In this document: positions 1 through 64,000 of the stretch, one piece after another
Layout of the letters: the number at the start of each line of letters is the position of its first letter
How positions within the stretch are numbered: the stretch's first letter is position 1
Assembly (NCBI RefSeq): GCF_000149955.1
Contig: NC_030989.1
Span: forward strand, 4,600,402 to 4,664,401
DNA: 64,000 nt
From: Fusarium oxysporum f. sp. lycopersici 4287
Lineage: Eukaryota > Ascomycota > Sordariomycetes > Hypocreales > Nectriaceae
Direction of reading: 5' to 3'
Notes under the pieces: generated by a model
Seen by the model: the letters and a program-made list of their open reading frames with translations, nothing else
What the model was told of the DNA's origin: nothing
The model's database searches: none
Made by a program: the position numbers and the translations under genes

Positions 1-1409
1 AGAAGGAAGAAGACGGTGACGGGAAGGGTCGCCTTGATCGGAGGGTTCCAGTTGTACTTTGCGCCGTGGAGGTAGAGATGGACGAGACCACCAGCGACAA
101 AGGTGTTGACGATCGCAAGAGGATAAGAGATGAGGCTGATTGGTTAGCGAGGCTGACAGAAAGAGTTGAGGTGAATACATACTTGAGGATGAAGTTGTAG
201 GCATCTCCAGGAGGAGGAGCCAGGATGACAATAACGCAAATAACCCAGTGCTCAAAAAGACCCGCGAGAGGGGCGTTGAAAGGTCGGTTGCTGGCCCAAA
301 GACGGGAGAAAGGCAGAATACCCTCGCGACCGAGTTCCTGGACAAGACGACCCTGAGAGAAGATGACACTGAGGACGTTTCCGAAAGCCGATAGAGCGAC
401 AAAGACAGACATGGCACGCTCAGCAGCAGGGCCCATGACATTGCGGAAGAGCGAAGCAGCGACAAGACGCTCAGAGGCAATGATCTCAGCCTGGAAACGG
501 CGGCGAAGTAGGCGATGTTGACGAGGATGTAGATGATCGAGACAGAGATGATGGCAGTAGGAGCAGCGATCTTGAGGGTTCGCACGGGGTTGCGAGTCTC
601 GCTGAGGGCATAGTTGGCGTTGCTGTAGCCGACAAAACTCCAGATGACATTGTAAAGAGCAGTGACAACACCATAAGCGCTGCCGGTAGTACCCTCAAAG
701 GCGTTCTTGAAGTTGTTGGGCTTCTCGTCAGTCTTGAGATGACCGCCAAGGGCAACAAAACCGCAGATGATCATGATGAAGACGATGAAGAGCTTGATGA
801 TACCGAGAGCATTCTGGAGACGAAGCCCCCATTTGAGAGCACATCCGTGGATGAGGAACGCAGTGGTGATACAAGCCAAACCAATACCACGCTGGTTCCA
901 ACGATCAACCTCGGTATTCGCAGCATGGAGGATATACTCTCCAAAGACGACAGAGTTACCAGAAGCCCAGCCCATGAGAAGAATGTACGAGGCGTAGATG
1001 CCAGTGACGAGGAACTTGGGCTTGCGGTAGATGAACTCGAGATAATTCTTCTCGCCACCGTTCTTGGGGATACCGGTTCCCCATTCGAGGTAAACGGCCG
1101 TACCAGCAGCGGCGATTATGGAACCAACGACCCAGATGATGAGAGCAAGACCTGGACTGCCGAGAAGAGCGAGGATAGAGCCGGGTGTAGCAAAGATACC
1201 GGTTCCAATGACACGGTTGAAGATGAGCATAGAAGCGCTCAGAACACCGATCTGGCGTTTGTTATCGGCAGCGTGTTGAAGACGGCCTGTAAAGTTAGTG
1301 ACGTTCTCATCAAGGTATTGTGCCTAGACATACCCTCTTCACTGTCTGAACCGACATAGTTAGTCTTGTTAGCCTTGGGCTCAAGACCCTTGAGATCGTC
1401 GTTACTCAT
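1..1409 (-). CDS. APC-family amino-acid permease (MUP1-like), 3' end outside window, frameshifted
   Basis: Minus-strand gene starting at the ATG at 1407-1409 and leaving the window at base 1. Two introns are clear: 1287-1333 (GTATGT...ACAG) and 136-182 (GTATGT...CAG). The spliced product begins MSNDDLKGLEPKANKTNYVG and carries multiple hydrophobic helices typical of the amino acid/polyamine/choline superfamily, including FNRVIGTGIFATPGS and EKNYLEFIYRKP. It is closest in layout to fungal high-affinity methionine permeases of the MUP1 type and is clearly paralogous to the intact permease at 28367-30094. Around 494-496 the frame shifts: before this point it reads ...NIAYFAAV, and the homologous continuation QAEIIASERLVAASLF follows only in another frame. 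Compared with the paralogue, exactly one base is missing. It is either a recent pseudogene or an assembly error; family assignment is confident, substrate is not. Confidence 0.75.
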
Positions 1410-4400
1410 GATTCCGACTCAGTTCTTCAAAACAAAAAGCCAATTTCTGATGAGCCATCTCCAACAAAGGGGATCCCCATCCCCTTTAATACCTCCCCAT
1501 AACTTAATCCCCATGGGAAGGCAAAAAATTAAAAAGCTTGGGTGATCCACAGCGCAGCGGACCCAAGAATCTAGAAGGCCGCCAGAACGGCACGATCCTT
1601 GAATCGTGCCATTCGGTGAGCCACCAATCATCACCGGACAGTGGATGGGATGAAGCTCTTGGTGGGCAGCTAATGTGTCATGAAAATCTTTGCTTGGTGT
1701 TTTTAGAGTGACTAGGACGATGACGCGATCTGAGGTGATCGCACGCTTATTTCCAGTTAGCCAATTGATTTTAGCCAAGACGCACAATTGATCCACAGTT
1801 GGCATGGGTACGAAAAAGTCTCCCCGGGCATCGCGCCGCTTGTATATGAATCCAGACTCGTGGGATTGCGGCTTGTTGAGGCTCAATTTAGGTCTTTGTT
1901 TTAACTACCTTCCAATTTTAGCTGTGGATATTGGCGTATGAGGTATACGATCGGAAGTCCGGCTGAGTCTGCATTAAGGATCAGATGCACTCGATGGAAG
2001 TGGTTGCTTGTCAAGAAAATTACATCCCACGCTCATCCTGGCCAACTGTAACAGGGAGCACCGCCTCGTGTGACATGTCCAGACTCCCCGAAGCATTGCG
2101 TGATGAACATACACACTTCCAAACAGAGTTAACACAAATAATATACTCAATCCCTTTCAGCCTGTTCCTAACCCATAAGGCCGTACTCCCCGAAGATCCC
2201 TGCTTGCCACACGGGAGCTGCGATAATATCACCATCGTCGCCTCAGACCACGTCAAGTAAGCTCACCTGCCTGATCTACAATAGCTTGAACAAAAGTTCA
2301 AGACATTTTTTGTTAATTCTTGGCTTTGTGTAGTGAATTGCTGAACTATTGGTTTGCTTATATCGAGGCTAACTTGTTGTTGGGTGCTGGCCGATGACGT
2401 GCCCGGGCCAAGGGATTGTCCCTTAACTTAATATTTTTGCTCGCTTTCTCACGCTTTGAACCGGGTTTCATGTGAATTTATGTATGAAGGATGAAATATG
2501 TCAGATATTAACTGCCTATTCTGTGTTTGTTGCCCGTGAATACTGTTTGCCAAGATGATATGGAACTCAGATCATGGAGACGATCATTTGCAATTCAGCC
2601 ACCAAATAGAGCCATCGCCAAAGGAGGAAAATACCGATCATAGATCGAAAATCCCACGGTCAGCAGTTGGATAGTGTAAGACTTACATGATCTCGTGTCC
2701 AATATCACAAATCTCCCCACTGAGAAGGACGATCGAGAACGACACTACTGTATCCTTGACAATGCGGGTGGCGTTAGTTTGCCTGGCGGCTATTAACCTA
2801 GCATGATCTCCCGGCTACTGGACCCGAAGGCGTTTAAGGTGCTTCTTTACTAGCGGAAGAGTTTTTCTAATTCGTTTTCGCTGAGTGGTTGCATGTGTTG
2901 AGTTAATGTTGCTTGCCCTTACCTTGCAGCTAGGATCTATATTTTTGACATACCGGAGAACCCATCCATAATCTTTTGAGTTATCGAACCATGTTTAATC
3001 TTTAATATTGAGTCTTGCTGTTCTAATAGGTGTGGTGTTTAAGTTTATGGTACAAAGGCTCTCGTCCAAATTGTTATGCAACGCGAAAAGGATACGGTCA
3101 TGGACGACCGCAATCCAGCCAATGCGCAACGACTTTCAGGTCTCAAATCAACGCTAGATATCTCTCATTATATTGCTTCAACAAGTACCAAGTTTGATAT
3201 CTTTCAAATGATCGCTACCTTCGACTGGCCTTAAAACTTGCGTGTCAACTTTTCAGCTTTCCAGCACATCACCATAATACAATTCTACATATGGTTCATA
3301 TACCACTCAATGAAACGGATGCGCATCTCGAGGAACACTGAATCCTCTTATGTGCGAGCCAATATTAATTTCAGAAACTGACATAACCCAAAGAACTCAT
3401 AAGATGCGCCTGGCAGCCTGGCTCATGAGAAGTTGAGAACCAAACTGAGTCAAGGGCATAGACCGCACTGGAGACAAAGGTGATTCGAACCTATTCACTA
3501 CAAAAGTTGCTCCAACTAAGAGACATCAGGCCTCTGAGAATGGCTGGCTCACAAGAGACTTTTTTTTCGACCGTGGCCATCATACCAAGAGACAAAGAGC
3601 TCATCATGAGCCTTGACCTGCATCGCCTTTCAAGTTTCACCTACCTATGCAGATGCAGTGTTCCGAACTGTTAAGTTATCTTTATTTCCGCTCGAAGCTA
3701 AGATTAAAGATGGAGTGCCGTTGGGAAAGAGCCCATTGACATTTGGCAGATACACAGCTGGCTCACAAGTTTGGCGGAACACATGAAAGCCATCATGACA
3801 CATAGCCAAGACCTGAAGTGCCAATATTGGAACAACGGCACGTATAAAGATCTTCTATCTTGAGATAGTTCCTATTAAGAGAGATTTCTGGTTCATTAGA
3901 CTGTTGGTTGCACATTGGGGAGGTCATGGACCAGAAAAGAAGCGATGGCCTGTTGCTGCTTGGTCTCATGATATGAGCATTAGCCACCACCACATCGCGG
4001 GCCAGCATAACAGCAAATTTGATGTTCACTGGCGATAAAAGAGTAGCTAGGAGATCGGTGAAGGAGTTCTTAGTCACGTCCGACATTGAGAAGTGTTTGC
4101 ACCTATGTTCCTAAAGCCTTGTGTGCGTGCCGAGGATGCCGAAACAGACTGTAGACTCCCCAATTGATCGCTATGCGTCGCATAATGTTGATTGTCGACA
4201 CATGCAACATTAACTAAATGTCAGCTATAAAACTGCCGATAAGAACAGGCAACGTTGCGAGCTGTCAATTGACAGGGACAGTGTGCCGTTGACGATGACG
4301 GCATAGTCATGACAAGCGGCATGGCCAGTTAGTGGTTCAAATTGCATGCCGATCTCTTCAACGGTCAGTGAATCAGACACACGCGCAATTTCTAGGCATA

Positions 4401-4775
4401 AAAGATAACTTTAACATTAGCTCTTTTACCTTGCAAACTCTCTTCATGTCTTTATCTGCAGCCGTATCAATTGCCGATATACAGTCAGCAAACGTGGTGG
4501 CTGATTGTGGCGCCACAGCCCCATATCAACGCGTTGCCGGTCAACGCGCCCACGCTCAACTTGCGACCAGCATCTAACTACAGTGACGCAATACCACAAC
4601 CACTGAACACAACTCAACGCGAACAATCGCAAAGTCATCGCGACTATCGTGGTTTTCGCTGCATAGTCATGGTATCACCCAACAAAGGTATTTCTCCTCA
4701 TCGCATGCCGCTGCTTCTGCTCACAATCCAGATCCCTACGACTTTCCAGCTTCCCCGTTAAAGACCCGAGACGCT
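1410..4775. other. Intergenic, no supported gene
   Basis: A 3.4-kb stretch between the permease start and the chromodomain gene. Short open frames occur on both strands (for example 1419-1886 minus and 3793-4086 minus), but none has recognisable motifs, a codon pattern like its neighbours, or splice sites that would extend it. The last 300-400 bases probably hold the promoter and leader of the chromodomain gene. Nothing else is supported. Confidence 0.6.
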
Positions 4776-5579
4776 ATGACTGCGGAGACCCCTTCTAAGG
4801 AAGATGGCTTGGCCCATCGTGAGAAGCCCGACACTACCAAGGCCTCTCCTGCGTTGAGAACCGGAACTCCTCGTGGAAATACTCCTCGAGGCGCAACCCC
4901 ACGAACTTCATCTCGAGTTGGCACACCCAAGGCTGGTACTCCGCGCGGAACCCCCAAAGTCATCACCCCTAAAACAGAAACCCCCGCGAAGAAATCTGGC
5001 CCCGTCGTCTCCGAATCCCCTGCCGAACCCGCCGAGAAGAGCCCTGAGAAGAACGGCGACAAGCTCAATGGAGACGAAGTGAGCGGTGTTGAGGTCAACG
5101 GCGATGCGCCAAAGCCCGCCAATCCCGGTTTTAAGGAAGACGTGGCGATTGACGAGTTCGTTGAGCATCGCGTTGACCCCGACAACTCGACCGTCGACAT
5201 CAAAGTCAAATGGGAAGGCGGCGAAACCTCCTGGGAGTCGGAATGGAGTCTCCAAGAGCAGGTTCCCACGCTCGTCTACAAGTACTGGGAGAAGCTTGGA
5301 GGTCGAGAGGAGGCGACCCAGCTGGACGTTTATCACGTGTTCAAGATCCTCAAGTGTATCCCCGCCGCTGGCAGGAAGAAGAGCAGCTACCAGGTCCAGT
5401 GGGTCGGATACAAACAAAACGACTCTACCTGGGAGAACGAAGAGAAGCTGCGATTGATCGCACCGGGTGAGCTGGAGAAGTTTGAGGCTAAGCAGTTGGC
5501 TAGCGGCGCTTCTGCTGAGAAGCGCAAGACTGCACGTGGGCCTGGACGACCTCGCAAGAAGCCGCGATACGACGACTAA
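4776..5579 (+). CDS. Tandem chromodomain protein with AT-hook (HP1-like reader)
   Basis: Single-exon gene of 267 residues. Residues 1-100 are low-complexity and basic, with repeated TPRG/TPK units (GTPRGNTPRGATPR and similar). Residues about 120-175 form a chromo-like module (IDEFVEHRVD...KVKWEGGETSWESEWSL). Residues about 184-235 form a more canonical chromodomain (YHVFKILKCI...YQVQWVGYKQNDSTWENEEKL), keeping the aromatic positions expected for a methyl-lysine cage. The C-terminus RGPGRPRKKPRYDD contains an AT-hook core (GRPRKK) and a likely nuclear localisation signal. The expected role is a chromatin reader binding methylated histone tails, with DNA contact through the basic ends. It differs from classical HP1 in having two chromo-type modules in direct succession, with no long hinge. 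Possible alternative: the first module is a diverged chromoshadow domain placed N-terminally. Confidence 0.85.
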   Translation: MTAETPSKEDGLAHREKPDTTKASPALRTGTPRGNTPRGATPRTSSRVGTPKAGTPRGTPKVITPKTETPAKKSGPVVSESPAEPAEKSPEKNGDKLNGDEVSGVEVNGDAPKPANPGFKEDVAIDEFVEHRVDPDNSTVDIKVKWEGGETSWESEWSLQEQVPTLVYKYWEKLGGREEATQLDVYHVFKILKCIPAAGRKKSSYQVQWVGYKQNDSTWENEEKLRLIAPGELEKFEAKQLASGASAEKRKTARGPGRPRKKPRYDD

Positions 5580-5752
5580 AGGGCGTTTGGGGAGGCTGGA
5601 GAAAACAGTTGGAAGCGGGTGAAGCAATTGAAGCGATTGTGGGCTATTTACACTTGACAAGGCGCACGCTTCGGCGAAGACAGCCAAAAGGACATGTAGA
5701 GAGTACCTGGGCGCACACGATGGACAATGTATTTACTGGATCAAACAACACA

Positions 5753-6882
5753 TTAATCAGTCCTTGCGTCCTCCTCCTTGAGCAATGGGTAATGTCCGTG
5801 ATCCTCCTTGAACGACATGAGGGAAAATTGCGCAATCACAAAGACCCAGTACAGGTTGTAGGCAAGCACGGATCCATACGTGGCAGAATTGTTCCATCCG
5901 ACAACAGCATTCAGAATAGCCCAACCTCCACCACCGTTGAGCTGAGGATTACAGCACTGGATTGTCAGTAGGGTTCGCAAGGCTCTGGAGGCTACTCACG
6001 TTAACGTGCCAGATACTTCGGTCGATATCGTATGACCCAGGACCATCTCCGAGTTCCGCGGCATCACCGCCGACAACCTTGTTCCACTGCTGTTGCTCAA
6101 AGAGCCAGATTGCTCGGGAGAACAGACCCGCTGCGACGAGGTAAAGAAGACATGTTGAAGCGACGAGGAAATATTGCAGTTTCGCAGATGAACCGCCCCT
6201 GAAGAGTTAGACACGTTCATTAATTGACTGACCGACTTACCGATAGAGAGCATATCCGACAAGGCCGCCCAACATCAATCCCATGATGACGGGGAGAGGG
6301 ACGGCAGAAGCGGGTGCAGAGAATGAGACACCGGCGACGAAAACGATGCCCTCAATACCTTCACGAAGAACCGTGATGAAGGGCAATACGAACATGGCGT
6401 ACTTCTCGAAGAGATTAACCAACCATGCTCGTTTTCCTTGAGCTGTTACTGGTGTCTCGATCGCCTTTGCCAATTTCGCCCTCCATTTATCCTCCATTTT
6501 GCCCACGCGCAACAACGCACCGCCCATGATGGTGATGATGATGGCCGAAATGAGCGAAAACACTCCTTCGTAGTAATACTCATGGTCAGCCCAGGTATCG
6601 TTACCGAGGATATAAAATATTCCGATAATTATACCAGAACCGATAAGACATAACGCAAGACCCAAAGCCGTTCCAAGCCAGACCTAAAGAATCAGCCATT
6701 GTACTCTAAATTGGCTCAGTCAAATGTACCTGTGTGCGCAAGGTTTTATAAATGCCAGCATCGCGCTGTGATCCATCAAGCGTCTGTTTCAGAAAAGCCA
6801 GCAGCACTGAGACAATGATAGCAGTCTCGAGCGTCTCCCGAAAGACGACGACGAACACGGGCACGGAGAATAAATCGAGCAT
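5753..6882 (-). CDS. FTR1: High-affinity iron permease, FTR1 family
   Basis: Starts at ATG 6880-6882 ([20 protein letters not shown]) and ends ...[13 protein letters not shown] at 5753. Introns lie at 6684-6729, 6199-6240 and 5957-5999, all with clean GT-AG ends. Two REXXE iron-binding motifs are visible: RETLE in the first helix and REGIE ([14 protein letters not shown]) in the fourth. Seven hydrophobic segments fit the plasma-membrane ferric permease. It is transcribed divergently from a FET3-type multicopper oxidase; in fungi the oxidase converts Fe(II) to Fe(III), which the permease carries in, and each needs the other at the membrane. The 298-base shared promoter has two perfect ATCWGATAA sites, suggesting repression under iron-replete conditions by a SreA-type GATA factor (inference). 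Confidence 0.93.
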
Positions 6883-6916
6883 TTTTGACGATGTTTGACG
6901 ATGAAAGATCAGAAAG

Positions 6917-6925
6917 ATCAGATAA
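6917..6925 (+). promoter_or_regulatory. Iron-GATA (SreA-type) site ATCAGATAA
   Basis: Exact match to the extended GATA motif ATCWGATAA known for fungal siderophore/iron-uptake repressors (SRE, SreA, Urbs1 class). It lies 35 bases upstream of the FTR1 start. A second perfect copy in the opposite orientation lies close to FET3. Confidence 0.65.
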
Positions 6926-7118
6926 CAGAATTTCCGATAACCGCTTGCCAAGCTCGTCTCTGCCTCGGCCGGGTTTGGAACTAAGGGTCACACGATGTCC
7001 ACAATTGATCGTATGACCGTCGAATCAAACCAGGCTAAGAAAATTCTGTCCAAAGAGAAGCCCTAAATCTTAAATAACCGCGCATAACATGACATTTTTC
7101 TTTTCGTCCGACGTCGGA

Positions 7119-7127
7119 TTATCTGAT
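7119..7127 (-). promoter_or_regulatory. Iron-GATA (SreA-type) site ATCAGATAA, near FET3
   Basis: The plus strand reads TTATCTGAT, which is ATCAGATAA on the minus strand, 53 bases upstream of the FET3 start. A further plain GATA core (TGATAAG) follows at 7128-7134. Two perfect long-form sites within 300 bases of an iron-uptake gene pair are unlikely by chance and support shared control of both genes. Confidence 0.65.
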
Positions 7128-7180
7128 TGATAAGATCCACTTCCCCCAATCCCTCCTCCAACTTCCCATCCCTAGTCAAC

Positions 7181-9103
7181 ATGAGGATCTTACGGTTGGC
7201 TTTGCTGCCCGCGGCGTTAGCTGCGACGGTGTCTTATGACTTTTCTATTGATTGGGTTCGAGCAAATCCAGATGGCGCGTTTGAGAGGTCGACGATAGGC
7301 ATTAATAGAGAGTGGCCGATACCGAGGATTGAAGCGAGTATTGGGGATACGGTTTTGGTTTATGTGAGGAATAATTTGGGGAATCAGTCTACGAGTTTGC
7401 ATTTTCATGGGCTTTTCATGAATGGCTCGAATCATATGGATGGGCCGTCGCAGGTTACGCAGTGCCCTATTCAACCTGGAGAGTCATTTCTCTATAACTT
7501 TACGGTATGTCTCTTATCTCTGTACTGAGAACATGCTGACTTCAAAGATCACTCAACCCGGCACATATTGGTATCACTCACACACTGAAAGCCAATATCC
7601 TGATGGACTTAGAGGACCTCTTATCATTCACGACTCAAAGTCACCTTTCAAAGGAAAATACGACGAAGAACTTATCATGACTATCTCAGATTGGTATCAC
7701 GATCAAATGCAGACGTTAATACCAGAGTTTATGAGGAAAGGAAACCCAACTGGTGCAGAGCCCGTCCCTCAAGCAGCTCTCATGAACGAGACTCAAGATC
7801 TCAAAGTACCTGTTCAAACAGGCAAGACGTACTTTTTGAGGTTGGCGAATATCGGTGCTTTTGCGGGACAGTATTTCTGGATTGAGGGACATAACATGAC
7901 GATTGTTGAAGTTGATGGTGCATACACGAAGCCGGCACAAGCGAATATGGTTTATTTATCTGCTGGACAACGATGCAGTGTGTTGATAGCAACCAAGGAC
8001 GACGCATCAGCAAACTTCCCTATTGTTGCGAGCATGGATACTGTAAGTTTGTTACTTTTTGATTTACGTCGCTGACCGTTAAGGATCTATTCGATGTTCT
8101 CCCCGATGATCTCAACTGGAACGTTACAGGTTGGCTTGTATACGATGAAGAAATGCCTCTTCCAAAGCAATCTGTCGTCTACGACTTTGATCCTTATGAT
8201 GATATGGATCTTGTGCCGTACGATGAAATGGTTAGACTTCCTGAACCAAGCAGAAGTATTGAGCTGGATGTCATCATGGATAACCTCCGAGACGGCGCAA
8301 ACTATGCCTTCTTCAACAACATCACCTACCGAGCTCCCAAGGTTCCGACACTCTACACTGCATTGACGAGTGGAAAGCAAGCGACGAATCCTCAGATCTA
8401 TGGAACGTATACGCATAGCTTTGTCTTGGAGAAGGATGAGATCGTGCAGTTGGTGATTAACAACCGAGATGATGGACGACATCCATTTCACTTGCATGGT
8501 CATCACTTTCAAGTGTTGCATCGAAGCGATGATGACGCTGGTGACTTTGATGGATCAGTGGAGTTTGCAGAGACGCCGATGAGACGAGATACAGTTGTTG
8601 TGAACGGAAATGGCAATGTGGTGCTGAGATTCAAGGCCGACAACCCAGGTATGTCGTCCGATTGAGTGTTGAACCAAGCTAATCTTCAGGTGTCTGGCTA
8701 TTCCACTGCCATATCGAATGGCACGTCACGTCCGGATTGATCGCGACATTCGTTGAAGATCCCCTCGCATTACAAGCTTCACTGAAGCTCCCCCAGAACC
8801 ATCTTGACGCATGCAAAGCTGGCAACATTCCCACCGTCGGCAACGCAGCTGGAAACACTGATCTCCTCGATCTCTCCGGCGAAAACGTCCCTCCACCACG
8901 TCTTCCAGAAGGGTATGTCCCCCAATCTCTCATGCGACACCGCTAACAGTCACAGCTTCACGCTCAAAGGCATCCTCGCATTCGCATTCAGTACATTCAT
9001 GGGTATTTTCGGTATCTACACAGTCGCATCCTACGGGATGAAGAAAGACAAAAAGACCCCCGAGACAGCACCTCTCCTCGCAGAAGAAGGGCCGCAACAT
9101 TAG
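7181..9103 (+). CDS. FET3: Multicopper ferroxidase, FET3 family
   Basis: Five exons with introns at 7505-7547, 8043-8083, 8649-8689 and 8913-8955. The start at 7181 gives a signal peptide (MRILRLALLPAALAATVS); the open frame further upstream has no ATG. All four copper-binding clusters are present: LHFHGLF, WYHSHTE, HPFHLHGHHF and FHCHIEWH. A single C-terminal membrane helix (GILAFAFSTFMGIFGIYTV) is followed by a short basic tail, the topology of Fet3 rather than of secreted laccases. The protein oxidises Fe(II) at the cell surface and feeds Fe(III) to the FTR1 permease encoded divergently 298 bases away. The 3' end faces the LITAF-domain gene (convergent, 44 bases apart). Laccase is the alternative family, but the membrane anchor and FTR1 partner argue against it. 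Confidence 0.94.
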
Positions 9104-9147
9104 ATTAGACAATAGATCGCTACCAACGCCTTACCCCCCGTAATAGC

Positions 9148-9933
9148 TCATTTCTGCTTAGGCGGAGCAGCTGGATACTTCGAGACCTCCCTCAAATGAT
9201 CAGGCGTGCCCAGTGCCTCCATCTGTCCACCGCGCTCCTTGAATGCGACTTTGCGACCGCAGTTCTTGCAGAAATGGCTAATGTTTGGCGCGCAGTGACA
9301 TGCGTAAGGGAAAATGACACCGAAAAGAGTCGTAAAGAAAAGAGCGGTTGCGTAAATACTACATCTCAATTAGATACCTCAAGTTTGATCAGTTGCGGAA
9401 AAACATACTGTGTCATTGAAGAAGCAGATTTCTTAACCTTTGTCTCAGCGCGACGCTGACAAAACGGACAATCCATTGTATCAGCCTGATCAGCTAGCAA
9501 ATGCAACGGCGTAACAGTTTCTCCCGGAGGAACCTGTGGTGTTTGCTGCGCTGGAATGACCATTGACTGATGCCCCGCGTACTGCTGCTGGGCAAGAGCA
9601 GGATGCTGCAAGATGGGCGGCGATTGCGTACCGTCCCAGTTCATTGTACTTTCCGGTGCGGGAGAAACAGTCGAAACAGGACGGTATTCGCTTGCGGGGG
9701 GAGGGCTCATTTGCGCTGGGCTGGTTTGCTCGGTAACGACCTCGGGGAGGTTTTCGTCGTCAACTTTTGGTTGTCTTTTGTACTGTCAGCGTCGCGTAAG
9801 ATTTGGTGGAGGGCAAGGTTAGCGTAACGTACTCAATTGCGATTTTCTCGTCTCTGGGGGACTCAGCGTTTGCTGTGTATTTTGGAGGCGAGATGATATC
9901 CGCGTTTGTTGTTTCTGGCGATACGGTCGACAT
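9148..9933 (-). CDS. LITAF-domain (zinc-ribbon, membrane-associated) protein
   Basis: Starts at ATG 9931-9933 (MSTVSPETTNADIISPPKY). It has a first intron around 9780-9830, whose acceptor is a less usual AAG, and a second around 9361-9411. The N-terminal half is Pro/Gln-rich. The C-terminal half has the LITAF arrangement: CPFCQRR, a hydrophobic segment (IYATALFFTTLFGVIFPYAC), then HFCKNCGRKVAF, so two CXXC knuckles clamp a membrane-inserting hairpin. LITAF proteins sit on the cytosolic face of endosomal or Golgi membranes and bind zinc; in animals they act in protein sorting. The role in fungi is not established. It is convergent with FET3 and probably unrelated to iron uptake. Exact splice sites of intron 1 are uncertain. 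Confidence 0.8.
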
Positions 9934-10870
9934 TTCGACGGGTGTTGATGAGGCTGTGAAGAAGTTGAGGCTGTGAAAATTAAGATTGAGATTACTGGAA
10001 TGGACTTAAAAGATGAGAAGAGACACAGCTCGCATTCAAGAGTGCGAGGGCAGATTAAACAAAATACGTAAGCTGGGGAGACCCTGGTTCTTAGCTTGAT
10101 CCTTACGAGGCGCTTTCGTTTCAGCTGCTGATCCCCGCCACTTTGACCGTTACATGACCGAAAAACATTTGATTAGCTCTGATCTTCTGTTTCAGTTTCC
10201 ATTCTCATCACTTCATGATCAGCATCGATTCGTGGCTTTGAGTAAAGAATTGGGAATCTCGCATCAGGAGTGCCAAGTTTTGGAGACATCTCGAACCAAA
10301 AAGGGACTGACCCGCCGCTGGATTGGCGATTGGTGGTTTGTTGCAGGGTTGTCGGAGGCTTAGTGCTTATCCTGCAGGGATGATCACTGAGCTAGCGGAA
10401 TCCCGTATCCGTCGGACGTTATTGATAAGATGAGTCGTCATTGAATTGCAACGAACTGTTGATGGCAACATCATAGGGCTGAGGTTTTTGAACATTGATC
10501 TTGAACATACTCTATCACTTTGGGTTGTGTATAGTCTGTCATATAAATATGGCTTCTATGTGTATTAATAAGATCTGGGCTAATCTCCTCAATGCCATTG
10601 AAATTGTTGCCTTCATTAAGACTCTTGCATGTGGCTTTGCAGCTCTAAGGTAGACTGTCACCTCCTTGACCAATAGTGCCAGCCGGTGATACATAAAGGC
10701 TGTTATTCAGAGAATTTTAGCCTCTTGTGTAGCACGTAGAGCTAGCTGACCAACGAAACTTCAAGATGGCCAGGCAGTTGCACGCATGTCTCTTTTAAGA
10801 GTGTAACCCAAAGTAAGAATAAGCAAGGTAGAGAGCCTCGTAAATCTATTTGAAGCCTACTCGAGTGTTT
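9934..10870. other. Intergenic, no supported gene
   Basis: About 940 bases holding the promoter of the LITAF gene on the left and no convincing gene on the right. An open frame at 10154-10363 has no motif and no supporting splice sites. Confidence 0.55.
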
Positions 10871-12117
10871 TTGTGTCACAGGAGCAATCTTCTAGGGACC
10901 TATGGGGAAACGTTCGGATTCCTTTTCTGGAACTCCTACCAGGATACAACGGCGACAACCCAAATGCTTGGATATCTGTCCTCGAAGATGAAATCGTCCC
11001 TTACGCTTCTCTAGTTGGACTTCTGATTAGATGCGGATCATTTGAAAGACCAGAAAAATCAACTATAACAGTCCGTTTCCATTACCAGACTCGTCCGTGC
11101 TGAGAAGCCATCAACGGGAGCGAATGGGTGAGAAACGGGTCCAAGGTGTCATGGTATCACAACACCAGTTCGAGTATCCCCTTAAGTCAACAATTCAAGG
11201 ATGAAGTGGCAATCCGTCCGGGATATGGCGAATATGGGATATCCAACTATCTGGTTCCACTTCCCTAATAATTCAACACTCACGGAGCATTTCACAGCAT
11301 CACCCGAAACTGAGCCACAGTCAGAATTGCAGCTTGTGATGGGAGTCAGATGCTCTAATTTTGCGAACCAACATACACAAATGCTAAAACTTTGCGCTAT
11401 CAGCACATCGTATATCGAAATGGAAGTGGGCTGCAGTAGAGCCGCAATCGATGCCGACCTTGTATGCCAGCCAAACGGGCTAGACACACGCCATCACACC
11501 CCGTCAAAGGGAACTTGACTGCCCTTTCAAGCTTCAGGTTATCCGTAGAAGTCCTGCCAGAGCTGCCATTCACAGGCGGAAGCCAGCATGTTTCGGAACC
11601 CAGCATCCTCGAGCTCTATCTGAGGGACCCCTGGGGGATATTCCAGTATAACGGAGGGGCATACATGGATGATCCGTATAACTCGACGAAACTTGGCTGC
11701 TTCACCTCTGTTCCACCAGAGACAATTGAACAGAGACTCGCAACTTCTCTCAACACTATTACTATGTCAAGTTATGAAGTAAACGTGTTGACTGGTGGCA
11801 AGGGAGCGCCTTCTACCTATAATTTCTATGCACCAGTGCTCTGGCAGAATACTACAGCAACATGGACGGAATTCGACACGGGTATATATGAGCTGGATAA
11901 GCCGTGGTTTGTCCCGACCATTATGTCGACGGCAATATTGTTCATTTGCGCCACTGCCAACATCGTTATCCGTCAACGCATCAAAGCTCCGAACTTTCTA
12001 GATAGCTTGGCTGGTTTGACGAGACTCTCCATTTATAGATGTACCTCAAGATGGAAGTGGAAAGAGTGGCTCAGATCGCTTGGAAACGGTCAAGAATGTC
12101 AAGGTTCGGATTTGTGA
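10871..12117 (+). pseudogene. Decayed DUF3176-like membrane protein gene
   Basis: Three fragments in different frames follow the order of a fungal DUF3176-type protein: FLELLPGYNGDNPNAWISV (about 10920-10980), then CAISTSYIEMEVGC (11395-11440), then a C-terminal part at 11518-12117 with a membrane helix (FVPTIMSTAILFICATANIVI) followed by KAPNFLDSLAGLTR. The family usually has N-terminal membrane helices and is over 600 residues long; here the N-terminus is absent and stops or frame changes separate the pieces (for example a TGA at 11101-11103). Assignment to the family rests on remembered motif order, not on a search. An alternative is a multi-exon gene whose introns I cannot place, but the missing N-terminus favours decay. 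Confidence 0.45.
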
Positions 12118-13323
12118 TGTTTATCCAGAGCGAGAGATTGGGAAGATTGCTTTGACGACTGAACTAAACGGTCCATAGCTGAGATGGGAGCGGAGCTGTG
12201 CTTAGTTTCTTTTGCCTAATTGATTTATTACAATGTTCTCATTCTCTAATTTTGGAACATCTTGTTGATTGGCAAACTGCGTTTAGGAGCTCACTTTAAG
12301 GCTGCGTTGATTACTTGATACTATCGATGGCGCTGAAGGCTTGTTGAAACAGAGGCGTGTTGTTTACAGGTGAGACTTGTGACTGAGAGCTTATAATCAC
12401 CACACAGAACTTAGAAACATAGACGAGATAAAAATATGGTCCCGAAGGATTTGATCCCCTCACTCGATTGACATTGTGCGTCACTGAAAAACAAAGGATG
12501 TGTTGCATAACTGTCATGTCCACAACCAAAGTTCCTGGCTAGGCAAAAAGACCAGTGAGACATGCATGCGGCCCGCTCCATCCGCCTGTCAATTTCCTGG
12601 AAAAGCTACCGACAGCATCGAATCGCTGTAATTCTTTGCTCATTGGAGCCCGCTCGAATGTGCGACATACATTGCATTCACAGCATGTCCGTTGCTCCAG
12701 AAGAGGCAGCTCACTCGTAACCAAGACTTGGTGAGTGCGGCAAGAGAGAAGAGACAAGAGAAGCAAAGAATATAGCTCAATGGTGCTGTGTCCATACGGA
12801 CCTCACCTGAAGAGCACCGTCAAAAGATGCGGAAGCACATGCTGCAGACTCAAGTCAACCCCGGCCTCGATTCTTAGCCCGGAGTGGTCTATAAAGGGAC
12901 TAAGACTAGCTGTAGGTTCGACCTTATTGAGAAAACAACTACCAACCAATCACCTCAGGGTCAGTAGATGCAGAACACATTCAGCTCCTGTTGACTGAGA
13001 AGGGGCTTCGACGCACGAACGCGGGGTTGTGAGACATGATAGACTTGCCGAAGTTGAATTGGCGAATTACCTGAAAGCACATCATTATGTTGCGCAAGCA
13101 ATTGCTTCTGATGTTGCCAAAGGAGGGGCAAAGGACCGATTGAAGTCTGTAGATGGAAAGGAAGGAGGAATGAGTGAACAGGCACTATCGACGTCGGCAG
13201 AGCTGAGTAGAGGATGAGAGCAGGCCCGATGTGTATAAATGCCCCAGCCCTCATGTCGACAGTTTACCAGACTCATCTTCATCAACCACTTCACCTTGAA
13301 CACGGTACTTAAAAACTATCATC
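12118..13323. other. Intergenic with a repeat fragment
   Basis: About 1.2 kb with no supported gene. It contains one copy of a dispersed repeat (12357-12414) that recurs at 40923-40979. On the minus strand near 12441-12452 it has GGGATCAAATCC, which resembles a tRNA B box or element end. The last 100 bases are the leader of the PSD-family gene. Confidence 0.5.
12357..12414 (+). repeat. Dispersed repeat, copy 1 (partner at 40923-40979)
   Basis: About 57 bases containing GAGACTTGTG(A/G)CTGAGAGCTTA and ending in GAACTTAG are shared with 40923-40979 at high identity. Both copies are intergenic, on the same strand, 28 kb apart. It probably derives from a short inactive mobile element. Confidence 0.6.
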
Positions 13324-14610
13324 ATGCCTTCTGGTCTTCCCACTGCTCCCGATACTGAGATCGGCTTTCAGCCGCCTCCTCCCTCAAAGGGCCCCCTCGA
13401 CAAGATCCGCAAAGGTCTTGTCGGCATCATTCCCTTGCCTGAGCTTGGCGAGAAACCTGTCATCTATAATCCCGTCATCATTGTCCTCACAGGCTACCTT
13501 GAGACCATCAAGCCTGGTGCTCTTGATGAAGCTGTTCACTCTGCATACCAGCAGATCCCCCAGTTCATGGACAAGCTGAACATCAGTGATGCTCGATCGT
13601 TCTTGGACTTTGCCAACGATCTACTCAAATGGGTGCCTCACGAGAACTACGAGGGAAAGGATATCTACGATATTCTCTGCATGTTCTACTTCATCATCGA
13701 CCAACCTCCTCTGGCGAACCTTCAGACTGCCATCTCGCCTGATCAGGTCGGTCAGCCGCTCACCTGGCTCTCCTCATGGATAGTCGTATATGCGCAGCTT
13801 ATTGGACTGTTCATGGACTCCCCTGCCTCACTCACGAAAGAGTCTCTTGAGAGTTTCAGCCAGAAGAACTCTCCCAAGTACAATTATGACGAAGCTTTGG
13901 TCCCAGAGGGTGGTTTCCGTACCTTTAACCAGTTCTTCTCTCGCCATCTCAAGCCAGGCGTGCGACCTATTGCAGAGCCGGAGAACGACCGTGTCATTGT
14001 GTACCCAGCCGACTGCACGTACGACAATTCGGTTGCCAACCAAAACATTGTCAACATTGAGTCTGACGGAGTGATCATGATCAAGAACCTTCCCTGGACT
14101 ATCTCGTCGCTCCTTCAGGGAAGCGAGTACGCGGATGAGTTCCATGGCGGTGTCTGGATGCATGCCTTCCTCAACACCTTCAACTACCATCGCCAGCACG
14201 CTCCTGTTGCTGGTGAGGTTCTTGAGGCGAAGAACATCCAGGGCGCGGCGTACATGGAGGTAAACTCCAAGTGTGAGCCAATGCGTGTCATGTGCGGCCC
14301 AGACGCTCCTGATACACCTGGATACCAGTTCTTGCAGACCCGCGGCATGATCATCATCGACAACCCCGTCTTGGGCAAGGTTGCCGTGCTTCCTATTGGT
14401 ATGGCACAAGTTTCGTCCGTCAAGATAACGATTCAGAAGGGTGATAGAGTTGAGAAGGGACAAGAGATTTCGTACTTCCAGTTTGGAGGATCGGATGTCA
14501 TTTGTGTGTTCCAGCCCAAGGCGGGGCTGAGGGTTGAGGATTTTGTTGCTTCGTCTAACAACACGTACTCCAAGTATGGTACCATCTTGGCAAGAGCTCC
14601 CCAAAAGTAA
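13324..14610 (+). CDS. Phosphatidylserine decarboxylase family protein
   Basis: Single-exon gene of 428 residues. The C-terminal half shows the PSD fold: FNQFFSRHLKPGVRPI, then YPADCTYD, then NYHRQHAPVAGEV (the conserved histidine segment), and finally YFQFGGSDVICVFQ. The last segment contains the GGS form of the (L)GS(T/S) self-cleavage site that makes the pyruvoyl cofactor. The N-terminal 200 residues are the extension seen in a soluble fungal subgroup rather than a mitochondrial targeting or C2 region, and there is no membrane helix. The family normally decarboxylates phosphatidylserine to phosphatidylethanolamine. This soluble subgroup is often found outside core lipid synthesis and may act on another amino-acid-derived substrate (inference). 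Neighbours give no pathway. Confidence 0.88.
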   Translation: MPSGLPTAPDTEIGFQPPPPSKGPLDKIRKGLVGIIPLPELGEKPVIYNPVIIVLTGYLETIKPGALDEAVHSAYQQIPQFMDKLNISDARSFLDFANDLLKWVPHENYEGKDIYDILCMFYFIIDQPPLANLQTAISPDQVGQPLTWLSSWIVVYAQLIGLFMDSPASLTKESLESFSQKNSPKYNYDEALVPEGGFRTFNQFFSRHLKPGVRPIAEPENDRVIVYPADCTYDNSVANQNIVNIESDGVIMIKNLPWTISSLLQGSEYADEFHGGVWMHAFLNTFNYHRQHAPVAGEVLEAKNIQGAAYMEVNSKCEPMRVMCGPDAPDTPGYQFLQTRGMIIIDNPVLGKVAVLPIGMAQVSSVKITIQKGDRVEKGQEISYFQFGGSDVICVFQPKAGLRVEDFVASSNNTYSKYGTILARAPQK

Positions 14611-15389
14611 ACAGGGGTTGCTATAGCGAATTTGGGATGCTCTTACGGTTGAAATGATAGCTATCTAGCCAAACAAACGAAACTGACATTGACCTTCCTG
14701 TCATACCTGAAATGAGGCCTGCTTTTCTGAGACATATATGCAGCTCTGGCCTGTTTAAGCCCAATGCCAGAGTTTAATCAACCCCTCAACGCTTTGTGAC
14801 TGCAGATCTGGTCCCATATCTTCTTAAGAGGCTGTACTCTTTTGGAGCAGTTCATGGGTATCGAGCAGGTCGGTATTGCAGGCAGTATCACTCATGATGC
14901 ATAAATCCCGACATCAACTATAAGTAGGAGAGATGTTCAAATACAGCGAAACTAGAAGATATTTAATGCTTTTATAATATCAGCAAATTTGGGATAGCTT
15001 TAGTACGCTGTTGGGTAACTGGTTGTGATTTCTCGTCCCCACACAAAAGCCGCAAATGTCTCTGCACCCCCGCACTCAAGCATCTTGCAAGACTTGGATG
15101 ATCTCGAAAAGGAAACTTTGCGTTCTAGACCGACTGTTTCTGTGATCCTTTCCTGTAAAGGGCTCTTGTGGCTAGCTGAAGACCACTAGTCTCCTGCAAC
15201 TTAGTGGGTTGTCTTGGATGACGAATTCAACAGATGCGATAGGCGGTTTGGCCGTGTATCAAATGATATATCAAAATGTTGAGGTCAAAGCACAATTCGG
15301 AGAATACCTACTTATACTAAACAATTTCTCTCAGAGAGGCATCTTCAGTTTCCTGATCAATTCGTTCTATTCACCATTGAGCTTCTACC
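14611..15389. other. Intergenic
   Basis: About 780 bases. It presumably carries the terminator of the PSD-family gene and the promoter of the cupin gene. No gene, repeat or strong motif recognised. Confidence 0.55.
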
Positions 15390-16792
15390 ATGGCCGATCC
15401 GTCCCACTTCACTGATCCCTTTTGGGAACCCCAGGATCAGATCCCTGCTGAATCCGACGCTCAACCCCAAGTCAGCCCCTTCAAAACCGCCAATCTTCTA
15501 TACTCAACCTCGTCTTCCTGGGAGACTACCCCCGTCGGAATTGACTTTGCCGTGGGAGGTCTGGGTACCATTGCTGCCAAGGCTACCTCCCCCAAGAAAG
15601 GTGTTACATTCACCATTCGCCCCGAAAAGCGGGATGAACAGCCAACCCTGAAGCTAGAAATCACAAAGGATAACTGCGTTCTATCCAAGAAAGAGAAAGA
15701 TGCCGACGAGTTTGTCGCATATAAAGAAAAGCTCAAGTTTGAGCCGGGCGAGGAGAGAAACAAGTTTAACGACTTTGTCATGTTTCCGAAAGGAAAAGCC
15801 TCAGCTTTGCTTGACACATTGACTACGAAGGCTACTTATTGGATCTCCGTTGATAGGAGTAACGCTCGCATCCGGTACGGCCAGCATCTGATCAATAATT
15901 CCATGACTTTCATGGAGATTCAGTTCAAGAAGGAGAAAGCTGCCTGGATGGATAACCTCGTTTCCACCGAAGTTGAGCAAGATGGTTCTCCGATTTCCAA
16001 CCAAGGCATTGTGTACAAGCCACAACCCGTCACGGTTGATCTCCCGCCCGTGGTTATCCCCGAGTCGGAGATGACACTAGACATACTGGAGAAAATGTCA
16101 GCCATGACTTTTGCCAATCTGCCCAAGGCCTGTCAGAAACTGTACCACAATATCTCTGGGGCCAAGATTACAGCGAGACCGGTTGATTTCCCAGAGCTCC
16201 CTGAAGCGATCGACGAGAGCTGTAGAGATCCTAAAAAGGTCTGTGGTAAGATCCTTGAGGGAAAGAACACTTTTGGAGACAAACTGGAGACCTATCTTCG
16301 TATCACAATTGGTGATAATCTGGCATGTTCTTCCTCCCCGGAATTGTTCACAACTAACACCAACAGGCGGATTCTCCTGGTATCCCTTATGTGATGGAGA
16401 TCTGGCCTCCAGGCCACAAATCACCAATTCACCAACACGGTGATGCCTCGGCAGTCATCAGAGTCCTCTACGGAAAGATCCAGGTATCCTGGTTCGACAA
16501 GGTTGAAGAGGGAAGTCCGTCACAGTTGATTGGCAATCCGGTCATTCTCGAAGAAGGCAAAGTCACTTGGTTGGGCAAGGATCAGTATCAAGTTCATCAG
16601 CTTGAGAATACTTCGGATACTGTTTGTATCACTCTCCAGTGCTATCAGTTTGATGACGATGATAGAATTCATGACGAAGCGTTTTATTGGAAGGATGAGG
16701 AGGGGCACAGGAGGAAGTTTATTCCGAATAGCGATAGGGCTTACGGACAGTTTGTTCGGGAGGTCAACGCTGAGTGGAAGAAATCACACTGA
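15390..16792 (+). CDS. Two-domain protein: farnesoic-acid-methyltransferase-like N-terminus and cysteine-dioxygenase-like cupin
   Basis: Exon 1 starts at 15390. Residues about 65-190 resemble the domain named after farnesoic acid O-methyltransferase (KATYWISVDRSNARIRYGQ). The C-terminal part is a cupin of the cysteine-dioxygenase superfamily: YVMEIWPPGHKSPIHQHG gives the HXH metal ligands, and HQLENTS a further histidine. Joining the two parts in frame does not work with any nearby GT donor. A GC-AG intron at 16323-16366 (GCATGT...CTAACACCAACAG) does keep the frame and yields ...ITIGDNLADSPGIPYVMEIWPPG. The predicted activity is Fe(II)-dependent thiol or other small-molecule dioxygenation, with no substrate evidence. 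A frame change that needs sequencing confirmation is the alternative to the GC-AG intron. Confidence 0.75.
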
Positions 16793-16927
16793 GTTACTAG
16801 TATAGAGGGCTATAACCAAGTTCATCATTGTTCCTGTCCGTCGCATTTCCTGTCAACATTCTTCTATCCTAAACAATCTTGGGGCCGTGTCTTCCTGCAA
16901 GTATTGAAAGCCGTTCCTAGGCTCTTC

Positions 16928-17779
16928 TCACGTAACAATAGAGTTAAGAAAGTCCAGATAAGGTTGCTTTGATACACTGCCCTCTTTCAGTGGTCTTGTC
17001 GTGTGCTGGAGAGCAGCTCTGTGACAGTTCAAAAATGCGTTTGTGGCAGTAGAGTTCAAAGAGCTGAGTTTAAAGTTCTTTTTATCCCCTTCGCCTGCAT
17101 TCCAAGTCAAGCTGAGGTCAAAACGCGCATAAATGCGATGTCCACCCCCATCGAGCTTCTTCACAAGATAGTCCGAGAAGTAAGCGCGCGAAGTGCCTGG
17201 CCCGGTCGCCAGTTCCTTCATGTCGACCAAATCATCCGGAGCATCTTGGTAAGAATCTCTGTCCCACGGCTTAGGAATCTTACCGATCAAGACGCTCGGA
17301 GTGTCCATAATGCCGTTCACTTTGAGGGCATCAGACTTGACGTATTCATGAGTGCTGGCGAAGAAAACATCGGTAAGTTTAGAGTCCACTCCCCAGCAAG
17401 TATTCCAATTCGGCGCTCCCGAGCCAGTTGCAAAGTCCGTGATGTCCTCCGTAGAGTTTACCAACTGGTAAGCGGGTTTGTTCGTTTTGTTGGACAAGCT
17501 CCCAGTTTGGGCTGCACCATCAATGACGAGCTGTCGGGTGACGAATTGCACCCATTTGAAGTCGTCATACGTAGAATCATCTTTGAAGATGAGACCGAAG
17601 CCGCCATATCTCTTGGTATCCTCAGGGACATACAGTCTGCTGACCAGTGCGGCAGTCCCAGTGCCGTCGATGCTGGTTAGTTTAGCATTGACTGCATTTT
17701 CAGCTGGAAGGGGGTTCGAAACGTCTTGGGCGACCAGTTCGGCAAACTTGTTACCATAGAGTGGTGTCTGGTTGGTCAT
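16928..17779 (-). CDS. Hypothetical protein, 283 residues
   Basis: Single open frame on the minus strand, MTNQTPLYGNKFAELVAQDV to ...YLDFLNSIVT. It has no signal peptide, membrane helix or motif I recognise. It is soluble-looking, balanced in composition, with many aromatic residues (W, Y, F) spread along the length as in a globular beta-rich protein. Codon usage (C/G-ending codons) looks like its neighbours, supporting a real gene. It is convergent with the cupin gene (136 bases apart), which does not suggest co-function. Confidence 0.65.
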   Translation of the reverse strand: MTNQTPLYGNKFAELVAQDVSNPLPAENAVNAKLTSIDGTGTAALVSRLYVPEDTKRYGGFGLIFKDDSTYDDFKWVQFVTRQLVIDGAAQTGSLSNKTNKPAYQLVNSTEDITDFATGSGAPNWNTCWGVDSKLTDVFFASTHEYVKSDALKVNGIMDTPSVLIGKIPKPWDRDSYQDAPDDLVDMKELATGPGTSRAYFSDYLVKKLDGGGHRIYARFDLSLTWNAGEGDKKNFKLSSLNSTATNAFLNCHRAALQHTTRPLKEGSVSKQPYLDFLNSIVT

Positions 17780-19591
17780 GGTTATTTGTTGATTTGGGTT
17801 TATGGGTCAAGGTGTAGGCAATTTGATGTGATGAAGGAGCACTGTTGAAGAGTGAGTGTTTTCGGGCTTGCGGAGAGAAGACTGCACTCGTGGAAGTTAG
17901 CCCTTATTTATCTTTTCATGAATGCAAGCTGAAAGCATGTGATGTGATGATGTTTAGTCATACCTCTTTAGCAGTGTGGCTTCACAGCCACTGTTCAATA
18001 GTAGGATAGAGCTGAAAGCACAATACCAATAAGCAACAGCGAAACTTGTGACATGCTGCTTCATGGCTTACTTCAGCGGAGTAAGCCTATCACGAGACCC
18101 TTCCAATTACTGAAAGAGAGCAGTGCGTGGTTACATTCATACCATTATTGACGTAAGCGGTGTTCTGAACATGACTTATTAGCTTGACATATCATTTCAG
18201 GATTTCGAAGTTTGTTTCTAAATGCAAGAAACTCAATGCATAGTCCTTCGACTGTGATTAGAAATGTAAGCGGTATCATGTATCCAATCACAATCGACTT
18301 GGAGGCCGAGGGAGTGAGTCCAGCTGATCTTTATCATTCTGGTGGTCAAACAAAGGGCCGGAATGGCAACCATCACCAACCCGGAATAGGTTGTTTCTTC
18401 GAAATGGGCGTGCTATTAGATCAATAGTGGATTATAAAGTTCTAGCAATTTGGCTAAATGCAGTATCATACGTGACCAATGGGTTTTGACGGTGCCAACG
18501 TAGTTACCAAGCAAGAAAACTACGCGCCCTGAACCTTAACAAGTTAACATTGCAGCATAACAGCGGAACACTACGCCACAACATGAGTAAGCCATATTGT
18601 GGCTTCTGTTGTGAACAAACTGCTGCTGCCACTGTTGACGTCAATGCCCACATTCACAGTGCCCTGCCCTCAGTTCACTGCCACCAAGGACTCTCTTACC
18701 CCTTCCCCTCTCTTTTCACCTTTTTTTCCTTCTAACATCATGCAAAAAAAAAAAAAAACTGGACTTCTCGGGCCGCAGTCGTTGTAAAATTCCAACACCT
18801 ACCTATTTAACGAGCGCATTTACCTCCTTTTCTAGAAGGATCGGGGATTGCGGAAGGAACTCCCCTGTGCTCGCCATATTCTTTGGGTCGCAGGTCGGTC
18901 GCCTGGCTTCGGAACCAGTCCTCTTTGCGCCTCAGCGCTGAGTTGGCAGAGGCTTATCTAGGGCCGCCATGTTCTTTGGGTTCCTGAACAAGCTTTCTGT
19001 CAATGAACCTGACATTTTCGGCTTGCGATACCTCGTTCATTCATTGAGCCCGGTGAGCATAGGATTCATGTTGTGTTGCTGACATTAGTGTACAGAGAAT
19101 ATGGCGGCGCCTTCGCAGTACCGATATCGATCTTTGCCACTTTGTCTCTCAAATATGGACTGAATCATGTTTATCTTTGAAGCTCCACGCTGCTATAACG
19201 AACTGGCCAGGGTGAGTTATGCTTGATGCCACAAAGCACGACGAGAAACTGATGGTGCCTGGTAGGATGGGGATGATATGTCGGGTCAGGGCTGGGCACC
19301 GTTCGACCACTGGTATATCTGACCTGAATCGACGCGAGCCACGCTGACGATACAGTCAATCGGATGACCGTAGCGAAAGGCAAGGCTTGTTTTAGCAGCA
19401 AGGTTCAACGCGTATTCCGTATTCCGTATCCCGTATCCCGTTTGCCCCCACATTATCAATCATGACTCCGCGCTAAACCTCTTCTGGTGCTTTGGAGCGC
19501 TGCGCACCTTACGTCCAACCCAGCTTGATGGTATATAACCTGAAGGGACGCGACAACATGCGACTTCTCAAGATTATGACAGACTCATACC
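17780..19591. other. Long intergenic region upstream of the ABC transporter
   Basis: About 1.8 kb with no supported gene. It includes a 14-15 base A run near 18744 and a tandem array of four 7-base units CGTATTC/CGTATCC at 19411-19438, 150 bases before the ABC transporter start. The rest looks like ordinary non-coding sequence. Confidence 0.55.
19411..19438 (+). repeat. Four 7-bp tandem units (CGTATTC x2, CGTATCC x2)
   Basis: Seen directly. The array lies in the promoter region of the ABC transporter, ending 153 bases before its ATG. It could be a simple repeat or a cluster of binding sites (CCGTAT/TCCG-like half-sites); no protein is assigned. Confidence 0.6.
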
Positions 19592-22500
19592 ATGAATGCG
19601 GATAAAGACTTTGGCCCGCAGCGAGCGGGCGTTTTCGACTTTACAATTCTTTTTGAACAAAGTATTTTGTCTCTCCTCCCGACTGGTCTGTTCATCTTGC
19701 TTGTGCCGCTGAGATTCTATGTACTCTGGAACAATGAAAGGGTCACCAAATCTGAACCCTTGTTGTGGGCAAAAATGGTAAGCAATCGCTTCTTCTTGCT
19801 CCTTGTGCTAACAAATCAGGTCACGACCGCCATTTATGCCAGCCTTCAAACCGCTTTACTTGTCCTCTGGTGCCGACAAAACTCGACAAATACAGCCATC
19901 GCTGAGCCTGTCCTTGGCTTGATCGAATCTTTTGCACTTGCCGCTTTGTCGTTCGTTGAACACCGAAACTCAAAGAAACCGTCGAAGTTGATCGGGACAT
20001 TTCTCGTCATCACCATCATCCTCGACATTGCCCTCGTCCGAACCTTTTGGATACGATCGATGCGGACAACTGCAGCTGTATTCACTGCCTCCTTCGTACT
20101 TAAGACGATTCTCTTGATTCTCGAAGAAACACCAAAGAGCCTACTCAACGAAAAAGAAAAGATACACGAGACCTCATCGGGAGTGGTCAACAGGAGTTTC
20201 TTCTGGTGGTTGAATGGACTCTTTCTGCAAGGCCATCGCACCATTCTCGAGACCGAAGACTTACAGGCAATAGACTCAAAGTTTGATACAGACCATGTAT
20301 CAGCGCCGTTGGAGAAACAATGGGAACGAGGTAAGCCGAGACTCTCCGATCTATCCCGAACCTTATTGCTGTGGACATCTAACAGTTGCAGCCCGCAATA
20401 GTGGCCAGCCCAGTCTCTTGAAATCCACTTTCCTCGCATACAAGTGGCAATTCGCCGCCGGTATCATCCCTCGACTCCTTTACAGCGGCTTCAACTTTGC
20501 GCAGCCCTTCCTCATCCAATCCGTCATCGTGCTCGTCAGCAAAAAGGAAATGTCGGTCCAAATTTCCAGCGGGCTCATCGGAGCAACAGTCCTCATCTAC
20601 CTCGGCCTTGCCATTTCTGGCGCCTGGCACAAACACATGTCTTACCAGTTGGTGACTATGTACAGAGGTGGATTAGTGTCTTTGATCTTCAAGAAGACGC
20701 TCAAGCTCAAGACCACGTCCATCAAGGACTCTGCACCTGTTACACTCATGACGGCGGACGTGGAGACTATTGTTGCTGCCGGAGCCTCGGTCCATGATAT
20801 GTGGGCAAACATGCTTGAACTTCCTGTGGGGATTTATCTGCTTTATCGTCAAGTTGGTAAGCCTAGCTTGCTTGTGCTGGTTCCAACCGTCAGTGAGTAC
20901 TCTATCCCACGTTAGACCAAGCTAACAGTCAAGTCACAACGATCCTCAGCGGCATCATCTCTCCAGCCATGGAGCCAGCGACAGTGAAATGGAATGAAGC
21001 TGTTCAGAAGCGAGTTGGTGAAACATCAAGCATGCTCAATCAAATGAAAGGCATCAAAATGATGGGCTTGACAGATTTCTTTCGCAAAATGGTCCAGGGC
21101 CTAAGAGTCAAAGAGCTCAAAGTATCTGCCAGGTTCCGATGGTTGCTCGTCTACTTCAATGCCCTTGGTAAGTCGCCTCATGATTGCGTTACATCGCTAA
21201 CGGTACAGCCATGATCTCTGCCCAGTTGACGCCGGTGGTTGTCATCATGTCTGCAATTTACTGGACCAAAGCAGATGAAGGCCTGAGTGTCGCAGAAGCG
21301 TTCACATCGCTGTCCCTGATCTCTCTTGTGACTCAACCACTTATCATGATTCTCGTCTCCTTGATGCAGATTGCAGGTGTTGTCGGGGGCTGTGGCAGGA
21401 TTCAAGCGTTTTTGCTCCTGGATGAGCAGGTTGTTGCTAAGGAGACAGTCGATGTTGACGCCGTCACTGTGCAGAACGCCAACTTTCAGGCGCCCGACGG
21501 AAATTCTTTGCTCACCGATATAAACCTCCACATCTCGCCCGGGACACTAAACATGCTTGCAGGCAGGGTAGGCTGCGGAAAGTCATCACTCTTGAGAGCG
21601 ATCATCGGCGAGCTTATACCAGCAGAGGGGACGGTCGAGACCGAGGACTCTCTTGCGTATTGCGACCAGGTACCATGGCTCCGCAACACCACAATTCGAG
21701 AAAACATCGTTGGGCTGTCGCCGATAGACGACAAGTGGCTGTCGACAGTTCTTCACGCTTGCGCTTTGGATGAGGATCTCCATCAATTGCCCCAAGGTCA
21801 AGAGACAACTGTTGGTTCTGGTGGAGTGGCTTTAAGTGGAGGCCAAAAACAGAGGGTTGCCCTTTCACGAGCTGTCTATTCGCGAAAAAAGCTCATTCTA
21901 CTTGACGATGTCTTCAGCAGCCTTGACAGAACGACTGCAGATACAGTCTTCCATCGCCTTCTGGGGTCTGATGGTTTGCTTCGGACGAGCACTGTTATCT
22001 TGGTAACCAGTAACGGTATGAGCTCTCCCGGTTTGAAGCTTTTCTAACAGTTTAGTCCATTATCTACCATTCGCGGACTTTGTTACCGTGATTGAAGACG
22101 GCCGAATCACTCGCAATCAAGTTCCATACTCTCAACTTGAAGCCACCGAAACTCTAAATACTATCGCACCAATCGAAACTCAGGAACCTACACAAAAGGA
22201 CATAGTCAAGCTTACTCCGAAGAAGGAAATTGACTTGGCTCGAAAGACTGGGGATACCGATTGCTACAAGATATATGTTAAGTCAATGGGTTGGAAAGTC
22301 ATTAGCATCATCTTTCCAACTTCAGTGATCGGCGCCGTACTTGAAGCCATGCCTCGTGAGTATTGTGATCTTTGTTCAGACGAGGCTAATGATATAGAAA
22401 TCTGGTTACGAATATGGACGGAGAAAGGTGAAGGCTCGAAGGATGCCCATTACGCAGGAGGGTATATAGGACTAGTCGTTGCTTCAATGGCCCTGGCACT

Positions 22501-24265
22501 CCTAAACATCGAGTAAGTGAACCGGTTATAGAAGCACCTCGCTGATTATCAGTTACTTTCTCATTGTAGGCGTCGAAAAATCATCAAACAACCTCCACGA
22601 GCAGCTTTTGAACTCTGTCTGCAGGTGCGTACGCCGTCTAGTGTTGGACTCGTCAGAGTTATCGAGGTGTCCGTATCTAACTTGGTTTCGACAGAGCCCC
22701 TTTGCATTTCTTTACATCAACAGAAAACGGTAGCATTCTGAACCGGTAGGTCAAGGCCCGGTTCCAAAGTCTTTACTGATCCGAGTAGCTTCAGTCAGGA
22801 CATGACACTCATCGATATGTCTCTTCCGCTAGCGTTCTATCTGACACTCGATTGTAAGCACTTCCTGATTATGAGACTCCGCTAACTCTCCCAGTGACCT
22901 TGCGATGTCTGGTTCAAATTGGTGTGGTAGCATCCGGAGCCAGCTACTTTGGCGCGTTTCTCCCAATTTCATTCTTGGCTCTATATCTCATCCAGAAGTA
23001 TTACCTTCGTACCTCCCGACAGATGCGACTACTGGATCTGGAAGCCAAGACACCACTCTACACACAATTCACAGAGATTACTGCTGGACTCGCAACTATC
23101 CGCTCATTCGGCTGGACAGATGAGTTTCTGGATGAAAGCTGTCGTATGCTGAATACATCACAGAAACCTTTCTATCTCATGTTTTGTATTCAGCGATGGT
23201 TAGAACTAGTGCTGGACCTCTTCGTTGCTGGGATGGCCATCTTGTTAGTCACAATTGCGCTTCGAATTCCCGGTACCACTAGCGAGGGTGCCATTGGGCT
23301 AGCGATGGTCAACCTGCTAGGGTTGAACCTGACACTAACAATGGTGATTGATCAATGGACGACTCTGGAGACGTCACTTGGAGCTATTGCCAGGTTGAAA
23401 TCGTTCATCAGCAACACCCCGAACGAAAATAAGCAGGATGAGACCGAAGTGCCAGACAATTGGCCAGGGGGTAGAATCGTGTTCGATGGCGTAACTGCGT
23501 CATACAGGTACGCGAGAGCTTCTCCTGGGAGTTCCGACTAACAACCTAGTGATGAATCGCAACCTGTACTTCGTGATGTTTCTCTTACTGTTGAAGCTGG
23601 GCAAAGAGTCTGCGTATGTGGACGTACTGGAAGGTAATGGCCAAAGTCGATTGATGATTCGATGAACTAGCTGACATCTCAGTGGCAAATCATCTTTGAT
23701 CCTTTCAATTCTACGTTTACTCGAGCTACAATCAGGAAGGATTCATATCGACGGCAAAGACCTAGCATCACTATCACGTCAACATATCCGATCCCAGATA
23801 ACAACAATCCCTCAAGATCCCGTAAGCGTCACAGGCACAGTACGACAGAATCTTGACCCGGAAGCACTCATCCAAGCGGATGAAATCCTCATTGAAGCTC
23901 TTAGAAAGACTACCCTATGGGCAACCATTGACACCCGCGGTGGACTTGATGCTGATCTGAGTGAGCTTGGATTTTCAGTCGGCCAACGTCAATTGTTTTG
24001 TCTCGCACGAGCCTTCCTCTCACATTCAAAGATCGTCCTACTCGATGAACCAACCAGCAGTGTTGACAACGCTACCGACAAAGACGTACGACGTATCATT
24101 CGAGAGGTTATGCAAGGGCGAACAGTGATTGAAGTCACTCATCGTCTTGACTATGTGACAGACTTTGATCTCGCCGTTGTCATGAAGGATGGGCGAATCA
24201 TCGAGACTGGCGACCCAAAGGAGTTACTCGTCCAGAACTCAGCTTTGAAGGCGCTGCGGGGATGA
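19592..24265 (+). CDS. ABC transporter, ABCC/MRP family, full length
   Basis: Multi-exon gene with about a dozen short introns and an intact frame throughout. Order: an N-terminal TMD0-type helix region, TMD1, NBD1, TMD2, NBD2. NBD1 has Walker A GRVGCGKSSLL, signature LSGGQKQRVALSRA and Walker B LILLDDVFSSLD, with D in place of the catalytic glutamate as is usual for MRP proteins. NBD2 has Walker A GRTGSGKSSLI (across an intron near 23632-23682), the altered signature FSVGQRQLFCLARA, and Walker B IVLLDEPTSSVD. One 42-base intron near 19778-19819 has no stop and keeps the frame, so naive ORF calling reads through it. The product is about 1350 residues, exporting conjugates or lipophilic metabolites across plasma or vacuolar membrane. 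The adjacent P450 makes metabolite export a reasonable guess. Confidence 0.92.
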
Positions 24266-24364
24266 CATCACTCTACTCACCATGTATATCAATGTTCTTA
24301 TATACATCTCATCTCATCTATTGTACATTAAATTTATTATACTTTTGTCTATCCATATCCCAAT

Positions 24365-26056
24365 CTAATCGCTCTTTGAAGGCCACTTTATCCTTCGCTC
24401 TGCCCTCACATACAGGTTGTTCGGTCGAATCAATTGAAACATTGGATCATACTCAACAGGTCCATCTTGTGCAAGACTGAACTTGTATCGATACACCAAC
24501 TTGGGCAGGAAGACCTTGACTTCTTGCAGAGCAAAGTTGAAACCAACACACATACGAGGTCCAGTGGCGAAAGGAATATACGAAGCATTAGGGCGGTTCT
24601 TGACACGATCAGTGTCCCATCGATCAGGATCAAACAAAGCTGGGTTGTCCCAAATCTTGGTGTTGTTGTGAATGTGGTGAAGGGCGGGAATGACGATAGA
24701 GTCTTTGGGAAGCTTATAGCCACCGGGGAGGACCATGTCGACGGATGCTGTTCGTGCAGGTTGGTACGAAGGGTTGTGTCGTCGTTGTGTCTCCTTGATG
24801 TACTTGTCAAGGAAGGTAAGTTTGTTGGTAAGGTCGGCAGTGATTTGGGTGTTCTCATCGAAGCCATTGTCCACCATTTCTTGGAGAAGTCTCTCTTGCA
24901 TGCCAGGGTAAGCAACGAGGCCGTAGAGCAGCCATGAAAGAAGAGAACTAGTTGTTGTGAAACCGGCACCAGTGGCAACAACAAGAGGCTCCATGATTCG
25001 CTCACGAGGAAGCTTGTTGCCCTTGCTATCACTAGCACGAAGGACATAATCGACCATGTTCTCGGCTTGGACAGCAGCATCCTGCAGCTCCAAGTCTCCC
25101 TCACCCTTGGAAGCGTTCTCAACAGACTCCTTCATCATCAACTCCATGTGCGCGCGAGCATCCCGGAGACGTTGAGGGTCACCGAATGGGAGGTTCTTGT
25201 ACCAGCTGCCCATTGAAGTGATCTTCTTGTTGAGTTCCAGAGATTGCGCAATTCTCATCACCATTGCATGAGGTCTTGCATCAGGAGAGGTAAAGTGTTG
25301 GAAGTCCATGCCAAGCACCAACTTGCCGACAGCCTGAGATCCAAGCTTCAACATGTAAGGATACACATTCCAAGCCTCGTCGCGCTCATCAAGTTCGTCA
25401 AAAACCTTGAACGCATCCTCAACAGTCTTTTGCATGGTAGGAGCATAGTGTCGCACGGCCTTGGGACCAAGAGCTGGAGGCAGAAACTTGTGTACCTCTT
25501 TCCACTCTTCTGTATCAGTGTCACCAAGGAAAACACCAGCCTCCTTGTTCTTGATGGGGAACAGAGGGTGACCTTCGATGATGCGTTTGGAGAAAAAGTC
25601 TGTCTCGCCGAAAACAATGTTGGCCAGCTTGGGATCATTTGTGTGATAAATGGTGCTGCCCATGTTGGTGGTCTTGAAGAGAGGGCCATACTTCTCGAAT
25701 AACCGTTGGTGGTTACCGAGATGGTCAGGGTACACTTCAAAATAGTTGCCTACAAGAGGCAGACCTTTTGGGCCTGGAACCTCGCGAACAGCCTTTCCAT
25801 CGATGGTGATGGAAATGTCATCAGTGGCGAGGACGTCTGCAACGGTTGTCAAAGCATCGGACTCAGTGACAAAACCAATGCCTAAAAATTAGCGACATCG
25901 CTTCAGCCAATGAATCTACTTACCAGATGGATCAACAATTGCAAAATGCGACGCCACCAGATGTTGAAGACCTTGCTCGTCTAATGACGTAGGGATCTCA
26001 ATTTCCTGGGCAGTTGAAGGGTCTTCACCCATAAGATGGAAACGTTTAGTAGCCAT
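24365..26056 (-). CDS. Cytochrome P450
   Basis: Two exons: the first from ATG 26054-26056 (MATKRFHLMGEDPSTAQEIE), intron 25882-25923, then a long second exon ending WPSKSD at 24365. Motifs in order: the proline-rich hinge PGPKGLPLVGNYF, the I-helix region VVATGAGFTTTSSLLSWLL, the ExxR pair (ETQR), the PERF-like FDPDRW and the heme-cysteine loop FATGPRMCVGFNFA. There is no obvious N-terminal membrane anchor; instead about 65 residues precede the hinge. It is convergent with the ABC transporter (stops 99 bases apart) and divergent from a cytochrome b5/b5-reductase fusion across a 650-base promoter, so that reductase may be its electron donor. The substrate is unknown. Confidence 0.92.
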
Positions 26057-26708
26057 GATGAATGCTGAGAATTGTCTAACAAATGACAGGCTGCTACGGA
26101 GTGTCTGTCTATATAGACCATCGACGTTAAATGAGCCGAGGCTCAGAGCCTCAACGTCGAGTGGATCTACAAACCTTGCAATCTGTCGGTAGATATGGAT
26201 AGGGGTGAAGAATTTGACGCTTGGACGGGATGATTCGGTGGCGCATATAAAATCTCCGCTGTACGTTGGTGAGTACTTAAGTTTCGGTGTGGCTTGCACT
26301 ATTGGACGGGTATCGTCGATTTGACTAATTTAGCTTATTCGTATGGAAATAACGCATTTGAGTCATGGAATTGGTACGAATATGCCGGCAGCTTATCGTG
26401 TCTTTAGGCAATCAAGGCATGAACAACAAATCCGACGGCATTTACGTTGAAACCGAATTCCGTGCCTCGGTCAATGCAACCTTTGATCCATGTTTATCGG
26501 GTTTATATCCTTTAAAAGTTGGTGAAATCATGAAACGGAGCAAGCACGGTCTCTCGGCCGTTCCGGACCCACAGTCGGCCGGGAAAAGACCTTGGAGCCT
26601 CGGTTTGACCTGATGAGGAAATTAACTGGCCAATCCTTGATGTGGTATTTGATTGCATTCATATAGCGTGCCTGCGCTCCGTAATTGTTTTCTGTGCGGT
26701 TAAAGAAA
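26057..26708. promoter_or_regulatory. Shared divergent promoter of P450 and b5/b5-reductase genes
   Basis: 652 bases between the two start codons. It contains CGG-rich direct copies (CTCGGCCG and GTCGGCCGGG around 26551-26582) of the kind bound by Zn2Cys6 regulators, though no regulator is encoded next to it. A short open frame inside (26365-26613) has no coding support. Co-regulation of the two genes is inference from the arrangement. Confidence 0.4.
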
Positions 26709-28105
26709 ATGGCTTCGTTTACTGCTAAAGAAGTGGCTGCTCACAACACTCGTGATGATTGTTGGACAATCATTAACGGAAAAGGTATGTTTTTTTGTTT
26801 TGGGGTTGAGAATTTTCTGACGGTTTAGTTTATGATGTTACGAAATACATTGAGGATCATCCTGGTGGTGCGGATGTCCTGATTGAAGTTGCTGGCAAGG
26901 ACTCAACGGTGGAGTTTGACAATGCAGGCCATTCTGAGGATGCTTTTGAGATTATGGAGGAGTATCTGATTGGAACGTACAGTGGTGCACCTGTACGAGG
27001 CGCCCCAAAAGCTGTGACGCTCAAAAAGGCGGCTCCAAAGGCTGTTGCTGAAAGTAGCTTCACTTCAACGGCACTCACAGCTACCGCTGCTATTTCTGTC
27101 GGCGCTGTTGCGCTTCAAGCATATCGATTGAACCCTGAGATGCTTAACTCATTACCCAAGCTCAAGACCAGTGGCTCAGGACCTGGTTTCCTTGAAGGCT
27201 TCTTGATTGCTTCAGCGCTCTTCACCGTCGCTGGGACAATCACCGCCAAGAAACTCTCTAAGCATCTTCACTTCGAAGAGGGCGGCTTTATGAGCTACGC
27301 TCCTCACAAGAAGATGCCCAAGGTCACAAAAGTCAACCCCCTCATTCAACGAGGCTGGCTCGACCCAACAGCATACCACGCTCTTCCTCTAACCGAGAAG
27401 GAATTAATCGCCCCCAACGTCTACCGTCTTGTCTTCAGCCTCCCAACACCCACAACAGTCCTCGGTCTCCCAACAGGCCAACATCTCGCCATCAAAGCTG
27501 AAATCGACGGCAAGACAGTGAATCGCTCATACACACCCATCTCCAACAACAACGATCTGGGCAAACTCGAGCTCGTCATCAAATGTTACCCCGACGGACT
27601 TTTGACAGGAAAATACCTTGCCAATCTCTCCCTCGGCGATGAAGTTTCCTTCCGCGGTCCCAAGGGCGCAATGCGCTACAAGAACGGTCTCTGCAAACGA
27701 ATAGGCATGCTGGCCGGCGGAACAGGAATAACGCCCATGTTCCAAATAATCCGCGCCATCTGCGAAGACGATCGCGACTTGACACAAGTAAGCCTCATCT
27801 ACGCGAACCGCTCAGAACAAGATATTCTTCTACGCAACGAACTCGAAACCTTTGCGCGTCGATACCCCCAGAATTTCCGCCTGTACTACGTTGTTGAAAA
27901 CGCACCAGAAAATTGGACTTTTGGCACGGGGTACGCTACACAAGAGCTCATGCAGGAAAAGTTCCCCGCGCCAGGCGCCGACTCGAAGATCATGCTGTGC
28001 GGACCGCCGGGGATGGTAAAGGCGGCAAAGACCTCGCTTGGCAACCTTGGCTTCGAGCAGCCCGGCGCTTCTGCCAAGATGAGCGATCACATCTTTTGCT
28101 TCTAG
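26709..28105 (+). CDS. Cytochrome b5 / NADH-cytochrome b5 reductase fusion
   Basis: Exon 1 starts at 26709 ([19 protein letters not shown]), intron 26785-26828, then one long exon. Residues 1-80 are a cytochrome b5 domain with the two heme histidines (EDHPGGADV and NAGHSEDAF). Two hydrophobic segments follow (about residues 105-125 and 145-165). The C-terminal 270 residues are a ferredoxin-reductase-like module: FAD motif RSYTPIS, pyrophosphate/NADH motif [10 protein letters not shown] and CGPPGMV. The usual fungal b5 reductase lacks the b5 domain, so this is a natural fusion delivering electrons from NADH through FAD to its own heme. Placement head-to-head with a P450 suggests that P450, or a desaturase or hydroxylase, as acceptor. 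Cellular site is probably the endoplasmic reticulum. Confidence 0.92.
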
Positions 28106-28366
28106 ACTCTTTTAGATACTTTAATGATACTGCATATTCCTCCGTGCCCGCACACCCATGTCGTAGGATCGGCACCCATGAAACCTTGTCTTATGCTTAT
28201 GAGCTTATTTTGTGGCCGGCCCAACGCCCGCAAATCTCACGACCTGCCGTTTTGAGTAACTCACTGCATATTCCGCATAACCAGGATTAAATTTCGACAT
28301 CGTTCTGCGCCGTATCTCCTTCTTATAAGTTGCACGTAAATCTCCCGTGTACTTTGTTCAGCAGCA

Positions 28367-30094
28367 ATGGCGGACCGTAAAGAGACTCAGGCCTTTGATG
28401 GCTTGAGACACGATGACATCAGTGATGAAAGACCTGATAATGGGAGTACCATTGACGCGCAGAACTTTGCGTACAGTGAGGATCGAAAGATCGGTATTAC
28501 GGGCGCTGTGTTTTTGATTCTGAATAAGATGATTGGAACAGGAAGTAAGTTTTTCACTTTTCTGAGCTGACCACGCTGACTTTTAGTCTTTTCAACGCCG
28601 TCGAGTATCTTTGCAGCTACTGGCTCTGTCGGCATCTCTCTTATGCTATGGGTGATCGGCGGCTTTCTCACCTTCTGCGGTCTAAGCGTCTTTCTCGAAT
28701 TCGGCTTAGCTATCCCACGATCTGGTGGTGAGAAGAATTATCTTGAGCGCGTTTATCGCCGTCCTCGATATTTAGCAACTTGCGTTCTTGCATCGCAGAT
28801 GATTCTTCTTGGGTTTTCATCCGGTAACTCTCTTGCATTCGGACGATATATCCTATTTGCATCTGGACGAGAAACACCCGATGGCTGGGAAGCTCGCGGC
28901 ATCGCAGTAACATGCGTAACCTTTGCCGTCCTCATGCACAGCGTAACACCAAAGTGGGGTATCCGCCTCTTCAACGTCCTCGGCGTCTTCAAAGTCGTCA
29001 TTCTCCTCTTCATCGTCTTTTCAGGCTTTGCCGCCCTCGCAGGCCATCGCCGCGTGCCCAACCCCCACAACTTCGACAACGCCTTCAGGATCGAAGATGG
29101 CGACGGCTACGGCGGCGGTGGGGCATACGCTTACTCAAACGCCCTCCTCAATATCATATACAGCTACAAAGGCTGGGAGAATGCAAACTACGTTGTAAGC
29201 GAACTAAAACACCCCAAGAAAACTCTCGCCATCGCAGCGCCGATTGCGATCGGCGGTGTTACGATTCTGTACGTCCTCGCAAACGTAGCGTACTTTGCAG
29301 CGATTCCGAAATCAGACCTCGCCAAGTCCGAAGTCATCGTCGCCGGCCTCTTTTTCCGAAACATCTTTGGTGAGAGTGCGGCTGCGCGAAGTCTTCCTGC
29401 TTTTGTGGCGCTGAGTAATCTCGGAAATGTCCTTGCTGTTTCGTTTGCGCATGCGAGATTGAATCAGGAGTTGGCGAAGGAGGGAATGTTGCCGTTTAGT
29501 CGGTTCTGGGCGTCGAATAAGCCATTTAATGCACCAGCTTCTGCGGTAAGTTGTGTTCGTGCTTGGTTGAAGTGATGGGGCTGACGGTTTAGCTTTTTCT
29601 TCATTGGATTGTCACGGTTGTTGTTCTTCTCGCACCGCCTGCTGGACCAGCTTATAACTTTATCGTCAACCTGTAAGTCATCCTCATTCACGCTCCGTCA
29701 ACAAAGTTAACAGCTTAGGTACACATACCCCGGCTCATGGATCAACGGCTTCGTCACAGCAGGCTTGATATACCTGCACTACAAAAAGTCCGAGAACTGG
29801 TCATCACCGTGGCACACATATCTCCCCATCTCCATAATTTACCTCCTCGCCAACGTCTTCCTGGCCTTGGTACCCTTCATCCCACCCGATGGCGACTGGA
29901 ACGCGGATGGATACCCGTACTACGTGTTCCCAGTTGTTGGTGTTGGCGTTTTGATCCTTGGCGGCGTTTACTGGAGCTTCTGGACAAAGATACTTCCGAG
30001 GATTGGGGGATATAAGGTTGTTGCGGATAGGACGTTTGATGACTCTGGTGTTGAGACTGTTAGGTACCGAAAGGTTCCTGTCAAGAGGGACTAG
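28367..30094 (+). CDS. APC-family amino-acid permease (MUP1-like), intact
   Basis: Starts at 28367 (MADRKETQAFDGLRHDDISD). Introns lie near 28543-28586, 29546-29592 and 29672-29718, and the gene ends ...YRKVPVKRD. The protein has about 12 hydrophobic segments, with the family signatures NKMIGTGIFSTPSSI, GGEKNYLERVYRRP and ENANYVVSELKHPKKTL. It is the intact paralogue of the frameshifted permease at 1-1409, sharing segments such as FSRFWASNKPFNAP/FSRLWASNRPFNAP and NIAYFAAV/NVAYFAAI. It probably imports methionine or a related amino acid. It is convergent with the kinase gene at 30376 and may lie outside the polyol gene set, although an accessory uptake role cannot be excluded. Confidence 0.88.
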
Positions 30095-30375
30095 TGAGTG
30101 TGGCTTGGGGACGGTTTGTGGGAGGCTGATAGATGTTGCTAAGTGTTGTGAGGTATAAAGGTGGGGAAGTTTATGATGGTCTTAGGATATAGTTTCCTGA
30201 ATTGAGACTGTCCTAAGATAGTATCAGGGCAGTTTATAATAGGCTTCTATTGCGCTCTAGAACGGTTCATGCTACTTGAGTTAAAGAGGCGTAAGCTTAT
30301 AAACCAGAAAGAAAAAATAAACAAGTCTAAAACTAAAAAAGATTTTCGATATAATAGCATATGTACATTTAGCCT

Positions 30376-32216
30376 CTATAAGTTTTCTGCCATACCGCTA
30401 AGTATCTCGGAAAGTGCCCAGGCTCCCGGGTCAGGTACCTGCTGCTTACTAGCCTCACCAACATACAAAGCCCTTCCAAGTTTCGGTCTCAGATATCGCG
30501 TAGCCTCTGCCTTCTCTTTGGCCTTCACGACTCCAGCTTCAAAGCTCTTTGTCTTCACAAACTCATCCGAAAACGGCAAAAGAACATCCATCACGGTGCG
30601 GTCTCCCTCTCTTGCCGTCGTGCAAGTCTTGAGAGACTCGACAGCAACATGAAGCGCTTCAGCATAGATCTCAGCAGTTATTGCCTTGGTGACTTTCTGA
30701 CCTGAGAGTTGACGCTTGAGGGCGTTGTTGAGAGCTGTGAGGAGAATGCCAAAGATGGCACCTAGGGTTCCGCCCATGTCATCAACTGTGTCGGTGATTG
30801 CTTCGAGGAACGACACAACAGAGTCTGGGGCAGCATGTCCCTCGTCAATTTTTCGAATCACTGATTCGCACAATCCTTTCACTGCTTCACCACAATCACC
30901 ATCACCCATCATCATATCCCACTCAGTGAGCTTTGGCTCAGCTAGGATGGCTTTCTTACATGCTGATCGGATGCACCTCTCAAGTAATGAGGGATCCACT
31001 GAGTCATACTGCTTGGTGGCAGCAGCAGACTCGTTTCCATTTGCGTGACCATTTTGCTTTCCTTCGCTTCGAGACTCAAGCTTCTGTGACGGTCTGGCAA
31101 GGTTTGGCCATGAAACAGCTGTTGTAGGCCGGTCAAAAAGCTCGAGTAATGTCGCGGTCGTTGTCTTGCAAAGGCTTGCAGAAGCTGATAGATTGCAGAG
31201 CGAGATCGAGAAACCCGGTGCATTCAAAGAGGTCTCAAACGATCCTGATAGACACCTAACTGGCTGAATAAACCATGTTGAAGCAAGCTGTTGCTGAATC
31301 TCGTCCACTAACGCACCAAGCTCCAGGTTTGAAAGACCACCATAGTTATTGACCAGCAGTAAAACCTCATCGTCTTGAGTGAATTTGCAGAATCCTCGTT
31401 CTGGATCGCTGCTGTCACATAGAAGCTCCAAACAAGACTTTATAACTGTCTCAACTGTTGGGAAAGGAGAAACGAGTTGTTGGCCGGGTTCATTGTGAAC
31501 ACCGGCTCCGATGACGCAAATATCGTCGGCGACTCTCTGGTATTGACGACCCGGCACATGGCAGTGGTCAAGCGATGATCCGATTGAGACGGTGTTGTCA
31601 TTTACTGCTCGGCCTAGGTCCACACATTGTTCGAAAGACCAGTCCTCGGCGGCGGCAGCACAGAGAATTTTCATCGCTATTGCCCATATCAGTATAATGA
31701 GCCCCAGCTTTCTCTCATTGGGAGCTACATACTGAATACATGACCAGGCATGCCTCTTCTTCCCACTCGTTCCGATCTGCTTCTCCCAATAGAAACATCA
31801 TCAGTAGCTGGAAGAACCAGATAGTCTTCCCCGGATCCTGCAGCTTTTGCTTTTTCAGCAGCAAGACCAAAGTGAAGTCGATCCCCAGTGTAGTTCGTAA
31901 TGAGAAAGATGGTTCCCTTGGTAGATGGTGCCAGCTTCTTGGCAGCTAGGATCTGTTTGGTGCTTGGTGAAGCGAAGATGTCGCCACATGCTACTGCTGA
32001 GAGAAGGCCTTCACCGACGAACCCGCTCCAGGAGGGCTCATGGCCTGAACCACCGCCACTGATGATGGCGACTTTTGAGGGGTCGTGATGTAGATTAGCT
32101 ACAACACGTTCGGGCTCGTTTGAGATTAGATGGGGGTTTGCTGTCACAAGGGACCTTAGTGCTCGGGGTACCAAAGAGTTTGCAGCTGCTTCTGAGAAAT
32201 AGTGTTTTGTTGACAT
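30376..32216 (-). CDS. Dihydroxyacetone-kinase-family ketose kinase (DhaK-DhaL fusion)
   Basis: Starts at ATG 32214-32216 (MSTKHYFSEAAANSLVPRAL), intron 31677-31732, ends ...SEILSGMAENL. The N-terminal DhaK (substrate) domain has ISGGGSGHEPSWSGFVG, LITNYTGDRLHFGLA and SSLDHCHVPGR, the last with the histidine expected to hold the ketose covalently. The C-terminal DhaL (ATP) domain has MMMGDGDCGEAVKG and MGGTLGAIFGILL. At about 590 residues it matches the family. The nominal reaction is ATP-dependent phosphorylation of dihydroxyacetone. Its neighbours (RpiB-type isomerase, SDR, class II aldolase, regulator, transporter) instead suggest a catabolic kinase for erythrulose or a similar short ketose, as for DAK-type erythrulose kinases. 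It is divergent from the Zn2Cys6 regulator. Confidence 0.9.
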
Positions 32217-32775
32217 GATGAAGAGCAAAATCGCGGGAGGATTGATGGGAACATATCACCAATGTGATTGAATCATGATTAATTGTTATTTTAATCAAGT
32301 GCCTACATATATAAGTTTATCATCCATAGGTACCGCTTTAAGAAGCTCCAACCTCGTTACGAACCAAATTCCAGCCGGGTTACCTCTCCCGACTTTCCCT
32401 TAGAGTATTTCAGCGCCTAGATATTATCTGCAGGGTAACACATGGAAAAATGACCGCGAGACGCAACTTGTCCAGCTCGCAGACCAGCAAGGTTCCCCGC
32501 AGTTTGGAGCCAACCTAGCTTGGGGAAGCCAGAAACTTAGGACATCCACTCTACGTGATGAAAAGATTCAGGTAAACCTAGTATATTTTAATGAGCCTTT
32601 AGGCTAATTAATTTTGGCACCGTAGTTCAATATTCACAGGTTTTCTTCCTAGCTTGACTCAGGGCAGCTTTGGCTAAACACCGGCAATGGAGCTTCCCAT
32701 GTCGGCGAAATCGTATGCTGTCAGTCCTATTCTGCCAACCTTCGTCTCGCGTCACTCCATGCGACACTATCTCCA
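32217..32775. promoter_or_regulatory. Divergent promoter of kinase and Zn2Cys6 regulator
   Basis: 559 bases between start codons. It holds copy A of a small dispersed repeat (32551-32576 and flanks), so part of the spacer is likely old mobile-element sequence. No operator is assigned; control of the kinase by the adjacent regulator is inference. Confidence 0.4.
32551..32576 (+). repeat. Dispersed repeat family 2, copy A
   Basis: A 26-base core starting CTACGTGATGAAAAG. It aligns without gaps to 49793-49818 (five differences, all transitions) and to the minus strand of 50950-50975 (five differences). Similarity extends into the flanks (AGGACATCC / AGGACCTCT before; TTTAGGCTAATT / CTTAGACTAGTT after). 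Confidence 0.6.
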
Positions 32776-34664
32776 ATGGACCGAGATGAAGACGATCAAA
32801 CGCGGCTGAGGAAGAGACCTCGCAAGTCTCGCAGCCGAGGGTTGCGTACGAGAACTGGCTGGTTAGTGCATATCTCCTCATGTGTGATTGCATGATATGA
32901 TCATTGAGGTCTAATAGATACAGTTTGACGTGTCGCAAGCGGCACAAGAAATGCGATGGTGAGAGTGACCTTTCATGTTGCCTCCTACAATACCCGCTAA
33001 TGGGCTATTATTGACGCATGCCAGAGAGGCGTCCAGTCTGCGGACCCTGTACGATCAGATCTCGCGACTGTGTCTACCCCGAAACGCAGTCTTCGTTGAC
33101 AAGCATTGATGAGTCCGAAACACAATCAAGGGAGCAGTTATTCCTCGGTGATCAGGACTCTCCAGCAGCACTTGATCTACCAGATTCACACAGCAACCAC
33201 CTAGCCACTGACACTGGCCCCAACATACAGCCGTCCCTGTCCGCAAACGATGTCTCACTTCTCGGCGTGGCCCCCCAGCCACTAACTACCTCTACCTGGT
33301 CAGCAGACTCAGCCTTCTGGACTGCCGACTTTGCTTCGACGCGATGGCTTGACCTGCTCGCCAATGACGCTGCACAAGCAGATAGCGGCTTCTCGCTTGT
33401 GCCAACTCCAGCCTTGAGAGAAGGTGAAGAGAGACCTCCAGACATCGGAAGCCTTCAAGCACGTTTATCTCAAGTTGCCGAAGTTGAGCCTACAAGCTGG
33501 AAAGCTGGAGTGAGTCCGGCAACTTTGTCGCCGCATGAAGCTGTTCTGCTTCGTCACTTTGCAGAGAAGTGTGCGTTATGGCTGGACCTCTTCCATCCTC
33601 AGAGTTTGTTCTCTACATACGTTATCAGACTGGCACTGAAAGACCCAGGGCTTCTTCATGCCATTCTTGCTCTCGCTGCACGTCATCGCTCCAAGCTACC
33701 CAGTCCCAGCAACCATACCGTAACGGATAACGAGTCGATCCGACATTACTATGAGACACTTCACTACGTACAGGAAGCTCTAGCCTATACAAGCTACACC
33801 AAATCAGAAGAGCTTCTAGCCACTGCCATTGTTATCTCGTCGTACGAAATGCTCGATGAATCAGATGGGCGGGGAAACTGGCAGAGACACCTAAAGGGCG
33901 TCTTCTGGATACAGAGATCTCAAGACGTAAACGGAGGCTCTGGTGGCCTTCGCCAGGCTGTTTGGTGGGCTTGGCTCCGTCAGGACATCTGGGCTGCGTT
34001 CAGGGAAAAGAGACCCTGCCTTAGTTTCTGGGTTCCAGTTCAGGACCTCAGTGAGCTTGACCAGCATGACTTGGCAGAGAGAGCTATATATCTTCTCTCT
34101 CAGGCGGTGAATTACTATGCACATTCCCATGCTGCCGTATCCGGCTCGACAACGAATCGTCTAGCGCCAGTGGACTTGGGTCGTGCGAGAGTTGACATTT
34201 TGAACAAGATAGAAGAGCTCAAGTCTCACTTCGGCGAGCAATACCAACCCCTTCCATCACCCTCCAAAACCACTGACATCTTCAATAGAATTTGGATACA
34301 CCCACCAGAATTTGGGGCTGCGTTGCAGGCACTTGCATTTGCGCAAATATTGATAGCGCTTCATAGTCCAATACCGGCTGGATTTAATGGGTATCTAAGA
34401 ATGCAAAAGACACTCACGCAATCTGTAGACACCATCTGCGGGATAGCTATGGACTTGAAGGATGAGGCCTGTCAAATCGTATCAGCGCAGTGTCTTTACG
34501 GGGCGGGTCTTTGTTTGCAAGAAGCTGATAAGCGTGAAAAAGTTATTTCTTTGATGGAGGCTTGTGAGGCTAGAGTTAACTGGGTCCCTATGAAGATGTG
34601 GAGAGATGATTTGAGAACAGAGTGGTCCAAGGCAGATCTGGAAGGAAGCCAGGACGCCTTCTGA
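32776..34664 (+). CDS. Zn2Cys6 transcription factor
   Basis: Three exons: start at 32776 (MDRDEDDQTRLRKRPRKSRS), introns about 32863-32921 and 32957-33024. Splicing joins C-LTC-RKRHKKC across to DERRPVCGPC-TIRSRDC. This is a textbook CX2CX6CX6CX2CX6C binuclear cluster, reconstructed across two introns and so missed by simple ORF finding. A very basic stretch (RLRKRPRKSRSRGLRTR) precedes it. The remaining ~550 residues look like the fungal-specific regulatory domain (for example LSPHEAVLLRHFAEKCALWLDLFHP and HAILALAARHR). It is divergent from the ketose kinase and inside the putative polyol-catabolic set, so it is the likely pathway-specific activator (inference). It is convergent with the aldolase gene (67 bases). 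Confidence 0.92.
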
Positions 34665-34731
34665 GAACACAAGACTCAGCCAGTAAAGTCACCCTCATAA
34701 TTGATAATAATGAACTATGGTATAGCTTCTC

Positions 34732-35649
34732 TTAAGCCTTCCCTGTAGAACCGCAGACATCCATCTGCCACTCCGTCAGCTTCTGAGCTTTCTCTACACC
34801 TTCCTCCATCAGTGTCGTCAAGTTGAGCTTCGAGGCTTGTTCCTTGATGTGAATGAGGTAGTCATCCAAGACAAGCTTGTTCACATTGACCTTGGACACA
34901 CCGCCCTTGATGCAGGCCTTCATTATATCCTCTGGGAAATCGTTGGTCCCATGGAGGACAACTCTCACGCGCCCATTGACTCTTGATCGTATCATCTCAA
35001 GCCTGAAGACCTTGTTAGACTTGATGTAATCACTTAGCCGTTTTACTAACCGATCAAATTCTAGAACAGGACCACGCTTGCCATATTCTCCATGTACGTT
35101 ACCAAATGCAGGGGCAAGGAAATCAATCCCCGTCGCAATGAAATCCTCAACCTGCTCTGCAGTCGTCAAGGCCCCCTCCAAATCAGCTGTATCCGCGATT
35201 CCGTCTTCCCCTCCTTCAATTCTCCCCGGTTCAGCTTCAGTAGCAATTCCACGCACATGACAGTACGAAACCAACTCCTTGGTCTTGGACAGGTTCTCTT
35301 CCATCTCGTGATGGCTCATATCGACCATGATGCTATCAAAGGGGAGAGAATCAGCGGCATGTCGAATAATTGCTTCGTCCTGTGCATGATCTAAGTGGAT
35401 TGCGATGGGAACTGAAGCATTCCGCGCTGCGTGTGCTGCGGCGTGGATGAGGAGGCCAGATGAAAAGGTGATGGCCCAAGGGAAGACTTGGATGATAAGA
35501 GGACTACGTTTGACCTCGGCAGCTCGTACAAAAGCCAGAATGTGCTCTATGCTGTAAGCTATCGGTGCAACGACTCCGTAGCCTCCATCCTCAGCTGCCT
35601 TGAGGATCTGGCAGGTCTTGTTGTTTTGCGGTTTCCAGGTGGAAGTCAT
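34732..35649 (-). CDS. Class II (zinc) ketose-bisphosphate aldolase family protein
   Basis: Single exon, 305 residues, MTSTWKPQNNKTCQILKAAE to ...QMDVCGSTGKA. Active-site motifs are present in order: AIHLDHAQ (catalytic Asp and zinc His), TEAEPGRIEGGEDG, FLAPAFGNVHGEYG (zinc His), VVLHGTNDF (zinc His) and GGVSKVNVNK (phosphate/substrate loop). It is shorter than the glycolytic yeast-type class II enzyme (about 360) and closer to bacterial tagatose/fructose-bisphosphate aldolases of about 285-305 residues, so a pathway-specific substrate is likely. It is divergent from the RpiB-type isomerase over 432 bases. In the inferred pathway it could cleave or condense a ketose phosphate; the exact substrate cannot be read from sequence. 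Confidence 0.9.
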   Translation of the reverse strand: MTSTWKPQNNKTCQILKAAEDGGYGVVAPIAYSIEHILAFVRAAEVKRSPLIIQVFPWAITFSSGLLIHAAAHAARNASVPIAIHLDHAQDEAIIRHAADSLPFDSIMVDMSHHEMEENLSKTKELVSYCHVRGIATEAEPGRIEGGEDGIADTADLEGALTTAEQVEDFIATGIDFLAPAFGNVHGEYGKRGPVLEFDRLVKRLSDYIKSNKVFRLEMIRSRVNGRVRVVLHGTNDFPEDIMKACIKGGVSKVNVNKLVLDDYLIHIKEQASKLNLTTLMEEGVEKAQKLTEWQMDVCGSTGKA

Positions 35650-36081
35650 TTTTGCGATGGTTGGCTGCTAAATTAAAAGCAATCTCTGCTTCTATACCGA
35701 CTGAATGTATAAACAAGATCGTCTACTCGGTCAGGCTGTGCTTGATTCGAACGCCCATGGCACCCTGCCATTAATCCTTGCACTAACCTCCAAAAGTGTC
35801 TCCGCATATTCGCGCCTCGAGGTAATTCTGCAGCTGAGACTAACCCAACTCGAGCTAGCTTTACTCGTCTGAACCTTGTCGACTTTAGCAGCTTGGCCTC
35901 GAAGCGCAATACCTGCATTGCAGCTATGATTCGCTTCCGGGCGCGTCCGAAGGAAAAAGCATTGGAAGAGCATAAAGTACACAACAGAGGCAGAGACCAA
36001 ATTTATTTGGTTATCAATATTGAGCTTTGAGATTTGGATTAAGTACCAATAATTTCTTCTTTACTACGTTGCTGACATACA
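35650..36081. promoter_or_regulatory. Divergent promoter of aldolase and RpiB-type isomerase
   Basis: 432 bases between start codons. Shadow open frames on the minus strand are not supported. No specific operator identified; CGG half-sites are present but not in an obvious conserved pair. Confidence 0.4.
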
Positions 36082-36629
36082 ATGCCATCCGGACTTCGCA
36101 TAGTCATTGGCGGGGACGACGCCGGCTTCCCCTACAAGTTCATCATCGCCCAACAACTTCTCACTGACCCCCGTGTTTCGTCGGTCATCGACGCTGGTCC
36201 TTCATCAGAGGAGGACAAAACTGCATATTCGCACTTTGCCATCGCAGCTGCAGAGAAAGTGGCAAAGGGTGAAGCTGACAGAGCTTTGTTGATCTGCGGA
36301 ACTGGACTTGGTGTTGCCATCGCTGCCAACAAAGTGCGTGGTATCAGGGCTGTGACAGCACATGATAGCTTCTCTGTTGAGCGTTCGGTTTTGAGTAATA
36401 ATGCTCAGGTTTTGTGTTTGGGACAACGGGTTGTTGGGATTGAGCTAGCTAAGAGGCTGGTGAAGGAATGGCTGGGGTACCAATTTGATCCCGTACGTAC
36501 ATCTATGCTGTTTTTCCAGCGGGTGCATTGTTAACTCTGTTCTAGAACTCATCATCTGCTGCCAAGGTCAAGATCATTGAGGATTACGACAGTCAACAAC
36601 TTATAACAGCGCCAATAGCAGCTGCATAG
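36082..36629 (+). CDS. RpiB/LacAB-family sugar-phosphate isomerase
   Basis: Exon 1 36082-36492, intron 36493-36545, exon 2 to the TAG at 36627-36629; about 164 residues. It has the RpiB fold landmarks: [13 protein letters not shown] at the N-terminus (phosphate/ring-opening loop), [22 protein letters not shown] (the GTG..G.aN loop) and [19 protein letters not shown]. Fungi usually carry RpiA for ribose-5-phosphate, and RpiB-type enzymes in fungi mostly belong to catabolic gene sets. One known role is interconversion of erythrulose-4-phosphate and erythrose-4-phosphate. With a DAK-type kinase and SDR nearby, that activity is the best guess here. The family's active-site cysteine seems present in LLICGTG. 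Confidence 0.9.
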
Positions 36630-37095
36630 GATTGGGAGATTGAAGTAGACACCAAAAAAATGAGTTTTATTAATCTCTAATAACGGACTTCTACAACTTT
36701 CTTCCACTTCTCGGTTCTTAGTAAAAAGTCAGATGAAGTGTATGATATCTTGTATGCCTTGGAAGCTTTTACATAAAGTTTCATGTCATTATGTTTTCGC
36801 TTATGAAGTTTGTGTAAACACTATCGATATCTCCATCCAGTTGTGGGGGACGAAGCAGAAAGAGCGCCTTATTTCCGAAACACCATAAGGGAATATAAAC
36901 ATTTGCCTTTATATAATCTATGATATACGTTTAACATCCTTTGTTGGCATTTCAGCGGTATTCAAACGAGTAGTGAGAAGGCAAGCAGTCTGTTACCAGT
37001 CCCAGCTGCAAAGAATGAAGTACAACATTGAGCTGCTTTCATGATACAATTAAATCTATTGAAGATGGGTAACTATCTATAGAAAAGATTTTCCA
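36630..37095. other. Intergenic between convergent genes
   Basis: About 465 AT-rich bases between the 3' ends of the isomerase and SDR genes. No gene or repeat recognised. Confidence 0.55.
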
Positions 37096-38072
37096 TTACC
37101 AAGCGCCAACAATACCAGCAATCGGGATATCAATTCCCGTGGTGTAAGTCGCCGTCTCACTCAGCAGGTATACATATGCACCTCCAAGCTCCTGCGGTAG
37201 CGCCAGGCGAGGCATGCCACCGTAGTACTTCATCTTAGTATCCCAGTCAGGCGCCGTCTCAACATAATATGTCAGAGCAGTTTTGACGAAACCAGGTGAA
37301 ATGCTGTTCACTCGAATGCCATACTGCGACCATTCCATCGCAAGTGTATGCGTCATGTTTCGCACTGCACCCTTTGTTGCGCCGTATGGGGCTGATGGGG
37401 CAGCCTATCCAAAGTTAGCGGGGAGAAGACTTGCCAGAAAGTTTGGGAGGATACTGACTCTGTTTGGGCGGTAAGATGTCATACTGGCTGTAAACACAAT
37501 GCTGCCCTTGCAGCCAAGCATGATGAATGCGCGCGCAGCAGCCGTTGCACAATTCCAGGCCCCAAATACGTTTAATCGGAATAGCTTCTCAACTTGCTCA
37601 GCTGCAAAGTCCAAGGCCGGTTGATGCTTGGTGGCACCAGCGTTGGCAACCATACCATCGAAACGGCCCTTTGCAGCGATGATAGCATCTATGGCAGAAG
37701 TCACACTCTCTTCATTGGTAACATCGCATTTTTGGAAACCTAATCTTCCCGGAAAGCGTTTGAGTAGAGTTTCAAAGGGTTCTGAAGGTTCAGTAACGTC
37801 GAGGCTGTAGACGAAAGCAGCGTCGTTTACAAGGCAGACTTCGGCGATGCCCAGGCCAATGCCCTGATTGGCGCCAGTGACTTTTATTGTTAGCATCGAT
37901 CAATTTTGCGTAATTTAGTGACTCAAAATTACATACTGGCAATAACCTTGTCTTGTAGGGTGACCTTGTAGTCATGGTTGGGTCCGGGCATAGTGCTTAG
38001 AGGCCCATGTCCATTGGCGGCGCCATTTGTACTGTTAGAGGTACCGTTTGTGTTTTGAGGTCCACTCGTCAT
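37096..38072 (-). CDS. Short-chain dehydrogenase/reductase (polyol/ketose type)
   Basis: Starts at ATG 38070-38072 (MTSGPQNTNGTSNSTNGAAN), introns 37881-37936 and 37405-37458, ends ...GIDIPIAGIVGAW. Classical SDR: ITGANQGIGLGIAE dinucleotide loop (created by splicing), NAGATKH, FTASMTS (catalytic Ser) and YGATKGA (Tyr/Lys). The C-terminal SISPGFVKTALT and TGIDIPIAG match sorbose/xylulose-reductase-like SDRs. It probably oxidises a polyol to a ketose (or the reverse) with NAD(P), supplying the kinase substrate. The N-terminal 30 residues are Asn/Gly-rich and probably disordered. It is divergent from the MFS transporter. Confidence 0.9.
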
Positions 38073-38654
38073 TGTGTTATGGATTTAATTTTAAGAAAGA
38101 ATGTTTGAGGGAATAGGTAAGTGAACTGATGTAAAAGAAGAGAGACAGTTATTCAAAAAGTCAAGTAAAGAAATCTTAAATATTGTCCTCAAGGCGGCTG
38201 CCCACCAAATTGCTGCGCGAAACAAATCATGCCACAATAAGCCAAGGAACTTAACATCGCCGCCAAGGACGTGACATCCTGGTCATTGTACTCCGTCTCG
38301 CGACCTCAATGAACCCCAAGCCGCGGTTTAGTTACCCCAATAGAGTCGCCCCTGGCGTTCAGCTCGGGTAGGGGCAGAAACTAAATTAGTCTTGGCGAAA
38401 ATCTGGGGTCTCCACGATTCTAGAACAGCTGATTCCTGAACTTGGAGCTAAGGGAAAACCTCTCTCGTTCGAAAACCTGACAATCTCCAAGATACGACGT
38501 GAGACTGTGTAGCAAGAACTATGACATCTGTTTTATTTAAGTATCAGACATATCTTCCACCTCAATTGCTTCATTGCTATCACAATCAGTCAATCCTCAA
38601 TTCTTCATTATCGGTCTTCCAAACGCGTCAACAATCCATCCCTTGCCCCGCATC
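38073..38654. promoter_or_regulatory. Divergent promoter of SDR and MFS genes
   Basis: 582 bases. It contains a CreA-type consensus (SYGGRG) as CTGGGG at 38403-38408 on the plus strand, plus several other G/C runs (38335-38375), compatible with carbon-catabolite repression of a sugar or polyol pathway. Site assignment is tentative because the consensus is short. Confidence 0.35.
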
Positions 38655-40167
38655 ATGGACAAGGTAGACAAACAGTCGTTCGAGCACGATGACAACATCA
38701 TTGATCCTAAGGAAGAGTCCATGGCGCATGATGAATATGTACCCGGAACCGAAGAAGAGAAGAAGCTCGTTCGCAAGATCGACCTCTTCATTCTCCCCAT
38801 GATGTGGGTCATGTACCTCCTTTCCTACATGGACAGAACCAAGTCAGTATACCCCCTTTCACATACGCGTTAGAGTCTGGCTAAGACTATACAGTATCGG
38901 AAATGCCAAAATCGCCGGAATGGACAAAGATCTTAACCTCGATTCCAACAAATACTCCATCGTCCTCGTTGTCTTCTTCGTTGGCTATGTCGTCTTCGAA
39001 GTTCCCTCCAACATGATCCTCACACGAACCCGTCCAAGTCGATATCTTCCCGGAATCATGTTTGTCTGGGCGGCGTCACAATTGCAATGGCTTTCACGCG
39101 CACCTATGAACATATGATCGGCTTTAGAATTCTCATGGGCGTTCTCGAGTCCGGATTTGCTCCTGGTGTTCTTCTGCTTCTCTCTTCTTGGTACAAGAGT
39201 GAAGAGCAGAGTAAGCGATTTGCCGTGTACATCTCCGCTGCCATCCTCTCCGGTGCATTCGGTGGTCTCTTACTAGCTCCATCACCAGTGGCCTAGACGG
39301 CGCACCCGGCAAGGCTGGCTGGAGATGATTGTTTATTGTTGAAGGTGCTGCCACTATGGGAGTGGCAGTGATTGCATACTTTATCCTTCCTGACTTTCCA
39401 TCAAACACTTCGAGGCTCAAGTTCAGCCAGGCAGAGATTGATCTTGCCATTCAAAGACTGCAACACAACAGACCACAGGTCCATACTGAGGATGAAGCGA
39501 AACTAGGTCATTGGAAGGCTTTCAAACTCAGCATGACCAACTGGCGCACCTGGTTCTTTGTTGTTGGTTATATGGTAAGTTGTCGATCACCCTAGTGATG
39601 TTGAAGGCTTGGCTGACTAACAAACCTCTTTAGGCGATCATGGGCTCTTCAACCCTCTCCTACTTCTACCCCACTCTCGTCAAACGTCTCGGTTACGAAT
39701 CCACGACAGCTCAGTACATGACCATACCCATCTTTGGCGTTGCATTTGTGGTCACCGCTCTCACAGGCTACTTCGTTGACAAGAAGAGTCAATGGCGAGG
39801 CGTTATACTATGCGCCTGGATGAGTATCGCCATGTTGTGTGCCATCATCATCTGCGTCGTCTACAACTTCAAAGCACGCTACGCTCTCCTCGTTATCATG
39901 GCTGCAGCGCTTTAGGCTTCAAATGGCTTATCATTATCTTACGCCTCAACTACCTTTGGCTCCATGCCCAACGAGACTCGAGCCATTTCTCTGGCGTTTA
40001 TCAACGCTATGGGCAACCTGGCCCAGATATATAGAGCCTACTTGTTCCCAGCATCAGAGAAGCCTAAGTATCTCAAGGGATTTGGCGTCATCAGCGGGCT
40101 ATGCTTCACCGGAGCTGTATCATATGTTCTCTTGCATGTCTTTCTCAAAGGCAAGAAACGGGCTTGA
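38655..40167 (+). pseudogene. DAL5/allantoate-permease-type MFS transporter, broken
   Basis: The frame opens at 38655 (MDKVDKQSFEHDDNIIDPKE), and MYLLSYMDRTNIGNAKIAGM spans an intron at about 38842-38893. The homology then continues through four lesions. First, one G is missing in the GGG at 39068-39070 (expected FVWGGVTIAMAF). Second, about one base is lost near 39265-39280 (GGLL.../SITSGLDG). Third, there is a TGA at 39326-39328 in WR*LFIVEG where the family has Trp. Fourth, there is a TAG at 39913-39915 in AAAL*ASNGLSLSYASTTFGSMPNETRA. A second intron lies at about 39575-39633. Once restored by eye it shows 12 helices of the anion:cation symporter type. It sits in the polyol gene set as the expected importer, so its loss matters for pathway function. 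Assembly error could explain single lesions but hardly all four. Confidence 0.85.
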
Positions 40168-41347
40168 GTGATAATAGTACCAAGAAAGGTACATAATGTA
40201 CTTCTATTTACAGTTAGTTAGGTAAAGGCGATGTTAATCACGGCTTATGCATTGTACTGTTCCTCGACTAGACGGGTCTCTTAGGATCGATCTGGTTTTG
40301 TGTAATTGCATAGGTAATGAGAACCTGCTGATGTATCGATCAAAGAGACTTTTCACGGGAGACTGCGACGATCCTCAAGAGGAAAAGCATTGAGCTGCGA
40401 ATACTGAGTGAGGTGACTCATCTGTTCGGGATCATATTATTCCGGCAAGGTTTGACTCCCCGTAGCTTCCTATAACCCCTCCATCATGATCATCATCGTG
40501 ACTCCACAATCGCAAAGGGGCAGTATTTACAGGGTCAACAAATGGCTTGATCTGTTGCACCCCAAGGATGGCACAATTATCGGGGTATCACCATCTTCTA
40601 AGCTTAGAGTAGCCTGTCCTAAGTCGTTGTAAACTTATGATGAGTCTTATGATGACTTTAGGATATCTCATGATGAGTTTGGGTTTACTGCGATCATCTT
40701 GAGTGCTGAGTTTGGTACGGTGAGGTTCAAGCTGTGATTTGTCCAGGAGCCAACTCCACCGCGTAAACGAACAGAAGACTCTGGCCTTGGCTACTAACAA
40801 AATTAGAGGTTGTTCTTGTTACACAACCCCGCCCCACTCAACTCCGCTTCCGGACTGTTGTGCACCAAAGTGCTAGCAATTGGTCAAGCATTTCGATATA
40901 ATGTCTAAGCTGTAAGCCAGATGTGTTATTTGGAGTTGAGACTTGTGGCTGAGAGCTTAAGTCAGCACAGAGAACTTAGTGCACCAAAGTGCCTCGCGAG
41001 CTCGTCAAGAATATCCTCTCAGTAATTTTACATCAGGTATCAATTAAACAGCGCCATACTTATCACCATTTCACTCAAGCCGGCTCAAGCATACATCCTG
41101 TTCATCACAGCGCATCGATATTCAATCAGCAGGTGGAGAGGTGTTCCGGTACAAGGAACCCGCTCTCCCAGCTAGCCTCATGAGTCTGACGCAAGCTTCC
41201 GGTTTACCAGTACAATAATCTTCTCAATTGTGATATCTTCACAGCTAACAAAGTTGGAGCATCAGAAAGGTCACCCTCCTAGCGCGCACTTCCCTTATCC
41301 TGGCCGCAGTCCGCTTCACATTCCCTCGAATAGCCGTCAATGTCGAC
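40168..41347. other. Intergenic with repeat fragments
   Basis: About 1.2 kb, no gene. It contains copy 2 of the dispersed repeat (40923-40979), bracketed by two direct copies of GTGCACCAAAGTGC (40860-40873 and 40979-40992), and ATGATGAGT-type short repeats near 40635-40680. Confidence 0.5.
40923..40979 (+). repeat. Dispersed repeat, copy 2 (partner at 12357-12414)
   Basis: Shares about 57 bases with 12357-12414. It is flanked on the left (starting 63 bases upstream) and immediately on the right by a 14-base direct repeat GTGCACCAAAGTGC, which could mark a duplicated insertion site or an internal repeat. Confidence 0.6.
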
Positions 41348-42540
41348 ATGCCACCGCATTTGACCTCCTACCAGAGCTTGGTCACTAGCAAGGCACGCCG
41401 CCGCAGCAAACCCGAAGAACGCCCTAAGGCACCGCGACCGGGTCCCTCCGAACTGGAAGAAGTGCTTGTCAGCTTCCTCCGAGCAGTCTCCTTCTGGCGC
41501 GACCTCGAGCTGAGCCCGTGGAGAGCCTCATCCCACTCGAGGAGTATCAACTTCGACTTGAGTTCATCGACGAGATCCGAAAGGCGCCTCAGTGATCCCG
41601 TAGCCCCAAAAAGCCTGACCTCACCGGGCTAGAGTTCTCGTATCTCATCAACATACCCATCGACGGTTTACGGGTGCTCAAAGGCTTTCTTGGTGTCATG
41701 GCTTCCAGCGTCCAAGCCAACATCAACAACTCGAGGAATGCAACCGGCCGGCGTAAGTCTGAATCGAAGCCTGTATTGAACCTCCTTCATACTAATACTT
41801 ATTGGTCCTTCAAAAGGCCGCCTACAAGATCGAATTACCCGAAGAGTACCAGAATAACTCATCTACAAAGACTGTGAGCTCTAAAGGGAAGGCGTCCCTA
41901 TGTGTTACACAACAGGGATCTACCACAAAGCCGTACTCCACACCATCTCGAACTCTTCTATGGCCACAAGCAAGGACAGTGGGGCCGGGCGAGAAGACGA
42001 TGTCTGGAAGCGTTGCTTGAAACTCGATGGTGATTGCTGTGTGATCACTGGTGCCAGTCATCCCCATGTCTATCAAATTCTTCCATTTGCTTGGTCAAAG
42101 ACCAAGACGAACTTGAGGACACAGCAGATGATTCCTGCCCTCGAAGTAGTCGTCGACCTTAAACCAAGCAATGTCAAGTACGAAACCGTTACCAAGCTTC
42201 GACAAGGCGTCGGTTGTACCGACCCATTGTGGAATGTGGTGTGTCTGAGCACCCAGCTTCACAAGTGGTGGGACCATGCGTACTTCGGCCAGAAGTACGA
42301 CGGCAGAGCTAATTGTCTGGAAGAGGACTTTGCCCAGATCCACCTTCAGTTCTTGTGGATGCCTCGCAACATTTATCGCCGGGCAACGAAACAAAGAGTA
42401 CAGAGAAAGGCCGAGGTGAGGATCTCCCACCGCTTTGCTCAGAGCACGGCTGTTGCGTGATCCCTGGTGCAAAGGAGTCGCACGTCCTATTCCCAGCGGC
42501 ATTGAGTATTTACCAGTGTAGAGGATTCATCAATTGAGGT
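41348..42540 (+). pseudogene. Relic of fungal HNH-endonuclease-domain gene
   Basis: Fragments of one protein lie in different frames: LIPLEEYQLRLEFIDEIRKAP followed by a TGA near 41593, DLTGLEFSYLINIPIDGLRV, AYKIELPEEYQ, and then the best-kept part at 41986-42360. The last reads WKRCLKLDGDCCVITGASHP, then ILPFAW, then WNVVCLSTQLHKWWDHAYFG. This is the fungal HNH-type layout (RDxxxCxxTGxxxPxxxHIxPF...N...L.xxLHxxW.xxxFG). The first histidine of the HNH core appears lost (VYQILPF where VCHILPF is usual). Such genes are common, variable and frequently decayed in accessory regions of filamentous fungi. No full-length reading is possible. Confidence 0.6.
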
Positions 42541-43350
42541 GGAGAAGACTGGTCGGGACGTCTCAATAGACATAGCAATCGTGGTCAAAAATCAATGTTG
42601 GAACTTCACCTGGACCTCTCATAATCATTCGTATGTCTTTGAAGCTGGGTTTTACGCCAGCATCACCCTCCGTCTCATCTTGTCTTTTGCATCTCACGCA
42701 CTCGCATCCCAACGAGAGAGAATATCATCATAAACCTCATCCTAAGTCTCATCCTAACAGGGCCGTAAATCTGGTTGTCGTTCCTTCCCGTTCACCTGCT
42801 CGCCCATCACGTGACGATAGTAGAGCGTGTGGCCGCCCCCTCTACCTCGCGCTCGGTGGCAAACCCTTGGTGGCAAACCCTTGGTGGCTCGACAATTGCT
42901 CCCCTTCTACCATTTCCAGGAATCACAGTCCGATACACTGTTTTCATTGTCGTGATTAAGGCTGACGAGTGTGTGCAAACCTCCGCTCACAACTCGGTCA
43001 AGGATATTCAGCACAGTTTGTGTAACTGTCACGGTAGTTCCCTCAAAGGCATTTTGGGGTGCTTCTTGGTGGTACAGCATGGGTGAAAGCACGCTTTGAC
43101 AAGTAGATTTAGGAATTTCACAACGCTGCACGTAGTATTGCGTAATTGAAGTAGAACAATAGAGAATTACATCACGCAAGATAAGATCAAGGCGCAGGTC
43201 ACACAGTCACGGCAGAATCAGACACTTATTGCAGCAACGAGACTTTCATTTTTCGGGCCATCTGAACTTCCCACCCAGTGACTCGACTCTACATCCACTG
43301 CTGTTGGTACTCGCCTCAACAGGGCGCTCCATCTTAGCGCACACAGTCGG
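42541..43350. other. Intergenic
   Basis: About 800 bases, no supported gene. A 14-base unit GGTGGCAAACCCTT is repeated 2.4 times in tandem at 42855-42888. Nothing else recognised. Confidence 0.5.
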
Positions 43351-44481
43351 CTAAGAGTCATCAGCGAGCATCATCGCCGCCCTCTTTTTGTTCATCGGGA
43401 TACCATCAATGACAACAGTATCTCGTGAAGCATCCAGAGCTTTCTGGTCTTCTTCCGCCCGGCGTTTATGGTACGCCTCAACCGCACGCCATCCCAGCAG
43501 CCTTGGATCCTCGGGGAGTACAAACTCACCTCCAAGGCCCAGGGTGTCCAGGTCATTCTGTAATTGCTCGATATCATCGGCAATGAACTTTGCGAACTCA
43601 GCGGTCCACGGAAACCGGTCTTGCGCTGTAAGGCCACCGACAGCAGAGGCAAGAAGGAACCAGGTGTTGAAGTCCAAGAAGCTTGGCATATTACAACGTT
43701 TCTTGACGAACAAAATGAACCTGTCCTTGTCGGTATTTATGCTGCGACAGTTGCTGGCGTTGTGACGGAGGGTATTGCAGCGCGGGCAACCCTTCATGAG
43801 CCCATCATTACCAGCCTTGAGGCATGAGTCCAAACGATGCTTGTTGGACTTGCACCCAACGCAAAAGAGCCGTCTCTGGGGCTTGTCGGGAGGTCGGCCT
43901 TGGTCCTGACCATCACCCTGGGTCTGGGGGCGAGTTCCCTGCTGATCAGACCTCTGCTGCTGAAGAAACGAGGCTCTAGACCGTTTGAGGGCCCTGCCTG
44001 CTTCTATTCTCTCCTCGTCCTCACTATCCAGCGCAATGACCTTCCTTTTGGCGCACTTTTCCATGAACGCTTTGAGGTCGGTCATTGACACGAGGCCTGA
44101 CCCGATTTGATTCCCTTCCTTGACTTGCTCTGCAATATCCGCGACTTCGGGCAGGCAGGAGGCATCATCAACGCTACGGCTAATCGCGGGTTTACCTCTG
44201 AAGGTTGACACACACATCTCGTTCCTTGCGAGCTGGCCGGTGTGCCGGTTCACTACGCCAACTCCAAGTTGGCCGACATCGTCCTCCGCCGTCCCGAACA
44301 TGAGACTGTTGCGTGGTATAATGTTCATGAGGTTGCCAATCTTGGCACCTTGAGCTGACGAGCTGTGCTGTCCGCTCTGCGACCCAGCACCGCTCGTCGA
44401 CTGCTTGTCGTCGCTCTTGCCCTTGCCCTTGTTTCCAGGGTGATTCTGGGTCTGATTCTTCTTGTCGTCGTTTTTGGCCAT
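43351..44481 (-). CDS. Unknown protein with two CCHC zinc knuckles
   Basis: Single open frame of 376 residues, MAKNDDKKNQTQNHPGNKGK to ...NKKRAAMMLADDS. Residues 1-50 are polar and disordered. Around residues 205-250 two CX2CX4HX4C knuckles follow each other: CVGCKSNKHRLDSC and CPRCNTLRHNASNC. This is the retroviral-Gag/RNA-binding type of knuckle and suggests binding of single-stranded nucleic acid. The C-terminus (FPWTAEFAKFIADDIEQLQN...) is helical and acidic-basic mixed. I do not recognise the full family. It could be a domesticated or orphan Gag-like gene, or a lineage-specific gene. No reverse transcriptase or LTR is visible nearby. Immediately upstream of its promoter lies a strongly AT-rich stretch. 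Confidence 0.65.
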   Translation of the reverse strand: MAKNDDKKNQTQNHPGNKGKGKSDDKQSTSGAGSQSGQHSSSAQGAKIGNLMNIIPRNSLMFGTAEDDVGQLGVGVVNRHTGQLARNEMCVSTFRGKPAISRSVDDASCLPEVADIAEQVKEGNQIGSGLVSMTDLKAFMEKCAKRKVIALDSEDEERIEAGRALKRSRASFLQQQRSDQQGTRPQTQGDGQDQGRPPDKPQRRLFCVGCKSNKHRLDSCLKAGNDGLMKGCPRCNTLRHNASNCRSINTDKDRFILFVKKRCNMPSFLDFNTWFLLASAVGGLTAQDRFPWTAEFAKFIADDIEQLQNDLDTLGLGGEFVLPEDPRLLGWRAVEAYHKRRAEEDQKALDASRDTVVIDGIPMNKKRAAMMLADDS

Positions 44482-46814
44482 TTCGATATTTGACCGTGTA
44501 TCGCTCGCAAGTGCTGCAAATATTGCGGTGTACTATGGAAAGCGCGAGCGGGCCTGAGTGCGAATGCTGTTGTTGTGAAGAGCCATAAAAAGGTGGGGCG
44601 CTCGTTCCCTTTTGCAATGGCACAGCACTACCTTGTCTATCAACAGAATAACTAAAACCTTACTTATAATATTTGACTTAATAGTAAATATTAAATTTAA
44701 CGAATTTATACTTATATTACATATATACTGTTAAAATAGAACTAAAGCTCTTATAATGATTAAGTATGTTTATATTTATTCCATATTTTATAAAGTATAT
44801 AATACTTTATATTAAATATATTAAAAAGTATATAAGTAAAATATATATCAAAAACTATCTAAGTAATATATAAATAACCTCTTGTATTGGTTTAGTAATA
44901 TGGCTAAGCTACTAACTTATTATATTTCTTTCGGTTTGAATAATCTCGAACTGATATGGAAGGTCTTTTATGGAAAGGTCGTAGAGAATATTGTTTTCTA
45001 TGGACTTCTAGGCTTTCGTTTTTCATTCCCTCTTTATGGATACGATCACGCCTATGTCATTGCTGACTCTGATCCCATGACTCTTGAATTTGACATGACT
45101 GCTGACCAACTGACGTACTTCATGAGACGGTGGAGTAGTCTATCCAAGAACCAAATGAAACCAGGGCGCATGTCCACTGCTTTGGTAATAAACCTTCGAC
45201 GACTGCATTTTATGTGAATCAACCAAAAGAGACGATGTCAGCCTTAAATGGTAGGAAGACGGGCCTGTTCTCCGCCGACAAGATGTTTGGAGTCGTAACT
45301 TGGGAGGTTTCATAGCTCTTGCGGTGTACTCGCGTGATGAGGGGTGACTTTCTTGCATCATTTGCGGCGTTACTCTGAATGGTCATCGCGGGACCTTGAT
45401 TAGATACCGGCACGCCGTCAGGGACTTGATGTCGAGGACCAGCTGGCGCTCCCACGCCTCAGGGCATACGGCCGAGGCGATGGTAAGGCGCTTGAAGATG
45501 GACAGGCTTAGGTTGAGGGAACATATGGTTGTGCAGGAGTAGATCCATGATTTTTCCAAAGCTCCCGCAGAGCAGTACAGCCGTAAGCTGTCGTTGTCTT
45601 ACTCCATAGGGGTCAATCGCCGGTCTACTTAATGCAATCACTGAAGTACTTTGATTTATCACCGAGCGAAGACTCGTGCGACCGTCGATCATCCTCTTTA
45701 GCACTTACGATTGTGCATTCTTCTTGTACGGAGTCGTCCTTATTTGACCCAGTTCTACACCTAGCGTTACACAAATGTGGCCCAACGGATAGAGGGAGCC
45801 CCACTCATTCTCCTGCCAAGTGTAGGTTCAGTCTCTGTGCTTGACTCTGTGAAAACATCATTCCAGCGACTATATTGCATGCACGACACGCAGAACAATG
45901 GCAAGGCAGATTCCTTGCAACAATCGGCGCCTGTACACCAGTGAAGGCCCATTTCTGCAGGCCGACGATATGGCTGACCTTGCTTATCACAGGATCAGAG
46001 ACTGGCGGTATGTATGCAGCCTTGGGAGAAGAAGAAGATCGTGACTCACGCGCGACACATCCTAAACTTAGGCATATTGTGGTAATCGGTTCTAATTTTA
46101 TGATGAGTTTCATGATGAGCGGTCTTGTTTAGTAACAATCCTCTGGCGGGATCCCGAGGCAAAGGACTACACAAAAAGATTTTCAGGGAGCACTTGCTAC
46201 GTAGCTACAAAAAGCACTTCGGGGGCTTGGGCTGAGATTCGGGTTGGTCGGTGTGTGTTCGGAGATATCTGTGAGTGTTTAGATCTCAATTTATTGATTG
46301 TTGAATGTTAACAGAGACCAGCGAAACCGTCACATGGAAGTGCCATCGTGGCCTTGGAGCCAGATCTGCGAGTCGGTCCTTGTTTCACGAGAGTACGACA
46401 ATCAGTCTGTGTATACATGCTCTTTGGGGGACAAGGCTGAAATGGTCCCATCGTGCACTGGGCTTGACCGAGATGTAAGGCCTTTGGTGTGAAGGTGGAT
46501 GCGATAGCGCGTCATAACCAGCTCACTCATTGACGACGAGCCATGATGGCTCCTTTACATTCATGATGTTACCGACAAGACACATGTTTCACTGTCTTTA
46601 ACCGCCTGACGAACAGTTTCAGCGTGCCTTATAGGCTGGACTCGGTTTTTATCAGATTTGGCTAGTAGGGCTCATGTACAGACGTTGCTCATAACATGGG
46701 GAGCATACAGATTTCTTAAATTTCTGGTTTCAAGTATGCTGAGTATAGACGCCGTTTTTACCAATGATGTACAACTGTGAAAGCAATGCGGAAACTAACT
46801 ACTCTATCTTCCAT
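44482..46814. other. Long gene-poor region with AT-rich core
   Basis: About 2.3 kb with no supported gene. Open frames at 44882-45217, 45459-45704 and 45875-46132 lack motifs or splice support. The stretch 44640-44890 is extremely AT-rich. The ATGATGAGTTTCATGATGAG-like short repeat near 46099-46124 resembles sequence near 40635-40680. Confidence 0.5.
44640..44890. repeat. Very AT-rich, RIP-like segment
   Basis: About 250 bases made almost wholly of A and T, with many TATA/TTAA/ATAT steps and no GC-rich codons, abruptly bounded by normal-composition DNA. This is the signature left by repeat-induced point mutation on an old repeat in ascomycetes. The original element is no longer recognisable. 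Confidence 0.5.
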
Positions 46815-47714
46815 CTAGTCATCGTCTTCATCTCCTGAATCATCCCCAGAGTCGCTATCCACATCATTGCCACCTCCGACTCCACCTCCCGTTCCAGCTC
46901 CCTCATCACTGCTACCTTCATCATCACTCCCGCCGTCGAGGAACGCGTTGGGTACTGTCGCTACAGCCCTTCCAGAGTCACCCACCGGCTCGAGCGCCTT
47001 GGCTGCAACAGCATCGAAGCCAGCTGTCTTAGCTTGCGCCAGTCGCGCAGTGAAGGGTCCAAAGCCCCTTTCGTGAAAACCAAGGAATGCCCCGGGGTTC
47101 GAAGGGTCTCCCCTTGGAGGCCTCTCCGATAAGGCCCAGCCCATGACAGCGTTACCAACAGCAGCTTCGGGATCAAGACCCAGTGTACTGTCGAGGCAGT
47201 TCTCACAGAGGAATGTGTACAGTAGTGAAGTCTCGTTTACCGAGACTCCATCAGGCAAAGGTCTCACTTTGAAGTTTCCCTTGACTTCCGCAGGGTTATC
47301 CTCATCGATCGCTTGTCGAAACGAAGCCATGACTCCTCCTTTTCCGTCAGGCCATGCGGCAAGGATGAAGTTACCCTCCATGTCTCCCGTCAAGCCAGCT
47401 GCACCCCATCCTTCGCCATTAGCCAGCGGAAATTGTAGTTGTCCGATGAAGGAACCGGCAGTTCCGTTCGCAGGTGCGGCGTCGGGTAAGGCCAGGGCAA
47501 ATGTGAAGGACGTTCGGGCGCCGAAGAAGCGCTCCATTGTGAGACCTGTCACTTGGTCGACGAAAGGCTCGGAGACTTGATCTGTTGAGGATGTAGGCTC
47601 GTCATCGGCCAAGGCGAGGGCGGGAAGAAAAAGACTGGTAGCGAGGATTCGATGAGGGTTGATGTGTCTTTGACGTGTTGTTCGTCGGTTGTGGATGTTT
47701 CGAAGAAGAGGCAT
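46815..47714 (-). CDS. Secreted AA8-type (CDH cytochrome / DOMON heme domain) protein
   Basis: Start chosen at ATG 47712-47714 (MPLLRNIHNRRTTRQRHINP) because it puts a signal peptide (ILATSLFLPALALA) near the N-terminus; a further ATG 41 codons upstream would bury it. The mature protein has the cellobiose-dehydrogenase cytochrome pattern: VTGLTMERFFG, FALALPDAAP, GWGAAGLTGDMEGNFILAAW, GGVMASFRQA and LLYTFLCENCLD. AA8 domains bind b-type heme and pass electrons, classically to lytic polysaccharide monooxygenases. Here there is no flavin dehydrogenase domain, no b561 membrane domain and no cellulose-binding module. The tail is instead a Gly/Ser/Asp-rich acidic stretch (DSDSGDDSGDEDDD). It probably acts as a free extracellular electron carrier or iron reductase. 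Heme ligands cannot be assigned with certainty by eye. Confidence 0.75.
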   Translation of the reverse strand: MPLLRNIHNRRTTRQRHINPHRILATSLFLPALALADDEPTSSTDQVSEPFVDQVTGLTMERFFGARTSFTFALALPDAAPANGTAGSFIGQLQFPLANGEGWGAAGLTGDMEGNFILAAWPDGKGGVMASFRQAIDEDNPAEVKGNFKVRPLPDGVSVNETSLLYTFLCENCLDSTLGLDPEAAVGNAVMGWALSERPPRGDPSNPGAFLGFHERGFGPFTARLAQAKTAGFDAVAAKALEPVGDSGRAVATVPNAFLDGGSDDEGSSDEGAGTGGGVGGGNDVDSDSGDDSGDEDDD

Positions 47715-48997
47715 TTTGGGGAATGTGTTCGTGCTGGGTATCAAGAAAATGAACTTGAGAAGGATGCAAATGATGTGCTTGAATGAAGACTGAGGATGAG
47801 AAGATGGAGATGTACAAGAAGGAAGAATACAGCTCAATAATTATACTCTTCACCCGAATGAAGCCAAGAAATACAAGAATAGCCTCAAACTCTTGAGACT
47901 CGAGAGGGAGCCAAAGGCCAGGCCTCTCGCGCCCACCTCACTTCTAATTTGAGTACGCGACTGTTTCGCGTCCCCATCTGGACTGAAGAAACGCTCACCT
48001 AAACACTTAAGAACCCATCTCGCCTCAAAGTCATTCTGTTTCCAGCACATTACACCATTATATTACCACTGAAACTGTTTGGTTTCTACTATTAATAGCT
48101 ACCGTTTGAAGCTTAGATATATGGTTGCAATTAATTGAAACGTGATTGGCTCGAAATTTAAAGCCGAGACGACGCGAAACGTTGATTCAGCCTGTTTATA
48201 CAGGATGGCCGATTGACGTCGTCGCTTAAGTGAGGATGAAACGTCTTGAGCCAGAGGTCTAGGTTTCGACCTCCCCCGCAACGATCTTGGCAGAACGCCG
48301 GCAACCGTTCTGTGAATAGCTTTTTAATTGCCTTTTTGCGGCCTGGAAAGGATTACTTTTTCGGAAATGTAAGCGGGCCCGAAGCAATGGGTGACTGGCT
48401 ATGTCTAGACATTCTGGATCTCGAGCCAATGGCATTCAGGGTGTCGCGCAGGCTGCTTTCTGGTAACAAACAACTTCAATGCGTTGCAGGACTCTTTATC
48501 CAATTTCATATTTCACTGTAAATACCCATATCAGTTTGGCATTATGATTGGCCGGCCGAAACAAGGACAACCCGGCCACTTGAAGTCCCAAAATCTTGAT
48601 CGGGACATTGGGGTGTCAAGCCTGCAATGTGTTGTCTCACCTTCAATGTTCCCAAACACTATAAGGAGATAGGTTTAAAGTCTCTCAATTCTTTCTCTCG
48701 TTAAATTGCCCAAATATTCGATTAAACCATGGCGACTAACACTAAGTGTACCATGAACAAGGGAATCGTTATGTCCAGTTGAGTCTCCATCAATACAAGT
48801 ACTCCGCTCCAAAACTTCATATACATATCTATCACTGTCCTTATCTTGTGCCCCTGTTGTTCTCTGTGTATATGAACTCTCAATCATAGCGTCGACAAAA
48901 GGAGGATCAAAGCGAGCCGCGATATGGAACCCCAATCACTGAAACTGTCAGCTATATCTTTTAGGAGCTTTCCGTGAACTTACCCGTCGATCCCCGC
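47715..48997. other. Intergenic
   Basis: About 1.3 kb between the AA8 gene and the small open frame at 48998. An 86-codon open frame at 48675-48935 (minus) has an acceptor-like site just upstream but does not join in frame to the next one. No supported gene. Confidence 0.45.
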
Positions 48998-49375
48998 TCA
49001 AGAGCGCTCGTCTCGTTCATCCTCCACGATCACATCGTACACCAAGGACGGAGACCCCACAGCGCAGCAGAACCTTGCCGCAGCTTCATGAGCGAGCAAG
49101 ACCATCTTCAAGGCCTCGTCTCCTCCCTCAACAAGTACGACCTGTTGAGCACCATCCGTTAGTTCACAGATACTGACCTTCTGGTCATGACTTGGCAGCC
49201 CATAACAAGTTTGCAGAGCCAGGCTCCTGAAATCCCCTTGGGCATTGATTGCGCCAACAAGTCGGAGCGACTGTCCGACTACCAGGAAAGGTCCGGGTAG
49301 GCCCATGTGATATAATGTAGGTTCTTGGTCCTCTCCAGAGGCACCTTGGGTCTCTTCGTTGCTCATGGTGGCCAT
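48998..49375 (-). CDS. Small hypothetical protein
   Basis: 125 residues from ATG 49373-49375 (MATMSNEETQGASGEDQEPT); the second Met, four codons in, is equally possible. No motif recognised. Composition is normal for a soluble protein and codon use is GC-ending like real genes nearby, which is the main support. A good donor (GTAAGT near 48979-48984) follows a few codons after the stop, so the 3' end may be incorrectly placed or the gene may be truncated by a nonsense change. Confidence 0.35.
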   Translation of the reverse strand: MATMSNEETQGASGEDQEPTLYHMGLPGPFLVVGQSLRLVGAINAQGDFRSLALQTCYGLPSHDQKVSICELTDGAQQVVLVEGGDEALKMVLLAHEAAARFCCAVGSPSLVYDVIVEDERDERS

Positions 49376-49792
49376 GTGGTCTTGCGCTTGCGAGGAATGG
49401 TTGAGATGATAACAAGATGAAAAGAATGGTGCAAAATGGTAAAGATGCGCTACTTTATGTAGTGAAAGAAATAATTGCTGGCCATATGGCCCATGCTTTG
49501 GTAGCTAGCAGTATTCCTGCGGTGAATCTATGATGTCTGGCTCACTGGTGCACAAATGATTGATTGACGGAGCAGTAAGGCGCTAAGTGCTCCAGGGACT
49601 AAGCTAAACAACAAAGACTGTGCTCCATAGTTTCCACATTTTTCATTCAAACAACCGTGCCTGGGACAGTCACCAAAGGTTCTACGACAGTGAAGTGTTC
49701 TTTACCTTTCACCTACCGTGAAAGAAACATGGGGATGTGAATTTGCCTAAGGTTGTCATGTGATCCTCAAGGAGCAATTCAGGACCTCTATC

Positions 49793-49818
49793 CTACGTGA
49801 CAAAAAGGCTTAGGTAAA
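49793..49818 (+). repeat. Dispersed repeat family 2, copy B
   Basis: 26-base core CTACGTGACAAAAAGG... Five differences from copy A at 32551, all C/T or A/G transitions, as expected from repeat-induced point mutation. Confidence 0.6.
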
Positions 49819-50261
49819 TTTAATGCAGACTTAAAAGGCCCTTAGACTAGTTTTGTCGCTCAGGATATAGGTCCTTAGTTTTCTTGTCTCCCCTTGGTTA
49901 TGTCTATGGGCGCCTGTTGCACTTTAACTCTTTCTTGCGTGCTGCTGTGTAAAGCGATCGGAGGAATACGACAGTAGGTTCACACCGATTGCTCTGCTTA
50001 CTTCACTGGGTACGAGCCCCAAGTCAAACGAGGATTAGGGAAAAGATATCAATGCTTCCATGCTCTCCGTCCCTTGTAATGCTTCAAACCACTTGTTCAT
50101 GCATTTGCACTTTGAAACAATGTTAGGTTGCTTGGGCGTAGCCATGCGGCAATACGTTGGCAGGGTTGGCGACAGGCTCGGTTCCATCGGCCCTCGAAGG
50201 GTATATATACCAACAGTTCAAAATGATCTCACGGGGTTAGTGGTCAGGTATGACACACGCT

Positions 50262-50380
50262 AGGGTGGTGCAGCAGTTTGCTGCCGTTCCCCAAGCGGGG
50301 GAGCTCTGCCCACGAAGCCGCTATCCCTTTTTGATATCTTCATGAGTTGTGGGATCGCAGGTTCAAATCCCCGTCACTCT
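50262..50380 (+). other. Degenerate tRNA-like / Pol III promoter-bearing sequence
   Basis: A perfect A-box (TGGTGCAGCAG, 50266-50276, consensus TRGYNNARNNG) is followed by a perfect B-box (GGTTCAAATCC, 50360-50370). The ends AGGGTGG and TCACTCT can pair as a seven-base acceptor stem allowing G-U pairs. The T-stem (GCAGG against CCCCG) is broken and the boxes are about 83 bases apart, so this is not a working tRNA. It fits a decayed tRNA or the head of a tRNA-derived SINE. Confidence 0.35.
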
Positions 50381-50949
50381 GTTACATGCACCCTTCTTCT
50401 ACTCATGATTTCAAGTCGTATGGGCATGGCCAAGTATCACTCCCGCGTAATTGTAAAGATTTCCCCGGACAATATACACAATGCATGCACGGTGAACGTA
50501 ATGGTTTGGTAAAAGAAATATAGCTTCCTGATTCTTCTCTTCAGCTGTCCTTTCCTTCGCAAATCCTCCCCAAAGCCCTCCGCGTAACTCTTGTCGAGCT
50601 CTCATGACTCCACCATGGTCCGCTGGAAGTAACCCACAGGGCAGTCGGAATACTTGTTGGAAGAGTTTTGGACAGGGGAACTCCTGAAGCAAGTTGATCG
50701 ATTCAGCCCTCCAAGTGATTAGTTGAGGCATCGTGTCGGAATCAGGCCCTCGGACGGATGTTTCAGGCCAGAGGGAAAAGACCTCATCGGTGCGCTTATT
50801 GTTGGATGATCCCTCTTCCTAGGTAATTCTGGCTGGTCTGTTTTGAAGTCTTTGCTCAGGTTGCTAATGAGGAAGGATTATTAAATCTTCTGACATTAAG
50901 TCAGGGCGCCAAAACTAACTGATCGAAAGACCTACTAAGATACAATTTG

Positions 50950-50975
50950 CTTACCTAAATACTTTCATCACTTAG
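50950..50975 (-). repeat. Dispersed repeat family 2, copy C
   Basis: The minus strand reads CTAAGTGATGAAAGTATTTA..., aligning to the copy A core with five differences, and is preceded by AGGATCATTATC as the A copy is by AGGACATCCACT. Inverted relative to A and B. Confidence 0.5.
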
Positions 50976-51310
50976 GATAATGATCCTAGGTTTTATTGCC
51001 TCCCCTAAGGTAGGGAAGCCTGTTTGTTATGGTGGCCAGGGGGTGGGCCGGAATATCTACGGCTGAATTCCACTTCCGCTGCAGCTTGCCCACGGGTATC
51101 TGCCATTTGTTTGCTCAAGCTACGTCACAGGCCATCTCTGTACCACCAGACGCGTAGAGCTCGCTCTTTTTGGTTGCCTGGCGCGTTATCCAGAGCGGTT
51201 GTTACTTCTCGTCAATTTATCCCATCATATCTTTCTTCATTTTCAATCCCTTCTCAACATGATCTCAGCTTTCATCCTCACTTTCACCTTCACCCTCACT
51301 TTCGCCTATC

Positions 51311-52270
51311 ATGGACCAGCTTATGGCACTTCTCATCGAACTCCCCCCGGAGGCACGTCTGCGCAAGGTCGGATATCCCTCTGAAGCCGACCTCACCGAC
51401 GCCTCTGCCTACCCATCATGCCTTGTCCCCGAAGTTATCACGTACGCCTTTGGCACAGAAGCCCACTTCGCATTCCTCTTCAAGATCTGTATGCGCAAGT
51501 GTGATGAGAACCCGATCTGTCTGTTTTCTCCCGTTCGTGGTCTTCGCGCTGAAACACACCAGCCGATATGGGGCCACACTTTCTGTATTGAGCTTTGCCG
51601 CCTCATGTCGCACCCTGTTTTCGAAATGGAGGGTACCAACAACCTCACTCTGATTCTTCAGTATGCCGTCATCTGCCGCACCGATGATAGACGCCCTTGG
51701 AAGATGCCCCCCATCCCGGACGTGGATCCGCTCAAGCAACTTCGCGGCGTCATGGAGTTGTGCTCAGGACCTGTGTCAACTCCCATCTCCGGGATCTTCG
51801 CAAGTCATTGCACGAACGAAAGTCCTCCACGCTGCATCAAAGCTCGTGACTTCACCGCTGACGATCCCCTCTATCGGGAACAGCAGGACGGAATCAAGGC
51901 CTACCTGACAGATCCCAAACACTTGATCTTTGTGATGCTGCAGCTCGCCAAGGTCGTTCAAGATTCTCCGAAGACGGATGGTCCTTACATCACGAAAGAG
52001 CGTAGCTTCGAAGTGTACAGTGTGACCACACTTGATCTTCAGAACATCCGCAAGGCCCTTGACACTATGGAACTTCACTGCGGTGAGGGTAGTGAGGCGG
52101 GCTTGTTTGAATTTCCTACGGATATCATCTTCCCCCGCTATGTGGCTAAGACTGGGGTTGAGAACGATGCTCCTCGTGACTCGGAAGAACTGTCAGATCT
52201 GATCGTGGCAGGATCCATGAAGAGAGAACGGGAGATCTTTGACACCATTCTCGGTCGCAATCGACAGTGA
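51311..52270 (+). CDS. Hypothetical protein with a degenerate inverted paralogue next door
   Basis: Single-exon frame of 319 residues, MDQLMALLIELPPEARLRKV to ...REREIFDTILGRNRQ. No signal peptide or membrane helix; cysteine content is moderate (FKICMRKCDENPIC). The family is not recognised. A related sequence in inverted orientation at 52878-53818 shares the segment LTLILQYAVICRTDDRRPWK (there LATILQYAVILRTNDRRPWV) and SHPVF/THPVF just before it, so this is a small lineage family rather than a chance ORF. GC-ending codon use supports coding. An open frame just upstream (51259 onward) in another frame has no support. Confidence 0.65.
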   Translation: MDQLMALLIELPPEARLRKVGYPSEADLTDASAYPSCLVPEVITYAFGTEAHFAFLFKICMRKCDENPICLFSPVRGLRAETHQPIWGHTFCIELCRLMSHPVFEMEGTNNLTLILQYAVICRTDDRRPWKMPPIPDVDPLKQLRGVMELCSGPVSTPISGIFASHCTNESPPRCIKARDFTADDPLYREQQDGIKAYLTDPKHLIFVMLQLAKVVQDSPKTDGPYITKERSFEVYSVTTLDLQNIRKALDTMELHCGEGSEAGLFEFPTDIIFPRYVAKTGVENDAPRDSEELSDLIVAGSMKREREIFDTILGRNRQ

Positions 52271-52877
52271 TCCTTGCATAGCTTGGATATGCGTGACGTT
52301 AGCGTCTGGCAAAGGACACTCTTTGTCCAATGGTATGTTCGTCCTTCGATGTGATTTGTCAGAGCCCCGCTAACACTCTCACTCAGAACATTCATGTAGT
52401 CTGCTCTGGTGACATAGCGTCGTTAGTAGCTACCTGCGCTCACTATAGTGGGCTCTTTGCCCTCGCAATTTGTCTGTTGCATATCTGGTGACAAAATCGA
52501 AACCTTACTGATCATACGATTGGGCGAGCAATACAATAGCTCGTGGTTGGTTTTGTGTTACGGCAGCCTACAACGGTTGGACATGGTCCAAGGGGACCTG
52601 ATGGTCAACAGCTCATAGCTTGGAGTAAATGTAATGACAAATAATGGCTGGCATTTGCACACAGAACATCCCATGACTGTATCATTTGATTCTCGTAACA
52701 AACAGCCTAAACTTTTGACTGTAACATCATTATGTGAAGGCGTCCTATCAGTTTTGTTTGGACTGTGAAAGAAAATTGAATATTTAATGGTACACTCTTC
52801 CCAAAACACCACTCGCAAGTTCGCTCTTATGACCAAGGAACATCCTCTTGACCGGCCACAGTTTGACCACATCATTA
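52271..52877. other. Intergenic between the inverted paralogues
   Basis: About 600 bases between the 3' ends of the gene at 51311 and its degenerate partner. No feature recognised. Confidence 0.5.
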
Positions 52878-53818
52878 CTACTTCAGTATCGTATACTTCT
52901 TCAACACCTCATCGACAAAATCTGCGCCCACGAAAACACCTCGCAGATTCCGGGGGTTCTGAGACTGGTCACTTTCTGTCCCAATTGCCATAAATAGTAG
53001 TGGATGGGAATTTCTCTCAATGCAGTTGGCAATTCCCCGCTCCTCAAAGTGCCATGATCTACAGTAAAAGTCGGCGAGTTGGTCGAAGTCGGGTCCGTCA
53101 TCCGACATTTCGGTTGCGTCCAGGGAGTGTTTGTAGCACAGGTCTGTACTGGGAAGTGCAGGTATCCCAGCCCAAGCCGAATTGTCGATTTCAAGCTAAA
53201 CATTATTGATGTCGGCGGCTGTGAAAAGATACAGAGGTACACCCACGTGGAAACGGGTTCCGTAATCAGAGGTTGCGCGTTGCTTGACGATGATTTTGAG
53301 AGACTCCATGAGATCAGAAAGAGGAGATGAGTCCCAGAGAGTGTTCGCTATACGAGCATTTTGATAGAGCTCTCTGACCGAGTGGAGAGGCAATCCATCG
53401 CCCCCCTTCAACGCGTTTATTCGTCTTGTCGGTTTTCCAGGATACCACCATGTGTTCAGAACCGCATAGCCATGACCCACGGTCGTCGATCGTTTGTTCG
53501 TAGGATGACGGCATATTGAAGGATGGTAGCCAAATGATCCCTCCTACTTTTGAAGACAGGGTGCGTCAAGATCTGGGTGAGCTGACGGACTGGGGTTTGT
53601 GACCAAAGAGACGGAGCATCGTCGACCAAAGTCTGGTCTGAGGTTGGCGCATCGCAAGACAGACCGAAGAGAGGCAAGAACAGAGAAATCGGCGAACAGC
53701 GAAACATACGGGCACAGACCATGAACAGATTGAGTTGCCTGTCATCCATGTCCGAGTTTCCGTCATTGATGTCGCTCGCCATGGAATCGACAATGGCCTT
53801 CCAGCCAGAGGTGTCGTA
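52878..53818 (-). pseudogene. Degenerate paralogue of the 51311-52270 gene
   Basis: Read from the right on the minus strand: YDTSGWKAIVDSMASDINDG, LNLFMVCARMFRCSPISLFL, LTQILTHPVFKSRRDHLATI, LQYAVILRTNDRRPW. There is then a stop after VMAMRF and a change of frame (GHGYAVLNTWWYPGKP, VRELYQNARIANTLWDSS), a TAG at 53196-53198, and a further open tail ending ...ADFVDEVLKKYTILK at 52878. A TAA at 53819-53821 sits immediately upstream of YDTSGW. Homology to 51311-52270 is clear around LQYAVI.RT.DRRPW. One of the frame changes could be an unrecognised intron, but the two in-frame stops argue for decay. The upstream region to 54311 has open frames without recognisable relation. Confidence 0.6.
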
Positions 53819-53821
53819 TTA

Positions 53822-54938
53822 AGAGTCTGGCTGGCTGGCGCTACATCAGGGCCGACGACGTGAGGCCACATTCCGTTGGTAGTTGATGGCTTATATCTAT
53901 CGAGTCTGTCTCGCATGTGGGCCAGACGTTCAGTGTATCGTTCCTCCTTTGTTGAGACAAAGAGATGTGATGAGTATTTCCTGGCGCGCTTGGCAGGATG
54001 GTTATAGTGGCCACCCGAAGAGGGAGGGCTGTTGGAGTCTCTTTTGCGCTTGTCCGTGCTTGCTGATGTTGTAGCAAAGCTTGGAGAGTTGGGAGGAGAA
54101 GAACTGTCAAGCGAAGGAGGCTAAGCGGCTGGGTGACGGGGTGAAGTTCGGCAAGCAAGAGTTCGTTTGTGGTGAACAAGGTCTGGCGTTGTTCGTCAGT
54201 AGCATTCCCACAGTACAGAAGGTCTTGTTTACCTTGACGCTTGGTGAAATACTCGACCGCTCCGCGATCGCTCCTCGGTTGCGATTTGGGAAGCAAAGTC
54301 AGAGCTGGCACCCCCTTGTGTCACCCCAAGCTCCCAGTCAGTGGCCCGTGCAGGATCCCACATTTCCCCCAGTTCAAAAGTTAAGCCACCATACACACAA
54401 CACGCTCAACATAGTCACCATCGTCTCCAGCTCTATCACAAACTCTGCTCTCAAGTATAGCGCCACCGACCGATGAGCAAGCGATGCTTGAGTCTGTCCT
54501 CTCATATGAGAAGCTCATGCAGATCAACTTTTGGCTGAGAATAACGACGTCGCTTGATGCGCGTCTCATATCTCTGGGTCAACGTGAAATGGGATGGGTA
54601 TAAAATGAACCCTACTACAGGAAGGTTTAGTGGTTTTTTCAGAAGAGACAGTGGTGAGGCAGATTGATGTCATCAGCGACATGTCGGGTGAAGAAGTAGA
54701 AATGAGGCTGAAAAGACAAAGCTTGTATTTCACAATCGTTACAAATAATCGAATGTTTCATTTCCCAACACATGTCAACGACTCGCGTGTCTGTAATGAC
54801 CCCCTTATTGCTACTTCGCGTTTCCTGTTCAAATGGGTTCTCTCATATACCATCGGTCCCTTCTCCTCCTCCTCCTCTTGATTCAGCACTAGAGCAGCAT
54901 ATTGCGCTTCGTCCTCGCCGCAAGACCCCACAGTCCAA
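53822..54938. other. Gene-poor region
   Basis: About 1.1 kb. A 156-codon open frame (53841-54311 minus) is Leu/Thr/Gln-rich and may be a remnant 5' part of the pseudogene or chance. No motif. No other feature. Confidence 0.4.
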
Positions 54939-56048
54939 TTACTCCTGGTGCAGTGTCGTATTATCACCTTCCTTTGGCATCGGAACAAACAGCCAAGAAA
55001 CACTCGTAGCAACCAGAAGCGCACAAAGAACAGGCTGAAGAATTGAGACTCCCGCACTGGCGGCGATGAGACCAGTGATGATTGGGAACAGACAGCCTCC
55101 GAGCTGCGCAAATACAAACAAAAATGCCAAAGCTGTTGATTGGATGCGAGGATTGAAAAGTTTCGAGCCGACAGAGATACCCTGGTCTGGTTAGCTGAGT
55201 CGCTTGAGGTTATGGAGTCAACCTACTGTGGCAAAGTATGGTCCCATGAAGAAGCCCAGCAGACTGATGGCGATGGAAGCGGCGATGATGTTCGGAACCC
55301 TGTAAGCGTTAGCTCGATCTCCAGCATCACGAAGGAAGACTCACAGCCAAAATAAAACTTGCAATCCGATGCTGAGGATCGTGAAAGCAAATATCATTGG
55401 GCGAACTCCAAACCGATGTGTAGGTTCCGCAAGAAACAGTCTCCCAAGTAGTGATCCTCCACTGAATCCAGCGGGCACGAAACCCATCTGATTGATGTCC
55501 CCGTTGCGAACCTCGACCAAATACTCGACAACCCACCCACTAGCTGTGAGAGTTGCGCCGAGGAAGAAGAAGAAGAAGAGACTAATGAGCCAGACATTCT
55601 TGTTCTTGAGAGTCTCCTTTATCAAGGAAAATGCATCGTCGTTTCTTGATGCAGGCGATTCATCGGCCTCGAGGGTACGTTCGGTTGGCGGTTGCTTTCT
55701 CTTCAGTCTCAGAGTGTCCCAAAACGCATAGACAACGAAAGCGACGTTCAAAACACCGATGCCAAGTGGGAATGTATAGAACAAGTACCATCTCGACGTA
55801 CTTCCTGCAGAAGCAACACCAGTCGCGACGAATGGTCCAACAAGACAACCAGCCATGTACATCGCATGAATGAACGCCAGCCACCTATGAGAGCCCTTTA
55901 CTCCAGAGACGTAAGTGTTTCCGTGCGTGTCTTGGTATGCTTGACCGAGACTCGCGAGCCAGAAGGTGATGGTGAAGAGAGGAAAAGGCGGCTTCCAAGA
56001 CCGGAGCGCGTGAGCGATGACTTGCAGAACAGCACCCAGCGTAAGCAT
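54939..56048 (-). pseudogene. MFS transporter, 5' part separated by an inserted element
   Basis: Minus strand, open from ATG 56046-56048 (MLTLGAVLQVIAHALRSWKP) to ...GDNTTLHQE at 54939, with introns about 55300-55344 and 55182-55226 (GTGAGT...ACAG and GTAGGT...CCAG). The reading is intact with about ten helices of a FucP-like fungal MFS subfamily (QAYQDTHGNTYVSGVKGSHR, GLIAASAGVSILQPVL). The family normally has one or two more N-terminal helices before LTLGAV; here homology stops exactly where a hAT-like element begins (56049). An open frame on the far side of the element (from 56917 minus) would join in frame at the same ATG codon if the element were absent. The gene is therefore interrupted. 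A truncated product initiating at the internal ATG is conceivable but unlikely to transport. Confidence 0.75.
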
Positions 56049-56807
56049 CAGGGTTCAAATCCACGACACTCCACGACACATTTGTGAATATGGCGTGGAT
56101 ATGGATGCTGACTAATAATTTCGATGTGGAATGGGTGGAAATGGATCCATTATGGAAATGGATCCATATTGTGGAATTCGTGGAATGGAAACCTACTTCG
56201 TCCAACAATGGTAATTAATGGGTCCCGCCCGCCCTCGGTGACGTCAATGTTTTTGTCATTGGTCCATTAAAATCCGCCGTTGCTTGACGCAAAGGCAACA
56301 CACCCACCGACGTTCCTGTTTCTTGTTATGCTGGATATTCGTAGCCGAACCGATATACCTATAGACGCGCCTTGCCGTCTCTCTCCGTCAAGATCCAGCT
56401 TTTGTAGAGCTGAAAGAGCCGTTGATTGTCCTCTTCTGTTCGTTCTGGAACGGATGTGGTTGACTTGGTAGGATGGGGAGTGGCCATTTCGATTTGGGGT
56501 AGTAACGCGAGTAACAGTGAAGCCCCCAGAATGGACTCATTGTGTACGGAGGAAAATGGGGTGGCAAATCGATGTTGTGTTGTTGTGGGTGATAGAAAGT
56601 ACTTAGGATATGCGGGATTTCACAAGGAAATCAAGGTATTTTCGAACCCCACCTAAAATATTCCACGATTTCCACATGTGGAACATGTGGAAGGGGCTTC
56701 GTGGCGTGGATATGGAAATGCTGAAGCCCACGTGGAATGGAATGGAATGGATATGGATCCACATTATGGATCCATATGTGGATTTCGTGGTATGGATTTG
56801 AACCCTG
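56049..56807. mobile_element. Non-autonomous hAT-like element with terminal inverted repeats
   Basis: A 15-base perfect terminal inverted repeat (CAGGGTTCAAATCCA at 56049-56063; its complement at 56793-56807) bounds about 759 bases. The CAGGG start is typical of hAT ends. Subterminal regions on both sides are full of TGGATATGGATCCAT-type short repeats, another hAT feature. The flanks carry 8-base GTAAGCAT (56041-56048) and GTAGGCAT (56811-56818): the expected target duplication length with one mismatch, although three extra bases separate the right copy from the repeat. No transposase is encoded, so it is non-autonomous. It interrupts an MFS gene. Confidence 0.65.
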
Positions 56808-56815
56808 CCGGTAGG

Positions 56816-56917
56816 CATATCATATGCAGTCAGACCGTAATACTGAATACGCTGTCCATAGCGGTCTTTGAAGAATTCAAGGCATTTTATTCTGTGCATT
56901 TGACGCAGGTCGTTCAT
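56816..56917 (-). pseudogene. Putative 5' fragment of the interrupted MFS gene
   Basis: From ATG 56915-56917 (MNDLRQMHRIKCLEFFKDRY) the frame runs 33 codons to the ATG codon inside the right-hand target-site copy (56816-56818). The same codon in the left-hand copy (56046-56048) opens the MFS body, so both pieces share a frame. The start context (CACAATG) is favourable. The segment contains DRYGQRI, reminiscent of the MFS loop 2-3 motif, but is too short to confirm family. Confidence 0.4.
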
Positions 56918-56918
56918 T

Positions 56919-58164
56919 GTGAAGATCTTAGCTGTGTATTGGTAGGATGATATGAAAGGTGAATCAGTAAATATCGCTTTTGATTAACATGCGGGGTTAT
57001 AGAAGTAGATTCCACCGAATCTATTAATAGATCATTATTTCTTACTCTCTCTGGACCCGACCAGGGTGCATTTGTGTGTTGGTTCTGTCCCTTCTCTAAA
57101 TACTGTTGTATCACGTGCTCAATCACGTGGCTGTACCTAAATATTGCAAGACAATTAATTACAGGGTGATTGAAATTAGAAGGGAAATGTTAAGATTGGA
57201 GGGTCCATTGAAAGTTTCTGCTTTATAAAGATGGGGTTTCAATTATACAATATACTTGATTACATTACGTATAGAGTGCCTGGGGATTGCTCAGATTCTT
57301 TATGGCGGATCACTCTGTATCCAGTGATCGATGCTCCCCGATTGAGGAAGTGGGCACACTGTATGTGACATGGATACGTCACTTACCAGGCCGTGAACTG
57401 AATGAATTGGACCTTTTTCACCTGTGTACATAGTTATGGGACCCTTCCAGAGATTAGTTGGCAAATCACCTTTCTCTATTCGCCTAGTAAGGTTAGGTTA
57501 AGCGCATGGCGTTCCAAGCCATCATTCCAGCGACATGGGCATTCATGGATGTAAGCCGCCACACAAAGCTCGCCAGACCTGACAGATTATAGGCTCTATA
57601 ACTCTTACAGAGCCAGAATTCCAGGCTATATCACCATTCCTCAATTAGCTGCCACTCTTGTTCTTATTGATGCAGCTAGGGTTCTCTATGCTAGGTGTCA
57701 TTTATTATAAGTGGTGGTCTTGGCAACCCATCAGCCCCAGCTCTCCATATTCGACCTTACACACTAAAGACTCTCTAGTAGTAACGAGCCTTATGGGGCT
57801 TACTTCCTGGGGCTGATGGGTTGCCAAGACCACCACTTATATCGTTAAATTATGGCATCGATATCTTTCAACTCGTGATGCCAAACGAATCAAACCCGGC
57901 GTAGGCTCCAGTACTTTCAAGCCACATCACAAAGTTTCACGTAATATGGAACCTCCCTCTCGTCGTGTCATGTGTTGTTGGTTGCTGGCCGAGCCTGGTA
58001 GGTTGATTAGAGAACTTGTCCCTCAAGAGCTCCTGTTTATAACGGCGTAACCTGACCCTTCTCTTGCAATTCAGTGTTTCCTTCCACATTGCAACTTTCG
58101 CGACGAAAGTTGTGTTCCATTCTGGCCTTCCTTGTTCCCCTGTCACCGCCTGTTCGGACTAAGC
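56919..58164. other. Intergenic with a foldback repeat
   Basis: About 1.25 kb without a gene. It contains the 35-bp perfect inverted repeat at 57706-57740 / 57807-57841. The last 100 bases are the leader of the next gene. Confidence 0.5.
57706..57841. mobile_element. Foldback/MITE-like element with 35-bp perfect inverted repeats
   Basis: Arms 57706-57740 and 57807-57841 are exact reverse complements (35 bases, beginning TATAAGTGGTGGTCTTGGCA) around a 66-base spacer. The outer ends can be read as TA-TAAGTGG...CCACTTA-TA, i.e. a TA target duplication as for Tc1/mariner-type MITEs. Perfect identity of the arms implies recent origin or selection on the hairpin. No coding capacity. Confidence 0.65.
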
Positions 58165-59270
58165 ATGTATTGGCCAGCCCGCTGCGGCTCCTTCTCCCTT
58201 ATTGGGACTGCCCTCCACGCTATTCATGAGATGAATATGGTTCATGGCGCCCAAATGGGACAGACTCGCGTTGCGCCAGCGACAGTAACGGAAGCTCCAT
58301 TAGGAATAATTGACCCATTTAACATGCTCCTCGGATACGGCCCAGGATTGAAACCACGAGCGGAAACAGAAGACTCTGCATTGGCAATTACCATCGCACC
58401 CGATGAGACTTGCGGCTACGTCCGTGGAGCCAAAGATTCGCCAGTAACCTGTCCTAGCAGTCGTTTATGCTCTTGGGTTGTGTTTAGTGTTTATGGCCGT
58501 GGGTTAGTTGCTTGTGGACCACAGCTTCATAACACCTGCCTCGAGTCTTCAGAAGCAGTTAATTCAACGCGATGTAACGACGTCTGTCAGAGCAATCAAT
58601 TCAATATCTTATGGTAAGACTTCGAATCTCCCAGTCTTCAGCGCTGATGCGACATCCCAATACCAATTCGGACCGGCCTTTCTGCCGCACATATCTCTAC
58701 CCCAGTGGCGTCGTCGATGATGGATGTGTATCAACCACGGTTGAGGAGGTTGAGAGTGTTCATTTTACCCATAAAGGGCAGAAGAGTCCAAATCTTAGTA
58801 CAGTGACTCTCACTGATGGGGCATCGGAAGGTTTGGGAGAATCAGTCACTGTAACGGTGCAAAAGAAGGTTACTGGAAGTCCAAGCGCTGTCACCCTCTA
58901 CGTGATACCTCAGCCGACCAGCGATTCAACGACCTCCTCCGTTTCCCATGGCTCCCGTGACAAGCCTACCCCTGTTGGGGCTATTGTTGGAGGCGTCGTT
59001 GGGGGTGTAGCCGTTCTTGGGCTGATCGGCCTTGGTGCTTTCTGTTTACGTCGACGCCGGAGAAAGAACAAGCGCCAGGAACACATAGTACCTTCCGGTC
59101 AACTCAACATGGCCCACTCAGTGAACCAGAATCAATACCCGTATCATCCACAACAACACCGACCTGTGCCGCCTTACACCAACCCCAGCATGGTACCCTC
59201 TACGCCACTGGATGCACGTATGTCAATGATGACAGGGTCGTTCTCCTTCAGTGGACAAAATGCACATTAA
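58165..59270 (+). CDS. Cys-rich single-pass membrane protein (Mid2/WSC-like architecture)
   Basis: Start chosen at ATG 58165 (MYWPARCGSFSLIGTALHAI) for its signal-like hydrophobic N-terminus. The ectodomain is cysteine-rich (ETCGYVRGAKDSPVTC, CSWVV, ACGPQLHNTC, CNDVCQSN; then PFCRTYLYPSGVVDDGC). A Ser/Thr-rich stalk leads to one membrane helix (VGAIVGGVVGGVAVLGLIGLG), a basic stop-transfer (RRRRRKNKR) and a Pro/Gln/Tyr-rich cytosolic tail ending FSFSGQNAH. Proteins of this layout act as surface sensors or anchors. The upstream part (to about 58600) and downstream part (from about 58620) are in different frames. The obvious GTAAGA donor at 58614 leaves no acceptor that keeps the frame except by an unlikely short intron, so either an unusual splice (GTCTGT...CCCAG) or a frameshift exists. 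Confidence 0.55.
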
Positions 59271-59525
59271 TGAGGGGGTCAATTATCTCCGTCAATGGTT
59301 CAAAGGGTCGTGAGCCTGAGCCAGTCTATGAGATGGACGGTGATTCACCAGGGAGAGAGTAATGGCGGGGCTTGAGGTCACATACTAGTTCCCAAAGACA
59401 GCAAGGCCTTGTAAATACTGCATACATATTTCCTAGAGCCAGTAAAGGCTATAGTCTTCATTATATGTTAGTAGCCTTCCTAGTAGGACAGACTCTCAAT
59501 CCTATTCGCTGCCCAGAATTCGGAA

Positions 59526-60500
59526 CTAATGTTGAGAGGCAAATGCATCAGCATACATATCCATATCAGCGACAAAGCCATTCAATCTCGTTGGTGCCCA
59601 GCCAAGTAACTGCTTGGCCCGATCAGACGAGCCTCGTAGACTAGTCCCCATTGCTTCCGCGAACAAATCATCCCCAGGGCCTACCAACTCACAGCGTCCC
59701 TTAAATTCCCAACGTGAAGCCAGAGCTGTGAAGATCTCCGACATGCTCTCTTGACTTGTCACAAGGTCGAATACAGGATAGACCGAAGTGCTGTTGATAA
59801 GTGCAAGCTTCTCTATAGCCTTCTGGAAACCAGTGGCGACATCGTTAACGTGGACAAGGCTGGGCCGAGAGTCAATGCTCAATGGAACCTGGACAGTGTC
59901 CAAAGATCCATCTCGGGAAGCCTGGAGGAGTGGAAGGATGAAGGTTGTCCAGATAGTACTCTCGCCACCGTAGATAAGCGCCGGACGTAGAACAGCCACA
60001 TCGAGGACATCAGAAGCTGCAAGAACACCGTTCTCGTGGGCGACACGCCACGCGACAAGAGGCGCAGGTGGTGGTGTGGCATCAGGTCCAACGATATCGA
60101 GATCGTTGACTAGCTTATCACTCGCTCCATGGACCCAAGTTCCCGAACAGTAAATGAACCCGAGTCTCGGGGTATTCGTGAGGCTTGCAGACTTTGCTTT
60201 GTTCAAACGCTCTTGACCGACGGCTTTCACGTCGGCGAGGAACTTTGCGGACTCCTGATTAGCGCCAGAGACATCAACAACTGTGTCAATGTTGAAGTTG
60301 CGGATGGCATTGAGATAAGCGTCCGGCTTGTTGATGGGGTCGGTGCAGATGATGGGGGTGACTTCGGCAACGGCCAGAGACTTGGCTTTGGCTTCATTGC
60401 GCGCAATACCGTAGACTCTGTGTTGACCGCTGTTGACGAGAACGTTACAGATTCTGCTGCCAAGGTAGCCAGTGGCGCCGATAATAAGAACTTTAGGCAT
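59526..60500 (-). CDS. NAD(P)-binding epimerase/dehydratase-like (extended SDR) protein
   Basis: Single exon of 324 residues, MPKVLIIGATGYLGSRICNV to ...MDMYADAFASQH. The N-terminus has the Rossmann motif GATGYLG; VVDVSGANQ and FIYCSGTWVHG follow, and LRPALIYGG matches the extended-SDR substrate region. The usual YXXXK pair is not obvious (the segment APLVAWRVAHENGVL occupies that position), so it may be an atypical SDR that binds nucleotide without classic catalysis. The substrate is unknown. It is convergent with the Cys-rich membrane protein gene. Confidence 0.85.
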   Translation of the reverse strand: MPKVLIIGATGYLGSRICNVLVNSGQHRVYGIARNEAKAKSLAVAEVTPIICTDPINKPDAYLNAIRNFNIDTVVDVSGANQESAKFLADVKAVGQERLNKAKSASLTNTPRLGFIYCSGTWVHGASDKLVNDLDIVGPDATPPPAPLVAWRVAHENGVLAASDVLDVAVLRPALIYGGESTIWTTFILPLLQASRDGSLDTVQVPLSIDSRPSLVHVNDVATGFQKAIEKLALINSTSVYPVFDLVTSQESMSEIFTALASRWEFKGRCELVGPGDDLFAEAMGTSLRGSSDRAKQLLGWAPTRLNGFVADMDMYADAFASQH

Positions 60501-60823
60501 TGTGGATAGTGAAGATGTCGTTTCTTCGTAAGAGGGTGAAGTAGCTCAATCGCGTTCTTGCAGGTAACGGAAATAAAGTTTGTTGATAGCGATTATTGTG
60601 GTGGATTGCAATTCAATGGTTTTTGTACTGACTGTCCTTCCCTCTTATACTACAACAATACCACCGTCAAACGGAATTTATCATCGGACGTATCAATTGT
60701 ATTATTCCCAAAAAGGTCTCTTTAGGGATAGTGCTGAGGTTTCAGCGCTTAAGGCACCGGAGATAGACGGACGGCGGCACTAACGGGTCTAAGAATTACC
60801 GCATCTGGAAATCCGCCACGGAA

Positions 60824-63800
60824 TTAAGCCATCTCAAACCTAGACAAGAACTGCTCCTCAACCTCTCCAAAGAAAATATCCCACAGTGAAGAAAATTGTG
60901 CTTTCAGGCTATCGCGTTCTTCTTCGGCCCAAATGCGGCCGCTTCGGGTCCAGCGCATAGTGTCTTTTGCGTAAGGTATGGGTTGGTCGTAGGTGAGAGT
61001 CATAAACGGCCCTGTTACTCTGAGTAAGTACAGCAACGGCATTGATCGACATGCACTTACAAAGTCCGGCGGGTAACCCTAAACTCTCATAACAACGTGG
61101 TTCAGTCTCTGTCAGTCTTTTCTCGAGCCAACCGTAGAATTGACGGAGGCCTTCAACGGCAAGAGATGAGATCCGAACGGAATAGAATCGGAGGATAAAA
61201 TTGTCATATTTCCATATCAGGTCCACGACTGGAACTCGGATAAGTCTTCCATCGAGGCTGGTGGTAGTGCCGACCTCGACACATCCTATTGATGTCAGAA
61301 TTTGAAAGGTGTGGATTGGATGCTGAATAAATAACTCACTGTCCAAGTCGACGTCTGGTGGACCCAGCCCAAGTCTCTGTGTCGCAAGTCTCAAGAAAAG
61401 GCCGATCTTCTGAAAGTCAGGCGTGTACATGATTAATCGTGCCCTATAGCAATCAGAGGTGCTTTTATCAATATTTCGTTGAACTCACGCTACCAAAGAC
61501 CCGTCCAACTCCCAATTATGCAGCGCTCCATTCTCACGCAAGAACACATAGCACGCCAACGCAGCTTTCCTAGTCGACCGTGTGGCGACTTTGTTGACTT
61601 CAGTGTCAAGCGCTGGGAGTGACTTCTCCTTGATGCCGAGTAAGGCGTGATCCAAGACTGTGTTGCCGCTGGCTACTGTGTTCCATGGAATGTTCTTGTT
61701 GGGAAAATGCCGTTGTGCATGGTCTTTGATCATTTGCAAAGCGGTCGTGTTAGACCAGTAAGCTGCGATATGTAAAGAGGTCCGACCTCTTTCATCGGCG
61801 ACACGGAAGACGTCATCAAAATCTGGGTACTTCGCTAGGAGCATTCTTGTGATCTGATGACATGCAAGTTCATACGAGTCCCGAGCTTGGGAAAGTCAGC
61901 GGTGTCTTTACAAGTATATGGGCACTTACATCCTGAAAAGCCTTCGATAGCTGTCGCTAATAAGGTCTTTCCCGTTGGTGTAGTTGCATATTCTGGAAGT
62001 GGATCAAGTTTCAGAAGATATTGGATATGCTCAACCGGTACCAAGCCATCAGCAACAGCGAGTGAGACGAGATAGCCCCCGAATGTCACCCAACTACCAT
62101 CTCGATGCATCTTATAGTCATGATTCAGAGAGTACTTAGCACGTAGAGTCTCTGCCAGCTTTCGTTCATCGTCATAACCCTCGACTAAAAGTTGAGCAAA
62201 GACCGTGAGCCCTGAGTTACACTGCTCCTCCAATATCCCTGTCATACTCTTCCCCTGTCGTCTCTGTGAAGGGAACTCTTCAAGTGTCTTGATAAGCTCT
62301 GGCAGGATCTTGGGGAAGTAGTGCGCTGCAAAGTGAAGCGCATTCCTCCCTCCTCTCTCCTTGGTGAGGATACCTGCACCTTGTCTGACGAAGGCCCGCA
62401 CTGCCTCGATGTCTCTCCTCTCAATGGCGACATGAAGAAACAGTCTCGGTAGGTTCCACGAAGGATCATCGATGACAGTATCTGGAAAGACTTTCAGAAA
62501 TGCATCGACAAAGAAACCGTATCCTCTGAAAGTGCACATCGTCAAGAAGGGATCTGTCGGTTGCTTCTTATCCACTCGTCGTCGCTCAATCAACACCGAG
62601 CGGGCGTCTTCATCAGCTAGGAGGAAAATTACAGTCTCCAACTTTCCTTTGTACCCTTTACCTCCGACGCACATACAGTAGAAGCGCGTTCTTTGGAAAA
62701 GAGCACTGAGTGCCTGAGCCTTGGCATCGCTGAGTTGACGTTGCGCTGACAACCCTAGAATCGCCACCAAGGCCTCTGAGGCAGCTAACATTCTTCGTAG
62801 GAGATCGACGTCAAGCTGTTGCGCTGCATGAGTGATTGCCGTATCGAAGTTCAAGAAGCCGTCCCATCCTTGGACCTGTCTTGTCGCATCTGCTCCATAC
62901 TCCAGCAACAGCTCAGTCGCCACTCCTCGAGAATAATCCCACGCTGCAAATGTAGTGTGAAGTGGAGTTGCGCCGTTCTTCATAGGGACATTGATGTCAA
63001 GACCGGCTGATAAGGCTATGTCGAATATCTCCTCGCAGTGCTCGCGTTTGGAGAACTGGGTTAGGGAGTGAAGGATCGTAGCTCCGTGGAGACTTTCTCG
63101 AATGGTGGGGTCAGCACCGTTATCGATGAGGAGTTTTGCCATGTCGAAATGGCCGCAGTGGCAGCTTAGAAGTAATGGTACCCAGCCGTGAGTGTTGCCG
63201 TGTGCGTTGACATCAGCGCCAAGCTCAACTAGAGCATGCGCCATGACAAGATCGTTCTTAACAGTTGCGATCTGAAGCAGCATGAAACCATCCTTATTGC
63301 AGCAGTTGAGACAGTCAAGTCGAGTGACTTCCTCTTTAAACTCACCTGTCCTTTCTGGGTCTATATTTTCCTTTCCTGCATCTTTGAGGCACGCAAGACG
63401 ATCAAAGTCGAATACTGGAGTGTCCATGTTTGGCTTCTCCTTCAGGAACAAAGGACTATTGCAATGGAGGAGAAACATATTAGGAAATCTGCGCTCAGTT
63501 GCGAGATATTCTTCGTACTTCTCTGGCCACTTGCGAGTCCAGGTCTTACCAAGGACCTGATTCGTTGAGAGATGCTTAGGAACTAAATGGTCAAAAAGTG
63601 TTCCTTGGGCAAGGCCGAATGTCTTGGTTCCATAAGACTCAATCTTTCTTAGTAACTCGGTTTCGCTCTCTGATGGTAAAGACGTATCGCATGCGTCGAA
63701 GATGTTTAGTATGACCGACAAGGCTTCTGAGTTCTCCATCATTGCTGCTCTCACGAGATGTTCCAGACCTTTGTTTGTTGACGGCTCGACAAGTTGTCCA

Positions 63801-64000
63801 TTGAGATATGCCCCAGCCAGGTGAAGTGGCGCAGCAGAGTCTTGTAGATCCCCTGACTCAACGCTCTCCCTCAAATCTCGAAAGGCTTCTTCTTGGGCCA
63901 CTCTGGGGATGAGAGATACGTTCAAAGTGTGCTCGAATGCAAACTGACATGTTAGTGACGCCAATCATGGAGCGTCTTACTTACATCAGGGACTTTGGCT
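60824..64000 (-). CDS. Large ankyrin-repeat protein with Sel1-like N-terminus, 5' end outside window
   Basis: Multi-exon minus-strand gene entering from the right edge. An intron at 63944-63984 (GTAAGT...GTCAG) shows that the apparent ATG at 63962-63964 is intronic and the true start lies beyond the window. Later introns lie near 61873-61918, 61446-61489, 61287-61340 and 61020-61061, each keeping the frame. Order: a Sel1-like stretch (APLHLAGAYLNGQLVEPSTN), then ankyrin repeats such as DGFMLLQIATVKNDLVMAHA, VPLLLSCHCGHFDMAKLLID, GATPLHTTFAAWDYSRG, GRNALHFAAHYFPK and GRTSLHIAAYWSN. The C-terminus ends ...EEQFLSRFEMA at 60824. Roughly 1000 residues lie within the window. Ankyrin proteins of this kind are common in filamentous fungi, including incompatibility-type receptors, but no effector domain is visible here. 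Confidence 0.85.

Follow-up and report, generated by a model that had tools for sequence, protein, structure and literature searches.

Through a six-gene cluster of Fusarium oxysporum f. sp. lycopersici 4287, located at 30376..40167 of the window (the whole stretch of 64,000 nucleotides that was analysed), a four-carbon sugar or sugar alcohol probably enters central metabolism. The preferred reading, to which we give an even chance of being correct, is that the cluster serves the regulated catabolism of a tetrulose or tetritol and that its aldolase removes erythrose-4-phosphate. The gene content, the five intact frames, the co-location in relatives, the clade of the RpiB-type isomerase and the single triose-phosphate isomerase (TIM) gene of the genome were directly established. 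The cluster is composed as follows:

30376..32216, minus strand: DAK-type (Dak1+Dak2) kinase, 594 aa (exons 32216-31733 and 31676-30376)
32217..32775: divergent promoter region between kinase and regulator, 559 bases
32776..34664, plus strand: Zn2Cys6 regulator with Fungal_trans_2 domain, 586 aa (exons 32776-32861, 32924-32958 and 33025-34664)
34732..35649, minus strand: class II (Zn-type) aldolase, PF01116, 289 aa (exons 35649-35051 and 35002-34732)
35650..36081: divergent promoter region between aldolase and RpiB, 432 bases
36082..36629, plus strand: RpiB-type isomerase, 164 aa (exons 36082-36492 and 36546-36629)
37096..38072, minus strand: short-chain dehydrogenase (SDR), 288 aa (exons 38072-37937, 37880-37459 and 37404-37096)
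38073..38654: divergent promoter region between SDR and MFS gene, 582 bases
38655..40167, plus strand: MFS transporter gene, apparently broken (two frame changes, two in-frame stops)

The coordinates, order, strands and families assigned to this six-gene set in the initial annotation agree with the Pfam matches and the spliced gene models, and its three divergent gaps were recovered to the base from these models. The kinase, regulator, aldolase, RpiB and SDR genes give intact proteins after splicing at GT-AG introns, with Pfam matches to Dak1+Dak2, Fungal_trans_2, F_bP_aldolase, LacAB_rpiB and adh_short, respectively. The regulator carries the Zn2Cys6 cysteine pattern, and the SDR contains YGATK and has an NADP-dependent mannitol dehydrogenase as its best match among solved structures. 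No tRNAs or tandem repeats were found in the sequence examined, and inspection by eye revealed no GC shift that would indicate recent transfer. A regulator site common to the three promoters was also considered and dropped: no Zn2Cys6 site spacing (CGG/CCG) is common to all three, which counts against the tetrulose/tetritol reading, and they have a single 8-mer in common (mean 0.185 and maximum 4 in 200 mononucleotide shuffles).

The grouping of the six genes is more than chance, because the kinase, aldolase and RpiB co-occur in other fungi and because a second cluster, on C13, contains members of four of the six families. The initial annotation had made its proposal, that the genes serve the catabolism of a short ketose or polyol, depend mainly on conservation in relatives, and the three genes are indeed co-located in many fungi, which, together with the clade of the RpiB protein described below, supports the proposal. 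All three lie on one contig in at least 10 organisms among the matches listed. These matches are the best 120 for each protein, clustered at 90% identity, where a missing partner does not amount to absence; the tally used 85 of the 120 aldolase, 58 of the 120 RpiB and 116 of the 120 kinase rows, the omitted ones being mostly unnamed rows and many near-identical aldolases of the F. oxysporum complex. In the transcribed rows, RpiB and kinase share a contig in 25 of the 31 organisms found in both lists, and aldolase and RpiB in 14 of 19, the same contig being taken as the same organism with an identical printed longest-contig size, which is not adjacency where the contig is long. For aldolase and kinase the count is 31 of 39, with Neoarthrinium moseri scored as non-sharing for the aldolase although its locus numbers adjoin. 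The aldolase, which had been thought to set this cluster apart, is thus, as far as these partly transcribed lists go, not peculiar to the locus.

Among the matches listed, locus numbers read by eye (the Anthostomella and Dothideomycetidae sp. series being taken as counting in tens) differ by five or less in 11 of 12 kinase-aldolase pairs and by three or less in 7 of 10 RpiB-kinase pairs. At the same time, the partners are distant despite a common contig in Fusarium solani-melongenae (182 numbers), Orbilia ellipsospora (29) and Diaporthe batatas (20), all of which are included in the same-contig tally, and they lie on separate contigs in Mollisiaceae sp.; these four fungi count against the tetrulose/tetritol reading. 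No description of a fungal kinase-aldolase-RpiB cluster was found in a literature search of titles and abstract openings that covered few subscription journals, nor was the cluster mentioned in the accessible part of PMC11210129.

The RpiB protein, the sole copy found in the genome, belongs to a clade found beside DAK kinases, apart from the housekeeping RpiBs, as judged by sequence comparison. In the flanks (up to 8 kb) of its best 80 of at least 341 bacterial relatives, a DAK kinase reading frame occurs at 75 loci, a TIM at 62 and a class II aldolase at two. In a control on 19 of these bacterial genomes (51 RpiB matches, giving 30 loci, of which 29 were aligned), DAK adjoins all 13 RpiBs with 64-73% identity to the fungal protein and none of the 16 housekeeping RpiBs at 26-39% identity; 12 of the 13 DAK-linked proteins are genes already in the set of 80, and the control is not independent of it. 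The fungal and DAK-linked bacterial RpiBs are united in the tree at 100/99, with the bootstrap not fully settled. Since the protein is a sole copy and groups with these bacterial RpiBs, its sequence suggests isomerization of D-erythrulose-4-phosphate to erythrose-4-phosphate, and D-erythrulose-4-phosphate isomerase is also the name given to 12 of the 120 RpiB rows among the matches listed. A housekeeping ribose isomerase is disfavoured by the control and the tree, although general models are passed: the protein scores 195.8 bits against a cut-off of 168.2 for RPI_actino and 149.9 against 135 for PRK05571, but 155.8 against 240 for the rhizobial DerI model (NCBIfam), and this pattern of scores speaks against the tetrulose/tetritol reading.

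The Yarrowia lipolytica erythritol cluster comprises EUF1, EYK1, EYI1/EYL1, EYI2/EYL2 and EYD1, has a 438-base divergent promoter and includes an RpiB-type D-erythrulose-4-phosphate isomerase and an erythrulose kinase said to be homologous to dihydroxyacetone kinase, according to the accessible parts of the reports (PMC5992420, PMC9835291). Likened by family and description in those same parts, the Yarrowia and Fusarium clusters both combine a DAK-type kinase, an RpiB-type isomerase, a dehydrogenase and a transcription factor around a divergent promoter (PMC5992420, PMC9835291), the divergent partners being kinase and isomerase in Yarrowia but kinase and regulator, and aldolase and RpiB, in Fusarium. 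The class II aldolase of Fusarium does not figure in what has been described of the yeast cluster, whereas the Yarrowia cluster, as far as the source was available (PMC9835291), contains the TIM-like L-erythrulose-1-phosphate isomerase EYI2/EYL2, which the Fusarium cluster lacks. The TIM family has one match in the Fusarium genome, on C5 and away from the cluster, and therefore the L-erythrulose step of Yarrowia seems to be absent.

In the DAK-RpiB(-TIM) loci of Actinobacteria, of the DerK/LerK-DerI-LerI type whose enzymes are reportedly known from work on tetritols in Mycobacterium smegmatis, an RpiB of the Fusarium clade adjoins a DAK kinase, but the kinases themselves are closer to the C10 kinase than to that of the window; these bacterial loci mostly carry a TIM and rarely an aldolase, the reverse of the Fusarium cluster. 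The closest match of the window kinase among the kinase clusters listed is from F. oxysporum (99%), its Dak1 motif is a variant, SGGGSGHEPSWSGF, and three Dak1 loci exist in the genome besides it. The C10 kinase is the best match for 70 of the 72 bacterial RpiB-linked DAK kinases and the window kinase for two, so that a direct counterpart relationship was rejected; mean summed scores were 208 bits for C10, 173 for C5, 166 for the window kinase and 150 for C9, where the C5 and C10 kinases were scored as several reading-frame pieces whose bits were added up, a procedure that can work to their advantage. The better fit of C10 counts against the tetrulose/tetritol reading, as does the score of the spliced kinase for the NCBIfam glycerone kinase equivalog, which lies above the cut-off (587.1 bits against 574.95).

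This last score and the RPI_actino and PRK05571 scores of RpiB would suit dihydroxyacetone/glycerol metabolism, in which the kinase acts on dihydroxyacetone, an activity that the initial annotation had also allowed for, a ketose bisphosphate is formed or cleaved by the aldolase, and RpiB isomerises ribose-5-phosphate; the tetrulose assignment would then be wrong. We regard this as unlikely: the other Dak1 loci and further PF01116 genes, one of them on C7, are present in the genome, RpiB groups apart from the housekeeping proteins, the aldolase scores below every cut-off for fructose-bisphosphate aldolases, and incidental clustering would not explain the conservation.

The aldolase matches F_bP_aldolase (Pfam PF01116) with 268 bits against a cut-off of 25.5, but none of the 20 NCBIfam families matched by the spliced protein is reached at its own cut-off, the nearest being TIGR00167 (175.7 bits against 215.6), which is a further point against the tetrulose/tetritol reading. 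Because most of the homologues among the matches listed have 286-297 aa, a 48-base intron was called within the 305-aa open reading frame, which includes it unspliced. With respect to a possible bacterial origin, tblastn with the fungal alignment found no relative in the contig scan. PDB 3pm6, named by its depositors as a putative fructose-bisphosphate aldolase and presumably from Coccidioides, belongs to the same family (E 2.5e-111 across 284 profile positions), but has HGADP/NVNR where the variant loop HGTND/NVNK is invariant in all 20 fungal aldolases aligned.

This invariant loop, together with the co-location of a kinase, a DHAP-type aldolase and a DerI-clade isomerase, would also fit a route via erythrulose-1-phosphate, which the kinase forms and the aldolase splits to DHAP and formaldehyde, or makes in reverse by fixing formaldehyde, while RpiB yields erythrose-4-phosphate. 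The accessible part of one study reports that DHAP aldolases can act on the side as erythrulose-1-phosphate synthases, but also that FbaA, a class II enzyme, did not work in this role in vivo (PMC10733421). Moreover, the required TIM-like L-erythrulose-1-phosphate isomerase was not found, the only TIM gene being that on C5, and no formaldehyde-producing enzyme was recognised in the cluster, which makes this route very unlikely. Least probable of all the proposals weighed here is that the clustered aldolase is a dedicated tetrulose-phosphate enzyme rather than a fructose-bisphosphate aldolase, and that in filamentous fungi it forms with the kinase and the DerI-type isomerase a natural erythrulose-monophosphate route that connects erythrose-4-phosphate with DHAP and a one-carbon unit.

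The C13 cluster contains paralogues of the transporter, SDR, regulator and aldolase and adjoins a transketolase; the two regulators are 37% identical over 360 aa (E 9e-71), compared with 24% (E 6e-25) for the C10 regulator. Transketolase uses erythrose-4-phosphate, and its presence beside these paralogues counts in favour of the tetrulose/tetritol reading. Bacteria also possess an apulose-4-phosphate transketolase, and the C13 enzyme, the variant Dak1 motif and the position of the aldolase outside curated families would also accord with another short ketose, for instance a C5 ketose or the branched apulose/apiose found in plant walls, its phosphate being split by kinase, aldolase and, in the C13 copy, transketolase. 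However, the RpiB clade indicates a four-carbon phosphate and no apiose-specific gene was recognised; the literature search yielded nothing for or against apulose, which is named in none of the 20 papers listed out of 37, and we consider such a substrate quite improbable.

The transporter of the window looks broken on comparison with pieces of its C13 paralogue by tblastn: frames +1, +3 and +2 are needed in succession with no intron space between them, and two in-frame stops fall at tryptophan positions of the paralogue. Thus, the MFS gene agrees with the initial annotation in family, position and strand, but an intact transporter was not confirmed. The proposed uptake of a polyol is weakened both by this apparent damage and by the C13 paralogue, a 246-aa piece of which has the anion:cation symporter-type TIGR00893 as its best model (140.6 bits, cut-off 395), although a 91-aa fragment of the window gene does match the sugar porter model weakly (28.6 bits, cut-off 237.8); another fragment falls just below the Pfam Sugar_tr cut-off (20.1 against 22.3 bits). 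The apparently broken transporter could mean that the cluster is decaying and its function lost in the sequenced strain, but the frames of the other five genes are intact and we hold this to be highly improbable.

As to the tetrulose/tetritol route, we infer its substrate, stereochemistry and every reaction, the aldolase step most of all. Uptake in the sequenced strain would rest on another carrier because the cluster's own transporter looks broken. The SDR would produce D-erythrulose by oxidising a tetritol, namely D-threitol or, if attacked on the side that gives D-erythrulose, erythritol; the DAK kinase would convert the D-erythrulose to D-erythrulose-4-phosphate, and the RpiB-type enzyme would isomerise it to D-erythrose-4-phosphate. 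The class II aldolase may then condense erythrose-4-phosphate with DHAP to sedoheptulose-1,7-bisphosphate, a step that, taken alone, is rather doubtful, and transketolase would pass the remaining erythrose-4-phosphate into the pentose phosphate pathway, the whole being under the putative control of the Zn2Cys6 protein. An Fba bypass has been described in the use of erythritol by Brucella, its activity being worded, in the accessible part of the source, as that of a sedoheptulose-1,7-bisphosphate phosphatase and not as condensation, a point against the tetrulose/tetritol reading; that enzyme is the cell's own Fba, whereas the Fusarium enzyme is a clustered, sequence-divergent paralogue for which condensation is proposed.

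If the tetrulose/tetritol reading is true, the breakdown of tetritols, so far known from one yeast and some bacteria, would also occur in a broad set of filamentous fungi, in which the last step would be solved differently, by an aldolase dedicated to erythrose-4-phosphate. The natural co-occurrence of erythrulose-phosphate aldolases with erythrulose-phosphate isomerases has been called worth study in the accessible part of PMC10733421, and the Fusarium locus, together with its relatives, offers a concrete example. The reading would also provide a testable substrate for a fungal aldolase family that is conserved and has one relative of solved structure, which carries only a putative name (3pm6).

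The gene models give the same order, strands and divergent gaps for the six genes as the initial annotation had proposed:

30376..32216 (-), DAK kinase, and 32776..34664 (+), Zn2Cys6 regulator; gap of 559 bases
34732..35649 (-), class II aldolase, and 36082..36629 (+), RpiB; gap of 432 bases
37096..38072 (-), SDR, and 38655..40167 (+), MFS transporter; gap of 582 bases

Five of the six genes (kinase, regulator, aldolase, RpiB and SDR) have intact reading frames after splicing, and only the MFS gene appears to be broken, by frame changes and in-frame stops. The spliced regulator model carries the Zn2Cys6 pattern CLTCRKRHKKCDERRPVCGPCTIRSRDC. In the SDR a YGATK motif is present, and its top solved match is the NADP-dependent mannitol dehydrogenase 1h5q (E 3e-35). 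Among the homologues listed, a protein cluster under the name of F. oxysporum f. sp. lycopersici 4287 matches RpiB at 100% identity, and another, under the name of F. oxysporum f. sp. narcissi, matches the kinase at 99%. No Zn2Cys6 site common to the three cluster promoters was found. ORFs for an NAD/FAD-binding reductase (26909-28105) and an amino-acid permease (28643-29575; AA_permease_2, 223 bits) lie on the left and were taken as flanking genes.

Co-location in other fungi was read by proxy from locus numbers and shared contigs in the names of the homologous proteins listed (best 120 rows each, clustered at 90% identity, partly transcribed), where the same contig may not mean adjacent. Kinase, aldolase and RpiB share one contig in at least 10 organisms; further one-contig pairs were kinase and aldolase (at least 21 organisms), RpiB and kinase (at least 15), and aldolase and RpiB (at least 4). 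Within this list, locus numbers were at most 5 apart in 11 of 12 kinase-aldolase pairs, at most 3 apart in 7 of 10 RpiB-kinase pairs and consecutive in all 3 RpiB-aldolase pairs. The F. anthophilum numbers (kinase 6516, aldolase 6518, RpiB 6519, with 6517 not among the matches listed) fit the window order. Among these organisms are Sordariomycetes and Leotiomycetes (Tricladium, Lachnellula), with Dothideomycetes also represented for RpiB and kinase. Partners listed were distant in F. solani-melongenae (182 locus numbers), O. ellipsospora (29) and D. batatas (20), and lay on separate contigs in Mollisiaceae sp.; among organisms in both lists, a shared contig was absent in 8/39 for aldolase/kinase, 5/19 for aldolase/RpiB and 6/31 for RpiB/kinase. 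Two RpiB proteins are listed for Fusarium decemcellulare, FDECE_13118 and FDECE_9320; a DAK kinase lies two locus numbers away from one of these.

A search of the Fusarium genome (61.2 Mb, 71 contigs), in which the window is C4:4600402-4664401, revealed a paralogous cluster on another contig, C13:148000-163400 (loci L037 and L016), with genes over about 10.5 kb:

C13 (-), MFS paralogue, integrity and exon structure unsettled
C13 (+), SDR paralogue, 68% over the exon searched, single 300-aa ORF
C13 (-), Zn2Cys6 regulator paralogue, 37%, E 9e-71 to the window regulator (for comparison, a C10 regulator: 24%, E 6e-25)
C13 (-), transketolase gene between regulator and aldolase, exon structure and integrity unsettled
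C13 (+), class II aldolase paralogue
C13 (+), second, transketolase-like fragment beyond the aldolase

Genome searches with Dak1 and LacAB_rpiB found neither a DAK kinase nor an RpiB on C13. The recurrence of four of the six families together argues that MFS, SDR, regulator and aldolase form one functional set. One CCGCGG element occurs in each of the two SDR/MFS divergent promoters (window 38073-38654; L037:1716-2638). Further paralogues lie elsewhere:

C4:4171063-4171884 (L015), third member of the HGTND/NVNK aldolase family, some 460 kb away from the cluster in the window
C10:1884500-1894400 (L017), Dak1 kinase with a Zn2Cys6-like regulator and an MFS of Sugar_tr type next to it

Near the third aldolase no cluster partner was recognised among ORFs of at least 110 aa; an SDR about 6 kb from the C10 kinase is 36% identical to the window SDR.

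The window RpiB is the sole LacAB_rpiB match in the genome. Among the best 80 of 341 bacterial RpiBs, 77 of them actinobacterial by genus name, a DAK kinase was near 75, TIM near 62, an SDR near 45 and a class II aldolase near 2, in the sequence retrieved on either side (at most 8 kb). Both aldolases, at bacterial loci L097:12395 (loop HGGSA) and L112:12920, are of the F_bP type near DAK-RpiB-TIM genes. One contig in this mostly actinobacterial set (L102) is titled Vibrio cholerae and is suspected to be mislabelled or contaminated. As a control, all RpiBs in 19 of these genomes were collected (51 matches, 30 loci with about 1.5 kb flanks, 29 aligned): those 64-73% identical to the fungal protein adjoined DAK in 13/13 cases, 12 of them already in the first list, and those 26-39% identical in 0/16. 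A tree was built from 28 fungal and 27 bacterial RpiBs plus 16 housekeeping ones. Its bootstrap had not fully settled; it joins the fungal with the DAK-linked sequences at 100/99, and the fungi form a single group at only 64/84. Identity split and tree grouping thus place the window RpiB in the clade found beside DAK kinases. Mycobacterium work reportedly describes conversion of D-erythrulose-4-phosphate to D-erythrose-4-phosphate by the isomerase of such a set. The same reaction is given, in the relevant passages, for the named isomerases of DAK-RpiB sets (PMC9835291, PMC10733421). The window RpiB exceeds the cut-offs of RPI_actino and PRK05571 and falls below that of the rhizobial DerI model; 12 of the 120 RpiB rows listed are named D-erythrulose-4-phosphate isomerase, the other named rows being mostly ribose 5-phosphate isomerase. 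The case for D-erythrulose-4-phosphate is weaker by model scores than by clade.

The kinase does not independently favour a tetrulose substrate. Once spliced, it clears the cut-off of the curated glycerone kinase model (587.1 bits against 574.95), and in 70/72 cases the best Fusarium match of an RpiB-linked bacterial kinase is the C10 kinase, the window kinase coming third of the four Fusarium kinases by mean bits. Its SGGGSGHEPxW motif has tryptophan, against F, F and H in the C5, C9 and C10 kinases; WS occurs there in 71/120 homologues listed, 43/120 being outside the search pattern.

Yarrowia is described as adding a TIM-like isomerase that converts L-erythrulose-1-phosphate to D-erythrulose-4-phosphate (PMC9835291). 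Since the single TIM match of our genome search lies on C5, the kinase would deliver D-erythrulose-4-phosphate directly, unless another family performs this step, which points to D-erythrulose as the substrate; we infer that it would be made from D-threitol, or from erythritol via an SDR of fitting side.

The window aldolase belongs to the class II family (268 bits), and once spliced it scores below cut-off in 20/20 curated models; the nearest solved protein, 3pm6, is named merely putative aldolase. Histidines 88, 186 and 233 (ORF numbering) align with those of 1gvf that we take to be metal ligands. T235, N236, N255, N257 and K258 are invariant among 20 aligned sequences, and HGTND and N[VI]NK recur in all three aldolases of the family (window, C13, C4:4171063). 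Against 1gvf, HGTND stands opposite HGASD, N257 opposite A, and K258 opposite T if ungapped, the HMMER alignment placing a three-residue gap there; these residues presumably line the DHAP phosphate site. A tentative proposal, rather doubtful as it stands, is that the aldolase would join DHAP and erythrose-4-phosphate to sedoheptulose-1,7-bisphosphate. This reaction is preferred because it would consume the RpiB product, because the C13 cluster holds, alongside the aldolase, a transketolase, another user of erythrose-4-phosphate, and because Brucella Fba is reported in the use of erythritol-derived erythrose-4-phosphate. In the passages concerned, Fba is one of two such routes, with sedoheptulose-1,7-bisphosphate on the map, its activity being worded as phosphatase, not condensation (PMC11508834).

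Pieces of the C13 MFS paralogue, a reference whose own exon structure and integrity are not settled, align to the window MFS in frames +1, +3 and +2 successively without intron space, and two in-frame stops fall at tryptophan positions of the paralogue. The window gene therefore looks broken. Because a single gene has both stops and both frame changes while its five neighbours are clean, decay seems more likely than a sequencing fault. The best model for a 246-aa piece of the paralogue is TIGR00893 (2A0114), with a score of 140.6 bits where 395 is the cut-off; we take this model to be of the anion:cation symporter type, which suggests that type for the MFS, with uncertainty. A 91-aa fragment of the window gene matches a sugar porter model weakly (28.6 bits).

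The Fusarium cluster is a variant both of the Yarrowia erythritol cluster and of the bacterial DAK-RpiB loci: it lacks the TIM-like step, its aldolase is divergent and, in this genome, its transporter is apparently broken. It is a real, conserved catabolic set with its own regulator gene, and its substrate is most likely a four-carbon ketose or polyol.
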